Below are positions 1 to 64,000 of a stretch of DNA of 64,000 nucleotides, in pieces. Location: assembly GCA_902604305.1 (NCBI GenBank), contig CACKXS010000001.1:43107-107106 (forward strand), read 5' to 3'. The notes below the pieces were generated by a model, which saw only the letters and a program-made list of their open reading frames with translations, was not told where the DNA came from and ran no database searches. This DNA comes from an uncultured Pelagibacteraceae bacterium (lineage in GTDB: Bacteria; Pseudomonadota; Alphaproteobacteria; Pelagibacterales; Pelagibacteraceae). The translations under genes were made by a program, and so were the position numbers. How positions within the stretch are numbered: position 1 is the first letter of the stretch; each line of letters starts with the position of its first letter.

Positions 1-368
1 TATTTCTAACACCAATATTAGTAATTTTGTCTATACCTGCAGCTTATTACATATTTGTTAAAAATATTAAAATTACAAATGAAATAGTAAATGGAAACTT
101 ACCATTATATAATTTTTTAAAAAACAAATGGTATTTTGATGAACTTTATGATTATTTATTTGTTAATCCTTCTAAAAAGATTGGCTTATATTTTTGGAAA
201 AAAATAGATTTAAGATTTATTGATAGATTTGGCCCCGATGGTATTTCCAATTTAATAAAAAATATTTCTTTGTTTGCAGTAAAATTCCAAAATGGGTTTA
301 TATATCATTATGCTTTTATAATGTTATTAGGATTTTCTGCTTTATTAACTTTTTTAATACTTAGATAA
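1..368 (+). CDS. nuoL: NADH-quinone oxidoreductase subunit L, C-terminal part (truncated by window start)
   Basis: Frame is open from the window edge to the stop at 366-368; hydrophobic C-terminal tail directly upstream of nuoM and nuoN. Confidence 0.85.
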   Translation, partial: FLTPILVILSIPAAYYIFVKNIKITNEIVNGNLPLYNFLKNKWYFDELYDYLFVNPSKKIGLYFWKKIDLRFIDRFGPDGISNLIKNISLFAVKFQNGFIYHYAFIMLLGFSALLTFLILR

Positions 369-1861
369 TGGATTTTCCTTTTTTATCATCACTAATTTTA
401 TTACCGTTAATAGGAGCTTTATTTATTTTTTTTTCAAAATCAAAATCAAATACTTATCTAACCATTAAATACTTAGCTCTCTTTGTTTCATTTGCCAATT
501 TTATTTTATCTTTATATCTTTGGTACTTATTTGATCCATCAACTGCAGAGTTTCAATTTTTAGAAGAACGATCTTGGATTAAAAGTTTTATAAATTATAA
601 AGTTGGTATAGATGGTATTTCAATTTTATTTATTATACTAACAGCTTTCATCACACCATTGTGTATCGTTTCAGTAAATAGTACGGTTAAATACAGATTG
701 AAAGATTTTCTTGTTGCAATACTTGTTATGGAATCTTTAATGATTGGTGTTTTTTGCTCATTAGACTTAGTTATATTCTATCTTTTCTTTGAAGGAGGTT
801 TAATTCCAATGTTTTTAATAATTGGTATTTGGGGTGGTGAAAGAAGAGTTTATTCTGCTTTTAAATTTTTTCTTTATACACTTCTTGGATCTGTTCTTAT
901 GCTTGTAGCGATTATTTCAATATACTGGTTTACAGGAAGTACAGATATAACTTATTTATATGACTTTGGAATTGATGAGAAGTACCAATATTTATTGTGG
1001 TTAGCTTTTTTCAGTTCGTTTGCTGTCAAAACCCCAATGTGGCCTGTTCATACTTGGCTACCAGATGCTCACGTAGAAGCTCCAACAGCTGGCTCGGTTT
1101 TATTAGCTGCGATATTGTTAAAAATGGCTGGATATGGTTTTATTAGATTTTCAGTTGGTCTTTTTCCTGTAGCTTCTGAATATTTTATTCCTTTAATCTA
1201 TATTTTAAGTTTAATCGCAATTATTTACACTTCACTTGTTGCATTAATGCAGGAAGATATGAAAAAATTGATTGCTTACTCCTCTGTTGCACACATGGGA
1301 TTTGTAACTTTAGGAATATTTACATTCACACAACAAGGATTAGAAGGAAGTATATTTCAAATGATCAGTCATGGTCTAGTTTCGGCGGCACTTTTCTTAT
1401 CAGTTGGTGTAATTTATGAGAGAATGCACACAAGATTAATTGATAATTATGGTGGTCTGGTTTCTGTAATGCCTAAATATTCAATTGTTTTAATGGTATT
1501 TACTCTTGGTGCAGTAGGTCTTCCAGGAACAAGTGGATTTATAGGAGAATTTTTGATTTTGATCGGAGCGTTTAAAAAAAGTTTTTTAGTAGCAGCTATA
1601 GCAAGCATAGGAGTAATTTTATCTGCAGCTTACATGCTTTGGCTTTATAAAAGAGTTGTGTTTGGTGAAATTAAGAAAGATGAAATAAAAAAAATGTCTG
1701 ACTTAAATAGAGCAGAAATTTTTATTCTTACCGTTCTTGTTCTGCCAATCATTTTTTTTGGTTTTTACCCAGAACCATTATTGAATACGACAGAAATTTC
1801 TATAGAAAATTTAATTGAAATGTACAAGACTAATATAAATTCAAATTTAGTAGAAAAATAA
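368..1861 (+). CDS. nuoM: NADH-quinone oxidoreductase subunit M
   Basis: 497 aa; antiporter-like motifs such as KTPMWPVHTWLPDAHVEAPTAGSVLLA and YSSVAHMGF. Confidence 0.95.
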   Translation: MDFPFLSSLILLPLIGALFIFFSKSKSNTYLTIKYLALFVSFANFILSLYLWYLFDPSTAEFQFLEERSWIKSFINYKVGIDGISILFIILTAFITPLCIVSVNSTVKYRLKDFLVAILVMESLMIGVFCSLDLVIFYLFFEGGLIPMFLIIGIWGGERRVYSAFKFFLYTLLGSVLMLVAIISIYWFTGSTDITYLYDFGIDEKYQYLLWLAFFSSFAVKTPMWPVHTWLPDAHVEAPTAGSVLLAAILLKMAGYGFIRFSVGLFPVASEYFIPLIYILSLIAIIYTSLVALMQEDMKKLIAYSSVAHMGFVTLGIFTFTQQGLEGSIFQMISHGLVSAALFLSVGVIYERMHTRLIDNYGGLVSVMPKYSIVLMVFTLGAVGLPGTSGFIGEFLILIGAFKKSFLVAAIASIGVILSAAYMLWLYKRVVFGEIKKDEIKKMSDLNRAEIFILTVLVLPIIFFGFYPEPLLNTTEISIENLIEMYKTNINSNLVEK

Positions 1862-3277
1862 ATGATTAATTTAAATTTTATTTATTCTGAAATATTTCTT
1901 TGTTTAGCTATTATGATCTTATTATTAATAGGAGTATTTAAAAAAAATAGTTCATACTTAATTTATAATTTAAGTATTTTGTCTTTATTTGGTTGTTTGG
2001 CTTTGATTTTAAATTTTCCAATAAACACAAATGTAGAATTATTTAATAACAGTTTCAAAATTGATTACTTATCTACGTATATGAAAATTTTATTAATTCT
2101 ATCAGGAATTTTCGTATTACTTTCTTCTAGCAAATACATACAAATAATTAAAATAAATAAAATTGAATACCCAATCTTAATTTTATCATCAGTAGTAGGA
2201 ATGATGGTAATGATTAGTTCAAATGATTTAATTTTGTTTTACATTGGCTTAGAATTACAGTCTCTATCATTATATGTATTGGCATCATTTAATAGAGACA
2301 ATATATTATCTTCAGAGTCTGGTTTAAAATATTTTGTTTTAAGTGCATTGTCATCTGGTCTTCTTCTTTATGGCTGTTCTTTAATATATGGTTTTTCTGG
2401 ATCAACAAATTTTAATTTAATTTCAGAAAACATTAACCAAGATAGTTATGGACTAACTTTTGGAATAGTTTTTATAATTACTGGTTTAGCCTTCAAAATA
2501 TCTGCTGTTCCATTTCACATGTGGGCTCCAGATGTTTACGAAGGATCACCAACTTCAGTAACAATTTTCTTTGCAATATTACCAAAAATTGCAGCTTTAA
2601 CTGTATTTATAAGAATTTTGTATGTTCCATTCTTAAATATTATTGACCAATGGCAAATTATAATTATTTTTCTTTCAATAGCTTCTATGTTATTCGGAGC
2701 AATTGCTGCAATTGGTCAAAAAAATCTTAAAAGGCTAATTGCATATAGCTCCATAGGTCATATGGGTTATGCATTAGCTGGTTTATCGACTGGAACTAAT
2801 CTGGGAATACAAAGTTCCATAACTTATATTTCGATTTACTTGTTTATGAATTTAGCATTTTTTTGCTGTCTTTTCATGTTGAGAAGAGATGAAAAGTATT
2901 TTGAAAATATTGAAGATTTATCAGGTTTGTCAAAAAATCATCCAATATTGTCATTTTCACTTTTGATTGTACTATTTTCGTTGGCAGGCATACCTCCACT
3001 GGTTGGTTTTTTTGCAAAATTTTATATTTTTACTGCTGTAGTAGAACAATCAATGTACGCATTAGCTATAATTGGTTTGCTTTCAACTGTTATAGCAGCA
3101 TTTTATTATCTAAGAATAATAAAGGTAATTTATTTTGACCCAGAAAAAGAAAGATATGAAAAAAACCATAACATTGGATTAAAAATATCATTAGCATTTT
3201 CAACAATATTTATTCTCTTTTATTTCATTTATCCAAGTCCATTAATTGAAATAATAGAAAAAATTAACATTATTTAA
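1862..3277 (+). CDS. nuoN: NADH-quinone oxidoreductase subunit N
   Basis: 471 aa; AVPFHMWAPDVYEGSPTSVT and IAYSSIGHMGYAL motifs; follows nuoM. Confidence 0.95.
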   Translation: MINLNFIYSEIFLCLAIMILLLIGVFKKNSSYLIYNLSILSLFGCLALILNFPINTNVELFNNSFKIDYLSTYMKILLILSGIFVLLSSSKYIQIIKINKIEYPILILSSVVGMMVMISSNDLILFYIGLELQSLSLYVLASFNRDNILSSESGLKYFVLSALSSGLLLYGCSLIYGFSGSTNFNLISENINQDSYGLTFGIVFIITGLAFKISAVPFHMWAPDVYEGSPTSVTIFFAILPKIAALTVFIRILYVPFLNIIDQWQIIIIFLSIASMLFGAIAAIGQKNLKRLIAYSSIGHMGYALAGLSTGTNLGIQSSITYISIYLFMNLAFFCCLFMLRRDEKYFENIEDLSGLSKNHPILSFSLLIVLFSLAGIPPLVGFFAKFYIFTAVVEQSMYALAIIGLLSTVIAAFYYLRIIKVIYFDPEKERYEKNHNIGLKISLAFSTIFILFYFIYPSPLIEIIEKINII

Positions 3278-3798
3278 TGAGTTTTAAAAAATTTTTTTAT
3301 AAAAAAGTTAGTAGCACAAATGATTTAGCAATAAAAAAAATTAATAGGGGAACTATCAAAGGTATTATCATTGCTGATTATCAAAAAAAGGGTAGAGGTC
3401 AACAAGGAAAAAAATGGTTATCTTTTAAGGGAAATATATTTATGACTATATTTTTTAATATAAAAAAAAATATGAATATAAAAAAAATTACTATTTTAAA
3501 TTGTAAAATAATAAAAAAAGTATTATTCCAATTCATTAAAAAGACAATTGTAATTAAACCACCCAACGATTTATTTATTAATAAAAAAAAAATATGTGGA
3601 ATACTTCAAGAGATTAAATTTAAAAATGAATCAAAATTTTTAATAATTGGAATTGGAATTAACTTAGTTAAAAGCCCAAAAATTAAAAATTATCCAACCA
3701 CTAATATTTTGAAAGAAACTGGTATTAAAGTAAAAAAGTATGATCTAATTAAAAATATAGAAAAAAGCTATATTAAAAATTTAAAACTGTTTGCATAA
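3277..3798 (+). CDS. birA: biotin--[acetyl-CoA-carboxylase] ligase
   Basis: BPL motif KKGRGQQGKKWLSFKGN; WPNDL-like PPNDLFINKKKICGILQE; position after nuoN. Confidence 0.85.
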   Translation: MSFKKFFYKKVSSTNDLAIKKINRGTIKGIIIADYQKKGRGQQGKKWLSFKGNIFMTIFFNIKKNMNIKKITILNCKIIKKVLFQFIKKTIVIKPPNDLFINKKKICGILQEIKFKNESKFLIIGIGINLVKSPKIKNYPTTNILKETGIKVKKYDLIKNIEKSYIKNLKLFA

Positions 3799-3824
3799 AT
3801 AATTGAATTGATTAAGAATATATA

Positions 3825-4568
3825 ATGTACGTTATTGGAGATATAGGAAACACCGAAACAAAAATATGTGTATACTCTACACAAAAAAAAATTATAAAAA
3901 AAATAATTTTAAAATCTAATTTAATAAGCAATAGTTATCTTAAAAAAAATTTATCTTCTATTTTTAAAAAAAATGTTATTATAAAAAAAGTAGTTTTTAG
4001 TAGCGTTGTTCCAAAAATATTTAAACTAATAAAATTTTATTTATTAAAAAATTTTAAATTAAAATCTTTTGAAATAAAGGAACTTAATATTAATAGGTTA
4101 ATTAAAATATCAGTCAATAGAAAGCAAATTGGATCTGATAGACTTTGTAATGCAGTTGGAATTAATGATAATAAAAATAACTATATTATTATAGATTTTG
4201 GTACAGCTACAACGTTTGATGTTATAATTAAAAATAAATATTTGGGTGGTATAATTGCTCCGGGTGTATTGCTTTCTCTTAACACTCTTATATCAAAGGC
4301 TTCACTCATCCCATCTTTAAAACTAAAAAAAGTTAAAAATGTTTTAGGTAAAAATACTATTTCAGCAGTAAGATCTGGTTTTTATTGGGGCTACATTGGT
4401 TTAGTAGAAAATATAATTGATAGAATTTCTAAACATACTAAAAAAAAATATAAATTAATTTTAACAGGTGGTTATTCTCATCTATTTATTAAATCTATTA
4501 AGCAAAAAGCGCGTATAGATAAGGATATAACTATAAAGGGACTTTTAAAAATTACTAAATTATTATGA
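3825..4568 (+). CDS. coaX: type III pantothenate kinase
   Basis: DIGNTETK start, DFGTATTFDVI, GGIIAPG; between birA and rnj as in other alphaproteobacteria. Confidence 0.85.
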   Translation: MYVIGDIGNTETKICVYSTQKKIIKKIILKSNLISNSYLKKNLSSIFKKNVIIKKVVFSSVVPKIFKLIKFYLLKNFKLKSFEIKELNINRLIKISVNRKQIGSDRLCNAVGINDNKNNYIIIDFGTATTFDVIIKNKYLGGIIAPGVLLSLNTLISKASLIPSLKLKKVKNVLGKNTISAVRSGFYWGYIGLVENIIDRISKHTKKKYKLILTGGYSHLFIKSIKQKARIDKDITIKGLLKITKLL

Positions 4569-6223
4569 AAGATGAACTAATATTTTGTCCACTTGGTGGA
4601 TCTGGTGAAATAGGCATGAATATGAATTTATATGCATATGGAAAACCTGATTCACAAAAATGGATCATAGTTGATGTTGGAGTTACATTTGCAGATGATA
4701 GTTTGCCAGGAATAGATTTAATATATGCAGACCCAGGTTTTATTGTTGATAAAAAAGATAATTTATTAGGTATTGTTTTAACTCATGCTCATGAGGATCA
4801 CATCGGAGCTATAACTTATGTGTGGAAAAAATTAAAATGTAAAATTTATGCAACACCATTTACTGCTGCTTTAGTTACTGAAAAATTTAAGGAAAAAAAA
4901 ATTGATATTATTCCTTATTTAAAAATTGTTAAATTAAATGGAACAATTGATCTTAATCCATTTAAAATAGAGTTCGTAACTTTAACTCACTCAATACTTG
5001 AACCGAATGGTTTAAAAATTGATACTCCAGCTGGAACTATTTTTCATACAGGAGATTGGAAAGTTGACCCTAATCCCTTGGTAGGTAAAAACATTAATCA
5101 AGAGAAGCTAAAAAAAATTGGAGATAGCGGTGTTTTGGCAATGATATGCGACTCAACAAATGTTTTTAGTATAGGGCGAGCTGGTTCGGAAGCTGACGTA
5201 AGGAAAAACATGCTTAATGTTATGTCACGACAAAAAAAAAAAATCTTAGTGACTTCTTTTGCTTCTAATGTTGCTAGAATGGAAACTGTATTTTTCTGTG
5301 CAGAGAAGATTGGTAGGCATATATCGTTAGTTGGTAGATCAATGCAAAGAATTTACAAAGCTGCTAGACAATGTGGCTATCTTCAAAATGTTATAGAACC
5401 TCTTGATCCAAGAGATACAAAAAATTTAGCAAGAGATAAAATTGTTTATCTCTGTACCGGTAGTCAAGGAGAGCCTATGGGAGCGCTAAACAGAATTTCA
5501 AATTTTACACATCCAGATGTATTTATTGAAAAAGATGATACAGTTATATTTTCATCCAAAATAATACCCGGTAATGTTAGAAAACATTATAATGTTCATA
5601 ACAAACTGTTAAAAGATGGTATAAATGTTATTACCGAAGAAACTGAGTTTGTTCATGTCTCTGGTCATCCAAATAGAGAAGATTTAAAAGATATGTATAA
5701 TTGGATTAAACCCAATTGTCTTATACCAGTACACGGTGAGCATAGACACATGAAAGAACAAATCAATTTTGCTCGTGAAATGAAAATTCCATCCCCAGTT
5801 CAAGTAGAAAATGGAGATATAGTGAAAATTTATCCAGGTAACAAACCATATGTTTATGATAAAGCACCAAATGGCAGATTGTGTGTTGATGGAGAAATTT
5901 CAATAGAAGAAGATTCAATTTTTATTAAAGAAAGAAAAAATTTGGCTAATAACGGATTTATTGACTTAACTCTGATTATTTCAAATAAAGGAGTTTTAAG
6001 TAGCAAACCTCTGTTAAACATTAAAGGTTTACCAATTTTTGAAAAAGATGAATTTTTTGATGGATTAGAAGAAGAAGTATTAAAACTTACCAAAACATTT
6101 TCTTTAAAAAATAGCAAACAATATGAAAATTTAATTGAAGGACTAAAAAAAACATGCAGAAAATATGCAAAAGAAAAAACTGGAAAAAAACCAATAACTA
6201 ATATTAATGTGATAAGAATATAA
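4565..6223 (+). CDS. rnj: ribonuclease J
   Basis: Metallo-beta-lactamase/beta-CASP motifs: GGSGEIGMN, THAHEDHIG, HTGDWK, SGHPNREDL, PVHGEHRH. Confidence 0.92.
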   Translation: MKDELIFCPLGGSGEIGMNMNLYAYGKPDSQKWIIVDVGVTFADDSLPGIDLIYADPGFIVDKKDNLLGIVLTHAHEDHIGAITYVWKKLKCKIYATPFTAALVTEKFKEKKIDIIPYLKIVKLNGTIDLNPFKIEFVTLTHSILEPNGLKIDTPAGTIFHTGDWKVDPNPLVGKNINQEKLKKIGDSGVLAMICDSTNVFSIGRAGSEADVRKNMLNVMSRQKKKILVTSFASNVARMETVFFCAEKIGRHISLVGRSMQRIYKAARQCGYLQNVIEPLDPRDTKNLARDKIVYLCTGSQGEPMGALNRISNFTHPDVFIEKDDTVIFSSKIIPGNVRKHYNVHNKLLKDGINVITEETEFVHVSGHPNREDLKDMYNWIKPNCLIPVHGEHRHMKEQINFAREMKIPSPVQVENGDIVKIYPGNKPYVYDKAPNGRLCVDGEISIEEDSIFIKERKNLANNGFIDLTLIISNKGVLSSKPLLNIKGLPIFEKDEFFDGLEEEVLKLTKTFSLKNSKQYENLIEGLKKTCRKYAKEKTGKKPITNINVIRI

Positions 6224-6226
6224 CAA

Positions 6227-7552
6227 ATGCTCTTTTCAAAATCATTTATACCAATTTTAAAGAATAATCCTTCTGAAGCTGTAATCAAATCTCATCAACT
6301 AATGCTTAGAATTGGAATGATAAAACAATCCTCAGCTGGCATATACTCATGGTTACCACTTGGATTTAAGGTAATGAAAAAAATAGAACAAATTGTTCGA
6401 GAAGAGCAGGATAGAATTGGTGTTCAGGAAATTTTAATGCCTACTATTCAGTCCAGTGAAATTTGGAAAGAAAGTGGCAGATATGAAGACTATGGTGAGG
6501 AAATGTTAAGAATTAAAGACAGACAAAACAGAGAAATGCTATATGGACCAACTAATGAAGAATTAATAACTGATATATTCAGAACAAGCATAAAGTCTTA
6601 CAAATCTCTACCACAACTTCTTTATCATATTCAGTGGAAATTTAGAGATGAACTAAGACCTAGATTTGGAATAATGAGGTGTCGAGAGTTTTATATGAAA
6701 GATGCATATTCCTTTGACTTAAATGATGAAGAAGCAAATTTTTCGTATAATAAATTTTTTCTTTCTTATTTACGTACTTTTAAAAGATTAAACTTATCCG
6801 CAATACCAATGGCAGCAGATACAGGACCAATAGGAGGTAATCTATCACATGAATTCATTATTCTAGCAGAAACTGGCGAAAGTAAAATTTATACTGATAA
6901 AAGAATATTTGATGTTAGTAGCGATAATACAAAATTAGAAAAGAAATCATTAAATGAGCTAAGAGAAAAATTTCAAAAATTTTATGCAGTCACTGATGAA
7001 AAATTTGACAAAGTTGAATTCGAAAAGAATGTACCTGAAGAATTTAGGCTGCATACAAAAGGAATTGAAGTAGGACATATTTTTTATTTTGGAGATAAAT
7101 ATTCAAAACCAATGAATGCTTCTGTAGATTTTCAAGGTAAAAAAGAATTTGTTAAAATGGGTTCATACGGCGTAGGTGTTTCTAGATTGGTTGGAGCAAT
7201 AATTGAGGCAAAATATGATGAAAAAAATGAAATTATGAATTGGCCTATTTCAGTATCACCTTATGAATGTGCAATTATCCCACTTATAAGTAAAAATGAT
7301 AATTCTAATTTAGAAAAGGCTAATAATATCTATAAATATTTAGAAGAAAAGAAAGTTGATACAATAATAGACGACACAGAAGAAAATTTTTCTTCAAAAA
7401 TAAAAAAATTTAATCTAATAGGAATACCATTTCAAATTATGATTGGTAAAAAAACAGAAGGTAATTTATTTGAATTCAACGAAGTTGGAAAAGAAACAAA
7501 AAAATTATCCATAGAAGATATAGCTAAAATTATAATTAATAAAAAAAAATAA
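6227..7552 (+). CDS. proS: prolyl-tRNA synthetase (short, alphaproteobacterial-type)
   Basis: 441 aa; class II aaRS motifs (RDELRPRFGIMRCREFYMKDAYSFD, GSYGVGVSRLVGA). Confidence 0.93.
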   Translation: MLFSKSFIPILKNNPSEAVIKSHQLMLRIGMIKQSSAGIYSWLPLGFKVMKKIEQIVREEQDRIGVQEILMPTIQSSEIWKESGRYEDYGEEMLRIKDRQNREMLYGPTNEELITDIFRTSIKSYKSLPQLLYHIQWKFRDELRPRFGIMRCREFYMKDAYSFDLNDEEANFSYNKFFLSYLRTFKRLNLSAIPMAADTGPIGGNLSHEFIILAETGESKIYTDKRIFDVSSDNTKLEKKSLNELREKFQKFYAVTDEKFDKVEFEKNVPEEFRLHTKGIEVGHIFYFGDKYSKPMNASVDFQGKKEFVKMGSYGVGVSRLVGAIIEAKYDEKNEIMNWPISVSPYECAIIPLISKNDNSNLEKANNIYKYLEEKKVDTIIDDTEENFSSKIKKFNLIGIPFQIMIGKKTEGNLFEFNEVGKETKKLSIEDIAKIIINKKK

Positions 7553-7553
7553 A

Positions 7554-8783
7554 TTGATTTCACAATTAGAAAAAGAAATTACTCTACGTTATTTAAAAAC
7601 TAGAAAAAAAGATGGATTTTTAAATATAATTTCTATTTTTTCTTTCATAGGAATAAGCCTTGGTGTTGCAGTTCTAATTATCGTCATGTCTGTTATGAAT
7701 GGATTTAGAACAGAGCTAGTGGAAAAAATTGTTGGTTTCAATGCACATTCAGTAATAAAACCTTATGAAAATCCAATAGATGAAAATCTATTTAATAATA
7801 AAGAGTTAATTTCATTATCAAAAACAATTGTTTACAGTAATAGTGGTGAGGGTGTTTTAATAAATAAGGATTATACCAAAGGATTATTATTAAGAGGTTA
7901 TTTAACTGATGATTTTAAAAAACTTTCTGTAGTAAAAAATATCAATTTTAATGGTAACAAAAAACTTAATTCAAAATTTATATCGATAGGAAAAGAACTT
8001 AGTTTTAATTATGACATTAAAATTGGTGACAAATTATTAATTATGTCTCCAACAGGTGTGCAAACAATCGTCGGCAATCTTCCAAAACAAGAAGCATATA
8101 TAGTTGATTCTATTTTTGATAGTGATATTGCTGATTTTGATCTAAATGTTGCTTTTATCAATCTAATTGATTTAGAAAATTTATTTGATTTAGAAAGTTC
8201 AAAAAGAAATTTAGAAATTTATTTAAAAAATCCAAAAAATATAGAGTTAGCAAAAAATAAATTAGAAAAAGTTTTTAAAGATTACTATGTTTTTACATGG
8301 GCAGATTTAAATAAATCATTATTTTCAGCCTTAAAAGTAGAAAGAAATGTTATGTTTATAATACTTTCATTAATAATTATTGTTGCTGCATTTAATATAA
8401 TTTCAGGCTTAACTATTTTAGTAAAAAATAAAACAAGAGAAATTGCTATACTAAAATCCATCGGAGTTCTTAATAAATCAATTTCCAAAATTTTTTTTAT
8501 GGTTGGTTTTTTAATTGGATCATTAGCAACATTATTCGGAATATTATTAGGAATATTATTTTCTTACTATATAGAAAATATTAGATTGTTTTTAAGTGAT
8601 GTTTTTAATATTAGCATTTTTCCAGAAGAAATATATTTTTTAAGTAAAATGCCATCTGAAATTAACATTAGTTCAATTCTAATAATTGGAATTTGTTCAA
8701 TTTTTATAACAATTATTGTTTCTATTTACCCAGCCATAAAAGCTTCTAGAATGAATACAGTTAAGGCATTAAAATATGAATAA
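7554..8783 (+). CDS. lolC: lipoprotein-releasing ABC transporter permease (LolC/E family)
   Basis: FtsX/MacB-type permease; adjacent to LolD; C-terminal YPAIKASRMNTVKALKYE. Confidence 0.88.
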   Translation: MISQLEKEITLRYLKTRKKDGFLNIISIFSFIGISLGVAVLIIVMSVMNGFRTELVEKIVGFNAHSVIKPYENPIDENLFNNKELISLSKTIVYSNSGEGVLINKDYTKGLLLRGYLTDDFKKLSVVKNINFNGNKKLNSKFISIGKELSFNYDIKIGDKLLIMSPTGVQTIVGNLPKQEAYIVDSIFDSDIADFDLNVAFINLIDLENLFDLESSKRNLEIYLKNPKNIELAKNKLEKVFKDYYVFTWADLNKSLFSALKVERNVMFIILSLIIIVAAFNIISGLTILVKNKTREIAILKSIGVLNKSISKIFFMVGFLIGSLATLFGILLGILFSYYIENIRLFLSDVFNISIFPEEIYFLSKMPSEINISSILIIGICSIFITIIVSIYPAIKASRMNTVKALKYE

Positions 8784-9468
8784 TTTAATTGAGTTAAAAG
8801 GACTTGTAAAAAATTATAACAAGAAGAAAAAAATTAAAGTATTAAATAAGATTAATTTTTCATTTAAAGCAGGAAAAATATATTCATTAATGGGCCCATC
8901 TGGTTCTGGTAAATCAACTCTTCTTAACTTATTATCTTTAATTGACACGCCAAGTTCAGGAGTAATAAAAATATCAAATAAAATAATAAATCATTCATTC
9001 AAATCCTTTAATGATAATTTAAGAGCAAATAAAATAGGAATAATTTATCAAGATAACAATCTATTATCTGATTTTACAACATTAGAAAATGTATACTTTG
9101 CAAGACTCTCTGTTGATGAAAATAAAAATAAAGCATTAGTTGATGCTAAAAAATTAATTAGAAAACTAGGATTATTAAATCGATTAAACCATCTTGCATC
9201 AGAACTATCTGGAGGTGAAATGCAAAGAGTTGCAATTGCTAGGGCTTTAATTAATTCACCTGAGATTATACTTGCAGATGAACCCACAGGAAGCCTTGAT
9301 TTAAGAAATGCAAAGGAAGTTTTTAAAATTTTACTTAAGTTAAAAAATAAAAATAGATTAATAATATTTGCAACTCACAATAGATTTTTTGCTAATATGG
9401 CTGATTGTAAAATAGAACTAATTAGTGGTAAAATAAAAAAAACCTCTAATGCCAGAATCAAATACTAA
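8776..9468 (+). CDS. lolD: lipoprotein-releasing ABC transporter ATP-binding protein
   Basis: Walker [10 protein letters not shown], signature LSGGEMQR, Walker B IILADEPTGSLD. Confidence 0.9.
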   Translation: MNNLIELKGLVKNYNKKKKIKVLNKINFSFKAGKIYSLMGPSGSGKSTLLNLLSLIDTPSSGVIKISNKIINHSFKSFNDNLRANKIGIIYQDNNLLSDFTTLENVYFARLSVDENKNKALVDAKKLIRKLGLLNRLNHLASELSGGEMQRVAIARALINSPEIILADEPTGSLDLRNAKEVFKILLKLKNKNRLIIFATHNRFFANMADCKIELISGKIKKTSNARIKY

Positions 9469-12400
9469 TATATTCAATCATCTAAAAATACATACGCAGT
9501 ATTCAATATGTGAAGGAGCTATTAAAATTGATGATTTAAAAAATTATTGCAAAGATAATAAAATTAAATCAATTGGATTATCAGATACTTCAAATCTTTG
9601 TGGATCACTTGAGTTTTCAGAAAATCTATCGAAATCAGGAACCCAACCAATAATTGGCACACAAATACTATTTAATTATAATGGAGAGCTAGGCTTATTG
9701 CCTCTAATTGCAAAATCAGAAGCTGGATATAGAAAAATTGTTGAACTATCTTCTAAATCTTATTTAGAAAATAGCGATAGCTCTGAGCCACAATGTAAAT
9801 TTGAAAATTTATTAGAAGAACCTGATGGAGTTATTATATTTAGTGGATCAATTAATGGATTAATTGGAAATTTATTTAATAAAGGTAAAATTAGCGAAAT
9901 TGAAGAGATTTATAAAATAATTAAAAAAAACTATAAAAATGATTTTTATTTAGAAATACAAAGACATGATGATCGTAATGAAAAATCCTTTGAAAATTTT
10001 AATTTAAATCTTTCTAAAAAATTAGATCTACCAATAATCGCAACTCACGAAATATATTATTTGGATAAGTCTATGCATGATGCTCACGAAGCCCTAATTT
10101 GTATTGGTCAAAAAGCTTATTTAAATGATAAAAACAGAATATCTTTTTCAAACCAACATTATTTAAAATCTTCTGATGAAATGAAAAAGTTATTTGATGA
10201 TTTACCTGAAGCATTAGAAAATAATTATAATTTACCATTAAAATGTAGTTTTAGACCTATGTCTTCAAAACCAATACTTCCAAATATAAGCTCAGAAAAA
10301 AGTGGTAATGCTGATCAAACATTGTTTTCAATAAGCGAAGAGGGATTACTTAATAAATTTTTAAATGTTTTTAAAATACCTAAAGATAAAATCCAATCTA
10401 ATAATCAATTTAAAATTTATAAAGAAAGATTAGATCATGAATTAAAAATTATTACTGAAATGAAATACTCTAGTTATTTTTTAATTGTTTCAGATTATAT
10501 TAAATGGGCAAAGAATAATGATATTCCAGTTGGACCTGGCAGAGGATCTGGTGCTGGATCTTTAGTTGCTTGGTGTCTATCGATTACTGATCTCGATCCA
10601 ATTAAATTTAATTTAATTTTTGAAAGATTTTTAAATCCAGATCGTATTTCAATGCCTGACTTCGATATAGATTTTTGTGAGGAAAAAAGAGATTTAGTTT
10701 TTGAATATTTAAATAAAAAATACAAAGATAGTGTAGCTCATATAATAACATTTGGTAAATTAAAAGCTCGAATGGTGATAAGAGATGTTGGTCGAGTTAT
10801 AGGACTACCCTATGGATTTGTAGATAGTATTTCAAAAATGATACCTTTTGACCCTTCAAGACCTCAAACTTTAACTGAATGTATAAATAATGAGCCAAGA
10901 CTTCAAAAATTAATAAGAGAAGATGCAAGAGTTAAAAAATTAATTGATCTATCGTTAAAACTTGAAGGACTAAATAGAAATGTCGCTACTCATGCTGCCG
11001 GTGTTGTTATAGCAGATAAAAAATTAACTGACACTGTTCCTTTATACAAAGATGCTTCATCTGATTTATTATTGCCATCAACACAATTTGATATGTACTC
11101 AGCCGAAAATGCAGGATTGATTAAATTTGATTTTTTAGGCCTTAAAACTTTAACAGTAATTAATAAGACACAAAAACTAATTAATAAAAAAAATAAAGAC
11201 TTTAAAATAGATAATATAAACTATGAAGATCAAAAGGTTTTTGATTTACTTAGCTCAGGAAATACAGTTGGTTTATTCCAATTAGAGAGCTCTGGTATGA
11301 GAGATGCTTTAATAAATATGAGACCTAACCATTTGGAAGATATTATAGCTTTAGTAGCCTTATATAGACCTGGACCAATGAGCAACATACCAACATATAA
11401 TGATTGCAAACATGGGATACAAAAACCAGATTATTTACATCCATTATTGGAGGATATTTTAAAACCAACTTATGGAGTAATTATTTATCAAGAACAAGTT
11501 ATGCAAATAGCACAACAACTTTCAGGCTTTACAGCTGGAGAAGCAGATATTTTGAGAAGAGCAATGGGGAAAAAGAAAAGAGCAGAATTAGAAAAGCAAA
11601 AGCAAAGATTTATAGAAGGAGCAGTAAAAAATAAAATAAGCAAGGAGGTTGCTGCTGGTATTTTTTTAAAAATTGAACCATTTGCAGAATATGGGTTTAA
11701 TAAAAGCCATGCAGCCGCGTATGCAATAATTGCTTATCAAACAGCATATTTAAAAAAATATTTTCCTAATGAGTTTTTTGCAGCATCAATGACTATGGAT
11801 ATTTCAAATCAAAACAAATTAAGTGAGTTTTATGAAGAACTTAAGAGATTGAATATTAATATTGTAAGACCAGATATTAATAAATGTTTTGCTGATTTTA
11901 GATCAGATGAAAAAAATTTTTATTATGCATTAGGATCCATTAAAAGTGTTGGTTTTGATGCTATATCAAATATTGTAAATGAAAGGAATAAAAATGGAAA
12001 TTTTAAGTCAATTAGAGATTTTATTCAAAGAGTAAATCCAAAGGATATAAATAAACTTCAACTAGAAGGACTGGTTAAAGCAGGAGCATTTGATAGCATT
12101 AATCAAAATAGACTATCATTATTTAATTCAATACCAAATTTAATATTAAAATCAAAAAATATTTTTGAAAATAGAGCATCTAATCAAAATGATTTATTTG
12201 ATCTCGATGAAACAGACGCTAAAAGAGATGATGATTTAATAACAAATTTTAAAGATTGGAAATTCGAAGAAAGACTTGCCAAAGAATTCGAGTCTGTTGG
12301 TTTTTTTATTTCAGACCATCCCATTAATCAATTTAAAGAAATTTTTAATGATTATAAAATTAAAGATTATAAATTTTTTTTGTCAGATGATTCAAACAAT

Positions 12401-12871
12401 CAAAGTAATATAGCTGCCACAATTCTTAAAATTCAGGAAAGAAAAACATCAAAAGGAAACCCTTACGCAATAGTAAAACTTACCGATTTATCAAGTGTGT
12501 TTGAGTTATTTATATTTTCAGATGTTCTTGAGTCAAACCGTAATATTCTAGTAGAGGGTAATTCTTTACTATTAAATTTGAATAAAAATTTAAACGATAG
12601 TGATAATAGATTTAAAAGAATAAACGTAAATAAACTTTCTCTGATAAAAGAATTATTTAATAAGCCTATACCAAATATAGAAGTAGACATTTACAATATT
12701 GAAGAAATCTCAAAATTAAAAATGATTAATGAAGAAGGAAACACAGGCATAGTATTGAACGTAAATGACAAAGGAAACACAATTTCATTCAAATTAAAAA
12801 AAAAAAGAAAAGTAGATAGAAATTCATTAAATTTAATTAAAAAAGAGGGGTTTTCTTCAAAAATTAATTAA
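9449..12871 (+). CDS. dnaE: DNA polymerase III subunit alpha
   Basis: 1140 aa; PHP start (HLKIHTQYSICEGA), GRGSGAGSLVAWCL, MPDFDIDFCEEKRD, ALYRPGPMSNIP. Confidence 0.96.
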   Translation: MPESNTNIFNHLKIHTQYSICEGAIKIDDLKNYCKDNKIKSIGLSDTSNLCGSLEFSENLSKSGTQPIIGTQILFNYNGELGLLPLIAKSEAGYRKIVELSSKSYLENSDSSEPQCKFENLLEEPDGVIIFSGSINGLIGNLFNKGKISEIEEIYKIIKKNYKNDFYLEIQRHDDRNEKSFENFNLNLSKKLDLPIIATHEIYYLDKSMHDAHEALICIGQKAYLNDKNRISFSNQHYLKSSDEMKKLFDDLPEALENNYNLPLKCSFRPMSSKPILPNISSEKSGNADQTLFSISEEGLLNKFLNVFKIPKDKIQSNNQFKIYKERLDHELKIITEMKYSSYFLIVSDYIKWAKNNDIPVGPGRGSGAGSLVAWCLSITDLDPIKFNLIFERFLNPDRISMPDFDIDFCEEKRDLVFEYLNKKYKDSVAHIITFGKLKARMVIRDVGRVIGLPYGFVDSISKMIPFDPSRPQTLTECINNEPRLQKLIREDARVKKLIDLSLKLEGLNRNVATHAAGVVIADKKLTDTVPLYKDASSDLLLPSTQFDMYSAENAGLIKFDFLGLKTLTVINKTQKLINKKNKDFKIDNINYEDQKVFDLLSSGNTVGLFQLESSGMRDALINMRPNHLEDIIALVALYRPGPMSNIPTYNDCKHGIQKPDYLHPLLEDILKPTYGVIIYQEQVMQIAQQLSGFTAGEADILRRAMGKKKRAELEKQKQRFIEGAVKNKISKEVAAGIFLKIEPFAEYGFNKSHAAAYAIIAYQTAYLKKYFPNEFFAASMTMDISNQNKLSEFYEELKRLNINIVRPDINKCFADFRSDEKNFYYALGSIKSVGFDAISNIVNERNKNGNFKSIRDFIQRVNPKDINKLQLEGLVKAGAFDSINQNRLSLFNSIPNLILKSKNIFENRASNQNDLFDLDETDAKRDDDLITNFKDWKFEERLAKEFESVGFFISDHPINQFKEIFNDYKIKDYKFFLSDDSNNQSNIAATILKIQERKTSKGNPYAIVKLTDLSSVFELFIFSDVLESNRNILVEGNSLLLNLNKNLNDSDNRFKRINVNKLSLIKELFNKPIPNIEVDIYNIEEISKLKMINEEGNTGIVLNVNDKGNTISFKLKKKRKVDRNSLNLIKKEGFSSKIN

Positions 12872-12928
12872 AATAATACTTGTTAAAATATAAATAAATT
12901 TGTAAATACCTTCATAAATTAATACGCA

Positions 12929-12993
12929 CACAATATTTGGTTTAACAGACCTCCGGTCCCAAAAGGGAAATAATTGTGGTGGCTTAACCGGGA
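12929..12993 (+). ncRNA. candidate rpsB (S2) 5' leader with a possible pseudoknot
   Basis: CACAATATT (12929-12937) can pair with AATAATTGTG (12969-12978); GGTTTAA (12939-12945) can pair with TTAACC (12984-12989) outside that stem; GACC-TCC-GGTC hairpin at 12948-12958; relatively GC-rich block directly 5' of the rpsB start. Confidence 0.6.
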
Positions 12994-12999
12994 AAATAT

Positions 13000-13791
13000 A
13001 TGAAGATACCAAACGTAACAATTCAACAATTATTAGAGGCAGGAGTTCATTTAGGGCACAAAACCTTAAGATGGAACCCAAAGATGAAGAGATACATCTT
13101 TGGAAAAAGAGATTCTATTCATATTATTGATTTAACTCAAACATTAGAATTAATTAATGTTGCATTAGAAAAAATTTATAAAGTTATTTCTGAGAATGGA
13201 AAAATACTTTTTATTTCAACCAAAAAACAAGCTTCCGAGGCAATATCTGAATTAGCAAAAGAAACAGACCAATATTATGTTAATCATAGATGGCTAGGCG
13301 GTATGTTGACTAACTGGGGCACTATATCAAACTCTATAAAAAAACTAGAAAAATTAAATATAGATTTAGTGTCTGAAAATAGAGGTTTTACAAAAAAAGA
13401 ATTACTTAAAATGAGTGTGCAAAGAGATAAGCTTCAAAAATCTTTAGGTGGAATAGCTGAAATGAAAAAAATTCCAGAATTAGTTTTTATAATTGATACG
13501 AATTATGAATCTCTAGCTATAAAAGAATCAATAAAATTAAATATCCCAATAATTGCTATTTTAGATTCAAACTCAAACCCTGAAGGTATTGAATTTCCTA
13601 TACCAGGAAACGATGATGCAAGAAGGTCAATAGATCTTTATTGTAGCTTAATCAAAGAAACTATAGATAACGCTAAAAAAGAAACTCCAGTTTCTCAAGA
13701 AAAAAAACCTGTAAGCACTGATAAAAAAAAACAAAAAAAAGCTACTGAAGAAAAAAAAGACAAGACAATTAAAAACAGTCCATTAAATTAA
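13000..13791 (+). CDS. rpsB: 30S ribosomal protein S2
   Basis: [37 protein letters not shown]; lysine-rich C-terminal tail. Confidence 0.97.
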
Positions 13792-13802
13792 TTTTAAAAA
13801 AA

Positions 13803-14654
13803 ATGAATGATTTAGAAAAAATCAAACAATTAAGACTATCTACAGGAGCAGGTTTTAAAGATTGTGGTTCTGCATTGAAAGAATCAGATGGTGATTTAGA
13901 TAAGGCAGTAGAGATATTAAGAGTAAAAGGAATTTCCAAAGCTTCAAAAAAAATGTCAAGAGTTGCAAATGAAGGTGTTATCGCTTTAAGTGGTGATAAA
14001 GAAAAAACTTCTATACTAGAAGTAAATTGTGAAACAGATTTTGTTGCTAAAAATAATGATTTTATTAATTTTGTAAAGGAACTAAGTGAAATTAATAATT
14101 CTGTTAATTCAAATTTAGAAAAGTTAAATTCTTCATTAATGAAAAACAAAAAAAATGTTTCGGACAACCTAGTAGATATGATTGCTAAAATTGGAGAAAA
14201 AATTACTATAGGAAGATCAAAAACTTTAAATCACGATAATTCAATTAATTATTCTTATTTACATACAGTAGTTAAAGATAATTTATCAAAACTTGCAGTT
14301 GTAGCTTCAATCAGCTCACAAGAAAAATCGGAAAAAGTTGATTTATTTGGAAAGCAACTTTGTATGCATATTGCAGCACTAAACCCTATATCTGTAGATA
14401 TTGATGGAATAAGCAAAGAGATTGTCGAAAAAGAGCGAGAACTTGTTACAGAAGAGTTAAAAAATTCAGGTAAAAATGAAGATATAGCAAAAAAGATTAG
14501 TTTTGGTAAAATGAAAAAGTTTAAAGAAGAAAATAGTTTGATGACACAACAGTGGGTAATAGAACCTAAAAAAAAAGTTCAGGATATTGTTAATGAACTT
14601 GATATTAAAGACTTAAAAATTATTGAATTTTTTAGATTAAAAATTGGTGACTAA
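13803..14654 (+). CDS. tsf: elongation factor Ts
   Basis: [19 protein letters not shown]...[11 protein letters not shown]. Confidence 0.96.
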
Positions 14655-15205
14655 TGTTTAACGACAGTAATTATATTCAAAAAATGAATAAAACTTTTGA
14701 AGTTTTATTAAAAGAATTATCATCTTTAAGAACTGGTCGTGCCAATGCTAACATGTTAGATATAGTTAAAGTTGAAGTATACGGACAGAAAATGCCAATA
14801 AATCAATTGGCAAGCATTACAACACCTGAGCCTAGAATGATAAATATTCAAGTATGGGATCTAAATAATGTTTCCTTAATAGATTCATCTATAAAAAAAT
14901 CTGAACTGGGCTTAAATCCACAAATAGATGGACAACTAATAAGACTTCCAATACCAGATTTAAGTGAAGAAAGAAGAAATGAAATGAAAAAACTTATTAA
15001 ATCCATGGGTGAAAAATGTAAAATTTCAGTTAGAAATATAAGAAGGGAAGCTAATGATGAATTAAAAAAGTTATTAAAATCCAAAGAAATCAGTGAAGAT
15101 GAAGAAAAAAAGTTCGAAAAAAAAATACAAACTATTACAGATGATCAAATAAAAAAAATTGATGAAAAAGTTATTTCTAAAGAATCTGAAATAATGAAAA
15201 TATGA
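14654..15205 (+). CDS. frr: ribosome recycling factor
   Basis: ELSSLRTGRANANMLD and EERRNEMKKLIKSMGE motifs. Confidence 0.96.
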   Translation: MFNDSNYIQKMNKTFEVLLKELSSLRTGRANANMLDIVKVEVYGQKMPINQLASITTPEPRMINIQVWDLNNVSLIDSSIKKSELGLNPQIDGQLIRLPIPDLSEERRNEMKKLIKSMGEKCKISVRNIRREANDELKKLLKSKEISEDEEKKFEKKIQTITDDQIKKIDEKVISKESEIMKI

Positions 15206-15876
15206 ATTCAATTAAACATGTCGCCATTATTATGGATGGCAATGGACGTTGGGGCATAAAGCATAAAAAATCTAGAAACTTAGGCCACAAAGAAGGACTT
15301 AAAACTGTTGAAAAAATTATTAAAACAACAATAAAAAATAAAATAAAGTATTTAACTTTATATGCTTTTTCAACAGAAAATTGGAAAAGACCAAAAAAAG
15401 AAATAAATTTTTTGTTTAATTTATTAGAAAATTTTCTTTTAAATAAAATTTCAGATTTAAACAAACAAAATATTAAATTAAAAATTATTGGTAAAAAGAA
15501 TTTTTCAATCAAACTTACTAAACTTCTTAACTCATCAGAAAAAAAAACATCACAAAATAAAAGATTGCAAATTAATTTAGCTTTAAACTACGGATCAAAA
15601 AATGAAATAATAAATGCTTTAAACATAATTAAAAAAAATAAACTAAAAATTAATGAATCAAATATATCAAAGAATTTATTTACAAAAAACACACCAGATC
15701 CTGATATACTAATAAGAACCGGTAATACAAAAAGATTAAGTAATTTTTTGTTATGGCAACTAGCTTATTCAGAGATTTTTTTTGAAAAAAAATTGTGGCC
15801 AGATTTTAACGAAAAAGATTATTTTAAAATATTAAATAATTTTAAAAAAATAAAAAGAAATTTTGGTAATATTTAA
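15202..15876 (+). CDS. uppS: undecaprenyl pyrophosphate synthase
   Basis: HVAIIMDGNGRWG; FSTENWKRP; DPDILIRTGNTKRLSNFLLWQLAYSE. Confidence 0.95.
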   Translation: MNSIKHVAIIMDGNGRWGIKHKKSRNLGHKEGLKTVEKIIKTTIKNKIKYLTLYAFSTENWKRPKKEINFLFNLLENFLLNKISDLNKQNIKLKIIGKKNFSIKLTKLLNSSEKKTSQNKRLQINLALNYGSKNEIINALNIIKKNKLKINESNISKNLFTKNTPDPDILIRTGNTKRLSNFLLWQLAYSEIFFEKKLWPDFNEKDYFKILNNFKKIKRNFGNI

Positions 15877-16532
15877 TGAAAAAAGAAACTATTAAGAGAA
15901 TTGTTAGTTCAATAATACTTTTACCAATAGCTCTTTTTTTTATTATTAAAGGATCATTTCTTTTTAATTTTTTTATTTTAACTTGTTTTTTAATCTCTTC
16001 ATATGAATGGCACATGATGAGTAAAAAAAAATCTTACTATATATTTGGATTTATATTTTTACTTTTTTCTTTTTACTCAGTTTATCATTTAAGAAATGAT
16101 TTCGCTGGAGATTATATATATTTTCTCATGATTACTTTGATTTGCATTTCAACAGATATTGGTGGCTACATTTTTGGGACACTTTTTAAGGGTCCAAAGC
16201 TTACAAAGGTCAGTCCAAAAAAAACTTATTCTGGGATGATAGGTGGATATTTATTATCAATAATATTCTTAAATATATTCTATCTTTCACCTTATGTATA
16301 TGCAAAACCAACAGAGTTAACTTCTGATATTCTTATATTCATTTTATTAGTTTCTACTGTCAGTCAATTAGGAGATATTGTAATTTCTTACTTTAAGAGA
16401 TTATCAAAAATTAAGGATACAGGTAAAATTATTCCTGGACATGGTGGTCTTTTAGATAGAGTAGATGGAATGATTTTTGCATTTCCATTTTCATACATAA
16501 TTTTAAAACTTAATATATTTCAATATTTTTAA
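15876..16532 (+). CDS. cdsA: phosphatidate cytidylyltransferase
   Basis: Multi-TM; C-terminal signature KRLSKIKDTGKIIPGHGGLLDRVDGMIFAFP. Confidence 0.92.
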   Translation: MKKETIKRIVSSIILLPIALFFIIKGSFLFNFFILTCFLISSYEWHMMSKKKSYYIFGFIFLLFSFYSVYHLRNDFAGDYIYFLMITLICISTDIGGYIFGTLFKGPKLTKVSPKKTYSGMIGGYLLSIIFLNIFYLSPYVYAKPTELTSDILIFILLVSTVSQLGDIVISYFKRLSKIKDTGKIIPGHGGLLDRVDGMIFAFPFSYIILKLNIFQYF

Positions 16533-17702
16533 ATGAAAAAAAAAATTGGTATACTTGGCTCAACTGGATCAATAGGCGAAAATACATTTAAAATAATTTC
16601 TACTAATAAAAAAGATTTCAAAGTTATTTTTTTATCTACAAATACCAATGTTAAAAAATTATTAATGCAATCGTCAATTCTTAAGCCAAAGTCGGTAATT
16701 ATTTTCGATAAGCAAAGTTATTTAAATTATAAAAAAAAATTCGAAATTAGAAAAATTAATGTATTTAATTCATTTAGAGATTTAAAAAAAAAATTATCTA
16801 ATAGCAAACTTGATTATATTATGTGCGCTATAACAGGGTTAGCTGGTTTAGACTCAACAATAAATTGTATTAGTTCAACTAAAAGTATAGCAATAGCAAA
16901 TAAGGAATCAATAATATGTGCATGGGATTTGATAAATAAAAAATTAAAAAAAAATAAAACTAAATTTATACCTGTTGACTCTGAACACTTCTCCATTTGG
17001 TCATTACTTCAAAATGAGTCTATACACAGTGTTGAAAAAATTATAATTACAGCTTCTGGAGGTCCTTTTTTAAATTATAAATTAAATAAAATTAAAAACG
17101 CTAAACCAAAAGAAGCAATTAAACATCCCAATTGGAATATGGGTAAAAAAATTTCAGTAGACTCTGCTACACTGATGAACAAAGTTTTTGAAATAATTGA
17201 AGCACAAAGAATATTTAAAATTAATATTAAAAAATTTGAAATACTTATACATCCAAAATCATATGTTCATTCAATAGTTAAATTTATTAATGGACAGATT
17301 AAAATTTTAGCACATGACACCGATATGAAAATTCCAATTTTTAATTCTATATATCAAAAAAAAATTAAAAAATTTAATACAAAAAAAATTGATATAAATT
17401 TACTTAATAATTTAACTTTGAAAAAGGTAAATTTATCCAGATATCCCTCTATAAAAATACTAAATAAAATAAATAATAATAATACATTATTTGAAACTGC
17501 ATTAATATCAGCCAATGATGAATTAGTTGATCTATATATAAAAAATAAAATTAATTTTTCAGATATAAACAAAAAACTAACTAAAATTTTAAAATATAAA
17601 AAATATTCAAATCTTATTAAGAAAAAACCTAAAAAAATATCCGATATTATAAATTTATCTCAAGAAGTGAGGTTGAAAACAAGAAATCTATGTATACAGT
17701 AA
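16533..17702 (+). CDS. dxr: 1-deoxy-D-xylulose 5-phosphate reductoisomerase
   Basis: ILGSTGSIGENT; PVDSEHFSIWSLL; KISVDSATLMNKVFEIIEA. Confidence 0.95.
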   Translation: MKKKIGILGSTGSIGENTFKIISTNKKDFKVIFLSTNTNVKKLLMQSSILKPKSVIIFDKQSYLNYKKKFEIRKINVFNSFRDLKKKLSNSKLDYIMCAITGLAGLDSTINCISSTKSIAIANKESIICAWDLINKKLKKNKTKFIPVDSEHFSIWSLLQNESIHSVEKIIITASGGPFLNYKLNKIKNAKPKEAIKHPNWNMGKKISVDSATLMNKVFEIIEAQRIFKINIKKFEILIHPKSYVHSIVKFINGQIKILAHDTDMKIPIFNSIYQKKIKKFNTKKIDINLLNNLTLKKVNLSRYPSIKILNKINNNNTLFETALISANDELVDLYIKNKINFSDINKKLTKILKYKKYSNLIKKKPKKISDIINLSQEVRLKTRNLCIQ

Positions 17703-17709
17703 TTATATA

Positions 17710-19947
17710 ATGAAAATATTATTTAAATCATTGCTATTATTATTGCTTTTATCAGTTTCTGTTTATTCTGAAATAATAAAAAAAATTGAAGTTACTGGGA
17801 ATCAAAGAATTTCTTCGGAAACAATTAAAGTATTTTCGGGAATTAAAGTTAATACAGAAATTGATTTAGAAGATTTAAATGGAATTATTAAAAATTTATA
17901 CAAAACTAATTATTTCGAAAATGTTAGTTTAGATATAAATAATAATGTTTTAAATATTCAGGTAAAGGAAAATCCAATTATACAATCTGTAGTAATAGAT
18001 GGTGTAAAAAATAAAAGAATTCTAAAAGTTTTAAATGAAATAATTGAACTAAAAGAAAAAACTTCATTTGTTAAAATTAAAATTAAGAAAGACGAATCAA
18101 AAATTACAAATGTTTTAAGAACGAATGGATTTTATTTTTCTAAAGTTACTTCTAAAATTAAAACCAATGAAAACAATACAATTGATTTAATTTTTGATAT
18201 TCAGCTAGGTAAAAGAGCTCATATTAAAAAAATTACATTTATTGGAGATAAAAAAATCAAAGATCGAAAGTTGAGAAGCATTATAGTTTCAGAAGAATCT
18301 AAATTCTGGAAATTTATAAGCAGAAAAAAATATTTAGATATATCAAGAATTAATCTAGATGAAAGATTGTTATTTAATTATTATAAAAACAAAGGTTTTT
18401 ACAATGTTTCAATTGAAAGTTCTTCTGCAAAAATAATTAATGAAAAGGACTTTGAATTAATTTTTAATATTAACGCTGGAGAAAAGTTTTATTTTAGAAA
18501 TTTTGATTTAAAAATACCCAATGATTATTCAATTAAAAGTTTTCAAAATATAATTGATGTTCAAAATAAATTAAAAGGTAAAGTATATTCATACCAAAAA
18601 ATTGAAGAAATTTTAGATGAAATTGATGAAATAGCTTTAAAAAAAGAGTTTGAATTTATAAATGCAAAATTCTCTGAAACTATTAAAGATGGTAATAAAA
18701 TTGATTTAGCTATTAAAATAGAAGAATCTGAAAAGTTTTATATAGAAAAAATTAATATTTATGGAAACTATATTACTAATGAAAATGTATTAAGAAACTC
18801 CTTAATTGTAGACGAAGGTGACGCTTTTAATAAAATTTTAATTAATAAATCGATTAATAATATAAAAGGAAAAAGAATATTTAGTAATGTAAATTATAAA
18901 CTTAAAGATGGCTCTGCGGATAAATTAAAAGAAATCGACATAAATGTAGATGAACAGCCAACAGGAGAGATTTTTGCTGGTGCTGGTACTGGTACTAGTG
19001 GATCTACTGTGTCATTAGGAGTTAAGGAAAACAATTATTTAGGTAGTGGGATAAAACTTGATACAAATTTATCATTTAGTGACAATGCTTTGTTAGGAAA
19101 ATTCTCTGTAAATAATCCAAATTTTAATAATTCAGATAAAAGTTTAATAACTAGTGTAGAAGCGTCACAAGTTGATAGAATGACAACATTTGGGTATAAA
19201 ACGAGCAAAACCGGCTTTGATATTGGTACATCATTTGAACAGTATAATGATATATATTTCTCACCTTCTATAGAAAGTTATTTAGAAACTCTAAAAACGA
19301 CAGCTAGTGCTTCAGATAGCATGAAGAAGCAGAAAGGAGATTATTTTGATACTAGCTTCAATTATGGTTTGACTTTAAATAAATTAGATCAAAACTTTCA
19401 ACCAACATCAGGATTTTCTAGTTCATTTTACCAATCCATACCATTGTATACTGATGATTGGAGTCTTAATAATCAATTTAAATATTCTAAATATTATTCA
19501 CCAAATGATAGCGCAATAATATCAATTAAATTTTTAGCTGCGTCTATAAATTCACTATCAGGAGAAGATGTTAGAATTTCTAAAAGAATATATTTACCCA
19601 GCAAAAGAATGAGAGGATTTGAATCAGGAAAAATAGGTCCAATTGATGGAGATGACTTTATAGGAGGTAATTATGCTTCTGCTTTAAACTTAGCAACTAC
19701 TTTGCCAGGATTATTATCAGACCTTGAGGATGTGGATTTCAGCCTTTTCTTCGATGCTGGAAATGTTTGGGGTGTAGATTATAGTGATACAATAAGCTCT
19801 AATAGTAAAATTAGAAGTTCTACTGGATTAGGAATAGATTGGTTAACACCAATCGGACCTTTAAGCTTTTCTTTCTCTAAAGCAATTAGCAAAGCTGATT
19901 CCGATGTGACAGAAAATTTCAGATTTGACTTAGGTACAACTTTTTAA
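17710..19947 (+). CDS. bamA: outer membrane assembly factor BamA
   Basis: 745 aa; signal peptide, POTRA repeats, C-terminal barrel with MRGFESGKIGP. Confidence 0.93.
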   Translation: MKILFKSLLLLLLLSVSVYSEIIKKIEVTGNQRISSETIKVFSGIKVNTEIDLEDLNGIIKNLYKTNYFENVSLDINNNVLNIQVKENPIIQSVVIDGVKNKRILKVLNEIIELKEKTSFVKIKIKKDESKITNVLRTNGFYFSKVTSKIKTNENNTIDLIFDIQLGKRAHIKKITFIGDKKIKDRKLRSIIVSEESKFWKFISRKKYLDISRINLDERLLFNYYKNKGFYNVSIESSSAKIINEKDFELIFNINAGEKFYFRNFDLKIPNDYSIKSFQNIIDVQNKLKGKVYSYQKIEEILDEIDEIALKKEFEFINAKFSETIKDGNKIDLAIKIEESEKFYIEKINIYGNYITNENVLRNSLIVDEGDAFNKILINKSINNIKGKRIFSNVNYKLKDGSADKLKEIDINVDEQPTGEIFAGAGTGTSGSTVSLGVKENNYLGSGIKLDTNLSFSDNALLGKFSVNNPNFNNSDKSLITSVEASQVDRMTTFGYKTSKTGFDIGTSFEQYNDIYFSPSIESYLETLKTTASASDSMKKQKGDYFDTSFNYGLTLNKLDQNFQPTSGFSSSFYQSIPLYTDDWSLNNQFKYSKYYSPNDSAIISIKFLAASINSLSGEDVRISKRIYLPSKRMRGFESGKIGPIDGDDFIGGNYASALNLATTLPGLLSDLEDVDFSLFFDAGNVWGVDYSDTISSNSKIRSSTGLGIDWLTPIGPLSFSFSKAISKADSDVTENFRFDLGTTF

Positions 19948-20462
19948 TGAAAAAATATTATTTTTTATTTTTTTTTTTATTTTTTTTAAATAAATCTTTT
20001 GCTGAAGAAAAAATTGTTTATCTAGATGTTAATTTTTTATTGTCAAAATCTGAAGCTGGAATATATATTAACAATGAACTAAAAAAAATTAATGATAAAA
20101 ACATTGAAGAATATAAAAAAATTGAAAATTCGTTAAAATCTGAAGAAGAAAAACTTTTAAAACAAAAAAATATATTAAAAGAAAATGAATTTAACGATAA
20201 AGCAAATAAATTAAGAGAAAAATATAAATCGTATCAAATATTACAAAATACTAAAAATAATGATTTAAAAAAAATAAGAGATGATTCAGGAAACCAAATT
20301 TTGAAAGTTATAAATGAAATTTTAGCAGAATATTCTACAAAAAATAAAATTTCATTAGTTATTAAAAAAAAAAATGTAGTAATCGGAAAAACTGAATTAG
20401 ATATTACAAAAAATATTTTAGATTTATTAAATAATAAAATTAAAAAAGTGGAGTTGAAATAA
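19947..20462 (+). CDS. skp: OmpH/Skp-family periplasmic chaperone
   Basis: Signal peptide, YLDVNFLLSKSEAG start, charged coiled-coil; between bamA and the lpx genes. Confidence 0.75.
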   Translation: MKKYYFLFFFLFFLNKSFAEEKIVYLDVNFLLSKSEAGIYINNELKKINDKNIEEYKKIENSLKSEEEKLLKQKNILKENEFNDKANKLREKYKSYQILQNTKNNDLKKIRDDSGNQILKVINEILAEYSTKNKISLVIKKKNVVIGKTELDITKNILDLLNNKIKKVELK

Positions 20463-20911
20463 TGACTGACAAATTAAATAAAAATGAAATAGCTGAATTA
20501 TTGCCACATAGGGAACCTATGTTATTAATTGATGAATTAGTTAATATTAAAAAACTATTTTCTGCTACAGCAATTGTAAACGTAAAAAAAAATAGCTTTT
20601 ATGTGCAAGGACATTTTCCTGGAAATCCAGTTATGCCGGGAGTTCTTATAGTTGAGGCCTTTGGTCAAGCAGCTGCTGCTTTAACTGCCGCTGGTATCGA
20701 TAAGAAAGAATATGAAAACAAATTAGTTTTTTTGATGAATGTTGAAAAAGCTAGATTTAGAAATCCAGTAATACCTGATTGTAAATTGGAATTAAATATT
20801 GAAGCTATCAGATCCCATGGAAGAGTTTGGAAATATAAAGGTGAAGCTTTTGTAGATGGAAAAAAAATGGCCGATGCACAGTGGTCAGCAACTATTGTTG
20901 ATAGGAAATAA
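20462..20911 (+). CDS. fabZ: 3-hydroxyacyl-[ACP] dehydratase FabZ
   Basis: LLPHREPMLLIDE; GHFPGNPVMPGVLIVEAFGQAA. Confidence 0.95.
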   Translation: MTDKLNKNEIAELLPHREPMLLIDELVNIKKLFSATAIVNVKKNSFYVQGHFPGNPVMPGVLIVEAFGQAAAALTAAGIDKKEYENKLVFLMNVEKARFRNPVIPDCKLELNIEAIRSHGRVWKYKGEAFVDGKKMADAQWSATIVDRK

Positions 20912-20940
20912 TTAGCAATAAATCTTGATAAGTAATTAGT

Positions 20941-21945
20941 TTGAGCTTTGATATTAACTCATTAATGAATAATCCTTTTTATAAAAACAAAGGTCCTTTT
21001 AAAATTGACAAATTATTGAAGCTGTCAGGAATAAAAAGTTTTACTAATTTAAAAAATAAAAAAATTCATGATATTAAAGATTTGGCAACATCTACATCTA
21101 AGGATATTACTTTTTTTCACTCAAAAAAATATTTTAATCTTGCATTTAAAACAAACGCTCTTTTTTGTATAACTACAGAGTCTTTAAAAAATTATTTGCC
21201 CGTTAAGTGTAATAAAATAATTGTTGATAATGTTTTAATTGCTACTGCAAAAATTACAAAAATATTTTATCCTGACTCAGTTACTGATGATTTTGATACG
21301 ACATCTAAAGAAATAAATAAAACCTCTTTTAAAAAAAAAGTTAAGTTTGGAAAAAATGTTTTAATTGGCAAAAACGTTAAAATAGGAAAAAACTGTTCTA
21401 TCGGACATAATTCTATTATTGAAAAAAATGTAGTAATTGGAAACAATTGTTCTATAGGTTCAAATGTAATTTTAAGAAACACTATAGTTAATAATAATGT
21501 TCATATTTTAGACGGATGTGTAATTGGAAAAAAAGGTTTTGGTTTTTTCCCAGATAAAAAAGAAAATTTTCGATATCCTCAAATCGGTGTAGTTATTATT
21601 GATGATAATGCTGAAATTGGTTGTGGCTCAACAATTGATCGTGGATCAATGTCCAATACTGTAATTGGAAAAAATACTTACTTAGATAATCAAATTCATA
21701 TAGCGCATAATGTAAAAATTGGAGATAATTGTATAATAGCTGGTCAAGTAGGATTTGCTGGAAGTTCTACTTTAGGAAACCACGTAATTATAGGTGGACA
21801 GGCTGGTGTTTCGGGTCATTTAAAAATTGGTAACAATGTTCAGATAGGTGGTGGAAGTGGTGTAATTAAAGATATACCAAATAATTCCAAAGTAATGGGT
21901 TATCCAGCTAAAAATTTAAAAAATTTTATAAGAGAAAATAAATGA
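20941..21945 (+). CDS. lpxD: UDP-3-O-(3-hydroxyacyl)glucosamine N-acyltransferase
   Basis: Left-handed beta-helix hexapeptide repeats; TIDRGSMSNTVIG, IAHNVKIGDNCIIAGQVGFAGSS; start codon TTG as tracked. Confidence 0.93.
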   Translation: MSFDINSLMNNPFYKNKGPFKIDKLLKLSGIKSFTNLKNKKIHDIKDLATSTSKDITFFHSKKYFNLAFKTNALFCITTESLKNYLPVKCNKIIVDNVLIATAKITKIFYPDSVTDDFDTTSKEINKTSFKKKVKFGKNVLIGKNVKIGKNCSIGHNSIIEKNVVIGNNCSIGSNVILRNTIVNNNVHILDGCVIGKKGFGFFPDKKENFRYPQIGVVIIDDNAEIGCGSTIDRGSMSNTVIGKNTYLDNQIHIAHNVKIGDNCIIAGQVGFAGSSTLGNHVIIGGQAGVSGHLKIGNNVQIGGGSGVIKDIPNNSKVMGYPAKNLKNFIRENK

Positions 21946-22727
21946 TCCACAAAACAGCAGTAGTAGACAGTAAAGCTAAAATTTCAAGTTCGGTAAAAAT
22001 TGGAGCTTATTCTATAATTGGACCCAATGTTGAAATTGGAGATAATACTATAATTCATTCACAGGTAAATATTTCAGGAAACACCAAAATTGGAAATGGA
22101 AATAAAATTTATCCATTTGCAGCCATTGGAAATGATCCTCAAGATTTAAAATATAGTGGAGAAGAAACAAGACTAGTAATTGGAAATAATAACAAAATAA
22201 GAGAATATGTAACAATTCATCCAGGTACATCTGGCGGTGGTGAATTAACTAAAGTTGGAGATAATTGTCTTTTTATGATTTCATCTCATATAGCGCACGA
22301 TTGTAATGTGGGAAACAATGTAATTATAGCAAATAATGTTCCATTAGGTGGTCACGTAACTATTGAAAATAATGTAGTTATAGGAGGAAACTCTGCAGTT
22401 CAACAATTCACTAGAATCGGACAAATGGCAATGATTGGTGGTATGACAGGTGTTTTACATGATGTAATTCCATATGGATTATCAATAGGTAATAGAAATT
22501 ATCTGCAAGGTCTTAATTTAATTGGATTAAGAAGAGCTAATTTTGAAAACAAAGATATTTTAGGTCTTACAGAAGCATACAAAGAAATATTTGCTACAAA
22601 AAATCTTACAGAAAATTTAAATAAACTTAACGGTGAGTTTAAAGAAAACCCATTAGTAAAAAATGTTATTGAATTTATAACAAAGGACAAAAAAAGATCT
22701 ATTTGCACACCTTTTTCAAAGGAGTAA
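21942..22727 (+). CDS. lpxA: UDP-N-acetylglucosamine acyltransferase
   Basis: Hexapeptide repeats; REYVTIHPGTSGGGELTKVGDNCLFM; IPYGLSIGNRNYLQGLNLIGLRR. Confidence 0.95.
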   Translation: MIHKTAVVDSKAKISSSVKIGAYSIIGPNVEIGDNTIIHSQVNISGNTKIGNGNKIYPFAAIGNDPQDLKYSGEETRLVIGNNNKIREYVTIHPGTSGGGELTKVGDNCLFMISSHIAHDCNVGNNVIIANNVPLGGHVTIENNVVIGGNSAVQQFTRIGQMAMIGGMTGVLHDVIPYGLSIGNRNYLQGLNLIGLRRANFENKDILGLTEAYKEIFATKNLTENLNKLNGEFKENPLVKNVIEFITKDKKRSICTPFSKE

Positions 22728-22728
22728 G

Positions 22729-23523
22729 ATGATTGGCTTGATATTTGGAGAGACTAACTTTCCAATAGAAATTCTAAAAAAAGTAAAGAAAAAAAAAATA
22801 AATTATTTAATAATTGATTTATCTAAATCAAAAAAATTTAAAAATGACAAAAAATCATTTTCTGTTTCAATTGGAGAATTTGGTAAAATTATTAATATTT
22901 TAAAAGATAATAACTGTAAAAAAGTACTTTTTGCTGGCAAAGTCTCAAAACCAAACTTTTCAAAACTTAAATTAGATATAAAGGGCATTTATTATATGCC
23001 GAGAATAATAAAAGCCTCAAAAGTTGGTGATGCGGCTATATTAAAAGAAATTATTAACATATTGAAACAACAATCAATTAAAACAATAAGTTCAATATCA
23101 TTTAATCCTGAATTATCACTTAAAAAAGGAAACTATTCTAAAATAAAACCTAATAATGAAGATAAAAAAGATATTAAAAAAGCCATAGTTATCCTCAATA
23201 GATTAGGAAAGTATAACTTTAGTCAAGGAACAGTAGTTAGAAAGAATAAAGTTATAGCAATTGAGGGTAGAGATGGAACAGAAAAAATGCTTAAAAAATG
23301 TAAAAGTAAAAAATTTAGAAACAACGGTGTTTTAGTAAAATTTCCAAAGAAAAAACAAGATCTTAGAATTGATCTACCTACAGTAGGTTTGAAAACATTA
23401 CAACATTGCAGAATGGCCGGTCTTAAAGGAATAGTACTAAAGAACAAACAGAATGTATTTTTAGATAAATACAAATGCATAAATTGGGCAAACAAAAATA
23501 AAATGTTTATTACAGTAAAATGA
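22729..23523 (+). CDS. lpxI: UDP-2,3-diacylglucosamine pyrophosphatase LpxI
   Basis: VIAIEGRDGTEKML; GVLVKFPKKKQDLRIDLPTVGLKTL; between lpxA and lpxB as in alphaproteobacteria. Confidence 0.88.
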   Translation: MIGLIFGETNFPIEILKKVKKKKINYLIIDLSKSKKFKNDKKSFSVSIGEFGKIINILKDNNCKKVLFAGKVSKPNFSKLKLDIKGIYYMPRIIKASKVGDAAILKEIINILKQQSIKTISSISFNPELSLKKGNYSKIKPNNEDKKDIKKAIVILNRLGKYNFSQGTVVRKNKVIAIEGRDGTEKMLKKCKSKKFRNNGVLVKFPKKKQDLRIDLPTVGLKTLQHCRMAGLKGIVLKNKQNVFLDKYKCINWANKNKMFITVK

Positions 23524-24656
23524 AAAAAATATTTATACTTACTGGGGAACCATCTGGGGATAAATTAGCATCAACTGTTATTTCTAAATTAAAACAAAAT
23601 AATTCAGATATTGAATATTCTTGCGTTGGTGGAACACATTTAAATTCTTTAGGCATAAAATCGATATATGACCTAAATGAAATTACGTATATAGGTTTCA
23701 CAAGTGTTTTGTTTAATATATTTAAAATAAAAAAAAAAATTAACGAAACTGTAAATAAAATAATTGAGTTCAAACCAGATATTTTATTTAGCGTTGATAG
23801 TCCTGACTTCACTCTAAGAGTTGTCGAAAAAGTTAAGAAAATCAACCCTAATATAAAAACAATACATTATGTTGCTCCTCAAGTGTGGGTTTGGAGAGAG
23901 GGCAGAGTAAAAAAATTTAAAAAATTTTTAGATCACATTCTTTTATTATTTAATTTTGAAAAAAAATATTTTGACAAAGAAAATATTAATAACACATTTG
24001 TAGGACACCCTTTACTTGAAAAAAGTATTAAATCAAAAACTGATTTATCAAATTTAATTCCAAAAGATAAAAAAATTATATCATTATTTGCAGGAAGTAG
24101 ATCATCTGAAACCTCTGTACTCTTGCCAATTTTATTGGATTTTATAAAACTTATGAATGATAAATTTAATGATTATTTGTTTGTATTTCATGCAACTGAA
24201 GAAAATAAAAATTATATTAATGATAATGTTAAAATAACTAACTCAGATAACATTCAGGTAATTTCCGATGAAAATATTAAATCACAAATATTATCAAGAT
24301 CTGTATTTGCAGTTTCTAAATCTGGTACAGTTTCACTGGAAATTTGTAATGCAAGAATTCCATCTATTATTATTTATAAAATGAATTTTTTAAATTTCAT
24401 GATTGTTAAATTTTTAGTAAAAGTCCAATATGCTAATATTATCAATATAATTAATAATAAAGAAGTTATTCCAGAACTTATTCAAAATGAATGTAACCCA
24501 AAAGAAATTTTTAAATCAGTTGTTTATTTTTTAAAAAATCCAACTCTCATGGACAAACAAATTAATGATTTTAGTTTTACTTTAAGCGAAATTAAATCAA
24601 AAACTTCATCTACAGATGAAGCTGCGTCAGTTTTATCAAGCTATCTTACTTCCTAA
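23520..24656 (+). CDS. lpxB: lipid-A-disaccharide synthase
   Basis: TGEPSGDKLAS; HYVAPQVWVWREGR; LFAGSRSSE; SGTVSLEICNARIPSIIIYKM. Confidence 0.93.
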   Translation: MKKIFILTGEPSGDKLASTVISKLKQNNSDIEYSCVGGTHLNSLGIKSIYDLNEITYIGFTSVLFNIFKIKKKINETVNKIIEFKPDILFSVDSPDFTLRVVEKVKKINPNIKTIHYVAPQVWVWREGRVKKFKKFLDHILLLFNFEKKYFDKENINNTFVGHPLLEKSIKSKTDLSNLIPKDKKIISLFAGSRSSETSVLLPILLDFIKLMNDKFNDYLFVFHATEENKNYINDNVKITNSDNIQVISDENIKSQILSRSVFAVSKSGTVSLEICNARIPSIIIYKMNFLNFMIVKFLVKVQYANIINIINNKEVIPELIQNECNPKEIFKSVVYFLKNPTLMDKQINDFSFTLSEIKSKTSSTDEAASVLSSYLTS

Positions 24657-26033
24657 TCTTTTTAAGACTTCGTCTTTATCAAGAGATATAATTATATCAT
24701 AAATTCCAGGTCCAAATTTTGATCCTGTTAAAAATATTCTGAGTGGTTGTCCAACTCCTTTAAAGTTTGTTTCGTTTGTTTTTATGAGATCATTAATAAT
24801 TGGCTCTAAGTTTTCTTTGTTTAATTTATCTATATTTGAAATACTATTTGAAAATTCTGATACTATTTTTTTTGCTTTATCATCAATTAATTTAATGTCA
24901 TCTTTGTTAATAGTAACTTTATCTTGAATTATATATTTAGAATTTTTGTATATATCCTCTAAAGTTTTAGCTTTGTTCTTAAGAAACGGTAATGAAGATT
25001 TAATTTTATCTCCTTTTTCATTAGGTATTTTTTCCTGATAAATTTCGCAGTATTCTGTTAATTTTTTGAAAAGATCATTTTCATCAATATTTTTAATGTA
25101 ATGTTCATTCATAGATAATATACGGCTCATATCGAGTTTTGATGGAGATTTACCTATTCCTTCTAAATTAAAGTGTTGAATACTCTCTTCTACAGTAAAT
25201 ATTTCTTTATCTTTAAATGACCATCCCAACCTTAGAAGATAGTTTCTCAATGCCTCTGGCATTATTCCAATTTTTGAATAATCGTCTAATGTTGATGCTT
25301 TATCCCTTTTAGAAAGCTTTTTGCCTTCGTTTGTATGTATTAAAGGTATATGAGCGAAAGAGGGGATTTCCCACTTCATAGCCAAATAAATCTGCATTTG
25401 TTTAAAGGTATTAATTTTATGATCATCTCCTCGGATTATATGTGTAATATTCATTTGATGATCATCAACTGATGCAGATAAATTATAAGTTGGAGATCCA
25501 TCATTTCTCAATATTATGAAATCTTCTATAGTGTTATTTTCTATTTGAATATCACCTTGAACTAAATCTTTTAATATAGTGGATCCATCAATCTTACTTT
25601 TAAATCTTATTGTTGGTTTTATATCTTTTGGAGCATCATTTTCACTTTTGTCTCTCCATTTTCTATCATAAATGTAAGGAATTTTTTTTTGTTTTGCTCT
25701 ACTTTTTTGTTCTTCTATTTCTTCATTTGAACAATAACATTTATAAGCATGACCATTTTTTAATAGCTCATTAGCAACTTTAATATGATCATCTATTTTT
25801 TTTGATTGTATATATTCATTCCCATCTTGTTCAATTCCTATCCATTTAAGAGATTGTATTATTTGATTTTTGTATTCATCCTTTGATCTTTCTTTATCTG
25901 TATCTTCAATTCTCAAAAAAAAAGATCCTTTCTTATTTTTTGAAAATAACCAATTAAATAATGCAGTTCTCACACCACCTATATGTAGAGGCCCAGTTGG
26001 AGATGGAGCAAATCTTGTTGCTACTTTAGACAT
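24636..26033 (-). CDS. gltX: glutamyl-tRNA synthetase
   Basis: RFAPSPTGPLHIGGVRTALFNWLF (HIGH) and KLSKRDKA (KMSKS-like). Confidence 0.96.
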   Translation of the reverse strand: MSKVATRFAPSPTGPLHIGGVRTALFNWLFSKNKKGSFFLRIEDTDKERSKDEYKNQIIQSLKWIGIEQDGNEYIQSKKIDDHIKVANELLKNGHAYKCYCSNEEIEEQKSRAKQKKIPYIYDRKWRDKSENDAPKDIKPTIRFKSKIDGSTILKDLVQGDIQIENNTIEDFIILRNDGSPTYNLSASVDDHQMNITHIIRGDDHKINTFKQMQIYLAMKWEIPSFAHIPLIHTNEGKKLSKRDKASTLDDYSKIGIMPEALRNYLLRLGWSFKDKEIFTVEESIQHFNLEGIGKSPSKLDMSRILSMNEHYIKNIDENDLFKKLTEYCEIYQEKIPNEKGDKIKSSLPFLKNKAKTLEDIYKNSKYIIQDKVTINKDDIKLIDDKAKKIVSEFSNSISNIDKLNKENLEPIINDLIKTNETNFKGVGQPLRIFLTGSKFGPGIYDIIISLDKDEVLKRLGSKIA

Positions 26034-26052
26034 TAATGATGTTTAGACTATT

Positions 26053-26751
26053 TTAATGAAAGTTTCTATATAAAGATACCAGAACCCCTTGAACTTTTAC
26101 TCTGTCAGGACCAAAAATTTTAGTTTCATAATTTCTATTAGCACTTTCAAGAGCAACAGTTTTTCCTTTTCTTCTTAATCTTTTTAACATTGCTTCGTGA
26201 TCATCAATTAAAGCTACTACGATTTTTCCATTTTCTGCAGTGTCAGTCTTTTTGATTATAACTGTATCACCATCGTTTATGCCAGCCTCAATCATCGAAT
26301 CTCCACTTACTTTTAAACCAAAAAATTCACCATTTTTTTCAATGTTTTCAGGTAGTGGAATTCTAGTTACTTCGTTTTGAATAGCTTCTATTGGAGTACC
26401 TGCAGCAATACTTCCAAGAACAGGTATATCTTTATCTTTATTTGATAAATTACTATCATCAAGACCCCCTTTTATAACACTTGGAGAAAATGAATTGTAA
26501 ATATCATTTGCTGAGGCGGTTTCAGGAAGTTTAATAACTTCTAAAGCTCTTGCTTTATGAGCCAGTCTTTTTATAAAACCTCTTTCTTCCAAAGCGCTTA
26601 TCAATCTATGTATTCCTGATTTTGATTTAAGATTTAATGAATGTTTCATTTCTTCATAGGAAGGTGACACACCAGAAGATCTCAACTTCTTGTTGATAAA
26701 TAAAAGTAGGTTTTTTTGTTTTTTAGTTAGCATAGAACAAATTAAGTACAT
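26053..26751 (-). CDS. lexA: LexA repressor (likely start at 26733, MLTKKQ)
   Basis: N-terminal HTH; self-cleavage region [13 protein letters not shown]; catalytic [13 protein letters not shown]; LexA box upstream. Confidence 0.95.
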
Positions 26752-26755
26752 AGAT

Positions 26756-26770
26756 GTTCTATAAAAGTTC
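26756..26770 (+). promoter_or_regulatory. LexA (SOS) box GTTC-N7-GTTC upstream of lexA
   Basis: GTTCTATAAAAGTTC, an exact match to the alphaproteobacterial GTTC-N7-GTTC motif, about 23 bp 5' of the likely lexA start. Confidence 0.85.
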
Positions 26771-26818
26771 TACTAAATTAACAATAGCTTAAAAGTAAGC
26801 AAAATTGAGGTTTTTTTA

Positions 26819-27610
26819 CTACAAAACTGAAAAAATAGAATTTTTATCGAGATTTTTTAAAAGTGATTCACCTATTAAAAAGACTTTAATATTTGTTTTA
26901 TTTTTTATTTCTAAAAGCTCAGCTTTATTTTTAATTCCACTCTCGGAAATTAATGGACTACTATGTTTTTCTACAACACTATAAATATCATAAGTTGTAT
27001 TTATTTCAGTCTTTAAAGTTTTGAGGTTTCTATTGTTAATACCAATTAAAGCATCATTAAATTTTAAAGCTCTATTAGCTTCTTCAACAGTATGAACCTC
27101 AACTATTACTGACATATTTAATTTTTTAGCTTCTTCATATAATGAAATAGCCACTTCGTCAGATACACCTGCTAATATAATTAGAATTGCATCAGCTCCA
27201 TAACTTCTTGCAAGATAAACTTGAAATTTATCAACAAAAAAATCTTTACATAATATTGGAAGATTAACTTTTTGTTTTATTTTACTTATATGTAGTAAAT
27301 TTCCTAAAAAAAAATCTTCTTCAGTTAAAACTGACAAACATGTTGCTTTATTTTTATTATATATATCTGCTATATTTACTGGGTTGTAATTTTCAATTAT
27401 TACACCAGCAGATGGACTGGCTTTTTTAATTTCTGCAATAATTGAAATTTTATTTTCATTTTTATTAATTTCTATTTTTTCTTTAAAATTTAAAAAAGAT
27501 TTATTGTTATCAATTTTTTCTTTTAGACTTTCAATTGATATTGATTTTTTTAACAAGTCTATCTTTTTTTTTTTATTTTTAATTATTCTGTCTAATATAT
27601 TTTCAGTCAC
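26819..27610 (-). CDS. trpC: indole-3-glycerol-phosphate synthase
   Basis: IAEIKKASPSAGVI; VLTEEDFFLGN; LCKDFFVDKFQVYLARSYGADAILII; GINNRNLKTL. Confidence 0.95.
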   Translation of the reverse strand: MTENILDRIIKNKKKKIDLLKKSISIESLKEKIDNNKSFLNFKEKIEINKNENKISIIAEIKKASPSAGVIIENYNPVNIADIYNKNKATCLSVLTEEDFFLGNLLHISKIKQKVNLPILCKDFFVDKFQVYLARSYGADAILIILAGVSDEVAISLYEEAKKLNMSVIVEVHTVEEANRALKFNDALIGINNRNLKTLKTEINTTYDIYSVVEKHSSPLISESGIKNKAELLEIKNKTNIKVFLIGESLLKNLDKNSIFSVL

Positions 27611-28595
27611 TTTGTATTTTTTCTAAATGTTTAAAAGATTTTCCAGATAAAATATGCTCTCTTGCATCAATATATGCATCTTTAAAATTTGAAAATTTTT
27701 CTGATACCATTAGTCCGGCAGCAGCATTTAAGCAAACTGCTTTAGAAAAATCATTATCTTCACCTTTAAATATATTAACCACTTTATCTGCATTGTATAT
27801 TGAATCGTCTCCGAGTAAATTATTCAAGTTTTCAGCATTAACTTCAAGATCATTAGGATCTATCACAATTTCACTAATTTTATTATCTTTTAATTGTATC
27901 ACATTACTTTTTGCATAAGGAGATATTTCATCCAAGCCATCTTCACTATTTACAATCCAAGCAAATTTAATTTTTAGATTTTTTAAACTATTTGCAAATA
28001 TTTTTAACAATTTTTTATGATATACACCAACAACCTGTCTTTCAACGAGTGCAGGACTACTCAGAGGACCAATCATATTAAATATAGTTCTTTTCCCTAT
28101 TTTTTTTCTAGTAGGTCCAACAAATTTCATTGCACTATGATAATTTGGTGCAAACATAAAACCAAAATTATTTGTATTTATTTGTTTTTCTATCTCAAAA
28201 GGTTCAAGATTAATTTTAATATTTAATGCCTCTAATACATCGCCAGATCCACATTTTGATGAAACAGCCTTATTTCCATGTTTAGCAATTTTAATACCCA
28301 TACTAGCTAATAAAAGGGCAGAAGCTGTTGAAATGTTTAGGGTATTCATTCCATCGCCACCTGTGCCACATGTATCAACACAATTTCCAACATTTACTCT
28401 TTTTGATTTTTCTCTTAAAACATAAACACCGCCAGCTATTTCATCGGATACTTCACCCTTTATCGAGAGTAGAGTAAGAAAATTAAATATTTCTTCTTCT
28501 GTAGCCTCTCCGTTCATTAATACATTGAAAGCTGACTTACTTTCTTCAAAAGATAAATCTTTTTTGTTTTTTAGCTTATCTATAAATTGCTTCAT
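27603..28595 (-). CDS. trpD: anthranilate phosphoribosyltransferase
   Basis: DTCGTGGDGMNTLNIST; AKHGNKAVSSKCGSGDVLE; GPTRKKIGKRTIFNMIGPLSSP. Confidence 0.95.
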   Translation of the reverse strand: MKQFIDKLKNKKDLSFEESKSAFNVLMNGEATEEEIFNFLTLLSIKGEVSDEIAGGVYVLREKSKRVNVGNCVDTCGTGGDGMNTLNISTASALLLASMGIKIAKHGNKAVSSKCGSGDVLEALNIKINLEPFEIEKQINTNNFGFMFAPNYHSAMKFVGPTRKKIGKRTIFNMIGPLSSPALVERQVVGVYHKKLLKIFANSLKNLKIKFAWIVNSEDGLDEISPYAKSNVIQLKDNKISEIVIDPNDLEVNAENLNNLLGDDSIYNADKVVNIFKGEDNDFSKAVCLNAAAGLMVSEKFSNFKDAYIDAREHILSGKSFKHLEKIQSD

Positions 28596-28597
28596 TA

Positions 28598-29167
28598 TTA
28601 TTTATAATTAATAAAATTTTTTAATATTTTTATTCCAATACTTGTTTTTATACTTTCTGGATGAAATTGAACTCCATGAATATTATATCTTTTATGCATA
28701 ATTCCCATTATTATACCATCATTTGTTAAAGCAGTTACTTCAAGATTTTTTGACAAAGTTTTTTTATCAATTATTAAACTGTGATATCTGGTTGCCTCAA
28801 AAGTTTTTGGAAGATTTTTTAAAATACCAGTCTTAAAAGATTTAATTTTACTTGTTTTACCATGCATTAATTTATTAGCTTGAATAATTTTAGATCCGAA
28901 AACTTCGCCTATTATTTGATGACCCAAGCAAACACCAAGTATTGGAATTTTATTATATAATTTCTTAACAATTCTTAAACAATTGCCAGACTGTCTTGGG
29001 TTACCAGGACCAGGTGATATAACTATTCTATTATATTTATTTTTAACTATCTCTTTTTCAGTTATTTTATCATTTCTATATACTTCAACTTTCACCTTTA
29101 GAGAAGATAGGTAATGATAAAGATTAAATGTGAAACTATCATAATTATCAATTAATAAAATTTTCAT
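28598..29167 (-). CDS. trpG: anthranilate synthase component II (glutamine amidotransferase)
   Basis: IDNYDSFTFNLYHYL; SPGPGNPRQSG; GVCLGHQ; GVQFHPES. Confidence 0.95.
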   Translation of the reverse strand: MKILLIDNYDSFTFNLYHYLSSLKVKVEVYRNDKITEKEIVKNKYNRIVISPGPGNPRQSGNCLRIVKKLYNKIPILGVCLGHQIIGEVFGSKIIQANKLMHGKTSKIKSFKTGILKNLPKTFEATRYHSLIIDKKTLSKNLEVTALTNDGIIMGIMHKRYNIHGVQFHPESIKTSIGIKILKNFINYK

Positions 29168-29169
29168 TT

Positions 29170-29937
29170 TTATTCTAAAGATTTTAATAAAGCTTTAGCT
29201 TTATTTACCGTTTCATTAAATTCATTTATTGGTTTACTATCTGCCACTATACCAGCGCCAGCTTGTACATAAAATTTTTTATTTTTAGAAACTGCAGTTC
29301 TTAAGGCTATACATGTATCAAAATCTCCATTGGCTGAAAAATATCCAATTCCACCTGCATATACTTTTCTTTTTGTATTTTCTAATTCATCAATTATCTC
29401 CATAGCTCTGATTTTTGGAGCACCAGAAACCGTACCAGCTGGAAATCCAGATAAAAGTGTATCAAATTTAGAGAATTTATTATTAAACTTACCAATTACG
29501 TTAGAAACAATATGCATAACATGAGAGTATTTTTCAATTACAAACTTTTCTGTAACTTTTACTGTATTAATTTTAGATACTTTACCCGTGTCATTTCTTC
29601 CAAGATCTAAAAGCATCAGATGTTCTGAAAGTTCTTTTTTATCTTTTAATAGGTCTCTTTCAAAATATTTATCTTCTTTTTTATTTTTTCCTCTAGGTCT
29701 GGTTCCTGCAATTGGTCGTATTGTAATATTATTGTTTCTCAATCTAACTAAAATTTCAGGACTTGCCCCAATAATTTGAAAATCTTCAAAATTAAAAAAA
29801 TACATAAAGGGTGAAGGGTTATTAATTCTAAGTTTTTTATATATTTCTATTGGATTTTTAGTAAGTTTAGATTCAAATCTTTGGCTTAAAACAACCTGAA
29901 AAATATCACCAATTTTAATGTATTTTTTAGCTTTCAT
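29170..29937 (-). CDS. trpE: anthranilate synthase component I, C-terminal part (frame continues upstream to about 30130)
   Basis: GDIFQVVLSQRF, PIAGTRPRGK, ELSEHLMLLDLGRND, SGFPAGTVSGAPKIRAMEIIDELE; +1 frame relative to the N-terminal ORF. Confidence 0.93.
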   Translation of the reverse strand: MKAKKYIKIGDIFQVVLSQRFESKLTKNPIEIYKKLRINNPSPFMYFFNFEDFQIIGASPEILVRLRNNNITIRPIAGTRPRGKNKKEDKYFERDLLKDKKELSEHLMLLDLGRNDTGKVSKINTVKVTEKFVIEKYSHVMHIVSNVIGKFNNKFSKFDTLLSGFPAGTVSGAPKIRAMEIIDELENTKRKVYAGGIGYFSANGDFDTCIALRTAVSKNKKFYVQAGAGIVADSKPINEFNETVNKAKALLKSLE

Positions 29938-30115
29938 AACATTTTGAATAAATTTATTTTTTGAAATATTTGATTTAACTACAATTTTCTCATTAAATTT
30001 AGGTTCAGTTATATTTGAGTTATAATTTGATATAAATATTAAGTTACTAATTTGATTTTCTATCGAATTAAATTTTTTTTTATAATTTCTTATTTTTTCA
30101 TCAGAAAAACAGTTT

Positions 30116-30625
30116 TCAATATAATAAATTTTTTTGTTTATAGTTGTCGTGAACTATTAATGTTCTGGGTCTTAAAATTCTTACATCTGGTATTTTAAGA
30201 TCGTCAGCACAAGAATTTGGTATTTTCTCTATATATCTTATTACATCGTAAGAGAAATATCCTGATAATAAAGAACTTATTGGTGGAAGACCTTTTGGAA
30301 TTTTGAATTTAAAACTTTCAATTAAATTTTCTATATTTTTTTTTGGATTACCTTTGATTTTAATCTTTTTATTTTCTTTATATATATAGCAATTGTTATT
30401 ATTAAATTCCCAGATTTTGTCAGGATTTCTTCCAAAAATTGTGTATCTTCCCTTAATTACTCCCTTTTCAACTGATTCAAAAACAAAACTATTTTTTTCA
30501 TTTAAAAAATTATTAATTAAATTATTAATTTCTCTTAGTCCATTTGTTTTTGCAGAATAATATATAATTTGATTTATATCTTTTTTGTGGTCTCTAGTAA
30601 ATTTTTTAAGATCAACATTTAACAT
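30116..30625 (-). CDS. trpE: anthranilate synthase component I, N-terminal part (terminated by frameshift)
   Basis: TrpE N-terminal features (FVFESVEKGVIKGRYTIFGRNPDKIWEF, LPPISSLLSGYFSYDVIRYIE); stop TGA at 30118-30116 just after an A7 run (coding strand). Confidence 0.9.
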   Translation of the reverse strand: MLNVDLKKFTRDHKKDINQIIYYSAKTNGLREINNLINNFLNEKNSFVFESVEKGVIKGRYTIFGRNPDKIWEFNNNNCYIYKENKKIKIKGNPKKNIENLIESFKFKIPKGLPPISSLLSGYFSYDVIRYIEKIPNSCADDLKIPDVRILRPRTLIVHDNYKQKNLLY

Positions 30626-30632
30626 TATTTAT

Positions 30633-32051
30633 CTAAAATGATTTTTTCATTCTCTCAAGAGTTTTTTCATTTACTTCAATATTGTATTTTTCATTTAATA
30701 AAAAATCATATGAATTATAGAGATTATCCCTTAATTTTATATTTGTTTTATTTGTAAACATTTTATTATCTTTATTGTTTTTATTTAAATTATTTTCATA
30801 AATATTTTTTATATTAATTAAATAAACATTATTGTTATTATCTGATATTAATGAAAAATTATTTAAACCTAGAGAATAAATAAGCTTAACCGAATCCAAA
30901 GCAAAATTATTTGTATCGTTGATTGAATTAATAGTTAAATTTTTTATTGATCCATTAGACAAGTTAGAAAAATCGAGTTGGGTAAATTCTTTTTTTTGTA
31001 TTTTAGTCAATAGATCTTTGTGAATTTCATATTTGTTCATTTGAAATAAATCATTTTTTACATTTTCATAGAAATTTTTGTTTTCCAGACTCGGCAAAAC
31101 TTTTTTTAGATTTTTAATTTCATACAGCAAGAAGAAATCACTTTTATCTACTAAATCTGTAATCTTATTATTTCTTTTTTTATAAATTTCATTTAGTAAA
31201 GGATCATTATTATTTCCAGGATAATATTCTTTAAATATTTTAACTTTTAAGTTATATTTTTTTGATATTTCATTAATATCATTATTGTTAGCTATTAAAT
31301 CATCAATATCATCAATTTTTGAAAAAAAATTTTCAGTAAATTCAGTTTCTCCACTTAAGATTTCGGGAGTTAGCTTAATTATTGAAATATCTATCTTTTC
31401 TACTAAAAATTTTTCTTTGTTATCATTTATATGTTTTTTTAAATCGTCAAAATCAATATTATTTTTATTTATATATATAGAATTTAAATCAATATAATCG
31501 ACTTCTACTTTTTTTAATTGTTCTTTATAAGTTTTATTAATTAAAAAAAAAGGTGATTTGATTCCACCGCTAATATATGTGAATAGTTTTTTTTTTAATT
31601 CATTATCTCTGATATTTTTTTCAAATTCTACAGAAGAAATATTTTTTTCTAATAAAAATTTTTCATATTTTGTTCTTGAAAAATTATTAACTTCATTGAG
31701 AAAAGTCTCTTGTTTTTTAATTTTTTCTGCAAGTATACTATCTGAAAACGAAAAATTTAGTTTATTTATTTCTAAATTAATAAGTGAAATTGAAACTAGT
31801 TGAGTTAAAAGTTGTTCAAGAATATTATTGTTAATATTTTCTTTTATCACATTTGTACTAATCTTTGAGTTGTTAACAAATTCTGCAAAATCTTGTGTCG
31901 AAACATTGTGATTATTTATTTTTGCAATACTGTTTGTATTGCCACCACTAAAAACACTTCCCATTCCCCAAAAAACAAATGGAATTATTATTATACCAAC
32001 CAGAACCCCAGCTAGCTTACCTTTTGAAAAATTTCTTAGTTTATTTAACAT
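30633..32051 (-). CDS. PpiD/SurA-N-domain periplasmic folding factor
   Basis: N-terminal cytoplasmic stretch plus a single TM (GKLAGVLVGIIIIPFVFWGMGSVFSGG), then IAKINNHNVSTQDFAEFVN, typical of alphaproteobacterial PpiD-like proteins. Confidence 0.75.
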   Translation of the reverse strand: MLNKLRNFSKGKLAGVLVGIIIIPFVFWGMGSVFSGGNTNSIAKINNHNVSTQDFAEFVNNSKISTNVIKENINNNILEQLLTQLVSISLINLEINKLNFSFSDSILAEKIKKQETFLNEVNNFSRTKYEKFLLEKNISSVEFEKNIRDNELKKKLFTYISGGIKSPFFLINKTYKEQLKKVEVDYIDLNSIYINKNNIDFDDLKKHINDNKEKFLVEKIDISIIKLTPEILSGETEFTENFFSKIDDIDDLIANNNDINEISKKYNLKVKIFKEYYPGNNNDPLLNEIYKKRNNKITDLVDKSDFFLLYEIKNLKKVLPSLENKNFYENVKNDLFQMNKYEIHKDLLTKIQKKEFTQLDFSNLSNGSIKNLTINSINDTNNFALDSVKLIYSLGLNNFSLISDNNNNVYLINIKNIYENNLNKNNKDNKMFTNKTNIKLRDNLYNSYDFLLNEKYNIEVNEKTLERMKKSF

Positions 32052-32107
32052 TTAGTTTTAATTTTATTGATCTATAAAAAACAAACCTATAAATTAAATT
32101 TAAGTTA

Positions 32108-32857
32108 ATGACAAATAATATGTTTTTTATTGCTAATTGGAAAATGTTTGGTGATTTAAAGTCAATAAATTCTACCAAAAAAGTGATTAAACTTTCTAAA
32201 AATAAAAAATACAAGAGAGCACAAATTATATATTGCCCCCCATATACATTATTGGATAAATTTTTAAAAATAACAAATAATAGTAAAATTAAAATTGGAG
32301 CTCAAAACTGTCATCATTCACAAACTCCTGGGCCATATACTGGTTCGATTAATGCTGGGTTAATAAAATCTATTGGCGCAAAATATGTAATAATAGGACA
32401 TTCTGAAAATAGAGTTTCTGGTGACACTAATCATATTATAAATCTAAAAATTAAATCTGCTATTAAAAATAATTTAAATATTATTTTTTGTATTGGTGAA
32501 ACTTTATTTGAAAAAAAAAATAAAAGAACTAATGCAGTTTTGAAATCTCAAATAAATCAAGGTTTAAAAAATATAAAAAAAAATAAAAATATTATTTTTG
32601 CTTATGAACCAGTTTGGTCTATTGGTACCGGAATAATTCCAAAAGCTGAAAATCTTAAAAAACAAATTTCTATTATTAAAACAATGATTAACAAACACTC
32701 AAAATTGAAAACCCCTAAAATAATCTATGGCGGATCTGTAAATACAAAAAATATTACTGAATTAAAAAAAATTAGTTCAATAAATGGGTTTTTGATAGGT
32801 GGTGCATCTCAAAATGCGAAGAATTTTATTGATATCATAAAAAAAACTATTAATTAA
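32108..32857 (+). CDS. tpiA: triosephosphate isomerase
   Basis: FIANWKMFG; IGHSENR; AYEPVWSIGTG; YGGSVNTKN. Confidence 0.95.
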   Translation: MTNNMFFIANWKMFGDLKSINSTKKVIKLSKNKKYKRAQIIYCPPYTLLDKFLKITNNSKIKIGAQNCHHSQTPGPYTGSINAGLIKSIGAKYVIIGHSENRVSGDTNHIINLKIKSAIKNNLNIIFCIGETLFEKKNKRTNAVLKSQINQGLKNIKKNKNIIFAYEPVWSIGTGIIPKAENLKKQISIIKTMINKHSKLKTPKIIYGGSVNTKNITELKKISSINGFLIGGASQNAKNFIDIIKKTIN

Positions 32858-32862
32858 ACAGC

Positions 32863-33165
32863 ATGGAAAATATATTATTAATTGTAAACATTATACTTGC
32901 TTTTTTGCTTGTTATATTTGTACTTTTTCAAAAGTCTGAAGGTGGTGCTCTAGGTATAGGTGTATCTCAGGATAATTTTATGTTCTCAAGATCAGCAGGC
33001 AATTTTTTTACAAAAGCCACGGCAATTATTGCAACATTATTCATATTCTGCAGCCTTGCCTTAACAATAGTTTCAAGAGGGGATCTTACTCCAACGACGT
33101 CAGTTTTAGATAAAATTGAAGAAAATTCAAACGAAGCACCAGAAATTCCTGAAAATAGTAATTAG
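32863..33165 (+). CDS. secG: preprotein translocase subunit SecG
   Basis: FVLFQKSEGGALGIG; two TM segments; between tpiA and pyrG. Confidence 0.9.
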   Translation: MENILLIVNIILAFLLVIFVLFQKSEGGALGIGVSQDNFMFSRSAGNFFTKATAIIATLFIFCSLALTIVSRGDLTPTTSVLDKIEENSNEAPEIPENSN

Positions 33166-33205
33166 TACTTTCCATTTTAAAATATACAAGCTATAAGATA
33201 ATTCC

Positions 33206-34819
33206 ATGGCGCGATATATATTCGTAACTGGCGGCGTGGTTTCATCATTAGGTAAAGGATTGTCATCCGCTTCTTTAGCATATCTTTTAAAATCTCAAGG
33301 TTATAAAGTTAGGATAAGAAAAATGGATCCATATTTAAATGTTGATCCGGGTACAATGAGTCCTTTTCAACATGGAGAAGTTTTTGTAACCAACGATGGG
33401 GCTGAGACAGATTTAGATCTTGGTCATTATGAAAGATTTACAAATATTTCAGCAAAAAAATCTGACAATATTACAACAGGAAAAATTTACAGCGATATAA
33501 TTAAAAAAGAACGTAAAGGTAAATATTTAGGAAAAACTGTTCAAGTTATTCCACATGTAACAGATAGAATAAGAGAATTTATAAAAGGTGATATTACAAA
33601 TGAAGATTTTGTTATCTGTGAAATAGGAGGTACTGTTGGAGATATAGAAAGCTTGCCTTTTGTTGAAGCAATAAGGCAATTTTCAAATGAAGTTGGAAGA
33701 AACAAAAGTTTATTTATTCATTTGACCTTTGTGCCATTTTTAAAATCATCTGACGAAATTAAAACAAAACCAACTCAACATTCTGTTAAAGAATTAAGAA
33801 GCCTCGGTATCCAACCAAATATAATTATTTGTAGATCACAAAAATCTATACCTTTAGATCAAAGAAAAAAAATATCATTATTTTGTAATGTTTCGATTGA
33901 AAACGTAATAGAAACAGTCGATGTAAGAACAATCTATGAGGCTCCAATAAGCTTCTATAATGAGAAATTGGATAAACAAGTTTTAAAATATTTTAAATTA
34001 AAACCAAGAAAAAAAGTTAATTTATTGCCATGGAAAAAAATTACCAAAACCGTTTTAAATACCAATAGAACAGTAAATATTGCAATAATAGGAAAATATG
34101 TAAATTTAAAAGATGCCTACAAATCTTTAGATGAAGCACTGATTCATGGTGGAATTCACAACAATATTAAAGTTAATTTAATTAGAATTGAATCTGACAA
34201 ATTAAAATCTAACCAAATTAAGAAACTTTTAAAAGATGTATCTGGTATATTAATACCAGGCGGTTTTGGCAAAAGAGGAACTGAAGGTAAAATATCAGCC
34301 ATTAATTATGCAAGAAAAAATAAAATTCCTTTTTTAGGTATTTGTTTTGGTATGCAAATGGCAGTGATTGAATTTGCAAGAAATGCTCTAAAAATTAAAA
34401 ACGCAGGATCTAGTGAACTAGATAAAAAATGCAATCCTGTAGTTGGATTATTAAATGAATGGAACAAAAATGGAAAAAAAATAATCGGCACAAATGAAAA
34501 CCTTGGTGGAACTATGAGATTAGGATTATATGAAGCTAAATTAAGACATAATTCATTGATAGAAAGAATCTATAAGTCAAAATCTATATTTGAAAGACAT
34601 AGGCACAGATACGAAGTTAATAATAATTTGAGAAATAAATTTGAAAATAAAGGAATGATTTTTTCTGGAATGTCACCAGATGATAAATTGCCTGAGATTA
34701 TTGAACTAAAAAACCATCCATGGTTCATAGGTGTTCAGTATCATCCCGAATTTAGATCTAGACCTTTGTCCCCACATCCATTATTCTCATCTTTTATCAA
34801 GGCAGCAAAACTCTATTAA
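33206..34819 (+). CDS. pyrG: CTP synthase
   Basis: YIFVTGGVVSSLGKGLSSASLA; GICFGMQMAVIEFARN; GVQYHPEFRSRP. Confidence 0.97.
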   Translation: MARYIFVTGGVVSSLGKGLSSASLAYLLKSQGYKVRIRKMDPYLNVDPGTMSPFQHGEVFVTNDGAETDLDLGHYERFTNISAKKSDNITTGKIYSDIIKKERKGKYLGKTVQVIPHVTDRIREFIKGDITNEDFVICEIGGTVGDIESLPFVEAIRQFSNEVGRNKSLFIHLTFVPFLKSSDEIKTKPTQHSVKELRSLGIQPNIIICRSQKSIPLDQRKKISLFCNVSIENVIETVDVRTIYEAPISFYNEKLDKQVLKYFKLKPRKKVNLLPWKKITKTVLNTNRTVNIAIIGKYVNLKDAYKSLDEALIHGGIHNNIKVNLIRIESDKLKSNQIKKLLKDVSGILIPGGFGKRGTEGKISAINYARKNKIPFLGICFGMQMAVIEFARNALKIKNAGSSELDKKCNPVVGLLNEWNKNGKKIIGTNENLGGTMRLGLYEAKLRHNSLIERIYKSKSIFERHRHRYEVNNNLRNKFENKGMIFSGMSPDDKLPEIIELKNHPWFIGVQYHPEFRSRPLSPHPLFSSFIKAAKLY

Positions 34820-35643
34820 TGTTAAATAAGATAGTTAAATGTAATAATTTTGAGATAGCTAATAATAAAAAAATATCCTTAATTTCTGGTCCATGTCAAC
34901 TTGAAAGTGAACAACATGCAATGGATATTGCGGGAAAAATTAAAGAAATTGCAGCAAAATTTAAAATTGGATTTATATATAAAACTTCATTTGATAAAGC
35001 CAACAGAACTAGTCTTAAAGGTCAAAGAGGTGCAGGTCTTGACGCTTCATTGCCAGTTTTTGATAAAATTAAAAAAGAATTAAATATCCCAGTATTAACT
35101 GATGTACACAATGTAGAGCAATGTTCCATTGTATCAAATCATGTTGATGTTTTACAAATACCAGCATTTTTATGTAGACAAACTGATTTATTAATTGCGG
35201 CAGCTAAAACAAAAAAAATTGTTAATGTTAAAAAAGGTCAATTTTTAGCACCATGGGACATGGTAAATGTAACAAAAAAAATTTCTGAATCTGGAAATGA
35301 AAATATTCTTGTAACTGAAAGAGGAGCTAGTTTTGGTTACAACACTTTAATTTCTGATATGAGATCAATACCTATAATGTCAAAAAATGGATATCCAATA
35401 GTTTTTGATGGAACTCATTCTGTTCAACAGCCTGGAGGCCTTGGTGAAAAAAGTGGAGGCCAAAGAGAATTTGTTGAATATTTGTCTAGAGCAGCTACAG
35501 CTGTGGGTATAGCTGCAATTTTTTTAGAAACTCATCAAGATCCAGATAATGCACCTTCAGATGGACCAAACATGGTTCCATTAAATGATTTAGAAAATTT
35601 ACTCTCAAAAATAGTTGACATAGACAACTTAATTAAAAAATAA
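34819..35643 (+). CDS. kdsA: 2-dehydro-3-deoxyphosphooctonate aldolase (KDO-8-P synthase)
   Basis: SGPCQLES; KTSFDKANRTSLKGQRGAGLD; ERGASFGYNTLISDMRS. Confidence 0.95.
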   Translation: MLNKIVKCNNFEIANNKKISLISGPCQLESEQHAMDIAGKIKEIAAKFKIGFIYKTSFDKANRTSLKGQRGAGLDASLPVFDKIKKELNIPVLTDVHNVEQCSIVSNHVDVLQIPAFLCRQTDLLIAAAKTKKIVNVKKGQFLAPWDMVNVTKKISESGNENILVTERGASFGYNTLISDMRSIPIMSKNGYPIVFDGTHSVQQPGGLGEKSGGQREFVEYLSRAATAVGIAAIFLETHQDPDNAPSDGPNMVPLNDLENLLSKIVDIDNLIKK

Positions 35644-35646
35644 AAG

Positions 35647-36906
35647 ATGAGCAAAATAACTAAAGTCATAGCTAGACAAGTTTATGATAGCAGGGGAAAC
35701 CCTACTATCGAGGCAGAAGTTTTTGCAAATAATATGAGAGCAAGAGCCATTTGTCCTTCAGGTGCTTCAACAGGCTCTCATGAAGCATATGAAAAAAGAG
35801 ATGTATCAAATAAAAAATACTTAGGAAAAAGTGTTTTAAAACCCGTTGAATTAATTAATAAAATTATTTCAAAAAAACTAAAAAATCAAAATATACATAA
35901 TCAAGAAAAAATCGATCATATTTTAATTCAAACTGATGGAACTAAACAAAAAAAGAAATTTGGAGCTAATTCTTTGTTAGCAGTTTCTATGGCAGTAAAA
36001 AAGCTGTCGGCAAGAATTAAAAAAATTCCTCTTCATGAAACTTTTTTAGTTAAGAAAAATTTCAAATTACCATTTCCTTTAATGAATGTAATCAATGGAG
36101 GAGCACATGCAAATAATGGACTTAGAATACAAGAATTTATGATTAGACCTGATAAAGCAAAATCTATAACTGAGGCAATAAGAATGTGTTTTTTAGTAAT
36201 TAATAATTTAAAAACTATAATTAAACAAAGAGGAGAATCAACATCAGTAGGGGACGAAGGTGGTTTTGCACCTATGATAAATGAAAATGAAGATGCTTTA
36301 AAATTGATAGTAAAATCAATACAAAGATCAGGCTTTAAAAATGGAAAAGACATATCAATCTGTTTAGATGTTGCAGCAAATGAACTTTTTAGAAATAAAA
36401 AATATTCAATTCATTCTAAGAAATTTATAAATACAGATAAGACTATCAATAAATATTTTAAATTAATCAGAAAATATAAAATTAAATCCATAGAAGATCC
36501 TTTTGCTGAGGATGATTGGTTATCATGGAATAAATTTATGAAAAAAATTAGCAAAAAAACACAAATTGTTGGTGATGATTTGTACGTAACCAATTTAGAA
36601 AGACTAAAAATTGGCTTTTTAAATAAATCTTCGAATGCAATATTAATAAAACTTAATCAAATAGGCACTGTTACTGAAACATTAGAGGTTATTAAGTTTG
36701 CACAATTAATTGGTTTTAATACTATAATATCACATAGATCAGGAGAAAGTGAAGATACATTCATTTCAGATTTGGCGGTAGGAACGAACTCCAATCAAAT
36801 AAAAACTGGATCTTTAGCACGCTCCGAAAGAGTAGCCAAATATAATCAGCTAATAAGAATTGAAGAGAAACTTGGAAAATCTGCAAAAATGAATAAAATT
36901 GTATAA
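35647..36906 (+). CDS. eno: enolase
   Basis: ARQVYDSRGNPTIEAEV; NVINGGAHANNGLRIQEFMI; SHRSGESEDTFISDLAVG. Confidence 0.96.
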   Translation: MSKITKVIARQVYDSRGNPTIEAEVFANNMRARAICPSGASTGSHEAYEKRDVSNKKYLGKSVLKPVELINKIISKKLKNQNIHNQEKIDHILIQTDGTKQKKKFGANSLLAVSMAVKKLSARIKKIPLHETFLVKKNFKLPFPLMNVINGGAHANNGLRIQEFMIRPDKAKSITEAIRMCFLVINNLKTIIKQRGESTSVGDEGGFAPMINENEDALKLIVKSIQRSGFKNGKDISICLDVAANELFRNKKYSIHSKKFINTDKTINKYFKLIRKYKIKSIEDPFAEDDWLSWNKFMKKISKKTQIVGDDLYVTNLERLKIGFLNKSSNAILIKLNQIGTVTETLEVIKFAQLIGFNTIISHRSGESEDTFISDLAVGTNSNQIKTGSLARSERVAKYNQLIRIEEKLGKSAKMNKIV

Positions 36907-37208
36907 TGTTTGTAAATATAAAAAAAAATTATTTTATTTTAATATTTACTATTTTATTTATTTATTTTTTTTTTAATCTCCTAGATGGTGAAAGAGGTTT
37001 AATCTCATATTTTGAAAAAAAAACTATTTTAGAAAACTTAGATGATGAAAAAACTAAAATATTTAATAAAATAAATGAACTTGAATTTAAAAATTCACTT
37101 TTAACTGATAATTTAGATTTAGATTATATAGAAATTTTGATTAGGGAAAAATTCTTATTTAAAAAAGAAGGTGAAAAAATCTACTTAATAAAAACCAATG
37201 AAAATTAG
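36906..37208 (+). CDS. FtsB/DivIC-family septum formation initiator
   Basis: Small protein with N-terminal TM and coiled coil; directly downstream of eno; [10 protein letters not shown] and [17 protein letters not shown]. Confidence 0.75.
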
Positions 37209-38136
37209 ACATCCCGAAAAAATTAACAAACCTATTAATCCAATTAAAAAAAAACCAAGTTGGATTAAATCAAAACTCATTAGTAGCAAAGAATTCTTTT
37301 TAACAAAAAGTATAGTTAATCAGCATAAATTAAAAACTGTTTGCCAAGAAGCAAACTGCCCAAATATAACTGAATGCTGGAGTAAACGACATGCAACCTT
37401 TCTTATTATGGGAGATACATGCACTAGGGCATGTGCATTTTGTAACGTTATAACAGGAAAACCCAATCCATTAGACTCCTTAGAGCCTCTAAAAATTGCG
37501 TCTGCAATTAAAAAATTGAATTTAAAACATGCCGTAATTACTTCTGTAGATAGAGATGATCTTATTGATGGTGGAGCTAAACATTTTTATGAAGTTATTA
37601 TAGAAGCAAGAAAACAAAATCCTGAAACAACTATTGAAGTTTTAACACCTGATTTTTTAAGAAAAGGAAATGCATATAAAAAAGTTATTGAAGCCAAACC
37701 AGATGTATTTAATCATAATATTGAAACAGTTCCTGGCCTTTATAGGCAGGTTAGACCAGGATCTAGATATTTTGCTTCACTTGAACTTTTAAAAAATACA
37801 AAAAAAATTGACAAAAATATTTTTACCAAATCTGGTCTAATGGTCGGATTAGGTGAAAGCAAAGATGAAATTGTACAAGTAATGGATGACTTAAGAACTG
37901 CTGAAGTTGATTTTTTAACAATAGGTCAGTACTTACAACCTTCTGCTAAACATCATCCTCTTCAAAGATATTATGTTCCTGAAGAATTTGATGAATTAAA
38001 AAATATTGCGATATCAAAAGGTTTTTTATTAGTATCCTCATCACCACTTACTAGATCTTCATATCATGCTGACGAAGATTTTGCTGTGCTTCAAAAAAAT
38101 AGAATAAATAAAACTAATGCCCAAAGCATCAGTTAA
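37198..38136 (+). CDS. lipA: lipoyl synthase
   Basis: [45 protein letters not shown]. Confidence 0.96.
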
Positions 38137-38566
38137 AAGATCAATTGAATGTAAAAAAGAACAATTAATTGATCTTGTTCTTGATATAGAAAAATACCCT
38201 CAATTTGTTCCTTTCTGTTTAGACTCAAAAATTTATGAAAGAAAAGAAAAAGGGGATTTATTGTTAATTATTGCTGATTTAACAATCGGAAAAGGCCCTT
38301 TTAAAGATACTTATAAAAGTGATGTCAAATTTAATAAAAAAGATGACTCAATTTATGTAACTAATCTTGATGGTCCATTAAAACATTTAGAAAATAAATG
38401 GTATTTTAGAGAAGATAATAACATTACCGATGTTTCTTTTGATGTTGATTTTGAACTAAAAAATCATTTTTTAAATATTGTTATGACAAAATCTTTCCAA
38501 TTTGGTTTAGACAAAATAGCTGATGCTTTTCAAAGAAGAGCAGAAGATCTATTTAGCAAAACTTAA
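38117..38566 (+). CDS. type II toxin RatA/COQ10-family START-domain protein
   Basis: [32 protein letters not shown]-terminus; downstream of lipA as in alphaproteobacteria. Confidence 0.85.
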
Positions 38567-39022
38567 AATTAAATTTAAAGCTTTATTAACAGTAGCTCTT
38601 TGAATCAAAACTCTTTTATTACTTTTAAAGTGGTTTTTTTTAACTAAAATTTTGTTACCCTTTTTAACGCCTATATAGACTAAACCAACAGGTTTTTCTT
38701 TGGTCCCACCATTTGGTCCAGCAACCCCAGTAATTGATACAGAAATATTAGTTTTACTAATTTTGTTTAAATTTTTAACCATAGCTAAGCAAGTTTCATA
38801 GCTTACAGCACCATGTTTGATTATTATTCTTTTAGAAACTTTAAGAATTTTAATTTTAGCTTCATTTGAATATGTAACTAATCCGAGAGTAAATACTTTA
38901 GAAGAACCACTTATTGATGTAATTGAACTTGAAAGCATACCCCCGGTACAAGATTCTGCAAAAGATATTTTTAACTTTCTTTTACTTAATAATTTTACAA
39001 CTCTTTGAGAAAGTTTTTTCAT
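38549..39022 (-). CDS. CinA C-terminal domain protein (nicotinamide-nucleotide amidase, PncC-like)
   Basis: SFAESCTGGMLSSSITSISGSSKVFTLGLVTYSNEAK; ITGVAGPNGGTKEKPVGLVYIG; only the C-terminal domain present. Confidence 0.88.
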   Translation of the reverse strand: MKKLSQRVVKLLSKRKLKISFAESCTGGMLSSSITSISGSSKVFTLGLVTYSNEAKIKILKVSKRIIIKHGAVSYETCLAMVKNLNKISKTNISVSITGVAGPNGGTKEKPVGLVYIGVKKGNKILVKKNHFKSNKRVLIQRATVNKALNLILSFAK

Positions 39023-39510
39023 GAAGTAATTACCATATATAAAACAAGTACAGCTACAACATATAATCCTGCACAGATATCGTCCATAATAACACCAAAA
39101 CTATTCTTAAAGTTTTTATCATAGTAGCTAACTGGATAGGGCTTAGCGATGTCAAAAATTCTAAATAGAATAAACATAATAAAATAAAAGGTTAGTATTT
39201 GACTAGTTTCTTTTTCACCTATATGAGCAATTTCATAAAGACAAATAGGTATCGATTGACCAATAAATTCATCTATAACAACTTCTTTAGGATCTTTGTT
39301 ATCTAAGTCTTTTATAAATATATTTACTGCATAAAGTGAAATTAAAAATACAATGATAACACCAATTAAAACAATATTGGGTGAAAAATTTAGTATATGA
39401 AATAAAAAAAATAAAAATATTATTGTTGCCAATGAGGCATAGCTGCCTGGTATTTTTTTTAATTTTCCTATACCGAACAATGTGACAATCAAAAAAATTA
39501 TTTTATTCAT
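39019..39510 (-). CDS. pgpA: phosphatidylglycerophosphatase A
   Basis: GKLKKIPGSYASLATI; DPKEVVIDEFIGQSIP; RIFDIAKPYPVSYYDKNFKNSFGVIMDDICAGLY. Confidence 0.9.
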   Translation of the reverse strand: MNKIIFLIVTLFGIGKLKKIPGSYASLATIIFLFFLFHILNFSPNIVLIGVIIVFLISLYAVNIFIKDLDNKDPKEVVIDEFIGQSIPICLYEIAHIGEKETSQILTFYFIMFILFRIFDIAKPYPVSYYDKNFKNSFGVIMDDICAGLYVVAVLVLYMVITS

Positions 39511-40600
39511 ATTTACTAATTGAAATTACTGCTTCGCACGCAATGGCATTTTCTTTTCCTATTATGCCTAATTTTTCTACAGTTTTTCCTTTAAGGTTAA
39601 TAATATTTTTATTTATATTCATTAATACAGACAAAGAATTTATAATTTTATTTCTATACTTAGAAACTTTTGGTCTCTCGCAAATTAAATTAATATCTAA
39701 ATTATTGATATAATAATTATTATTTATTAAATCAAAAATAATAGGTTTTAGCATTTTTGGAGATCTTATATTTTTAAATTTACTTTCATAGCTCGGATAT
39801 AAAGACCCAATATCTTTTTTTCTAAGAGCACCAAGTAATGCATCGATAATACAATGAAGAATTACATCTCCATCTGAGTGTCCTTTTAGTCCTGAGTGAA
39901 AAGGAATATTGACACCACCTAAATATAATTTTTTGTTTTTGATCAATTTATGTATATCAAATCCAATTCCATAAAATGTTTTAGCTTCATTTGTGTAAAG
40001 ATCTATTTTCTTTGTTATTTTTATGTTTTTTTCTTCTCCCTTAATAAACTTTACTTTTTTATTATTATTTAAAAATAATGCAGATTCATCAGATACTGAA
40101 TTTTTATTATTTTTTGATAAATTATATAAAATTTTATAATCAAAACATTGCGGTGTTTGTGCCAGAAGAACTTGTTGCCTTTTTAAATTAATTACTTTGT
40201 TTTTATAAATATATTTAGTTGAATTATTTGTGTTTATATAAGGCACTACTGCTTTATTTTTTTTTAAATTTTTATTTAAATTATTTAGTAGTTTTAAAGA
40301 AAAATTTGGTCTAGCTGCATCATGAATAAATACATTTTTAATTTTTTTATTTTTTAAATATTTTAAAGCTTCAAAAGATGAATCTGATCTTTCCCTTCCA
40401 CCTTTAATAACTTTAACATTGGGTATTTTAATTTGTTTATTTGAGACAAGAATTATTTTTTTAAATAGATTTGATTTTTTTGCTTTTTCGATAGAGTGCA
40501 TAAATAAGGGTTTATTTTTGTACTTAATAAACTGTTTTTTTTCTTTATGATTAAAACGCTTACCTTTACCTGCCGCAAGTAGTATAAAACAATTATTCAT
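39503..40600 (-). CDS. ispDF: bifunctional IspD/IspF
   Basis: IspD nucleotidyltransferase motif LLAAGKGKRF fused to IspF (GIGFDIHKL, GHSDGDVILHCIIDALLGAL, IGKENAIACEAVISI). Confidence 0.93.
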   Translation of the reverse strand: MNNCFILLAAGKGKRFNHKEKKQFIKYKNKPLFMHSIEKAKKSNLFKKIILVSNKQIKIPNVKVIKGGRERSDSSFEALKYLKNKKIKNVFIHDAARPNFSLKLLNNLNKNLKKNKAVVPYINTNNSTKYIYKNKVINLKRQQVLLAQTPQCFDYKILYNLSKNNKNSVSDESALFLNNNKKVKFIKGEEKNIKITKKIDLYTNEAKTFYGIGFDIHKLIKNKKLYLGGVNIPFHSGLKGHSDGDVILHCIIDALLGALRKKDIGSLYPSYESKFKNIRSPKMLKPIIFDLINNNYYINNLDINLICERPKVSKYRNKIINSLSVLMNINKNIINLKGKTVEKLGIIGKENAIACEAVISISKYE

Positions 40601-40636
40601 GTATTATTTTTTCTAATTTATATATATTTTTAATTT

Positions 40637-42412
40637 ATGCTAAGTTTTATAAAAAGACATATATTTATAATTTTAATATTTATTTTCACTTTATCCGTAA
40701 CTTTTTTAACATTTTTAACATTTATAGGGAAAAGCTTCATTTTAATTAATGAAAATAATTTAAATTATCTTTTATATGCAAATATAGGCTTATTATTATT
40801 TTTTTTTGTTATTATATTCAGAGAAATTTCAAGCTCTATTAAAAATAATATAAATGTAAGAGGCTCTGTAGCTAACAGAAAATATATAGTCTTTTTTTCG
40901 CTTTTTACTTTAATACCTTCATTACTCATTTCTATTTTTTCTTTATTTTTATTTTCATTTGCCCTAGAGAAATATTTTGATAATAAAATAACACTAGCCG
41001 TAAATAATTCATATGAATTGGCAAAAAATTATATAGATGAGAAACGAAATAAAATTGAATCAGATATAATTCTAGTTTCTTTTGATTTAAATAAGAATGT
41101 TCAAATTTTTCAAAAAAATATTAGTTCATTACAAAATTTTTTAGATACACAGAGATATTTAAGAAACATAGATCAAATACATATTATTGATAAGGATCAA
41201 AATATATTAATTTCATCATCAAATTCTGAATATGTTCCAGTAGAACAAAAAGCTATAAACATGGTTTTAAATGACGATAAACCATTAAAAATTATTAATG
41301 CATTTGAAAATAAATCAGCAGCAATAATTAAAATTCCATCTATTGATAATGCATTTTTGTATGTAGTGAAGTTTCTTGATAAAGATATTTCCAACTATTT
41401 AAAAGATTCACAAGAGGCTATCAATTTTTATTATACAGTTGAAGATCAAAGAACAGGAATTAAATTTTCATTTGCTCTAATATATATTATTATTGTTGCT
41501 CTTCTATTATTTTTATCTATTACTATTGCAATAAGATTCTCTTCAAGATTTTTTATATCAATTAATAACTTAATATCTGCATCCAAAGAAATAGGTGATG
41601 GGAATTTAAATACAAAAGTCCCTGATATTATTGCAGATAAAGAAATTGAGTTATTAAATAAAAATTTTAATTCAATGATAAAACAACTAAAAGACCAACA
41701 AGAAAAACTTGTTATTTCTGAAAGACATGAAGCCTGGGAACATGTTGCTAGAAAATTAGCTCATGAAATTAAAAATCCTCTTACACCGATACAATTAACA
41801 ATAGATAATCTAAAATCTAAATATGAAAAATATATTGATGATCCTGATAAAGAAAAATATAGCAAAAATTTAAATATTATTTTAACTCAAATCAAGCAAA
41901 TTGAAAATCTTGTCAATGAATTTTCTGATTTTGCTAGAATGCCAAAACCTATGTTTACGATAAATAATTTAGTGAATTTAGTAAATTCTAATATTGATCT
42001 ATTAAAAAAAACAGATCAAACAATTAATATTAATCTTTCATCATCTAAAAGTGATGATTTAAATCTATCTTGTGACAATGAGCAGATAAGTCGTGTTATT
42101 TTTAATTTAATTAAAAATTCAATAGAAAGTATTCAAGAAAAAGCTTTAAAAATAGGTAATTTTAACAAGAAAATTAGTATAGAAATAAAAAGGATAAACA
42201 ACTATATAGCTATTAATATATTTGATAATGGTATTGGATTTTCAAAAAAAATTACGAGAGAAACTATAAAACCGTATTATACAACAAAAGAAAAGGGAAC
42301 TGGCTTAGGATTGTCAATAGTAAATAAAGTTATTAATGATCACAATGGAACAATTGAATTTAAATCTGATTCTATAGGAACAAATATAATTATAAATTTA
42401 CCAATTAAATAA
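40637..42412 (+). CDS. ntrY: nitrogen regulation sensor histidine kinase NtrY-like
   Basis: Multiple TM, HAMP, HEAWEHVARKLAHEIKNPLTPIQLT (H-box), HATPase N/G boxes GTGLGLSIV; followed by NtrX-like regulator. Confidence 0.9.
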   Translation: MLSFIKRHIFIILIFIFTLSVTFLTFLTFIGKSFILINENNLNYLLYANIGLLLFFFVIIFREISSSIKNNINVRGSVANRKYIVFFSLFTLIPSLLISIFSLFLFSFALEKYFDNKITLAVNNSYELAKNYIDEKRNKIESDIILVSFDLNKNVQIFQKNISSLQNFLDTQRYLRNIDQIHIIDKDQNILISSSNSEYVPVEQKAINMVLNDDKPLKIINAFENKSAAIIKIPSIDNAFLYVVKFLDKDISNYLKDSQEAINFYYTVEDQRTGIKFSFALIYIIIVALLLFLSITIAIRFSSRFFISINNLISASKEIGDGNLNTKVPDIIADKEIELLNKNFNSMIKQLKDQQEKLVISERHEAWEHVARKLAHEIKNPLTPIQLTIDNLKSKYEKYIDDPDKEKYSKNLNIILTQIKQIENLVNEFSDFARMPKPMFTINNLVNLVNSNIDLLKKTDQTININLSSSKSDDLNLSCDNEQISRVIFNLIKNSIESIQEKALKIGNFNKKISIEIKRINNYIAINIFDNGIGFSKKITRETIKPYYTTKEKGTGLGLSIVNKVINDHNGTIEFKSDSIGTNIIINLPIK

Positions 42413-43767
42413 TGTCTGCTGAAATTTTAATAATCGATGATAATTCTGATATAAGAGAAATACTTAATGATTTGATAATTGAAGCTGGTTATTCAACTAG
42501 GCTCGCAGCAAATTATAATCAAGCACTGACTGAAATAGATAAAAAATTACCTGATGTGGCGATTATCGATGTTAAGTTGGACAAAGGAGACAATGATGGA
42601 ATTGAACTTTTAAATCATATTAAAAATAAAAATGTCAATGTTCCAGTAATAATAATTTCTGGTCATGCAAATATAGATATGGCAATTAAATCACTGAAGT
42701 CTGGAGCATTTGAATTTATACAAAAACCTTTTGACAAAGAAAGGTTAATGAATTTTATAAGAAGAGCGGTTGAAAATTTAAATCTCAAAAAGCAAAATGA
42801 AAACTTGGAAAGTAAGTTGTATCATACATTTGATTTAATAGGAAAAAGTCAAAATATATTATCTATTAAAGATCAAATTGAAAAAGTTTCAACTTCAGAG
42901 AGCAGAGTATTTATTTCTGGCCCAACTGGTTCTGGCAAAGAACTTGTTGCTAGAAAAATTTATAGAAAATCAAAAAGAAATGATGGAGCATTTATTATAT
43001 TAAATGGAGCACTTCTAGATTCAGATAAATATGAAGTTGAGTTATTAGGTGAAGAAAAAAATGATGGCTCAATAGTTTATGGGGCACTTGAAAAAGCAAC
43101 TGGTGGAATATTATTAATTGATGAAATCACAGAAATACCGCTTGATACACAATCTAAAATTTTAAGAATTCTTATTGATCAAAAATTTAAAAGAATAAAT
43201 GGATCACACGATATTAAAGTAGATGTAAGAATTTTCTCATCTACGAGTAAAGATATTAAAAAAGAAATTAGTAATGGAAATTTTAGAGAAGATTTGTTTC
43301 ATAGATTAAATGTGTTTAACATAACAATTGATCCATTAAGCAAAAGGATAGAAGATATTCCATTATTAAGCGAGTATTTTGTAACCAATATCTGCAGAAA
43401 CTATAGCATAAAGCCTTTTAAACTTCAGGATAACAATTATCTGTTAAACTATAATTGGCCAGGAAATGTTAGAGAGCTAAGAAATCTAATTGAAAGAGTT
43501 ACAATACTTTCTCAGGGAAAAAATGAAGACAGTATATTGAATATAGTTAAAGAATCTTTATCACAAAATGAAAATGATAAATTTACCATTAGTAAAACTC
43601 TTGATTATACATTAAGAGAAGCAAGAGAAAATTTTGAAAAAGAATATCTTATAACTCAGCTAAAAAAATTCTCAGGAAATATATCTAAAACAGCACGTTT
43701 TGTTGGAATGGAAAGGTCAGCTTTACACAGAAAACTTAAGATACTCGGTGTTAAAGATTTAAATTAA
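42412..43767 (+). CDS. ntrX: NtrX-like response regulator (AAA domain lacking GAFTGA)
   Basis: Receiver domain ILIIDDNSDIREIL, Walker A GPTGSGKE, NWPGNVRELRNLIERV, Fis-type C-terminal HTH. Confidence 0.9.
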   Translation: MSAEILIIDDNSDIREILNDLIIEAGYSTRLAANYNQALTEIDKKLPDVAIIDVKLDKGDNDGIELLNHIKNKNVNVPVIIISGHANIDMAIKSLKSGAFEFIQKPFDKERLMNFIRRAVENLNLKKQNENLESKLYHTFDLIGKSQNILSIKDQIEKVSTSESRVFISGPTGSGKELVARKIYRKSKRNDGAFIILNGALLDSDKYEVELLGEEKNDGSIVYGALEKATGGILLIDEITEIPLDTQSKILRILIDQKFKRINGSHDIKVDVRIFSSTSKDIKKEISNGNFREDLFHRLNVFNITIDPLSKRIEDIPLLSEYFVTNICRNYSIKPFKLQDNNYLLNYNWPGNVRELRNLIERVTILSQGKNEDSILNIVKESLSQNENDKFTISKTLDYTLREARENFEKEYLITQLKKFSGNISKTARFVGMERSALHRKLKILGVKDLN

Positions 43768-45134
43768 TGAATATAATTATTTGTGGAGCTGGTAGAGTAG
43801 GTTTTACTATAGCAAAATTGCTATCTGAACAAAATCATTCAATTACCATGATAGATCAATCAAGCGAGGATATTCAGAAGATTAATGAGGCTCTTGATGT
43901 AAAAGCTATAGTTGGCAAGGCAACATCGCCAACTATACTTGAAAATGCTAATTCTAAAGAAGCAGATATGATTATAGCAGTAACAAAAAATGATGAAATA
44001 AATATGATGATTTGTCAAATTGCTTATTCTTTATTTAAAATACCAAAAAAAATTGCTAGAATAAGAGCGCAAGATTATTTAAATCCAAAATTTTCAAAAT
44101 TATATAATAAGGAAAATTTACCTATTGATGTAATAATCTCTCCCGAAATAGAAATTGCAAACTCAATACAACGAAAATTAGAATCCCCAGGAGCTTTAGA
44201 TAATGTACCATTTGCAGAAAATAAAATTAAACTTTTAGAAATTTTGATTGAAGATTCATGTCCAATATCCGAAATTAAACTTAATGAATTAACAAAAAAA
44301 TTCCCTAAATTAAATGCAAATATTCTTGGAGTTATAAGAGAGGAAAAATTTGTTTTTCTTAAAAAAAATGATGTAATGAAAAAAGGTGATAAAGCTTATG
44401 TAATAATTAATTCTCAACAAATGAAAGAAACACTTTCTGCGTTTGGACACGATGAAAAAATTTCAAATAAAATTTTAATTATAGGAGGAGGAAACATAGG
44501 CTTCAATCTTGCCAAAAATATTGAAAACAGTTTTGAAGACGCAAGATTAAAAATTATTGAAAAAGATAAAAATAGAGCAGAGCAAATTGCAAATGAATTA
44601 AATAATACAATAGTCATTAATGGTAATGGATTAGATGAAGATATTTTAGCTGAAGTTAATTTAGAAGATGTTGAAACTGTAATTGCTTTAACAAATGATG
44701 ATGAAGATAATTTAATGGTAAGCGTTCTTGTTGAAAAATTTTCTAAAGATAAAAAAACTATGGCTTTGATTAATAAACCAAATTATTCCTTGTTACAATC
44801 ATCATTAAAAATTGATGATCTTATAGACCCAAGAATGACTACTGTATCTAGTATATTAAAACATGTTCATAAAGGAACTATAGAAAATGCATACACAATA
44901 TTGAATGGTGATTACGAAGTTATAGAAGCAGAAATTATTGAAACTTCAGAACTTATCAACAAAGAATTAAAAGACTGTGAATTACCAGACGAAATAAGAA
45001 TTGGTGCAGTTTTGAGAAAAAATGAAATTATAATTCCTAGATCAAGTTTTGTTTTTAAAAAACAAGATACAGTAGTTTTTTTAACTAAGAGGGACCAGTT
45101 GCCCTTAGTTGAAAGCATGTTTAGATTAAGCTAA
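43767..45134 (+). CDS. trkA: Trk potassium uptake protein TrkA
   Basis: Two RCK/TrkA-N domains (IICGAGRVGFTIAKLLSEQNH; ILIIGGGNIGFNLAKNIE). Confidence 0.93.
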   Translation: MNIIICGAGRVGFTIAKLLSEQNHSITMIDQSSEDIQKINEALDVKAIVGKATSPTILENANSKEADMIIAVTKNDEINMMICQIAYSLFKIPKKIARIRAQDYLNPKFSKLYNKENLPIDVIISPEIEIANSIQRKLESPGALDNVPFAENKIKLLEILIEDSCPISEIKLNELTKKFPKLNANILGVIREEKFVFLKKNDVMKKGDKAYVIINSQQMKETLSAFGHDEKISNKILIIGGGNIGFNLAKNIENSFEDARLKIIEKDKNRAEQIANELNNTIVINGNGLDEDILAEVNLEDVETVIALTNDDEDNLMVSVLVEKFSKDKKTMALINKPNYSLLQSSLKIDDLIDPRMTTVSSILKHVHKGTIENAYTILNGDYEVIEAEIIETSELINKELKDCELPDEIRIGAVLRKNEIIIPRSSFVFKKQDTVVFLTKRDQLPLVESMFRLS

Positions 45135-45145
45135 GTATAAAAAAT

Positions 45146-46552
45146 ATGAATCGATTAATCCTAAATTATTTAGGTATTTTTTTTATTTTATTATCAATTT
45201 TATCTTTTTTTAATATAATCTATTCTTACTACTTTAATTTATATTTAAACATCGATACTTATTTTTATACATTTTTAATTTCATTAATTATTGGAATTGG
45301 ATCATTCATTAAAAGTAAAGTTGAAGTTAAAATTAACATCTATACAAAGATTTTTGTAGTAATTATAGGCTACTTAGTAATACCTTTAATTATTTCAATT
45401 CCATATTATTTCAGTATCTACAATCTATCTTTCCTAAATAGTTATTTTGAATCGATATCAGGATTTTCATCAACTGGGTTTACAGTTTTTGAAAATATAA
45501 AACATCTGGATCAAAGTTTAATTTTATGGAGATCAACATCTCAATGGATTGGTGGTATTTATTTTTTATTTTCAATTTTACTTTTAATTGACATTTTTGA
45601 TAATAATTTAAAAAAATCATTAACTAATTTTATATCTTTCAACTATTCTGAAACATTCAAGCAATCTCTCAAAATTTTTTTCTTATATTTGGTTTTAACT
45701 TTCTTTTTATTTATTTTATTAAAATTAATTAATGTTAGAACATTTGATGCTTTTAATCTTGCAATGACCATAATTTCTTCAGGAGGTTTTTTGCCAGTAA
45801 ATGATATTCAGAACGTTATAAATACTAATTTTAAAGAAATTTTTTTTTCATTTCTAATGCTTTTTTCATTTTTTAGTTTATTTTTAATTTATAATATCTT
45901 TTTTTTAAAACAAAGAAGTATTAATTTTTTTGCTGAAGATATTTATTTATTTTTTTATTTTTTATTTTTATTAATTATTTTTTTTGTTTTTTTTAATTTT
46001 GATTATAATTTTTCTACAATACTTTTTTCATTAACAAGCAGCATGTCTAATATTGGTATTTCTTTTAATGACTCCCCTCCTAATTTATGGTTTATATTTT
46101 TAATAATAGTAATAATTGGTGGTTCTTTTTTCTCTACTAGTTCTGGAATAAGATTTTTAAAGATTTATTTTTTGTTCAGACATTCATTGAATGAAATTTT
46201 ATCGTATTCAAAGCCAAACAATATATTTGTTAACAAATTTCATCTTATAGAAACAAGTATTGAACAAAAAGAGATAAATAAATACTTTTTATCAGTTTTA
46301 ATATTTATAATTTCATTATTTATAGTTACATCTTTACTTTCGATATTGGGTATTAATTTTGAAGATGCATTTAAATTAGGAATTTTAACCTTAATGAATA
46401 CAGTCAATTCTTCAATGTATGATTTAAATAATTTTGATTTTATGGGTTTAAATTCTTTATCAAAAATAGTTATGATTATATTTATGATTATTGGTAGAGT
46501 TGAGCTGTTAACTATTCTCATTATTGTCAAAAAATTTATTTTTAAAAGTTAA
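45146..46552 (+). CDS. trkH: Trk potassium uptake protein TrkH
   Basis: Hydrophobic multi-TM; SISGFSSTGFTVF and WIGGIYFLF; adjacent to trkA. Confidence 0.9.
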   Translation: MNRLILNYLGIFFILLSILSFFNIIYSYYFNLYLNIDTYFYTFLISLIIGIGSFIKSKVEVKINIYTKIFVVIIGYLVIPLIISIPYYFSIYNLSFLNSYFESISGFSSTGFTVFENIKHLDQSLILWRSTSQWIGGIYFLFSILLLIDIFDNNLKKSLTNFISFNYSETFKQSLKIFFLYLVLTFFLFILLKLINVRTFDAFNLAMTIISSGGFLPVNDIQNVINTNFKEIFFSFLMLFSFFSLFLIYNIFFLKQRSINFFAEDIYLFFYFLFLLIIFFVFFNFDYNFSTILFSLTSSMSNIGISFNDSPPNLWFIFLIIVIIGGSFFSTSSGIRFLKIYFLFRHSLNEILSYSKPNNIFVNKFHLIETSIEQKEINKYFLSVLIFIISLFIVTSLLSILGINFEDAFKLGILTLMNTVNSSMYDLNNFDFMGLNSLSKIVMIIFMIIGRVELLTILIIVKKFIFKS

Positions 46553-46578
46553 ATTTATATTATATAACAGCATAAAAT

Positions 46579-46655
46579 GCGCCCTTAGCTCAGCTGGATA
46601 GAGCATCGGTTTTCTAAACCGAGGGTCGGAGGTTCGAATCCTCCAGGGCGCGCCA
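46579..46655 (+). tRNA. tRNA-Arg (anticodon TCT)
   Basis: GCGCCCT/AGGGCGC acceptor stem, loop TTTCTAA, GGTTCGAATCC T-arm, encoded CCA. Confidence 0.96.
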
Positions 46656-46741
46656 TTTTTACCTATCAATTAAGCTTTTTTTAATATTGATGATACTCAT
46701 TGTTTCTGCTTTACTTAGATTAATTCAAATTTAATTTTGAA

Positions 46742-46759
46742 TTATTTGTTAACAAATAA
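46742..46759. promoter_or_regulatory. 18-bp perfect palindrome upstream of aapJ-like gene
   Basis: TTATTTGTTAACAAATAA is identical to its reverse complement; ends about 20 bp before the aapJ start. Confidence 0.5.
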
Positions 46760-46779
46760 ATAAACAAGAGGAATAAATA

Positions 46780-47820
46780 ATGTTTAAATTAATAAAACAA
46801 TTGACTTCTTTAGCTGCAGTAGTTGCTGTGTTGTTTGCTTTTACAACAGAGACTATGGCTGCAAAGAAATCAAAAACACTTAAAAACACTCAGAAAAAAG
46901 GTTTTGTAAGATGTGGTGTTTCTCAAGGTCTTCCGGGATTTTCTAATGCTGATGCTGCAGGAAATTGGACTGGTGTTGACGTTGATGTATGTAGAGCGGT
47001 AGCTGCTGCAGTATTAGGTGATGCGAACAAAGTGAAGTTCACACCACTAAGTGCTAAAGAAAGATTTACAGCTCTTACTTCTGGTGAGATTGATATCTTA
47101 TCAAGAAATACTACTTGGACACTTTCTAGAGATGCTGACATTGGTCTTACTTTCGTTGGAGTTAACTTCTACGATGGTCAAGGTTTCATGGTTAGAAAAA
47201 ATTCAGGATATTCATCTGTGAATGATTTCAAAGATGGAATTTCTGCATGTACTAACTTAGGAACAACAACTGAGCTTAACATGAGAGACTTCTTTAACTC
47301 TAAAGGAATTTCTTATGAGCCAGTAACTTTTGAAAAAGCTGACGAAGTTGTTGCTGCTTATGATGCTGGAAGATGTGATACTTACACTACTGATAAATCT
47401 GGTTTAGCTGCTCAAAGAATTAAATTGAGCGCTCCAGATGACCACATAGTTTTACCTGAAACTATTTCAAAAGAGCCTTTAGGCCCTGTTGTTAGACAAG
47501 GTGATTCTGTATGGGAAGATATCGTAAGATGGTCTTTGAACGTAATGATCGAAGCTGAAGAATACGGTGTTAATTCTGCAAATGCAGATTCTATGAAAAC
47601 TTCTGATAATCCAGCAGTTAAGAGGCTAGTTGGTGCAGAGGGTGAATTAGGTGCAGCATTTGGTCTAGATAATGACTGGAGTTTAAGAATTATCAAACAA
47701 GTTGGTAACTATGGTGAAAGTTATAAGAGAAATATAGCTGACACTGGTATTTTGCCTGATAGAGGTCCAAACGAACTATGGACAAAAGGTGGAATTCTTT
47801 ACGTACCACCAGCAAGATAA
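46780..47820 (+). CDS. aapJ: general L-amino acid ABC transporter substrate-binding protein (AapJ/YhdW-like)
   Basis: KKGFVRCGVSQGLPGFSNADAAGNWTGVDVDVCRAVAAAVLGD; signal peptide; downstream permeases and ATPase. Confidence 0.93.
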   Translation: MFKLIKQLTSLAAVVAVLFAFTTETMAAKKSKTLKNTQKKGFVRCGVSQGLPGFSNADAAGNWTGVDVDVCRAVAAAVLGDANKVKFTPLSAKERFTALTSGEIDILSRNTTWTLSRDADIGLTFVGVNFYDGQGFMVRKNSGYSSVNDFKDGISACTNLGTTTELNMRDFFNSKGISYEPVTFEKADEVVAAYDAGRCDTYTTDKSGLAAQRIKLSAPDDHIVLPETISKEPLGPVVRQGDSVWEDIVRWSLNVMIEAEEYGVNSANADSMKTSDNPAVKRLVGAEGELGAAFGLDNDWSLRIIKQVGNYGESYKRNIADTGILPDRGPNELWTKGGILYVPPAR

Positions 47821-47840
47821 TTTTTATCTAATAATCTTTA

Positions 47841-47870
47841 AAAAGGGCTAGATTTTTCTAGCCCTTTTTT
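47841..47870 (+). terminator. Rho-independent terminator/attenuator between aapJ and aapQ
   Basis: Perfect 12-bp stem AAAAGGGCTAGA-TTTT-TCTAGCCCTTTT followed by T tract. Confidence 0.9.
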
Positions 47871-47886
47871 TATAGTATCTCACTAT

Positions 47887-49044
47887 TTGATTATGAATAT
47901 TAAACTTAACAAAATAATTCCTCAATTAATTACATTATTTGCAGTAATTCTAGTTTTTGGTTTTTTAACCTATAACGCTCAGGTTAATATGGATAATAGA
48001 GGGATTGAGTTTGGTTTTGGTTTTTTAACTCAAGAATCTTCTTTTGATGTTCAATTTTCATTAATTGATTATGATGGTTCACATTCTTATGCGAGGGCAT
48101 ATTTAGTAGGTTTATTAAATACTCTTTTAGTAGCTTTTATAGGAATAATATTATCAACAATACTTGGAATAATAGTTGGTATAGCTCGTCTTTCACCAAA
48201 TTATTTAATTGAAAGAACGGCAGCTTTTTATGTAGAATTTTTTAGAAATGTTCCTTTATTATTGCAGATATTTTTTTGGTATTTTGCTGCACTTAGAGCA
48301 TTACCTTTGCCACAAGATACAGAACCAATGTTTGGAGTTTTTTTCTTAACAATTAAAGGTTTATTTGTGCCTAGATTTGTTTGGGAAAATCTAGATATAT
48401 TTTTTTATTCAATAATAGCTGTGATAATTTCTATTATAGTAATTAAAAACTATGCAAGAAAATTACAGGAAAATGAAGGAAAACAACTACCTGTATTTTC
48501 TATTTCAGTAGGCTTATTTATAATTTTACCATTATTATCTTTTTTAGTTGGCGGAGTTTCATTAAATTTTTCAATTCCAGAATTGGAACAAATGTCAAAT
48601 ACTTCCTTTAAATACAAAGGTGGCCTTGGTATACCTCCTGAACTTATAGCTTTAACATTAGCTTTAGGTCTATATACAGCAACATTTATCGCTGAATGTG
48701 TTAGAGCTGGAATACAAGGTATTAGCAAAGGTCAAAAAGAAGCCGCTGCGTCTATTGGCTTAACTCCTAGGCAAATTTTAAAATTAGTTGTTATGCCTCA
48801 AGCACTAAGAATTATAATTCCACCCACTACAAACCAATATTTAAATTTAACAAAAAACTCTTCTCTTGCAGCAGCTATAGCTTATCCAGATTTAGTTTTA
48901 ATTTTTGCAGGTACTGCTTTAATGCAAACAGGAAGAGCTATTGAAATAGTCTCTATAACCATGTTTACCTATTTATCAATAAGTTTATCAATTTCAGTTT
49001 TAATGAATTGGTATAATAAAAAAATAGCAATTAAAGAAAAATAA
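47887..49044 (+). CDS. aapQ: amino acid ABC transporter permease (AapQ-like)
   Basis: EFFRNVPLLLQIFFWYFAALRALPLPQ; EAAASIGLTPRQILKLVVMPQALRIIIPPTTNQYLNLTKNSSLA; likely start 47893. Confidence 0.92.
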   Translation: MIMNIKLNKIIPQLITLFAVILVFGFLTYNAQVNMDNRGIEFGFGFLTQESSFDVQFSLIDYDGSHSYARAYLVGLLNTLLVAFIGIILSTILGIIVGIARLSPNYLIERTAAFYVEFFRNVPLLLQIFFWYFAALRALPLPQDTEPMFGVFFLTIKGLFVPRFVWENLDIFFYSIIAVIISIIVIKNYARKLQENEGKQLPVFSISVGLFIILPLLSFLVGGVSLNFSIPELEQMSNTSFKYKGGLGIPPELIALTLALGLYTATFIAECVRAGIQGISKGQKEAAASIGLTPRQILKLVVMPQALRIIIPPTTNQYLNLTKNSSLAAAIAYPDLVLIFAGTALMQTGRAIEIVSITMFTYLSISLSISVLMNWYNKKIAIKEK

Positions 49045-50315
49045 TGAATAAATTAAACTTTTTAAGACCCAATATTGAAAATCTAAATACTTATTTGTAT
49101 TCAGGTATTTTTTTAATTTCTATTGCTATTTTGGATGTTGCTTTAAATTCCTTTTTCAATACTAATATAACATCATTTTTACCAAATTTTATTAGCTTCT
49201 TATTACCTTTGGTTTTAGGAACTATTGGATTGCATCTTATTAGAATAGAATTTTCGGGTATTAAAAATTTGGATTTATTAAATAAGAATATTAATACTAA
49301 TACCTTTAATGCAATTTTAACCTTACTAATTATTTTTGCGATTATAAAATCAATTCCACCATTCCTTAGTTGGTTTATTATTGATGCAACTATATCGGGA
49401 GATACAAAGGAGGCCTGTACTGGCACAGGCGCTTGCTGGACGTATATAAAAATTTGGCTTAATAGATTTATTTACGGAATGTATCCTAATGAACTACAAT
49501 GGAGAATAAACATTTCTTTTATTGCTTTAATAGCTTTAGCTTTTGTTGGTTTACTTCCTTCTGAAAAAATTAAGAAATTTTTGACTTTATATTATGTTAT
49601 AATTTATCCAATTATAGCATTTGTATTAATTTACTATTTAATTTCAGGAGGCGCATTTGGACTTGAGTGGGTTGAAACTGGAGCTTGGGGAGGATTATCC
49701 TTAACTTTTATAGTTTCCTTTTTCTGCTTAATTTTCTGTTTTCCTGTTGGAATGTTTTTAGCTTTAGGAAGAAGATCCGATTTACCAACTGTTAGATATA
49801 TTTCAGTTGGATTTATAGAATTTTGGAGAGGTGTACCTCTAATTACAGTTTTATTTATGTCATCTGTAATGTTTCCAATGTTTTTACCGGAAGACTTTTT
49901 CATGGATAAATTAGTAAGAGTAATTATTGCTATTTCTTTATTTGAGGCAGCTTATGTGGCGGAAGTTATTAGAGGTGGATTGCAAGCACTACCAAGAGGA
50001 CAATATGATGCCGCGAAATCATTAGGTATGGGATATTGGAAAATGCATATTTTTGTAATTTTACCTCAAGCATTAAAATTAGTTATACCTGGAATTGCTA
50101 ATACTTTTTTAGCTCTAGTAAAAGACACACCTTTAATATTTGTAGTTGGATTATTAGAAATAGTAGGAATGCTAAATTTAGCAAAAACTAATCCTAAATG
50201 GCTTGGATATGCAATGGAAGGTTATGTTTTTGCAGCAATAATTTTCTGGATTATTTGTTATGCAATGAGTAAATATAGCTACAATTTAGAAATTAAATAT
50301 AAAACTGATAGATAA
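49044..50315 (+). CDS. aapM: amino acid ABC transporter permease (AapM-like)
   Basis: [62 protein letters not shown]. Confidence 0.92.
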
Positions 50316-50316
50316 T

Positions 50317-51051
50317 ATGACTGATTCAATTATTAAAATAGAAAGTATGAATAAATGGTTTGGTGATTTTCAAGTTTTAAAAGATATTAATTTAGAAGTA
50401 GAAAAAAATAAAAAAATTGTTGTTTGTGGACCGTCTGGCTCTGGAAAATCAACCTTAATTAGATGTATTAATAGATTAGAAGAACATCAAAAAGGAACAA
50501 TTATAGTTGATGGAACCGAACTTACTGAGAACACAAAAAATATTGAAGCTATAAGAGCAGAAGTTGGCATGGTATTTCAACAATTTAATTTATTTCCTCA
50601 TTTATCTATTCTAGATAATTGCACATTAGCTCCAATATGGGTTAAGAAAATGCCTAAAAAAAATGCTGAAGAATTAGCTATGAAACAATTAGAACAAGTT
50701 CAAATAGCTGATCAAGCGCAAAAATTTCCAGGTCAATTATCAGGAGGACAACAGCAGAGATGTGCAATTGCAAGAGCTTTATGCATGGAACCAAAAATAA
50801 TGTTATTTGATGAACCAACGTCGGCCCTAGATCCTGAGATGATCAAAGAAGTTTTAGATGCAATGGTAAATTTAGCAAAAGCTGGGATGACAATGATTGT
50901 AGTAACTCATGAAATGGGTTTTGCTAAAGAAGTAGCGGATGAAGTCATATTTATGGACGAAGGCATGATAGTAGAAAAAGCAGAAACTAAAGAGTTTTTT
51001 GCCAACCCAAAAAGTGATAGAACTAAACTGTTTTTAAGTCAAATATTGTAA
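50317..51051 (+). CDS. aapP: amino acid ABC transporter ATP-binding protein (AapP-like)
   Basis: [51 protein letters not shown]. Confidence 0.94.
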
Positions 51052-51166
51052 CCTTTATCAATTATTAGTTATATATATTAGACATTTATTGACTTGACAT
51101 AAAATCAAAATATTCAATTTTTAGTAAAAAAAAATAAATTTTACTATTGAAGTAAGTTTCAAAAGC

Positions 51167-51580
51167 TTGTTGAATTGTGCTTATAAAAAATATTTAAGAG
51201 GGGTCTTAATGGAAGAAAATTTCAATAAACATCTGGGTAACAAGTTAAAACTTAGAAGGTTAGCGTTAGGTTTAACACAAACTAAAGTAGCGAAAGCAAT
51301 AAACGTTACTTTTCAACAAATACAAAAATATGAAAAAGGAACAAATGGAGTTAGCTCGATAAGATTACTGCAACTCTCAAATTATTTAAAAGTTCCAATT
51401 AATTATTTTTTTGAAGATTTTTCACAGTATTTAGTAAATATAGAAAAATCTAAAGAAGGTCATATGAATGTTAATTATAATTTTTTAGTTAAATTGTATT
51501 CAGAACTTACAAACGAACAAAAAATTAAATTTAATAAATCAGTTGAATCTGTAGCAAGCACTATATCAAAAGCAGTTTAA
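51167..51580 (+). CDS. XRE-family (Cro/CI-type HTH) transcriptional regulator; likely start 51209
   Basis: LGNKLKLRRLALGLTQTKVAKAINVTFQQIQKYEKGTNGVSSIRLLQLSNYLKVPINYFFE; purine-rich GAGGGG upstream of the internal ATG at 51209. Confidence 0.88.
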   Translation: MLNCAYKKYLRGVLMEENFNKHLGNKLKLRRLALGLTQTKVAKAINVTFQQIQKYEKGTNGVSSIRLLQLSNYLKVPINYFFEDFSQYLVNIEKSKEGHMNVNYNFLVKLYSELTNEQKIKFNKSVESVASTISKAV

Positions 51581-51584
51581 TTTT

Positions 51585-51660
51585 TGGCTCCTCGGGCAGG
51601 ACTCGAACCTGCGACCAATTGATTAACAGTCAACTGCTCTACCAACTGAGCTACCGAGGA
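51585..51660 (-). tRNA. tRNA-Asn (anticodon GTT)
   Basis: Minus strand TCCTCGG...CTGTTAA loop...GGTTCGAGTCC...CCGAGGA-GCCA. Confidence 0.95.
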
Positions 51661-51710
51661 ATATAAAAACTTGAACTTACTTTTTTTCAAAATTAAAACA
51701 AGATTTATTT

Positions 51711-51784
51711 TGGAGGCCACGCCCAGAATCGAACTGGGATACAAGGATTTGCAATCCTCTGCGTAACCATTCCGCCACGTGGCC
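51711..51784 (-). tRNA. tRNA-Cys (anticodon GCA)
   Basis: Minus strand GGCCACG...TTGCAAA loop...AGTTCGATTCT...CGTGGCC-TCCA. Confidence 0.95.
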
Positions 51785-51906
51785 ATTTAATTTCATATTA
51801 AATTAATTTGAACGTATTTGTATATAAAATATTTACAATTAGTCTATTAAATAAGCTACTAAAATTATTGTTAATTCATATTATTAAATTATAAACTTAA
51901 AATACC

Positions 51907-54534
51907 ATGAGTTTAGATAAATATATACATTCAGATGTAGAGGATAAAATTTACTCATATTGGGAAAAGAATGAATTATTTAAACCCAAAAAAAATAAGA
52001 AAAGATTCTCAATAGTTATTCCGCCTCCAAATGTAACTGGAAGTTTGCATATGGGTCATGCCTTAAATAATTCAATACAAGATTTGCTTACAAGATATTA
52101 TAGGATGAATAATTATGAGACTTTGTGGCAGCCCGGCACAGATCATGCTGGAATAGCAACTCAGGCATTAGTCGAAAAAAAATTAAATTCTGAGAATATT
52201 AAAAAGAATGATTTAGGAAGAGAAAAGTTTATTGAAAAAGTATGGGAATGGAAAAATCAATATGGCGACATAATTATCAATCAACTTAAAAAATTAGGTT
52301 GTTCGTGTGATTGGTCGAGAAATGCTTTTACAATGGATGAAAATCTATCAAAAGCAGTTATTAAAGTTTTTGTAGATCTTCATAAAAAAAAATTAATTTA
52401 TAAGGCTGAAAAATTAGTTAATTGGGACACAGTCTTAAAAACAGCTATATCTGATTTAGAAGTTGATCAAAGGGAAGTTAACTCTAAAATTTATTATATT
52501 AGATACCCAATAGACGGTACAAGTGAATATATAACCATAGCAACTACTAGACCTGAAACTATGCTTGGAGACACAGCTGTTGCTGTAAACCCTAAAGACA
52601 AGAGATACAAAAAGTATGTTAATAAAATTGTTACAATTCCAATTGTTGGGAGAAAGGTTAAAATCATCGAAGATGATTATGCAGATCCAGAACAAGGAAC
52701 AGGTGCATTAAAAATTACACCCGCTCATGACTTCAATGATTATGATGTAGGCAAAAGAAATAAATTAGAAATTATTAATATTTTTACAGAAGATGGAAAA
52801 ATTAATAATAATGCAATCTCATCATACATTGGTTTAGATAGATTTGAAGCTAGGAAGAAAATATTAAATGAACTTAAGGAAAAAGATTATTTTGTAAAAG
52901 AAGAAAATATTAAAAATAAAGTTCCATATGGAGATAGATCAAATTCTATTATTGAACCTTTTTTAACAGAACAATGGTTTGCAGATGCAAAGAAGTTATC
53001 AATTAAAGCAAAAAAAATAGTTAAAAATAAAAAGACAAACTTTTTTCCTGAAAACTGGTCAAAAACTTATTTTCAATGGATGAACAATATTGAGCCATGG
53101 TGTATCTCTAGACAATTATGGTGGGGACACCAAATACCAGCATGGTATGGACCAGATAAAAAAATCTTTGTTGAGTTAAATGAAAGTGATGCAAAAAAAT
53201 CAGCAAAAAAATATTATAAAAAAGATGTAAATCTTGTAAGAGATAATGATGTACTTGATACATGGTTTTCATCTGGTCTTTGGCCCTTTGCAACACTAGG
53301 CTGGCCAAACAAAAATGAATATTTAAAAAAGTTTTATCCAACAACAGTTCTTGTAACAGGATTTGATATAATTTTTTTTTGGGTAGCTAGAATGATGATG
53401 TTTGGTATGGAATTTTTAAATAAAGAACCATTTAAAGATATTTATGTTCATGCTTTAGTTCGTGATGAAAAAGGACAAAAGATGTCCAAGTCAAAAGGAA
53501 ATGTAATAGATCCACTTGATCTAATTCAAAAATATAGTGCAGACGCTTTAAGATTTACATTACTATCTATGGCTTCACCTGGTACGGATGTTAAACTTTC
53601 TGAGGATAGAGTTAAAGGATATAGGAATTTTTTAAATAAACTGTGGAATGCAAATAATTTTTTAATACAAAACAAATGTAATTTAAAAAATGCTAAAAAA
53701 CTTCCAAAATTAAAAGTTAATATCAATAAATGGATATATTTTGAGCTTTTACAAACATCCAATTTAATAAAGAAAAATATAGAAGATTATAGATTTGATG
53801 AAGCAGCTAAGAACGCCTATCACTTTGCATGGCATAAATATTGTGATTGGTACTTAGAATTATCAAAAACAATTCTTTTTTCAGACAATTTAAAAGCTAA
53901 AAATGAAGTTAAAGAGGTATCTGCTTTTGTGTTTAGACAAATACTTATTATGCTACATCCATTTATACCGTTTGTTACTGAGAAAATATGGTTAACAAAT
54001 AAATTTGATAACAAAAATAAGAATTTTTTAATGTTATCTAACTGGATCTCAGGTAAATCTAAAAAAGATAGTGATCACAAACAAGTTCAACAGATAATTG
54101 ATATTATTTCTGAGATAAGATCTTTTAAAAATGAACTTAACGTAAGCCCTGGCTCATTTATTGATATATCTATTAATTCTATTAAAAAAAATAATCAAAA
54201 TTTCATGATTAATAATGAAATTATTATTAAAAAATTAGGAAGAATTAATAACTTCTTTAAAAAGGATCAAAATAAACCTGCTGCTTCCTTAATTATATCA
54301 GGAGATTTATTTAAAATTTATTTTGATGAAAATGTTGATTTAAACGCTATTAAAGAAAACTTATTGAAAAGACAAAACAAATATCAAGAAGAAATGGATA
54401 AAATCTCTCAAAGACTAAGCAATAAAGGCTTTGTTCAAAGAGCGCCAAAAGATATTGTTCAGCAAGAAAAAACTAATTATAGTAATTTAAAGAATGATAT
54501 TAAAAAAATTTCTTTAACTATTGAAAGCCTTTAA
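51907..54534 (+). CDS. valS: valyl-tRNA synthetase
   Basis: [43 protein letters not shown]; 875 aa. Confidence 0.97.
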
Positions 54535-56252
54535 TGAAAAAATTTAATAAAAAAAAGCTACCTAGTAGACATACTTCTTTAGGACCTGATAAAGCTCCTC
54601 AAAGATCATTCTATTATGCCATGAACTTAACTGAAAAAGATGTTGCAAAACCATTCGTTGGTGTTGTTTCAACTTGGAATGAGGCAGCTCCTTGTAATAT
54701 TGCTTTAATGAGGCAAGCTCAGTCAGTTAAAAAGGGCGTACAATCTGCAGGTGGCACTCCAAGAGAATTTTGTACAATTACAGTAACTGACGGTATTGCA
54801 ATGGGTCACGAAGGAATGAAATCCTCATTAATTTCAAGAGATGTAATTGCAGATTCAACTGAATTAACAGTTAGAGGACATTGTTACGATGCATTAGTTG
54901 GCGTTGCTGGTTGCGATAAATCTTTACCAGGTTTAATGATGGCAATGGTAAGGTTAAATGTACCAAGTGTTTTTATCTATGGTGGATCAATTCTACCAGG
55001 AAGATTAAATGGTAAAGATATAACTGTTGTAGATGTTTTTGAAGGAGTTGGAAAGTATTCTTCAGGAAAAATTTCAGAACACGCATTAAGAAAAATAGAA
55101 TTAAAAGCATGTCCAACTGCTGGTGCTTGTGGTGGTCAGTTTACTGCTAATACAATGGCATGTGTATCAGAAGCAATGGGATTAGCTTTGCCTTATTCTG
55201 CTGGAACTCCTGCTCCATTTAACAGAAGAGATAAATACGCTTTAGCAAGTGGAAAAGCTGTAATGAATTTATTAGCAAAAAATATTAGACCAAGAGATAT
55301 TGTAACAAAAAAAGCATTAGAAAATGCTGCAACAATTGTTGCTGCAACAGGTGGATCAACAAATGCCGCTTTACACTTACCAGCTATTGCAAATGAAATT
55401 GGTATTAAATTTGATTTAATGGATGTAGCTAAAATATTTAAAAGAACACCTTATCTTGCAGATTTAAAACCTGGTGGAAAGTATGTAGCAAAAGATATGT
55501 GGAAAGCAGGCGGTGTTCCTATGTTGCTTAAAACTTTAATGGATGGTGGATATATTCACGGCAATTGCATGACGGTTACAGGCAAAACTATGAAAGAGAA
55601 TTTAAAGAACGTTAAGTTTAATTCTAAGCAAAAAGTGATGAGAAAATATAATAATCCTTTATCTAAAGATGGAGGCGTTGTTGGAATGAAAGGAAACTTA
55701 GCTCCAGAAGGTGCAATTGTTAAAGTTGCTGGTTTAAAAAGATTGCAATTTACTGGAAGAGCAAGATGTTTTGATACTGAAGAAGCAGCTTACAAAGCTG
55801 TTAAAAATAGAAAATATAAAGACGGTGATATTATAATTATTAGATACGAAGGACCAAAAGGTGGACCTGGTATGAGGGAAATGCTTCAAACAACAGGAGC
55901 AATTTACGGTCAAGGTAAAGGAGAAAAAGTTGCACTTATAACAGATGGAAGATTTTCTGGAGCTACAAGAGGTTTTTGTATTGGACATGTTGGACCTGAA
56001 GCATCAGTAGGTGGACCAATAGCTTTACTTAGAAACGGAGATATAATTGATTTAGATGCGAAGAAGGGGACAATTAATGTTCGTTTAACTAAAAAAGAAT
56101 TAGCTAAAAGAAGAAAGAAATGGAAACCAAAGAAAATTAACTTTGGAAATGGAACACTTTGGAAATACGCACAAACTGTTGGACCGGCTTATTTAGGTGC
56201 ACCAACTCATCCAGGTGGTAAAAACGAAGTAAAAACTTACGCAGATATTTAA
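54534..56252 (+). CDS. ilvD: dihydroxy-acid dehydratase
   Basis: [61 protein letters not shown]. Confidence 0.93.
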
Positions 56253-57442
56253 TGAAAATAAGACCTGTAATTCTTTGCGGGGGTGCTGGAACAAGACTTT
56301 GGCCTAAGCAAAAAAAACATCAAGCAAAGCAATTTATAAACTTTGGTAATTGGACTTTGTTAGGCAAAACTCTGGAGAGAGTAAAAGCTTCTATATTTGA
56401 TGCTCCAATTATAAGCACAAATGCAAAATATTTAAGACAAGTTAAACAACACTTAAAGAAACACAAAATAAGAAAATATAAAATAGTTTTAGAACCAGCA
56501 AAAAGAAATACAGCACCAGCTATTTTAAGTACGGCATTAATTAAAGATATTCCAAACGAACAACCTTTAATGTTTTTGGCTGCTGATCATTTGATAGAGA
56601 AGGTTGGATTATTTAATAAAGCTATCAAAAAAAACCAAAAGAAACTCACTCAAAATAATATCTTCATTTTTGGGATTAAACCCACAATGCCTTCAAGTGA
56701 ATTTGGTTATTTTTTAACTAGAAATAATAAAGTCTCTAGATTTGTAGAAAAACCCAAAGAAGCTAAAGCTAAACAAATAATAAGTAAAAAGGGTTATTGG
56801 AATTCTGGAATGTTTTATTTGAGAAAAGACTCAATAATTAATAATTTCAAAAAATACCAACCAAATATTTACCGAAACTGTAATAAAGCTGTAACAAAAG
56901 CAAAATATAAAAGTAATGTGTATTATTTAAACAAACAAGCATTTAACAAAGCAACAGCTAAGTCTTTCGACTATGCAATATTAGAAAAAACTAAAGATAT
57001 AAACGCTATAAAATTAGATATTCCTTGGTCTGACTTAGGTTCTTGGAAAGAAATCTGTAAAATGTATGGAAGAAATAAAAGACATTATTATAAAAAGAAG
57101 AATGTATTTCATAGACCTTGGGGTAGTTATGTAAATCTATTTAATGGTAAAGAATTCTTGATAAAAGAATTATATGTAAAACCAAAAGGTATATTAAGTC
57201 TTCAAAAACATCATCATAGAGCTGAGCACTGGGTCGTTACACATGGTAAACCTAAAATTACTTTAAATAAGAAATATTTTACAATGAAACCTGATGAAAC
57301 TATTTTTATTCCATTAGGTGCAATCCATAGAATAGAAAATCCATATAAAAAACCAGTAAAAATTATTGAAGCACAAGTTGGATCTATACTAAAAGAAACT
57401 GATATCGTTAGATATCAAGATGTTTATGGCCGTGTTAAATAG
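56252..57442 (+). CDS. manC: mannose-1-phosphate guanylyltransferase (with C-terminal cupin domain)
   Basis: PVILCGGAGTRLWPKQKKHQAKQF; EPAKRNTAPAIL; FVEKPKEAKAKQII; C-terminal FHRPWGSYVNL and HHHRAEHWVV cupin. Confidence 0.9.
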   Translation: MKIRPVILCGGAGTRLWPKQKKHQAKQFINFGNWTLLGKTLERVKASIFDAPIISTNAKYLRQVKQHLKKHKIRKYKIVLEPAKRNTAPAILSTALIKDIPNEQPLMFLAADHLIEKVGLFNKAIKKNQKKLTQNNIFIFGIKPTMPSSEFGYFLTRNNKVSRFVEKPKEAKAKQIISKKGYWNSGMFYLRKDSIINNFKKYQPNIYRNCNKAVTKAKYKSNVYYLNKQAFNKATAKSFDYAILEKTKDINAIKLDIPWSDLGSWKEICKMYGRNKRHYYKKKNVFHRPWGSYVNLFNGKEFLIKELYVKPKGILSLQKHHHRAEHWVVTHGKPKITLNKKYFTMKPDETIFIPLGAIHRIENPYKKPVKIIEAQVGSILKETDIVRYQDVYGRVK

Positions 57443-57451
57443 ATTAACACG
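57431..57451. terminator. possible bidirectional hairpin at the end of manC
   Basis: 8-bp inverted repeat CGTGTTAA-ATAGA-TTAACACG spanning the manC stop codon, between convergent genes; no long T tract. Confidence 0.4.
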
Positions 57452-57466
57452 ACCATTAAGACTTAT

Positions 57467-58432
57467 TTAAAACCAATTATTTGGAATTATTATATAGTGA
57501 ATTGCTAAAACAATTCCAACAGAAACACTTAATCCAAAGATCATTTTAAGAAAGTCTTTACCAATTAATGGGAAGACATACTTAAACTTATACTCTTTGT
57601 TCATTGTTGAAATTGCAAGTTCTCTTCCACATAATAAACCAACAAATACCCATGTTGTTGACATTGGTAAATCGTTTAGTTCCTTAAAGTAGAATAAGAC
57701 ACCGGCATAAATCACATTAATAATGGTAGCTGATCTTGCATATCTTGTTCCTGTTTTTTCAAGAACGACTTTTTGAATTGGTCCTCCTTGAATATAGAAA
57801 ATGTAAAATAACAATGAAGTAAAATAAGCCATTACAATTAAAAGCAATGTTAAATCTAACTGTCTAGGCAGATATACTGCAATGTTAGCTACATCGTGAG
57901 ATAACCAAACCCACCACAACCAACCAGACGAAATCCATACTGCATTTCTCCAAAAGCCAATATATTTTTCATCAACTTCATCTAACTTTTCGTTGATAAA
58001 TTTTGATACTACTATCCAAGCAATATAAGCAACCATTGCTGCTAAACCATAGCCAACTACACTTTTTAACAACATTTTTTCAAGCACAACTGTTGAAGCA
58101 AATGCTGAAAGAACTAAGAAAGTAGTAGATACTGGTATTCCTATTCTTGTTAATAGTAATAGTATTGCAGGTGCTACTGCATGATACCATTGAATTTCTT
58201 GATAAGGTATTCTAGTTAATCTTCCATAAGAAATATCACCATCATACGCATACCATCCCCATGCTAACGCAATAATCATTACAGCTGATGCAGATCCTGC
58301 AAGAGTATACCATTTAAACCACTTCTTTTTTGAAGCTATAAATGTACCTAGTGTTTGAATTGAGTCGTTAGCGATTACGCTATAACCAGCAAGGGCAAAG
58401 CCTATGATGGTATAAATTAAAGTCATTTCCAT
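57467..58432 (-). CDS. divergent PiT-like (inorganic phosphate transporter family) permease
   Basis: About 9-10 TM segments with two-repeat PiT-like signatures: IANDSIQTLGTF plus IPVSTT in repeat 1; SHDVANIAVYLPR plus LPMSTT in repeat 2. Confidence 0.65.
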   Translation of the reverse strand: MEMTLIYTIIGFALAGYSVIANDSIQTLGTFIASKKKWFKWYTLAGSASAVMIIALAWGWYAYDGDISYGRLTRIPYQEIQWYHAVAPAILLLLTRIGIPVSTTFLVLSAFASTVVLEKMLLKSVVGYGLAAMVAYIAWIVVSKFINEKLDEVDEKYIGFWRNAVWISSGWLWWVWLSHDVANIAVYLPRQLDLTLLLIVMAYFTSLLFYIFYIQGGPIQKVVLEKTGTRYARSATIINVIYAGVLFYFKELNDLPMSTTWVFVGLLCGRELAISTMNKEYKFKYVFPLIGKDFLKMIFGLSVSVGIVLAIHYIIIPNNWF

Positions 58433-58625
58433 TTTTTTTCTCCTTTATATTATCGTTTTCGGTTCCTATTGATTCATGACTTAAGATCTATGTAGTCTGT
58501 GAAGGAAAGATTTACTATCTTTAAATTTATTTTTTTTGGGAATCTGTACGAGGATTCGTCCATCTCTAAACTAATTAAGATTAATGTCTACTTTAATAAT
58601 TTTAAAATTCTTAGCAGAGTTGTAT

Positions 58626-59276
58626 TTACTTGATTAATCGTTTGATTATATACACAGCGGCAATAGCACCCATTAGTTCAGCAAATATATAAGTTGGTGT
58701 ATTTAAGTAATTAATGCCAGTAAATGAATCTGTAAAAGTTCTAGCAATTGCAACAGCTGGATTCGCAAATGATGTGGATGAAGTAAACCAATAACCAGCG
58801 GATATATAAGTAGCAACACATGCAGCTACTGTAATTTTACCATCTTTTAATGTAGCAAAAATAATAAAAATAAGACCAAATGTTGCTACTATTTCTGATA
58901 AAAATATATGAAAACCATCTCTATTTTTTGTAGATAATTCAATAATACTGTGTTCAAAAAAAACGTTAGCTAACATAACTCCCAGAAGGCAACCAAGTAT
59001 TTGTGCAGGAACATAAGTTAATAATTCTTTTCCTTTAATTTTTTTAGTTAAATACATTGATAAACTCACAAAAGGATTAAGGTGAGCACCTGAAATATTG
59101 GCAAAAGATGTTATTAAAACAAACAAGCCTGCTCCAGTAGCAATTGTATTTGCTAATAATCTAACAGCATTATCATTAGTTAGATTTTCAGCCATTATTC
59201 CAGAACCGACAATAACCATTACTAAAAAGCAGCTACCTATAAACTCGCCCAAGAAAATTTTATTATTGTTCTTCAT
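58626..59276 (-). CDS. MIP/aquaporin-family channel (AqpS-like)
   Basis: SGAHLNPFVSLSMYL and TSFANPAVAIARTFTDSF (two NPA-type boxes); six TM segments; next to an ArsC-type gene. Confidence 0.88.
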   Translation of the reverse strand: MKNNNKIFLGEFIGSCFLVMVIVGSGIMAENLTNDNAVRLLANTIATGAGLFVLITSFANISGAHLNPFVSLSMYLTKKIKGKELLTYVPAQILGCLLGVMLANVFFEHSIIELSTKNRDGFHIFLSEIVATFGLIFIIFATLKDGKITVAACVATYISAGYWFTSSTSFANPAVAIARTFTDSFTGINYLNTPTYIFAELMGAIAAVYIIKRLIK

Positions 59277-59697
59277 TTTTTATCCAATTTTTAATTTTTT
59301 CGTTAATAACATTAAATGTATTTAAGATAATGTTATTTTTTTCATTTTCATTTAAATTTATTAATTTAGATACAGGATCTTCAATATCCCAGTGAATAAT
59401 TTGATCTTTTTTAGGCCAAATAGGGCAGACTTCGTTGTTTGCATTATTACAGACTGTAATCACATGATCCATTTTAATTTCACTATTAATAAAAATATCA
59501 AAGTTTTTGGATGTTATTTTGCTCAGATCATAGTTTTTCATTTCTAAAAACTTTTTAATATCACTATTTATTTTACCTGTTGGATTGCTACCGGCACTGT
59601 AAGCTTTAAATTTATTATTGAAATTATTGTTAATTATAGCTTCAGCAATAATGCTTCTTGCTGAGTTCCCAGTACAAACAAACAAGATATTTTTCAT
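59263..59697 (-). CDS. arsC: low-molecular-weight phosphatase-fold arsenate reductase (ArsC, thioredoxin-coupled type)
   Basis: N-terminal CTGNSAR P-loop (CX5R); DHVITVCNNANNEVCPIWP second cysteine pair; WDIEDP. Confidence 0.85.
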   Translation of the reverse strand: MKNILFVCTGNSARSIIAEAIINNNFNNKFKAYSAGSNPTGKINSDIKKFLEMKNYDLSKITSKNFDIFINSEIKMDHVITVCNNANNEVCPIWPKKDQIIHWDIEDPVSKLINLNENEKNNIILNTFNVINEKIKNWIKNEEQ

Positions 59698-59918
59698 TAA
59701 ATTATAATTTTATAAATTCCTATTACAAACAATGGTATTTGCAAACCAAAGTTAGTTAATATTGCTTTATCTTTAGATACAAATCCTGCAATCGTCCAAC
59801 CAACTACTCCTAATCCATGAAAATATATATTCAAAGGATATATATTTAGGTTTGTTAATAGAATACCAACTAATACTAAAAATGTGCTTATCCATTTAAG
59901 ATATTTTTTAATAAACAT
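59697..59918 (-). CDS. small membrane protein of unknown function (73 aa)
   Basis: Two to three hydrophobic segments; stop overlaps the arsC start, consistent with co-transcription. Confidence 0.65.
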   Translation of the reverse strand: MFIKKYLKWISTFLVLVGILLTNLNIYPLNIYFHGLGVVGWTIAGFVSKDKAILTNFGLQIPLFVIGIYKIII

Positions 59919-59962
59919 ACGTTTTCCTTTCAGCTTGTTTTATTTAAATTTTAGATAAAAAC

Positions 59963-60355
59963 TTATCTACACTTTTTACATAATCCAAAAAACTCAAGAT
60001 TGTATTTACTATATTTCATACCATCTTTGTCTTTGAAATTAGCTAAGTATTTAGAAAGACCTGAGCTACTTATTTCTGTTACTTTTTCACAAATCTCACA
60101 GATTGAAAATGCAGTAGCTTTTGCTACCTGGCAACTTGAATTGTGACACGCAATAAAAGCATTTCTACTCTCAATTTTATGAATTTTTCCTATTTCAACT
60201 AGCTTATCTAATGCTCGATAAACTTGCAGGGGAGCTTTAATACCTTTCTTTTGAACATTAAAAAGTATTGCATAAGCTTTCATTGGTTCAGGAGATTTAT
60301 CAATTAAATCAAAAATAATTTGTTGATTTTTTGTAAGGAAATTTTGTTTTTGCAT
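59963..60355 (-). CDS. zur: Fur-family zinc-responsive regulator (Zur-like)
   Basis: Fur-type winged helix (KAYAILFNVQKKGIKAPLQVYRALDKLVEIGKIHKIES); CHNSSC, CEICEK and CKKC cysteines; next to znuBC. Confidence 0.88.
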   Translation of the reverse strand: MQKQNFLTKNQQIIFDLIDKSPEPMKAYAILFNVQKKGIKAPLQVYRALDKLVEIGKIHKIESRNAFIACHNSSCQVAKATAFSICEICEKVTEISSSGLSKYLANFKDKDGMKYSKYNLEFFGLCKKCR

Positions 60356-60379
60356 TTTTTATATTTTACCAGTTGTCCA

Positions 60380-61183
60380 TTAGTTTTTCAATTGAATGGA
60401 TTGTTTTATTTTTAATAATGAAAGTATAAATAGAAATAAAGCTGCTGTTATTATTGAAGGTCCAGATGCAGTATTAAACTCTAGTGATGAAAATAGTCCT
60501 ATTACTACTGATAATAAGCCTCCAATAATTGAAAATAATACCATTTTTTGTGGATTGTCAGATATGTTTCTGGCCATTGCAGCTGGAATAATTAACATTC
60601 CAGTAATTAACAACAGTCCAACCATTTTTATAGAAATTGCAATAATTGCAGCCATTAAAATTGTAAATATAGCTTTTGCTCTATCAGGATTTAATCCTTC
60701 AGCTTCTGCTAATTCATAATTTACTGTTGATGCAAATAAAGGTTTCCAAATTAATTTTAATACTAATAAAATTAATGCACCACCAGCCCATATAATAATT
60801 AAATCATTAACTGTTACAGCTAGTATGTCTCCAAACAATAATCCCATAATATCAAATCTAATAAACGTTAAAAATCCAATCACTACTAATCCAACTGCTA
60901 AAGAGGAGTGAGCTAATAGACCGAGTAGAGCATCGCCTGGAAGATTTGTTTTTCTTTGGAGCTGAATTAAAATTAAAGCAATTACAGATGAAATTATAAA
61001 AACTGAAATAGCAATATTAAACTCAAAAGAATAAGCCATTGTTACACCAAGTAATGCTGAGTGGGCTAGTGTATCTCCAAAATAAGATAATCTTCTCCAA
61101 ACAACAAAACATCCAAGAGGACCTGTTACAAAAGCAACACCAATTCCTGCTACTAAAGCTCTTATAAAAAAATCATCAAACAT
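60380..61183 (-). CDS. znuB: zinc ABC transporter permease ZnuB
   Basis: GPLGCFVVWRRLSYFGDTLAHSALLGV; ABC-3 family. Confidence 0.93.
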   Translation of the reverse strand: MFDDFFIRALVAGIGVAFVTGPLGCFVVWRRLSYFGDTLAHSALLGVTMAYSFEFNIAISVFIISSVIALILIQLQRKTNLPGDALLGLLAHSSLAVGLVVIGFLTFIRFDIMGLLFGDILAVTVNDLIIIWAGGALILLVLKLIWKPLFASTVNYELAEAEGLNPDRAKAIFTILMAAIIAISIKMVGLLLITGMLIIPAAMARNISDNPQKMVLFSIIGGLLSVVIGLFSSLEFNTASGPSIITAALFLFILSLLKIKQSIQLKN

Positions 61184-61930
61184 TTAATTTTTTTTTATTT
61201 CTCCTTCATGTGAATGAACATGATCATGTTTATGTTCATAAATAGAAAGTGTTTGAGCAGCTTGTTCACCAAACAAAGCTTTATACTCATTATTTTTTGC
61301 TACATCACTAGGTGAACCTGAGCAACACACATGTCCATTTAAACAAACAACATGGTCGGTAGCACTCATTACAGTATGTAAATCATGAGATATTAATAAA
61401 ATTCCACAATTAAGTTCCTCAGATATTTTTTTTATCAATTCATACAAGGCAATTTCACCAGTGAAATCTACACCTTGGACAGGTTCATCAAGTACTAATA
61501 ATTCTGGTTTTTTTGAAATAGCTCTTGCTAGTAAAACTCTTTGAAATTCACCACCAGATAAATTACCTAAATTTTTATGTTTTAAGTGTACTACACCCGT
61601 TAAAGATAAAGCCTCATCTATTGCTTCTTCTTTAAGGCTTTCAGTTAGAACCATAAAATCTCTAACTCTTAATGGTAATGTCCAATCTATAGAAACTTTT
61701 TGAGGAACATAACCAATTTTGTTAGTATATTTTTCAACTTCACCATCAAATTTTTTATAAATACCTAAAGCAATTTTTGCTGTTGTACTTTTTCCAGAAC
61801 CATTAGGGCCTATAAGTGTTACAATTTTACCTTTTTCAACCTCTAGTGATACACCTTTAACAAGCCACTTATCATTCTGCTGATAACCTGCATTTTTTAA
61901 CTTCACTAACGTGTTACTATTTGATGCCAT
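61184..61930 (-). CDS. znuC: zinc ABC transporter ATP-binding protein ZnuC
   Basis: GPNGSGKSTTAKIALG; LSGGEFQRVLLARA; LLVLDEPVQGVD; His-rich C-terminus YEHKHDHVHSHEGE. Confidence 0.93.
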   Translation of the reverse strand: MASNSNTLVKLKNAGYQQNDKWLVKGVSLEVEKGKIVTLIGPNGSGKSTTAKIALGIYKKFDGEVEKYTNKIGYVPQKVSIDWTLPLRVRDFMVLTESLKEEAIDEALSLTGVVHLKHKNLGNLSGGEFQRVLLARAISKKPELLVLDEPVQGVDFTGEIALYELIKKISEELNCGILLISHDLHTVMSATDHVVCLNGHVCCSGSPSDVAKNNEYKALFGEQAAQTLSIYEHKHDHVHSHEGEIKKN

Positions 61931-61951
61931 TTAATTACTTGACTTTCTAAT

Positions 61952-61982
61952 GTTATATTATTACATAATGTTATATTATAAC
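61952..61982. promoter_or_regulatory. tandem Zur-box-like operators in the znuC/znuA divergent intergenic region
   Basis: GTTATATTATTAC (61952-61964, imperfect) and GTTATATTATAAC (61970-61982, perfect inverted repeat), 18 bp centre to centre, within a 72-bp divergent spacer. Confidence 0.75.
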
Positions 61983-62002
61983 AACCAATTAATACTTAAC
62001 CT

Positions 62003-63070
62003 ATGAAAAATCTAAAAAAAATACCATTTATCTTATCTATACTATCATTCTTAACTATTTTTACACCGGCAAATGCTGATTTAAAAGTGGTTGCATCTAT
62101 TAAACCAATACATTCGCTAGCTAGCTATCTTATGGATGGCATTGGCAAACCTGATTTGATAGTTGATGGATATTCTTCACCACACGGCTTTGCATTAAAG
62201 CCATCGCATGCAAAAATGTTACAAGAAGCAGATATCATATTTTATGTAGGTGAAGACTTAGAAAATTTTTTAGAAAAACCATTAAAATCAATTGCCAAAA
62301 AAGCTGAAAAAATTGAGCTTATGGAAATAAAAGGGTTAAATAAATTAAAATTTAGAGAAAGAAATATTTTTGATGGTCATGATGATCATGGGCACGATGA
62401 AGATGGTCATAAAGAAGATGATCATGATGATGAACATAAACATGAAGAAGATGGTCATAAAGAAGACGACCATGACGATGATCACAAACATGAAGAAGAT
62501 GGTCACAAAGAAGATGATCATGATGATCACGGACATGACGAAGATGGCCATGAAGGTCACGCACATGGTGAATACGACCCTCATATTTGGTTAGATCCAG
62601 AAAATGCAAAAGTAATATTAAATGAAATGGTTGAGCATTTAATAGAAAATGATGCAAAAAATGCATCAACTTATAAAAAGAATTTAAAAAACGCAGAAAA
62701 AGATTTAGATAAACTTGTGAAAAAAGTAAAATCTGATCTTAATAAAGATTTTAAATCTATCGTTTTTCATGATGCCTATCAATATTTTGAAGAGAGATTT
62801 AATGTAAATGTAATGGGTGCATTTACAGTTAATACAGACGTTATGCCTGGTGCAGAACAATTAGCAGAAATTAGAGAAATAATTGAGCATGATAAAGTTA
62901 GCTGTATATTTTCAGAACCTCAATTTAACCCTGATATTATAAATGCAGTTGCAAAAGATATGAATATAAAAACTGGTGTTTTAGATCCATTAGGAGCAAC
63001 TCTAGAACCAGGTAAAGATTTATATTTTGATTTGATCAAGAACATGTCTAAATCTTTTAAAGGCTGTTAA
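62003..63070 (+). CDS. znuA: zinc ABC transporter substrate-binding protein ZnuA with His/Asp/Glu-rich loop
   Basis: Signal peptide; VVASIKPIHSLASYLM; metal-binding region DPHIWLDPENAKV; FHDAYQYFEERF. Confidence 0.95.
   Translation: MKNLKKIPFILSILSFLTIFTPANADLKVVASIKPIHSLASYLMDGIGKPDLIVDGYSSPHGFALKPSHAKMLQEADIIFYVGEDLENFLEKPLKSIAKKAEKIELMEIKGLNKLKFRERNIFDGHDDHGHDEDGHKEDDHDDEHKHEEDGHKEDDHDDDHKHEEDGHKEDDHDDHGHDEDGHEGHAHGEYDPHIWLDPENAKVILNEMVEHLIENDAKNASTYKKNLKNAEKDLDKLVKKVKSDLNKDFKSIVFHDAYQYFEERFNVNVMGAFTVNTDVMPGAEQLAEIREIIEHDKVSCIFSEPQFNPDIINAVAKDMNIKTGVLDPLGATLEPGKDLYFDLIKNMSKSFKGC
62399..62539 (+). repeat. 48-nt in-frame tandem repeat (about 3 copies) encoding EDGHKEDDHDD-rich units
   Basis: Units at 62399-62446, 62447-62494 and 62495-62539 (last 45 nt), each starting gaagatggtca[t/c]aaagaaga. 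Confidence 0.9.
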
Positions 63071-63112
63071 TTTAAAATTGATCTTTTGTTATAAATAATA
63101 TCTAATAAAGGG

Positions 63113-64000
63113 ATGAGTACAATTTCCCTTAGTTTAGATGAAATATTTGATCTAGCTAAAAAAACCTTATTAGCTAATGGATGTGATGATGAAACAGCAT
63201 CTATTCTCTCAGATTTAATAATGAAAGCTGAAAGAGATGGCTCATTATCTCATGGTTTATTTAGATTGCCCGCTTATGTTACTGGTCTAAAAAGTGGTAA
63301 AATAAACGGTAAAGGTAAACCAGAAATTAAAAAAATATCACCCAGTGTAATAAAAGTTTTAGGCAATAATTGTTTGGCTCCAGTAGTTTTAAGCAAAGGT
63401 ATTCCAGAATTAGTAAAAGCTGCTAAAGAAAATGGTGTAGCAGTTTTAGCTATTAATAATTCACATCACATGGCTGCTATGTGGCCTGAAACAGAAATGA
63501 TAGCAGAGCAAGGTTTAGTTGCTTTTGCATGTACATCGTACAAACCTGCTGTTGCACCAGCGGGAGCTACAAAACCATTATTTGGAACTAATCCAATTTC
63601 ATTTGCATGGCCACGACCAGGAAAAACTCCAGTTGTTTATGATATGGCTACTGCATCAATGGCAATGGGTGAAGTGCAAGTTGCTAAAAGAGAAGGGCAT
63701 AAAGTTCCATTAGGTACTGGTTTAACTAAAGACGGAAAAGATACTACCGATCCTGGAGAAATAGCTGATGGAGGCGTATTACTGCCCTTTGGAGGCTATA
63801 AGGGCTCAGGTATAGCCATGATGGTCGAATTACTAGCAGGAGCTCTTGTAGGTGATAATTTTAGCTATGAGACAGCAGCTAAAGATAACAATGATGGTGG
63901 ACCTCCAAGTGGAGGTGAATTTATATTAGCAATATCTCCTGACAAGTTATCAGGTAATGATTGGGATAAACATTCAAATGAATTTTTTGATAAAATGAAA
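63113..64000 (+). CDS. malate/L-lactate dehydrogenase-family (Ldh_2) oxidoreductase, truncated by window end
   Basis: Open frame from ATG 63113 to the window edge: MSTISLSLDEIFDLAKKTLLANGCDDETASIL...NNSHHMAAMWPETE...LFGTNPISFAWP...DMATASMAMGE...LLPFGGYKGSGIAMMVELLAGAL; absent from the ORF track because there is no stop in the window. Confidence 0.88.
   Translation, partial: MSTISLSLDEIFDLAKKTLLANGCDDETASILSDLIMKAERDGSLSHGLFRLPAYVTGLKSGKINGKGKPEIKKISPSVIKVLGNNCLAPVVLSKGIPELVKAAKENGVAVLAINNSHHMAAMWPETEMIAEQGLVAFACTSYKPAVAPAGATKPLFGTNPISFAWPRPGKTPVVYDMATASMAMGEVQVAKREGHKVPLGTGLTKDGKDTTDPGEIADGGVLLPFGGYKGSGIAMMVELLAGALVGDNFSYETAAKDNNDGGPPSGGEFILAISPDKLSGNDWDKHSNEFFDKMK

Follow-up and report, generated by a model that had tools for sequence, protein, structure and literature searches.

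Frames broken at poly-A runs are known to be rescued in AT-rich bacteria, and the slippage "pseudo-pseudogenes" described from such genomes (PMC1088944) resemble the trpE gene examined here in that the frame is broken at an A run, the genome is AT-rich and the downstream frame is intact. They have runs of 9, however, whereas the trpE case has an A7 run that is private to one draft genome and must lose one A for the frame to be restored. Slippage-prone bacterial runs are usually 9 or longer, and selection against slippage is evident at run length nine in many bacterial genomes (PMC1088944). In E. coli and Buchnera, slippage of the transcribing polymerase at A/T runs mostly inserts bases; among the Buchnera transcription errors, 151 of 157 insertions and 16 of 57 deletions were in homopolymers (PMC5574713). 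Another described source of broken frames is the single-base homopolymer indel in assemblies of single-cell amplified genomes (SAGs), and the accessible part of the report on the GORG-Tropics SAG workflow gives a benchmark of 3.0 indels per 100 kb, a figure that was obtained with cultured bacteria and is not split by homopolymer (PMC11247762).

The window, i.e., the whole stretch of 64,000 nucleotides that was analysed, belongs to a SAR11 (Pelagibacteraceae) draft genome of 860,642 bases in 41 contigs, which is 72% complete; trpE lies on a contig of 107 kb with a GC content of 28%. The gene spans positions 29170–30625 on the minus strand and is read in two different frames. Its 5' part (30116–30625, an ORF of 169 aa) encodes the N-terminal domain of anthranilate synthase component I (PF04715 Anth_synt_I_N, E 2.3e-25), and its 3' part (29170–29937, an ORF of 255 aa) encodes the chorismate-binding domain (PF00425 Chorismate_bind, E 2.2e-87), with the frame break falling between the two domains. 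The assignment as trpE is based on this succession of domains, though in two frames, and on the presence directly downstream of trpG for the glutamine amidotransferase subunit (28598–29167, PF00117). On the same strand follow trpD for anthranilate phosphoribosyltransferase (27603–28595, PF00591 and PF02885) and trpC for indole-3-glycerol phosphate synthase (26819–27610, PF00218). The cluster agrees with the ordinary trpE-trpG-trpD-trpC cluster of SAR11 in its gene order, in its domains and in its neighbours (gltX and lexA lie downstream), and the sole difference is the extra A in trpE.

At the break, the coding (minus) strand reads ...AAC TAT AAA CAA AAA AAT TTA TTA TAT TGA, and the A7 run with the frame-breaking extra base (T7 on the plus strand) occupies 30129–30135, as found by direct reading and by a one-base gap in 19/19 aligned relatives. 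The trpE region has 1456 bases, i.e., 485 codons plus one base, so that it gives 484 aa and a stop codon when one base is left out. A preliminary description of this DNA had reported two trpE ORFs one base apart, a 484-aa protein on dropping one A, and intact trpG, trpD and trpC; the re-reading of the ORF frames and of the A7 run, the base count, and the full ORFs with Pfam domains for the three downstream genes bear out all of these. The A7 run itself is ordinary, because the contig's ORFs of 150 aa or more contain 358 A/T runs of at least 7; the broken frame is the unusual part.

We compared the site with those of related genomes. The two halves of trpE share one frame, uninterrupted by a stop, in 106/106 related loci, and in the DNA alignment of 19 of these loci every relative has one base fewer at the run. 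The nearest clade has CAA AAA ATT or close variants in frame, and the nearest relative (locus L032) has CAG AAA ATT; its trpE shows 92.7% DNA identity to ours, with the extra A as the single gap. When a 28-base sequence with the A7 run was searched in 399 genomes of the genus, allowing one mismatch, it was found in its own genome only and was absent from the other 398. The A7 allele is thus private to one assembly and absent in close relatives. The in-frame version of the site had no match in a scan of viral contigs. It had been proposed beforehand that A6 throughout the relatives would mark the A7 as an error, and in substance this is the situation, since sequences of the nearest clade show either A6 or an in-frame equivalent. 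Comparison with the nearest relative gave a dN of 0.028, a dS of 0.317 and a dN/dS of 0.089 by the Nei-Gojobori method (rank 53 of 74 contig genes; contig median 0.063). By these substitutions, trpE is under purifying selection with no lasting relaxation. It has not long been free of selection, and this ratio, together with the lack of any further gap to the nearest relative, argues against a decayed pseudogene; old decay is thereby excluded, while a very recent change is compatible with the values.

Single-base insertions of the same type were found elsewhere in the draft. The break in trpE is the only frameshift detected on its own 107-kb contig against the nearest relative genome G041. Contig C10 (L180) has, in a span of 4.6 kb, four more +1 A/T insertions located in A/T runs, at positions 5760 and 5824 (both in tolB, 64 bases apart), 6499 (a TolA-like gene beside tolB) and 10332 (the gene for 5-formyl-THF cyclo-ligase). 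The name TolA-like is our reading from place and sequence, without a family match. After the second shift, TolB is 99.5% identical to that of the relative over 375 aa. Conserved genes other than trpE thus have like indels in this assembly. The reverse comparison, of the draft with matching stretches of G041, revealed no frameshift in G041. Most of the other single-base gaps in the DNA alignment of contig C1 were rejected as frameshifts; they were compensating pairs in divergent stretches or were at ORF ends, and tblastn showed unbroken frames. C10 looks like an error-prone contig, and its four insertions were assumed to be artefacts. Five indels in about 145 kb correspond to 3.4 per 100 kb, a rate that counts only frame-breaking cases in ORFs, comes from a small sample with the C10 cases clustered, and has about 145 kb as its basis because only three of ten extra stretches overlapped the sampled stretches of G041.

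Pelagibacteraceae records provide the best trpE relatives; nearly all of these are AG- isolates, and several lack a MAG label. We take the AG- names to be a naming style of single-cell sequencing and the nearest relatives presumably to be SAGs, and we infer that the draft of the window is most likely a SAG too. The likeness to the homopolymer indels of SAG assemblies lies in the single-base type of the indel, in the rate and in the SAR11 relatives from such assemblies; the differences lie in the cultured bacteria and the unsplit indels of the benchmark and in the presumed method of our draft. The agreement of the draft's rate with the benchmark is suggestive only.

On these grounds we consider the extra A to be a technical single-base homopolymer insertion in the draft consensus and not biology, with a probability of about 0.86. 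This cause is the best supported because the allele is private, the relatives are intact, other decay is absent, the +1 A/T signature recurs and the count is close to the SAG indel rate; a counterpoint is that there is one such indel per 107 kb on the trpE contig, which is therefore not error-ridden. One A would have been added when a polymerase slipped in whole-genome amplification or in library preparation, and at a site represented by few independent copies the slip would have become fixed in the consensus; alternatively, the base could have come in through an assembly error. The cell's own trpE would then most likely be intact and encode an ordinary anthranilate synthase component I of 484 aa.

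The preliminary description had offered an assembly or sequencing indel, a recent inactivation and a slippage-tolerated allele side by side. The indel is strengthened by the evidence just given, and the inactivation is left as unlikely. The latter would mean that a replication slip added one A in the sequenced cell, so that trpE was lost very recently, leaving a tryptophan auxotroph with no further decay yet. Five of the five indels are +1 A/T, the pattern expected of slippage, and MutS (PF05192) and MutL (PF01119) were found in 0/21 SAR11 genomes, the draft and complete genomes included, while positive controls were found. Homopolymer slips should be commoner in a cell that lacks mismatch repair, and with both proteins absent a real slip is not as improbable here as it would usually be. 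A published study likewise describes mutS and mutL as lost from other SAR11 subclades (PMC12374537), in agreement with this absence. Also on the side of a real loss, the draft, though only 72% complete, has no second Chorismate_bind gene as a backup, whereas relatives usually have a second, more distant homologue, which judging by its distance is probably pabB. Against this, trpE is otherwise whole and conserved, the A7 allele occurs in no relative, and four like insertions in 4.6 kb of another contig, including two in a near-identical TolB, are hard to see as independent mutations of a living cell. Since selection keeps such alleles rare and the indel load of the draft is already in line with the technical rate, we put a real mutation at about one in ten. 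An extension of it, which we regard as quite improbable, is that the lack of MutS and MutL has raised in SAR11 a pool of homopolymer frameshift alleles that are short-lived, that A7 is a real member of this pool, and that single cells often have freshly broken biosynthetic genes and use tryptophan from seawater.

The slippage-tolerated allele, in which RNA polymerase drops one A in some transcripts or the ribosome makes a +1 shift and full-length TrpE is still made, has the known rescue at poly-A runs in its favour (PMC1088944), but the details of the locus make it very improbable. Restoration of the frame requires one A lost or two gained and a +1 insertion leads to the wrong frame, whereas slippage favours insertion (PMC5574713); the run of seven is also below the length of about nine at which slippage is usual (PMC1088944). 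Efficient slippage at A7 would moreover damage the ORFs that hold the many runs of this length or longer on the contig. The TGA stop is three codons beyond the run, away from any shift site, and no relative has this arrangement; with 106/106 relatives in one frame, no out-of-frame layout is conserved. The classic –1 heptamer (CAA AAA AAT read as A AAA AAT) was rejected as well, because a shift by –1 moves the reading into the third frame, where a stop soon follows; the preliminary description had rightly judged that it does not fit. The break between the two Pfam domains could also be taken to mean that TrpE is made as two separate chains, the second starting from the ATG at 29937. This is hardly credible: the nearest relative has Leu in place of this Met (QNVLKAKKY for QNVMKAKKY), most relatives align only from the residue after it, no Shine-Dalgarno-like sequence was seen by eye ahead of the ATG, and no relative has trpE split in a like manner. 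By this comparison the ATG is an incidental internal Met.

With the technical insertion as the preferred reading, a caution follows for the use of such drafts: a broken trpE in one SAR11 draft is no evidence of tryptophan auxotrophy, decay or recoding. Were the A7 allele real, the homopolymer frameshift rate in mismatch-repair-deficient SAR11 cells would become a testable question.

A wider trpE search gave matches in 262/399 genomes of the genus, about 150 of which were listed. In 16 other SAR11 drafts, trpE frames that are shorter were rejected as extra frameshifts because they are contig edges, and among the matches listed internal breaks were found only in G066 and G280. In G066 (L160, contig C10), the N-terminal part of trpE carries an independent frameshift, which lies at an A11 run and not at the A7 site. 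In G280 (L163, contig C21, near position 1054), the trpE sequence continues to about codon 220 and then runs into the lexA-gltX stretch in inverted orientation, a junction resembling an inverted chimera from multiple displacement amplification. The trpE damage in these two drafts looks technical too. Separately, the two parts of TrpE differ in their divergence from L032: the N-terminal part is more diverged, with 90% aa identity and a dN/dS of 0.115, and the C-terminal part has 99% aa identity over the last 255 aa and a dN/dS of 0.064 over 318 codons. This contrast recurs against other relatives.
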